Origin: Candidatus Desantisbacteria bacterium CG1_02_49_89
Lineage (GTDB): Bacteria > Desantisbacteria > UBA1551
Direction of reading: 5' to 3'
Length of the DNA: 6,256 nucleotides
Assembly (NCBI GenBank): GCA_001871075.1
Contig: MNUP01000134.1
Location: 1 to 6,256 of the forward strand
A program made the position numbers and the translations under genes. Below, one piece after another: positions 1 through 6,256 of the stretch (the first letter of the stretch is position 1; every line of letters starts with the position of its first letter). The notes under the pieces were generated by a model. That model worked only from the letters and a program-made list of their open reading frames with translations, did not search any database and was not told where the DNA came from.

Positions 1-1049
1 GGGGCCGACTTTAACTGTTCCGCCATTTCATCCGCCTGGCCCTGAAGCTTTTCAAGCTCAGCCCGCTTGGCCTGCAGGGTATTGCTTGCTGACTGGCGCA
101 AATCCTCTTCTTTCTTTATCCTTGCTTCCTCTAATTTCTTTGCGTCCTGCTCTTTTTTCTTAAGAGAAGTTATGGATCGTGAAAGGGAAAGGGTTTTGGA
201 TTTTGCCTGCGCGAGTTTTGATGCAAGAGCGGGCTTGGCTTTTTTGTCTGCTGCTTCAAGCTGCTGGCTTATTTGTTCTTTTTCCGCATTAAGTTTTTCC
301 AGCTCGTCTTTCTTTGTCTGGATTTCGCTCTGGGTTTTCTCGTGTAAAGAAGCCTCTTTCGCTATTCTTGCCTCTTCCTGCTTCTTGGCATCCGCTTCTT
401 TCTTCTCAAGCGCTGCAATGGATTTGGAAAGGGCGGTAATCTTGGATTTGATCTGGCTAGATTCGGCCTTAAGATTAACGGGTGGCTTTTCCTCTGCCGG
501 GGCCGACTTTAACTGTTCCGCCATTTCATCCGCCTGGCCCTGAAGCTTTTCAAGCTCAGCCCGCTTGGCCTGCAGGGTATTGCTTGCTGACTGGCGCAAA
601 TCCTCTTCTTTCTTTATCCTTGCTTCCTCTAATTTCTTTGCGTCCTGCTCTTTTTTCTTAAGAGAAGTTATGGATCGTGAAAGGGAAAGGGTTTTGGATT
701 TTGCCTGCGCGAGTTTTGATGCAAGAGCGGGCTTGGCTTTTTTGTCTGCTGCTTCAAGCTGCTGGCTTATTTGTTCTTTTTCCGCATTAAGTTTTTCCAG
801 CTCGTCTTTCTTTGTCTGGATTTCGCTCTGGGTTTTCTCGTGTAAAGAAGCCTCTTTCGCTATTCTTGCCTCTTCCTGCTTCTTGGCATCCGCTTCTTTC
901 TTCTCAAGCGCTGCAATGGATTTGGAAAGGGCGGTAATCTTGGATTTGATCTGGCTAGATTCGGCCTTAAGATTAACGGGTGGCTTTTCCTCTGCCGGGG
1001 CCGACTTTAACTGTTCCGCCATTTCATCCGCCTGGCCCTGAAGCTTTTC
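1..1049 (-). repeat. 498-bp in-frame tandem repeat, at least 2.1 identical copies, inside the coiled-coil coding region
   Basis: In coding order the copies are 1049-552 and 551-54, with a third copy begun at 53-1 and cut by the window edge. I see no mismatch between the copies. The upstream boundary is sharp: 1050 differs from the matching base 552. The period is exactly 166 codons, so reading frame is kept. Each unit contains two diverged half-repeats, about 82 and 84 residues. One carries ALSKSIAALEKKEADAKKQ and the other LSLSRSITSLKKKEQDAKKL, followed by EEARI(A/K)KE and later (D/A)ELEKL. The half-repeat duplication is therefore old, and the 498-bp duplication is very recent or kept identical by recombination. 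The total copy number cannot be seen. Collapse or artificial extension of the array during assembly is possible because the window ends inside it. Confidence 0.93.
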
Positions 1050-2042
1050 CTGTTCATCTTCAAGTTTTCTCAATTTACTTTTTTGCGCGTCTATGTCATC
1101 CTCTATTAACTTGGCGATTTCGCTTTTGTCTCTGTTTTCACCAAAAGATGCCCCTGCGCTAAAGTTCATCCCTTCGGTAAGGTCAAGGAATGTGGCGCCG
1201 CCGCGCACGGTTATCGGCAGCCCGGTGAATTCTTTAAGGTCCCTTTCTATTCCCAGGCAGATGTTGGAAGAGGTTTTGATATAATAGGAATTATAATGGT
1301 AGTCGTAATCAAACGCGACCAGGAAATCGTAGACCGAAAAGCTCATGCCCGCCCTTATCCCTATCGGGAGCAGGTCGGTGCAGGTTCCCGCCTGGTGTAC
1401 TGCGTTTACGGTTACGATATTCGGCTGGTTGATGTCTGTAAGCGCAAAACCAAAACCCACGTCCTTCGCCGGTTTGTAGAAGGCGCCGGCGTCCACGCTT
1501 ATCCCGCCCCAGCCCAGATCGTCTTCCATGTCAAGCGAACCGGCAGTATAGAACTGGCTTTCCGCGCTTTTCCAGGAAAGGTACTTAAGGGTGCCGGCGA
1601 TCGTCAGGTTGTCAAAAAGCTGGTATGCGTAGGTGCCGAACACGGCAAGCTCGTTATACTTGCTTGCTGAGAAGTAATTCACGCCTCCGCCAACGGTGTG
1701 GCCCTTCATTATCGGCGTTGAAAAAACACCATAGCTGTTCATCAGCAATGATTCGTTCTCCAGCTGGCCCAGGAAAGGAAACGAACCCGTGAAAGACGCT
1801 GACATCTTGTCAAGCGTGCCGATGCACGCGGGGTTTATGAGCATGCCGCTTACGTCCCCGCTTACTCCGCAGAATGCTTCCCCCATCCCCTGCGCCCTGG
1901 CGCCGGTTGTTATCAGTTCCTCGAACGCGGCCTTGGCTGAACCGGTGAACATTGAAAAGTGAAGAGTGAAGAGCAGAACTACTATCGTTAACGTACTCGC
2001 TAACACCTGAAGTTTTCTGATTTCCATTCTATTTTTTATCAT
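1..2042 (-). CDS. PorV/PorQ-type outer-membrane barrel with long C-terminal repeat coiled coil (3' end outside window)
   Basis: The frame is open from the ATG at 2042-2040 to the left edge (680 codons, no stop), so the C-terminus is missing. The start is chosen because AAGGAG lies 6 bases upstream; a second ATG (codon 6) is too far from it. Residues 1-38 form a signal peptide with a hydrophobic core (TIVVLLFTLHF) and a likely cut after GSAKA. Residues 46-77 (TGARAQGMGEAF...INPACIGTL) match the N-terminal signature of the PorV/PorQ and UPF0164 outer-membrane families. Alternating amphipathic strands rich in G, Y and F continue to about residue 302 (GASFGEN), a usual length for these ~14-strand barrels. 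From about 305 the protein becomes highly charged, K/E/A/Q-rich coiled coil, and from residue 332 it consists of 166-residue tandem repeats. Pro-containing breaks (AEEKPPVN, KKAKPAL) suggest helical hairpins rather than one continuous rod. In T9SS, PorV is the outer-membrane shuttle protein; that role is not shown here. The barrel assignment is good; the function of the coil is unknown. Confidence 0.8.
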   Translation of the reverse strand, partial: MIKNRMEIRKLQVLASTLTIVVLLFTLHFSMFTGSAKAAFEELITTGARAQGMGEAFCGVSGDVSGMLINPACIGTLDKMSASFTGSFPFLGQLENESLLMNSYGVFSTPIMKGHTVGGGVNYFSASKYNELAVFGTYAYQLFDNLTIAGTLKYLSWKSAESQFYTAGSLDMEDDLGWGGISVDAGAFYKPAKDVGFGFALTDINQPNIVTVNAVHQAGTCTDLLPIGIRAGMSFSVYDFLVAFDYDYHYNSYYIKTSSNICLGIERDLKEFTGLPITVRGGATFLDLTEGMNFSAGASFGENRDKSEIAKLIEDDIDAQKSKLRKLEDEQEKLQGQADEMAEQLKSAPAEEKPPVNLKAESSQIKSKITALSKSIAALEKKEADAKKQEEARIAKEASLHEKTQSEIQTKKDELEKLNAEKEQISQQLEAADKKAKPALASKLAQAKSKTLSLSRSITSLKKKEQDAKKLEEARIKKEEDLRQSASNTLQAKRAELEKLQGQADEMAEQLKSAPAEEKPPVNLKAESSQIKSKITALSKSIAALEKKEADAKKQEEARIAKEASLHEKTQSEIQTKKDELEKLNAEKEQISQQLEAADKKAKPALASKLAQAKSKTLSLSRSITSLKKKEQDAKKLEEARIKKEEDLRQSASNTLQAKRAELEKLQGQADEMAEQLKSA

Positions 2043-2048
2043 TTTGGG

Positions 2049-2054
2049 CTCCTT
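2049..2054 (-). promoter_or_regulatory. Ribosome binding site of the PorV-like gene
   Basis: On the minus strand this reads AAGGAG, followed by six bases and then ATG at 2042. It decides the start in favour of this ATG over the in-frame ATG at 2027. It lies in the 47-base gap after the preceding gene, where I see no terminator hairpin, which supports co-transcription. Confidence 0.75.
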
Positions 2055-2089
2055 TTTATTTTCTTTTATCGATTTCATCGACATTTCCG

Positions 2090-4393
2090 TTATCTCGGTG
2101 AGTATATCTTCAGGAATATCGTCTCTTCCTTGCCGTTCAAGGAAGCGTCTGCCATATTGTAGGTCATATTCCTGACGTAGCCCAGTATCAGGGGATATGA
2201 ACCTGCTTTAGAGACAAGCTGTGCCGCGATGGTCAGCCCGTCGTAATCGTTCACGGATTCAAGCGGCAATCGCACAAGCTTATACTGCACTCCCGCGGTG
2301 AACGTTGTCTTGTCGAACAGCTTGTAAACCGCCTTTAGCAGGAATGCGTTCGTCTGCCTTTCGGAAAGATAGAGCGATGAGTAGGGCGAGCTTGAGCCCT
2401 TCTCTACCCAGCACTTCCACTGCGGGGTAAGGGTGAAAAGCTTTGTGGGCTTGTAGTCATACGCGGCGTTTGTTATTAACCCGGCCCACCTCACGCTGCG
2501 CGTGTCTGTGAACTGGTAGTTGTAGTCATACCTGAATTTGTTTGAAACGGTCAAGCCCGTGAACCCGTTGTATTTTGTCTCGATATAGAAATTATTCAGC
2601 AGGCTGTCCTCAAACGCGAGCAGGTCCTTGCCTGAAAAAACATCGTAGGCGCTGTCGCTGGATTTCAGCTCCACAAGGTCATCCGCCAGGTTGTCCTCTA
2701 CTTTCTTTATATTGTGCCATATCAGGATCTCCCCGAGGTTGGAAACCTTGGCGCTGTATTTTGTCGTAAGAAAAAGGTTGGTGGTTTTCTTGTCCCCGAA
2801 CGCCTCTGTGAAGTAATCGTAGCCGCCGTTAAGCTCCACGTCTTTCAGGAGCGGATAGTTCAAATTAAACCCGAACCCGTGCCTGTCAAGCTTGACAGGA
2901 TAGTCCGGCAGGTCATCATCCTCGTATACGTCGGCTGTTCCGTTGTTGTTGCGGTCGTTCCCGATCCAGAATTTCGGCGGGTCCACTATGAACAGCATCA
3001 TATCCTGTTCCCAGTCACCCACGTTATCAGAATCCCTGTCATACGCTATGTGGTACGTGGGCACGGGATTGCTTGTGCCGCTTCCCCCGCACCTTCCTGT
3101 CTTGTCATAGTACCAGTCGTAGTCATCGTTGTCGTCAACGTAAGTAAAGCCCTCAAAGGGAGTGGACCAGTTCGGGGAGCTGAAGCTGGGATGCGTGAAG
3201 AAATAATCTCCGCTTACAGAGAGCTTATTGTCTATGAATTTAAGGCCGGTGAAATCGATCTTCCTGTCAGCCTTCACGTAGAAAACGGGATACATCGCAA
3301 GGTCCCTTTCCCCATCCTTTGTTGGGAATTTCCTGTACTGGTTATTGAAATCGCACTCAACGCTGACATTGGCTCCGTACACGGTCCCGTCCGCGGTGAC
3401 AGCGATCATGTCACTGGCGCTGGAAAGCCCGTAATTGTACGTGACCTGCTGGGCGATGTCATCCTTGGGGTTGCCTGGAGCGCGCAGCATCGTCGCGTAG
3501 CCGGCCTTATCCGACTTTATCTCTATCTTGTAATCGTTTGCCACGGATATAGAAAATTTTACGCCTTTCGCGTTCGCGGGTACCGGGATGACGCACTCAA
3601 ACAAAGAAGCCCCGTTCGCTTCCATGGGAACCGGGACAAGCGTTACCGCGGTGTATGCGCCTCCGTCCACAGAATACTGCAGATCCCACAACTGGGCTCC
3701 GTATCCGTCCTGCGGAGAATCATCGCTGAACCGCAGCGTTATTGTACCCGGCGCGTCATCTTTCACATTGCCGAAATATGAAGTTTCGTTTATCAGATTA
3801 TAGTCCTTCCAGTGGTGGATATAAGCGCCGCTCAACGTAAGGTTTATTTCATCCATTTTCAGTTTGTACTCGTCTTTTACTCCTATAAAATACGTTGAAA
3901 ATTCTGTTTCCGTGGTTCCTGTAGGCGGATAGCCTAATGAAGTGTTGGAAGTCCTTGAGAAGAAAAAATTCGCCTTGTGAGAGGGAGACTTGAAGGTTCC
4001 CTGGAATCCCGGGAACCAGATCTTTTGGAAAGTGAAGGGGGTGAGCTTCACGTCAAAAAGCTCGGTTGAAAAAGAAGGGCGCCCCGTGACTCCCCACATG
4101 TGCAGCCCTACCTTGAATGTAGCCGATACCTTTTTATATTTATCCGAATAGTTCACTTTATAGCCCTGGTCTGTTATGAACCCCCAGGCTTCGCCTTTCA
4201 ACAGCGAGCTTCCGCCGTTAAGGCCGTTGATGTCAACAAGCCCTATCGACCACAGCCTGCAATTCAGGGATTCCCCGAACAGGTCGTAATAACTGCGCTT
4301 TTGAGGCGCTTTCGCCCTTTTCCACTGCGCCATTGCCGTGCCGGCGCATAACAGCACCCCCGCTGCAACTAACAAACATGTTGCTTTTTTCAT
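2090..4393 (-). CDS. Large beta-rich outer-membrane/surface protein with EF-hand-like loops (family not recognised)
   Basis: This is a complete 767-residue protein (stop TAA). Residues 1-22 are a clear signal peptide (MKKATCLLVAAGVLLCAG, cut after AMA). The mature part is dominated by alternating amphipathic beta-strands rich in aromatic residues, with many Y/F/W-flanked turns, typical of an outer-membrane barrel; strands from about 500 to 767 are especially regular. The C-terminus (ETIFLKIYSPR) ends shortly after a strand but lacks the classic terminal Phe. Residues about 212-300 look like an inserted Ig-like or carbohydrate-binding beta-sandwich (YSVDGGAYTAV ... FECVIPVPANAKGVKFSISV). Residues 420-494 hold three Asp-rich loops: DDNDDYDWYYD (420-430), DRDSDNVGDWEQD (452-464) and DRNNNGTADVYE (480-491). 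The last fits the EF-hand loop at positions 1, 3, 5, 6, 9 and 12. Calcium binding is inferred. It could be a porin, a secretion channel or an adhesin; length alone argues against SprA/Sov, which is about three times larger. Confidence 0.8.
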   Translation of the reverse strand: MKKATCLLVAAGVLLCAGTAMAQWKRAKAPQKRSYYDLFGESLNCRLWSIGLVDINGLNGGSSLLKGEAWGFITDQGYKVNYSDKYKKVSATFKVGLHMWGVTGRPSFSTELFDVKLTPFTFQKIWFPGFQGTFKSPSHKANFFFSRTSNTSLGYPPTGTTETEFSTYFIGVKDEYKLKMDEINLTLSGAYIHHWKDYNLINETSYFGNVKDDAPGTITLRFSDDSPQDGYGAQLWDLQYSVDGGAYTAVTLVPVPMEANGASLFECVIPVPANAKGVKFSISVANDYKIEIKSDKAGYATMLRAPGNPKDDIAQQVTYNYGLSSASDMIAVTADGTVYGANVSVECDFNNQYRKFPTKDGERDLAMYPVFYVKADRKIDFTGLKFIDNKLSVSGDYFFTHPSFSSPNWSTPFEGFTYVDDNDDYDWYYDKTGRCGGSGTSNPVPTYHIAYDRDSDNVGDWEQDMMLFIVDPPKFWIGNDRNNNGTADVYEDDDLPDYPVKLDRHGFGFNLNYPLLKDVELNGGYDYFTEAFGDKKTTNLFLTTKYSAKVSNLGEILIWHNIKKVEDNLADDLVELKSSDSAYDVFSGKDLLAFEDSLLNNFYIETKYNGFTGLTVSNKFRYDYNYQFTDTRSVRWAGLITNAAYDYKPTKLFTLTPQWKCWVEKGSSSPYSSLYLSERQTNAFLLKAVYKLFDKTTFTAGVQYKLVRLPLESVNDYDGLTIAAQLVSKAGSYPLILGYVRNMTYNMADASLNGKEETIFLKIYSPR

Positions 4394-4404
4394 CCTTCCC
4401 CCTT
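4394..4404 (-). promoter_or_regulatory. Purine-rich ribosome binding site of the 767-residue barrel gene
   Basis: The minus strand reads AAGGGGGAAGG directly before the ATG at 4393. The AAGGGG part sits about five bases from the start. The 86-base gap between this gene and the one upstream (4394-4479) is AT-rich. I see neither a GC-rich terminator hairpin nor a convincing promoter in it. Confidence 0.55.
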
Positions 4405-4479
4405 ACAATATATTTTTTGATTTCGGTAACTAAATAACTGATTCCGGAGATTAAAAAACACGATGGCAGCGATAGCTGA

Positions 4480-6087
4480 CTATTTGGCAAGTGTTATCGT
4501 TCCGTTCTTGGCAACATTCCCTTTCTTGAGCTGTATAACGTAAACGCCCACGGGGCATATTTGCCCCTTTTCATCCCGGCCGTCCCAGGCTACGGTCTGG
4601 TCCCCTATCACTGCCTGCCGGCTGAAAAGCGTTTTCATCAGCTTGCCCTTAAGATCGAATATCTTCACTGTAACATCGGTTGGATCGGTACCGGCAGTGA
4701 ACATCAGACTGGCTTCGTCATTCCTGCCGTCACCGTTTGGAGAAAATGGGTTGGGGAACAGGTTAAATCTGTCAACAGTGGCTTTTTCGTCTGTGGCAAA
4801 TAAAATAAAACTTGAATACGTCTGTCTGATTGGATGGCTATATGTGGTTGTTTTTCCGCCGGAAACAGCTACCGTGGCAAAACCGCCGCCCATACTTCCA
4901 AGCGTTTCTGTATTGTTTGTCTCAAAGGTATAGCTGTCCGTCCATATCCCACTTCCGTTAAGTGTTAATGGAGTGCCTGATACCGGGACTATCGTCACGG
5001 CGCAGGAGTCGGCAGGATCCGTGCTCATGGGTATATTAAAATGAATCTTAAAATTCACAAGTTCGCCCGGCACCAAAACGGCTTTATAAGAACGTTCGGC
5101 ACCAACTTCGGTATTTATTGCTTTTACTGCAGATGTTACCGTTACTTTTTTTAATACCGGGGTAATCTTGCCTGAGACGCTTTTAAGAATCGCCCTGAAC
5201 TGAAAATATTTATTTGGCGGGCTTTTAATTTCGCATTCCCCTGAATTTGTAACAGCTGTAGCAACCGTATCAAGGCTTGCGTTTAAACCATCAGGGCTTG
5301 AAGCTGAAGCAGTAAGGAACGCTATTGTGCACCCCTCGGGTATATCAGCAATCCAGGATAGCTTTCCAAAAGTGACATCTGTGTCGCATTCAAGCAGGTT
5401 AGAGGTGTAAAGACCGTAGGTGGCACCTGAAGCTTCCGTTAAATCAATAAGCTCAAGATCATCAAACCACACTTTACCGTTGCTGGTTCCGTCAGTTACT
5501 GCTCTGACAGTTACTGATGTGTAACTTGGATTTTGCCAATTAACATAGCCGTATGTCCATGCGCCGGATGCACTTACCACCGCAGTCGGGTCGCCCGTGG
5601 GAAGATCAGACATGTCTATTGACGTGGAACCAGCGAAACCGCTATCTCTGAATATCCACACTCCGAATTTGTATGTATGACCAGGTGTTACAGTGAAAGG
5701 TCCATTGGTGCTGCTTGCGTTTGAATTTACGCAGATACTTTTTAATGACCACGCACCCGAATGTACCTTGTCACTGGCTCTGTCTGCATCACCAGCTTCA
5801 GTCCAGTTGTCAGCATCTTCGTTAGTGCCAGCTTCGAAGGAATAATTCGGAATAAGATTCTTGGATTTGATCAGTATTACATATCCCCTTTCATTATATT
5901 CTACTTCAGTGTCACTGCCGGTAATAAAATCCATACTTTCCTGAACCCAGGGGAGGGATCCTGCAAAAGCTATATGGTTCTTCTCCAAATGTTGTCGTAT
6001 AATAGAATAAATAGCATTAATGCTCTTTAAATAACGAGGGCACCTGTTGACTTCTTCTCTGCTATAGGGTATAATATTCTTTGGCAA
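4480..6087 (-). CDS. Modular secreted protein with CBM-like and FlgD/T9SS-like C-terminal domains; 5' end replaced by IS sequence
   Basis: The frame spans 535 codons (stop TAG), but only residues from about 38 on look native. Residues 77-215 (NLIPNYSFEAG ... KVWFDDLELIDL) have the pattern of a CBM4/9-like galactose-binding jelly roll. Residues 223-318 (YGLYTSNLLEC ... KYFQFRAILKS ... PVLKKVTVTS) form a beta-domain common in surface proteins of uncultured Gram-negatives. Residues 330-430 are probably another Ig-like domain. Residues 441-535 are a FlgD-like/CHU_C-type C-terminal domain: NLFPNPFSPNGDGRND, VTVKIFDLKGKLMKTL, VAWDGRDEKGQICPVGVYVI. In T9SS bacteria such domains direct export. No signal peptide is present. 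Residues 40-45 (AFAGSL) look like the last part of one, and the junction with the mobile element lies at residue 38. The only far-upstream start is TTG at 6087 without a Shine-Dalgarno; the first ATG is codon 52 (5934). As it stands the gene is probably non-functional or makes a non-exported product. Confidence 0.75.
   Translation of the reverse strand: MPKNIIPYSREEVNRCPRYLKSINAIYSIIRQHLEKNHIAFAGSLPWVQESMDFITGSDTEVEYNERGYVILIKSKNLIPNYSFEAGTNEDADNWTEAGDADRASDKVHSGAWSLKSICVNSNASSTNGPFTVTPGHTYKFGVWIFRDSGFAGSTSIDMSDLPTGDPTAVVSASGAWTYGYVNWQNPSYTSVTVRAVTDGTSNGKVWFDDLELIDLTEASGATYGLYTSNLLECDTDVTFGKLSWIADIPEGCTIAFLTASASSPDGLNASLDTVATAVTNSGECEIKSPPNKYFQFRAILKSVSGKITPVLKKVTVTSAVKAINTEVGAERSYKAVLVPGELVNFKIHFNIPMSTDPADSCAVTIVPVSGTPLTLNGSGIWTDSYTFETNNTETLGSMGGGFATVAVSGGKTTTYSHPIRQTYSSFILFATDEKATVDRFNLFPNPFSPNGDGRNDEASLMFTAGTDPTDVTVKIFDLKGKLMKTLFSRQAVIGDQTVAWDGRDEKGQICPVGVYVIQLKKGNVAKNGTITLAK
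5976..6000 (+). repeat. Candidate terminal inverted repeat (left) of the ISL3-type element
   Basis: The sequence begins GGTTCTTCTCCAAATG. The leading GG followed by TCTT is what ISL3-family ends generally look like. Its length is set by analogy, because the matching right repeat lies outside the window. On the minus strand, the bases just beyond it (5975 downward) resume the codons for AFAGS of the interrupted gene. Confidence 0.45.
6013..6024. repeat. Perfect 12-base palindrome AGCATTAATGCT in the IS left end
   Basis: The sequence is its own reverse complement over all 12 bases. It sits between the candidate terminal repeat and the transposase promoter, about 23 bases upstream of the -35 hexamer. 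It could be a binding site for the transposase or for a host dimeric regulator, but a chance AT-rich palindrome cannot be excluded. Confidence 0.4.
6047..6075 (+). promoter_or_regulatory. Near-consensus sigma-70 promoter of the transposase gene
   Basis: The -35 hexamer TTGACT (6047-6052, five of six consensus bases) and the -10 hexamer TATAAT (6070-6075, perfect) are separated by exactly 17 bases. Transcription would start near 6082 and give a leader of about 37 bases carrying the Shine-Dalgarno. This is unusually strong for a transposase gene, which is often kept weak. Confidence 0.8.
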
Positions 6088-6105
6088 AAAAAACCCGAAG
6101 CAAAA

Positions 6106-6111
6106 AGGAGG
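6106..6111 (+). promoter_or_regulatory. Strong Shine-Dalgarno of the transposase gene
   Basis: AGGAGG, preceded by a run of A, is followed by seven bases and then ATG at 6119. This fixes the start of the plus-strand gene. Confidence 0.85.
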
Positions 6112-6118
6112 TCCACAG

Positions 6119-6256
6119 ATGCCAGATAATATTATATCACAATGCCTTCAATTGTCAAGCGTAAAAGTCGTTTCCTGCTGTGTCCATGAAGATGAAGTTG
6201 ACATAATCCTTGCAAGGGACCCTTCCAAAGGTTTCTATTGCTCTTCCTGCGGAAGC
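6119..6256 (+). CDS. ISL3-family transposase, N-terminal 46 residues (3' end outside window)
   Basis: The frame opens with MPDNIISQCLQLSSVKV and stays open to the right edge. The N-terminus has the layout of ISL3-family transposases (IS204/IS1001/IS1096/IS1165 group). A short helix is followed by a beta-hairpin with alternating V/I and acidic residues (CCVHEDEVDIILA). Then comes the first half of a zinc ribbon, C41-S-S-C44-G, expected to bind DNA at the element ends. The catalytic DDE domain would lie to the right and cannot be checked. A strong promoter and Shine-Dalgarno precede the gene, so it looks intact and expressed at this end. Another zinc-ribbon protein is possible, but the terminus-like sequence upstream and the interrupted neighbour favour a transposase. 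Confidence 0.68.
   Translation, partial: MPDNIISQCLQLSSVKVVSCCVHEDEVDIILARDPSKGFYCSSCGS

Follow-up and report, generated by a model that had tools for sequence, protein, structure and literature searches.

The left end of the window, which is the whole of contig C37 (6256 bp) from a 2.48-Mb genome assembled in 150 contigs, carries a gene that probably encodes a tether between the outer membrane and peptidoglycan, made up of a PorV/FadL-like barrel, an inserted and duplicated periplasmic coil, a second coil and an OmpA domain. Within the inserted coil, an exact, recent tandem duplication lies atop an old one. The gene (1..2042, minus strand) begins with an ATG at 2042 that is preceded by AGGAG, runs off the contig inside the repeat array and continues at positions 1-1195 (plus strand) of C126, another contig from this genome, as indicated by the open reading frame, the NCBIfam match and the overlap between the contigs.

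TRF reported a period of 498 with 2.1 copies, a 100% match and no indels over window 1-1049, and direct comparison showed that window 1-551 equals 499-1049 exactly, with the first mismatch at 552. Read on the minus strand, the 498-bp unit (166 codons) has an open frame throughout. In coding order, a first copy at 1049-552 (552..1049) is followed by an identical second copy at 551-54 (54..551) and then by the beginning of a third at 53-1 (1..53), which is cut by the contig end while the array runs on beyond the window. Both contigs end in the array, and the copy number is at least 2. Each unit in turn consists of two diverged 83-residue halves, in which 36 of 76 aligned residues are identical, half of these (18/36) with the same codon, and the DNA is 55% identical; their alignment score is 180, compared with 52 +/- 8 for shuffles. 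Since half of the shared-residue codons have changed between the halves, the inner duplication is old, while the exact outer duplication is recent. These results bear out an earlier note on this DNA, which had described identical 498-bp copies, a third one begun at the edge and diverged half-repeats within each copy.

A 9-bp direct repeat, GAAAAGCTT, is found at the array entry, where 5' unique sequence meets the unit (1041..1049, minus strand), at the unit/unit joint (543..551, minus strand; also 45-53) and at the array end (C126:83-91), and nowhere else in the known parts of the gene. The unit/unit joint combines the left side of the exit with the right side of the entry, and entry and exit have just 9 bp in common. 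We propose that an unequal exchange would have taken place between two GAAAAGCTT copies at equivalent positions of the older 83-residue repeat; because these copies lie two old repeats apart, the resulting unit would be exactly 2 x 83 codons. Judged from these sequences, unequal crossover between the older 83-residue repeats is well supported as the origin of the duplication. The exact repeat and the unique 9-bp repeat at its joint thus agree with one of the two origins named in the earlier note (slippage or unequal crossover), a recent, in-frame unequal crossover in a coiled-coil gene that already contained repeats. Once formed, identical 498-bp copies would make the array prone to gain or loss of units by homologous recombination, and its copy number is expected to be unstable.

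When the same genome was searched at the DNA level with the array, one other place was found, C126, which starts within the array and supplies the remainder of the gene. Over its first 91 bases this contig agrees with window 633-543 (reverse strand) at all positions except one, after which the two sequences part. A 397-codon frame at the start of C126 comprises the coil end, the stretch FRYRIDYAM...THRFSFGADF, a second coil and the OmpA domain. No single contig spans the middle of the array, and C37 and C126 are joined on the strength of their overlap, the reading frame, an ortholog and synteny; this ortholog, which has an uninterrupted barrel, the same OmpA domain and a related downstream gene, supports the join. 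If the C126 copy directly follows the third copy begun in C37, the gap between the contigs would be 363 bp, the frame would be kept and the protein would have at least about 1213 residues, values that are arithmetic on a gapped locus and not observations. The contig ends gave no consistent word size for the assembler, as no single value fits both the 53 bp that C37 extends into the third copy and the 38 bp that precede the base change on C126.

The joined gene encodes a PorV/FadL-like barrel whose strands 12 and 13 are separated by the coil array; strands 13-14 are followed by another coil of ~159 residues and then by the OmpA domain. An N-terminal signal-like segment (residues 15-53) lies ahead of the barrel strands, and strands 1-12 (1140..1925, minus strand) were placed from the ortholog, which is 41% identical and has 14 strands in its model. 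NCBIfam PorV_fam matches the window protein (E 5e-15); for the PorV/PorQ family NF033709, both the window protein (55.8 bits) and the ortholog (59.8 bits, over profile positions 13-326 of 326) score below the curated cut-off of 90 bits. The T9SS PorV equivalog NF033710, the type IX shuttle protein, was rejected as an assignment (26.8 bits against a cut-off of 250). On C126, Pfam identified the OmpA domain PF00691 (E 4.8e-23; 81.8 bits against a gathering cut-off of 27.2), with an HTDSIGS...LSTARAEAV stretch containing the usual Asp and Arg, and this domain is predicted to bind peptidoglycan. The Pfam scan detected no SLH domain, and scanning the coil for families yielded weak, chance-like coil matches (Snapin, SMC-like) at most.

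Comparison within the phylum involved two genomes, the source genome and Ca. Desantisbacteria CG1_02_38_46. With the barrel alignment as a search query we recovered the CG1_02_38_46 ortholog and some distant barrels, whereas a scan of the genomes' contigs with the whole protein gave no match. In the ortholog (483 residues, 41% identical over the shared barrel), the barrel is continuous and leads through a short helical linker to an OmpA domain that is 49% identical to that on C126; the insert is lacking, and the gene that follows the ortholog is related to the gene that follows the C37/C126 gene. The insertion site falls between NLSFGGSYKN and FQIDYAMIIS of the ortholog, that is, between strand 12 (276-285) and strand 13 (292-301) of its model. 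The barrel fold was tested on the ortholog and not on the split gene; the ortholog is modeled (mean pLDDT 65) as a 14-strand, FadL-like barrel, and Foldseek found it to resemble FadL (E 6e-10) and T9SS PorV 6h3i_F (E 5e-8). In this model, strand 14 runs straight into a helix and the OmpA domain, and the 12-13 turn shares a side of the membrane with the strand 14 C-terminus and the OmpA domain. Usual barrel topology, applied here to a model of medium confidence, therefore places the turn in the periplasm. Thus, the coil insert is predicted to be periplasmic and not surface-exposed, contrary to the earlier designation of the gene product as a surface protein. The barrel would sit in the outer membrane and the OmpA domain would grip peptidoglycan, with both coils in the periplasm.

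The inserted sequence has a coil periodicity of 3.56 (power 14.9 compared with 6.8 for the 95% level of shuffles). AlphaFold2, run on the single sequence, modeled it as long helices with a mean pLDDT of 84.7, although helix packing is not established by this model (pTM 0.40). Its shape matches suggest that adjacent helices are folded back against one another. The helices span residues 53-210 and 219-376, so that each unit has one 158-residue helix, broken only at a Pro-rich hinge, PAEEKPPV (975..998 and 477-500, minus strand). Model confidence dips at KAKPALAS (717..740 and 219-242, minus strand), which we propose as a mid-unit hairpin tip. In a one-copy insert of 255 residues, the hinges would lie 47 and 50 residues from the ends and the tip, which contains Pro, near the middle (136/119), positions that would fit a hairpin doubled back on itself. 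Since the insert must leave and return to neighboring strands, each unit can be read as one helical hairpin running down and up in the periplasm, an arrangement that we prefer because the chain could then return at any copy number. Both ends of the insert are fixed to neighboring beta-strands, so extra units may add side-by-side helices and not a longer rod; they would thicken or extend a stalk beside the C-terminal coil and leave the barrel intact. Whether copy number changes the length of the coil, as had been proposed, is consequently uncertain.

Alternatively, the units could form straight rods of ~158 residues (23-24 nm) that are hinged at PAEEKPPV and fold back on each other, in which case copy number would alter the reach of the stalk or would have to keep the rods even in number. 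The one helix break per unit in the model, the model's best shape matches, which are long antiparallel hairpins (e.g. chemoreceptor 2ch7_B), and the nearly equal length of the C-terminal coil (159 residues) all favor such rods. However, a chain that opens with a 42-residue helix and returns to the adjacent strand is not closed by 158-residue rods alone, and single-sequence structure models often draw helices across weak breaks, so we regard rods as possible, if rather unlikely. Under the hairpin reading, the array and the C-terminal coil might together make up one stalk in a single-chain connector between outer membrane and wall, the thickness or reach of which would be tuned by gain or loss of 166-residue units; this extension of the tether proposal is speculative, and we hold it with considerable doubt. 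Another alternative is that the duplication is neutral and still unselected, having struck a dispensable linker and left the work of the protein unchanged. The insert is present in one genome only and related barrels do without it, as this explanation would have it, but the coil periodicity and the open frame were kept through the old 83-residue duplication even as half of the shared-residue codons changed, so the coil has probably been kept by selection. We regard this explanation as unlikely, while the newest unit copies could themselves be neutral.

Two further explanations were considered. The perfect duplication could be an assembly artefact in which a graph loop was walked more than once or a longer array was collapsed, a concern that the earlier note had raised. 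Both contigs stop in the array with its middle missing, and identical 498-bp copies are hard to place with short reads. Nevertheless, the unit/unit joint can arise from tandem copies only, given that entry and exit share just 9 bp. Nine shared bases are far below the word size of any assembler and could not lead a k-mer assembler to produce this joint; there is accordingly at least one real tandem duplication. The C126 copy moreover carries its own base change, and together with the joint this shows at least two tandem passes. The concern therefore holds for the number of copies and fails for the existence of the duplication, and we judge an artefact to be improbable. The coil could also form a surface structure, such as an adhesin-like spike. 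Copy-variable coiled-coil repeat arrays are known in surface proteins (PMC524362), in which variable tandem-repeat stalks are also common (PMC9704523); against this, the insert enters the barrel on the side where the strand 14 C-terminus and the OmpA domain lie, which is periplasmic by barrel topology and makes a surface location very improbable.

The proposed tether resembles SlpA of Deinococcus-Thermus and OmpM of diderm Firmicutes, in which a long periplasmic coil, measuring about 28 nm in SlpA and differing in length between species, links a barrel to a domain that binds peptidoglycan (PMC9388160, PMC10628300). Like these proteins, the C37/C126 protein combines an outer-membrane barrel, a long coil and a peptidoglycan-binding domain. 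However, SlpA and OmpM are trimers with the coil and SLH domain at the N-terminus, whereas the C37/C126 protein has its coils inside and after the barrel and a C-terminal OmpA-type wall-binding domain, with no SLH domain found. Lpp of Escherichia coli likewise connects the outer membrane to peptidoglycan as a helical tether, and its length determines how wide the periplasm is, but it is a small lipoprotein covalently bound to the wall and without a barrel (PMC7156740). With respect to its array, the C37/C126 protein is similar to periscope proteins in having near-identical tandem repeats in an envelope protein (here 100% over 551 bp), although periscope proteins are variable-length surface stalks of separately folding domains (PMC9704523) and this array is a coil, predicted to be periplasmic and seen in one genome. 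Vaa and Lmp of Mycoplasma hominis contain ~110-residue coiled-coil cassettes or ~500-bp intragenic repeats in variable number; they are surface antigens of a wall-less bacterium (PMC524362), and no kinship to the C37/C126 protein is claimed. The described examples that we found of length change through repeat number in envelope proteins are surface proteins. If the array varies within a population, it would provide a natural series of outer membrane-wall tethers differing in length or thickness, for which laboratories otherwise engineer Lpp. The locus also provides a clean case of a barrel turn taking up a large coil, with an empty site in a related genome and the exchange point at the joint.

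The source genome has many PorV-like barrels, at least four of them with a C-terminal OmpA domain, attached via a coil on C23, C149 and C132 and via another linker on C140; the insert is absent from all four. The PorV-coil-OmpA proteins of the source genome and CG1_02_38_46 share the barrel type, C-terminal coil and OmpA domain with the C37/C126 gene but have no insert between strands 12 and 13. The barrel profile matched 243 of 386 genomes. Among roughly 150 best matches listed, nearly all reach the end of the profile within about 840-1090 bp, the exceptions being the C37 gene, whose match ends at strand 12, a match that lies next to a contig end and another that falls a few positions short; the insert is accordingly rare among these best matches. 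Some relatives of the barrel in other genomes carry what by eye are CsgG-like repeats, together with an OmpA-like C-terminus, which extends the design of barrel, variable module and OmpA beyond the source genome. A literature search for PorV-OmpA coil fusions returned nothing of use.

Directly upstream of the tether gene and in the same direction, window 2090-4393 (minus strand) encodes a 767-residue protein that is probably an outer-membrane barrel and has no Pfam or NCBIfam match. The product of window 4480-6087 (minus strand) looks secreted and combines a carbohydrate-binding-like region with a C-terminus of the FlgD_ig/CHU_C type, which suggests type IX-like sorting in the lineage; a SprA_N search for the type IX translocon gave no match, its control being likewise silent. 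Downstream, C126 1200-9660 encodes a 211-residue protein, ClpC, a TPR protein with YbgF/BamD-like repeats, a TonB-receptor-like barrel and a TolQ/ExbB-like protein. At the right contig end, window 6060-6256 is a repeated element, which matches C71:47353-47550 at 98% and, over 34 bp, the end of C4; an ORF from 6119, for which no family matched, resembles a transposase N-terminus by eye.
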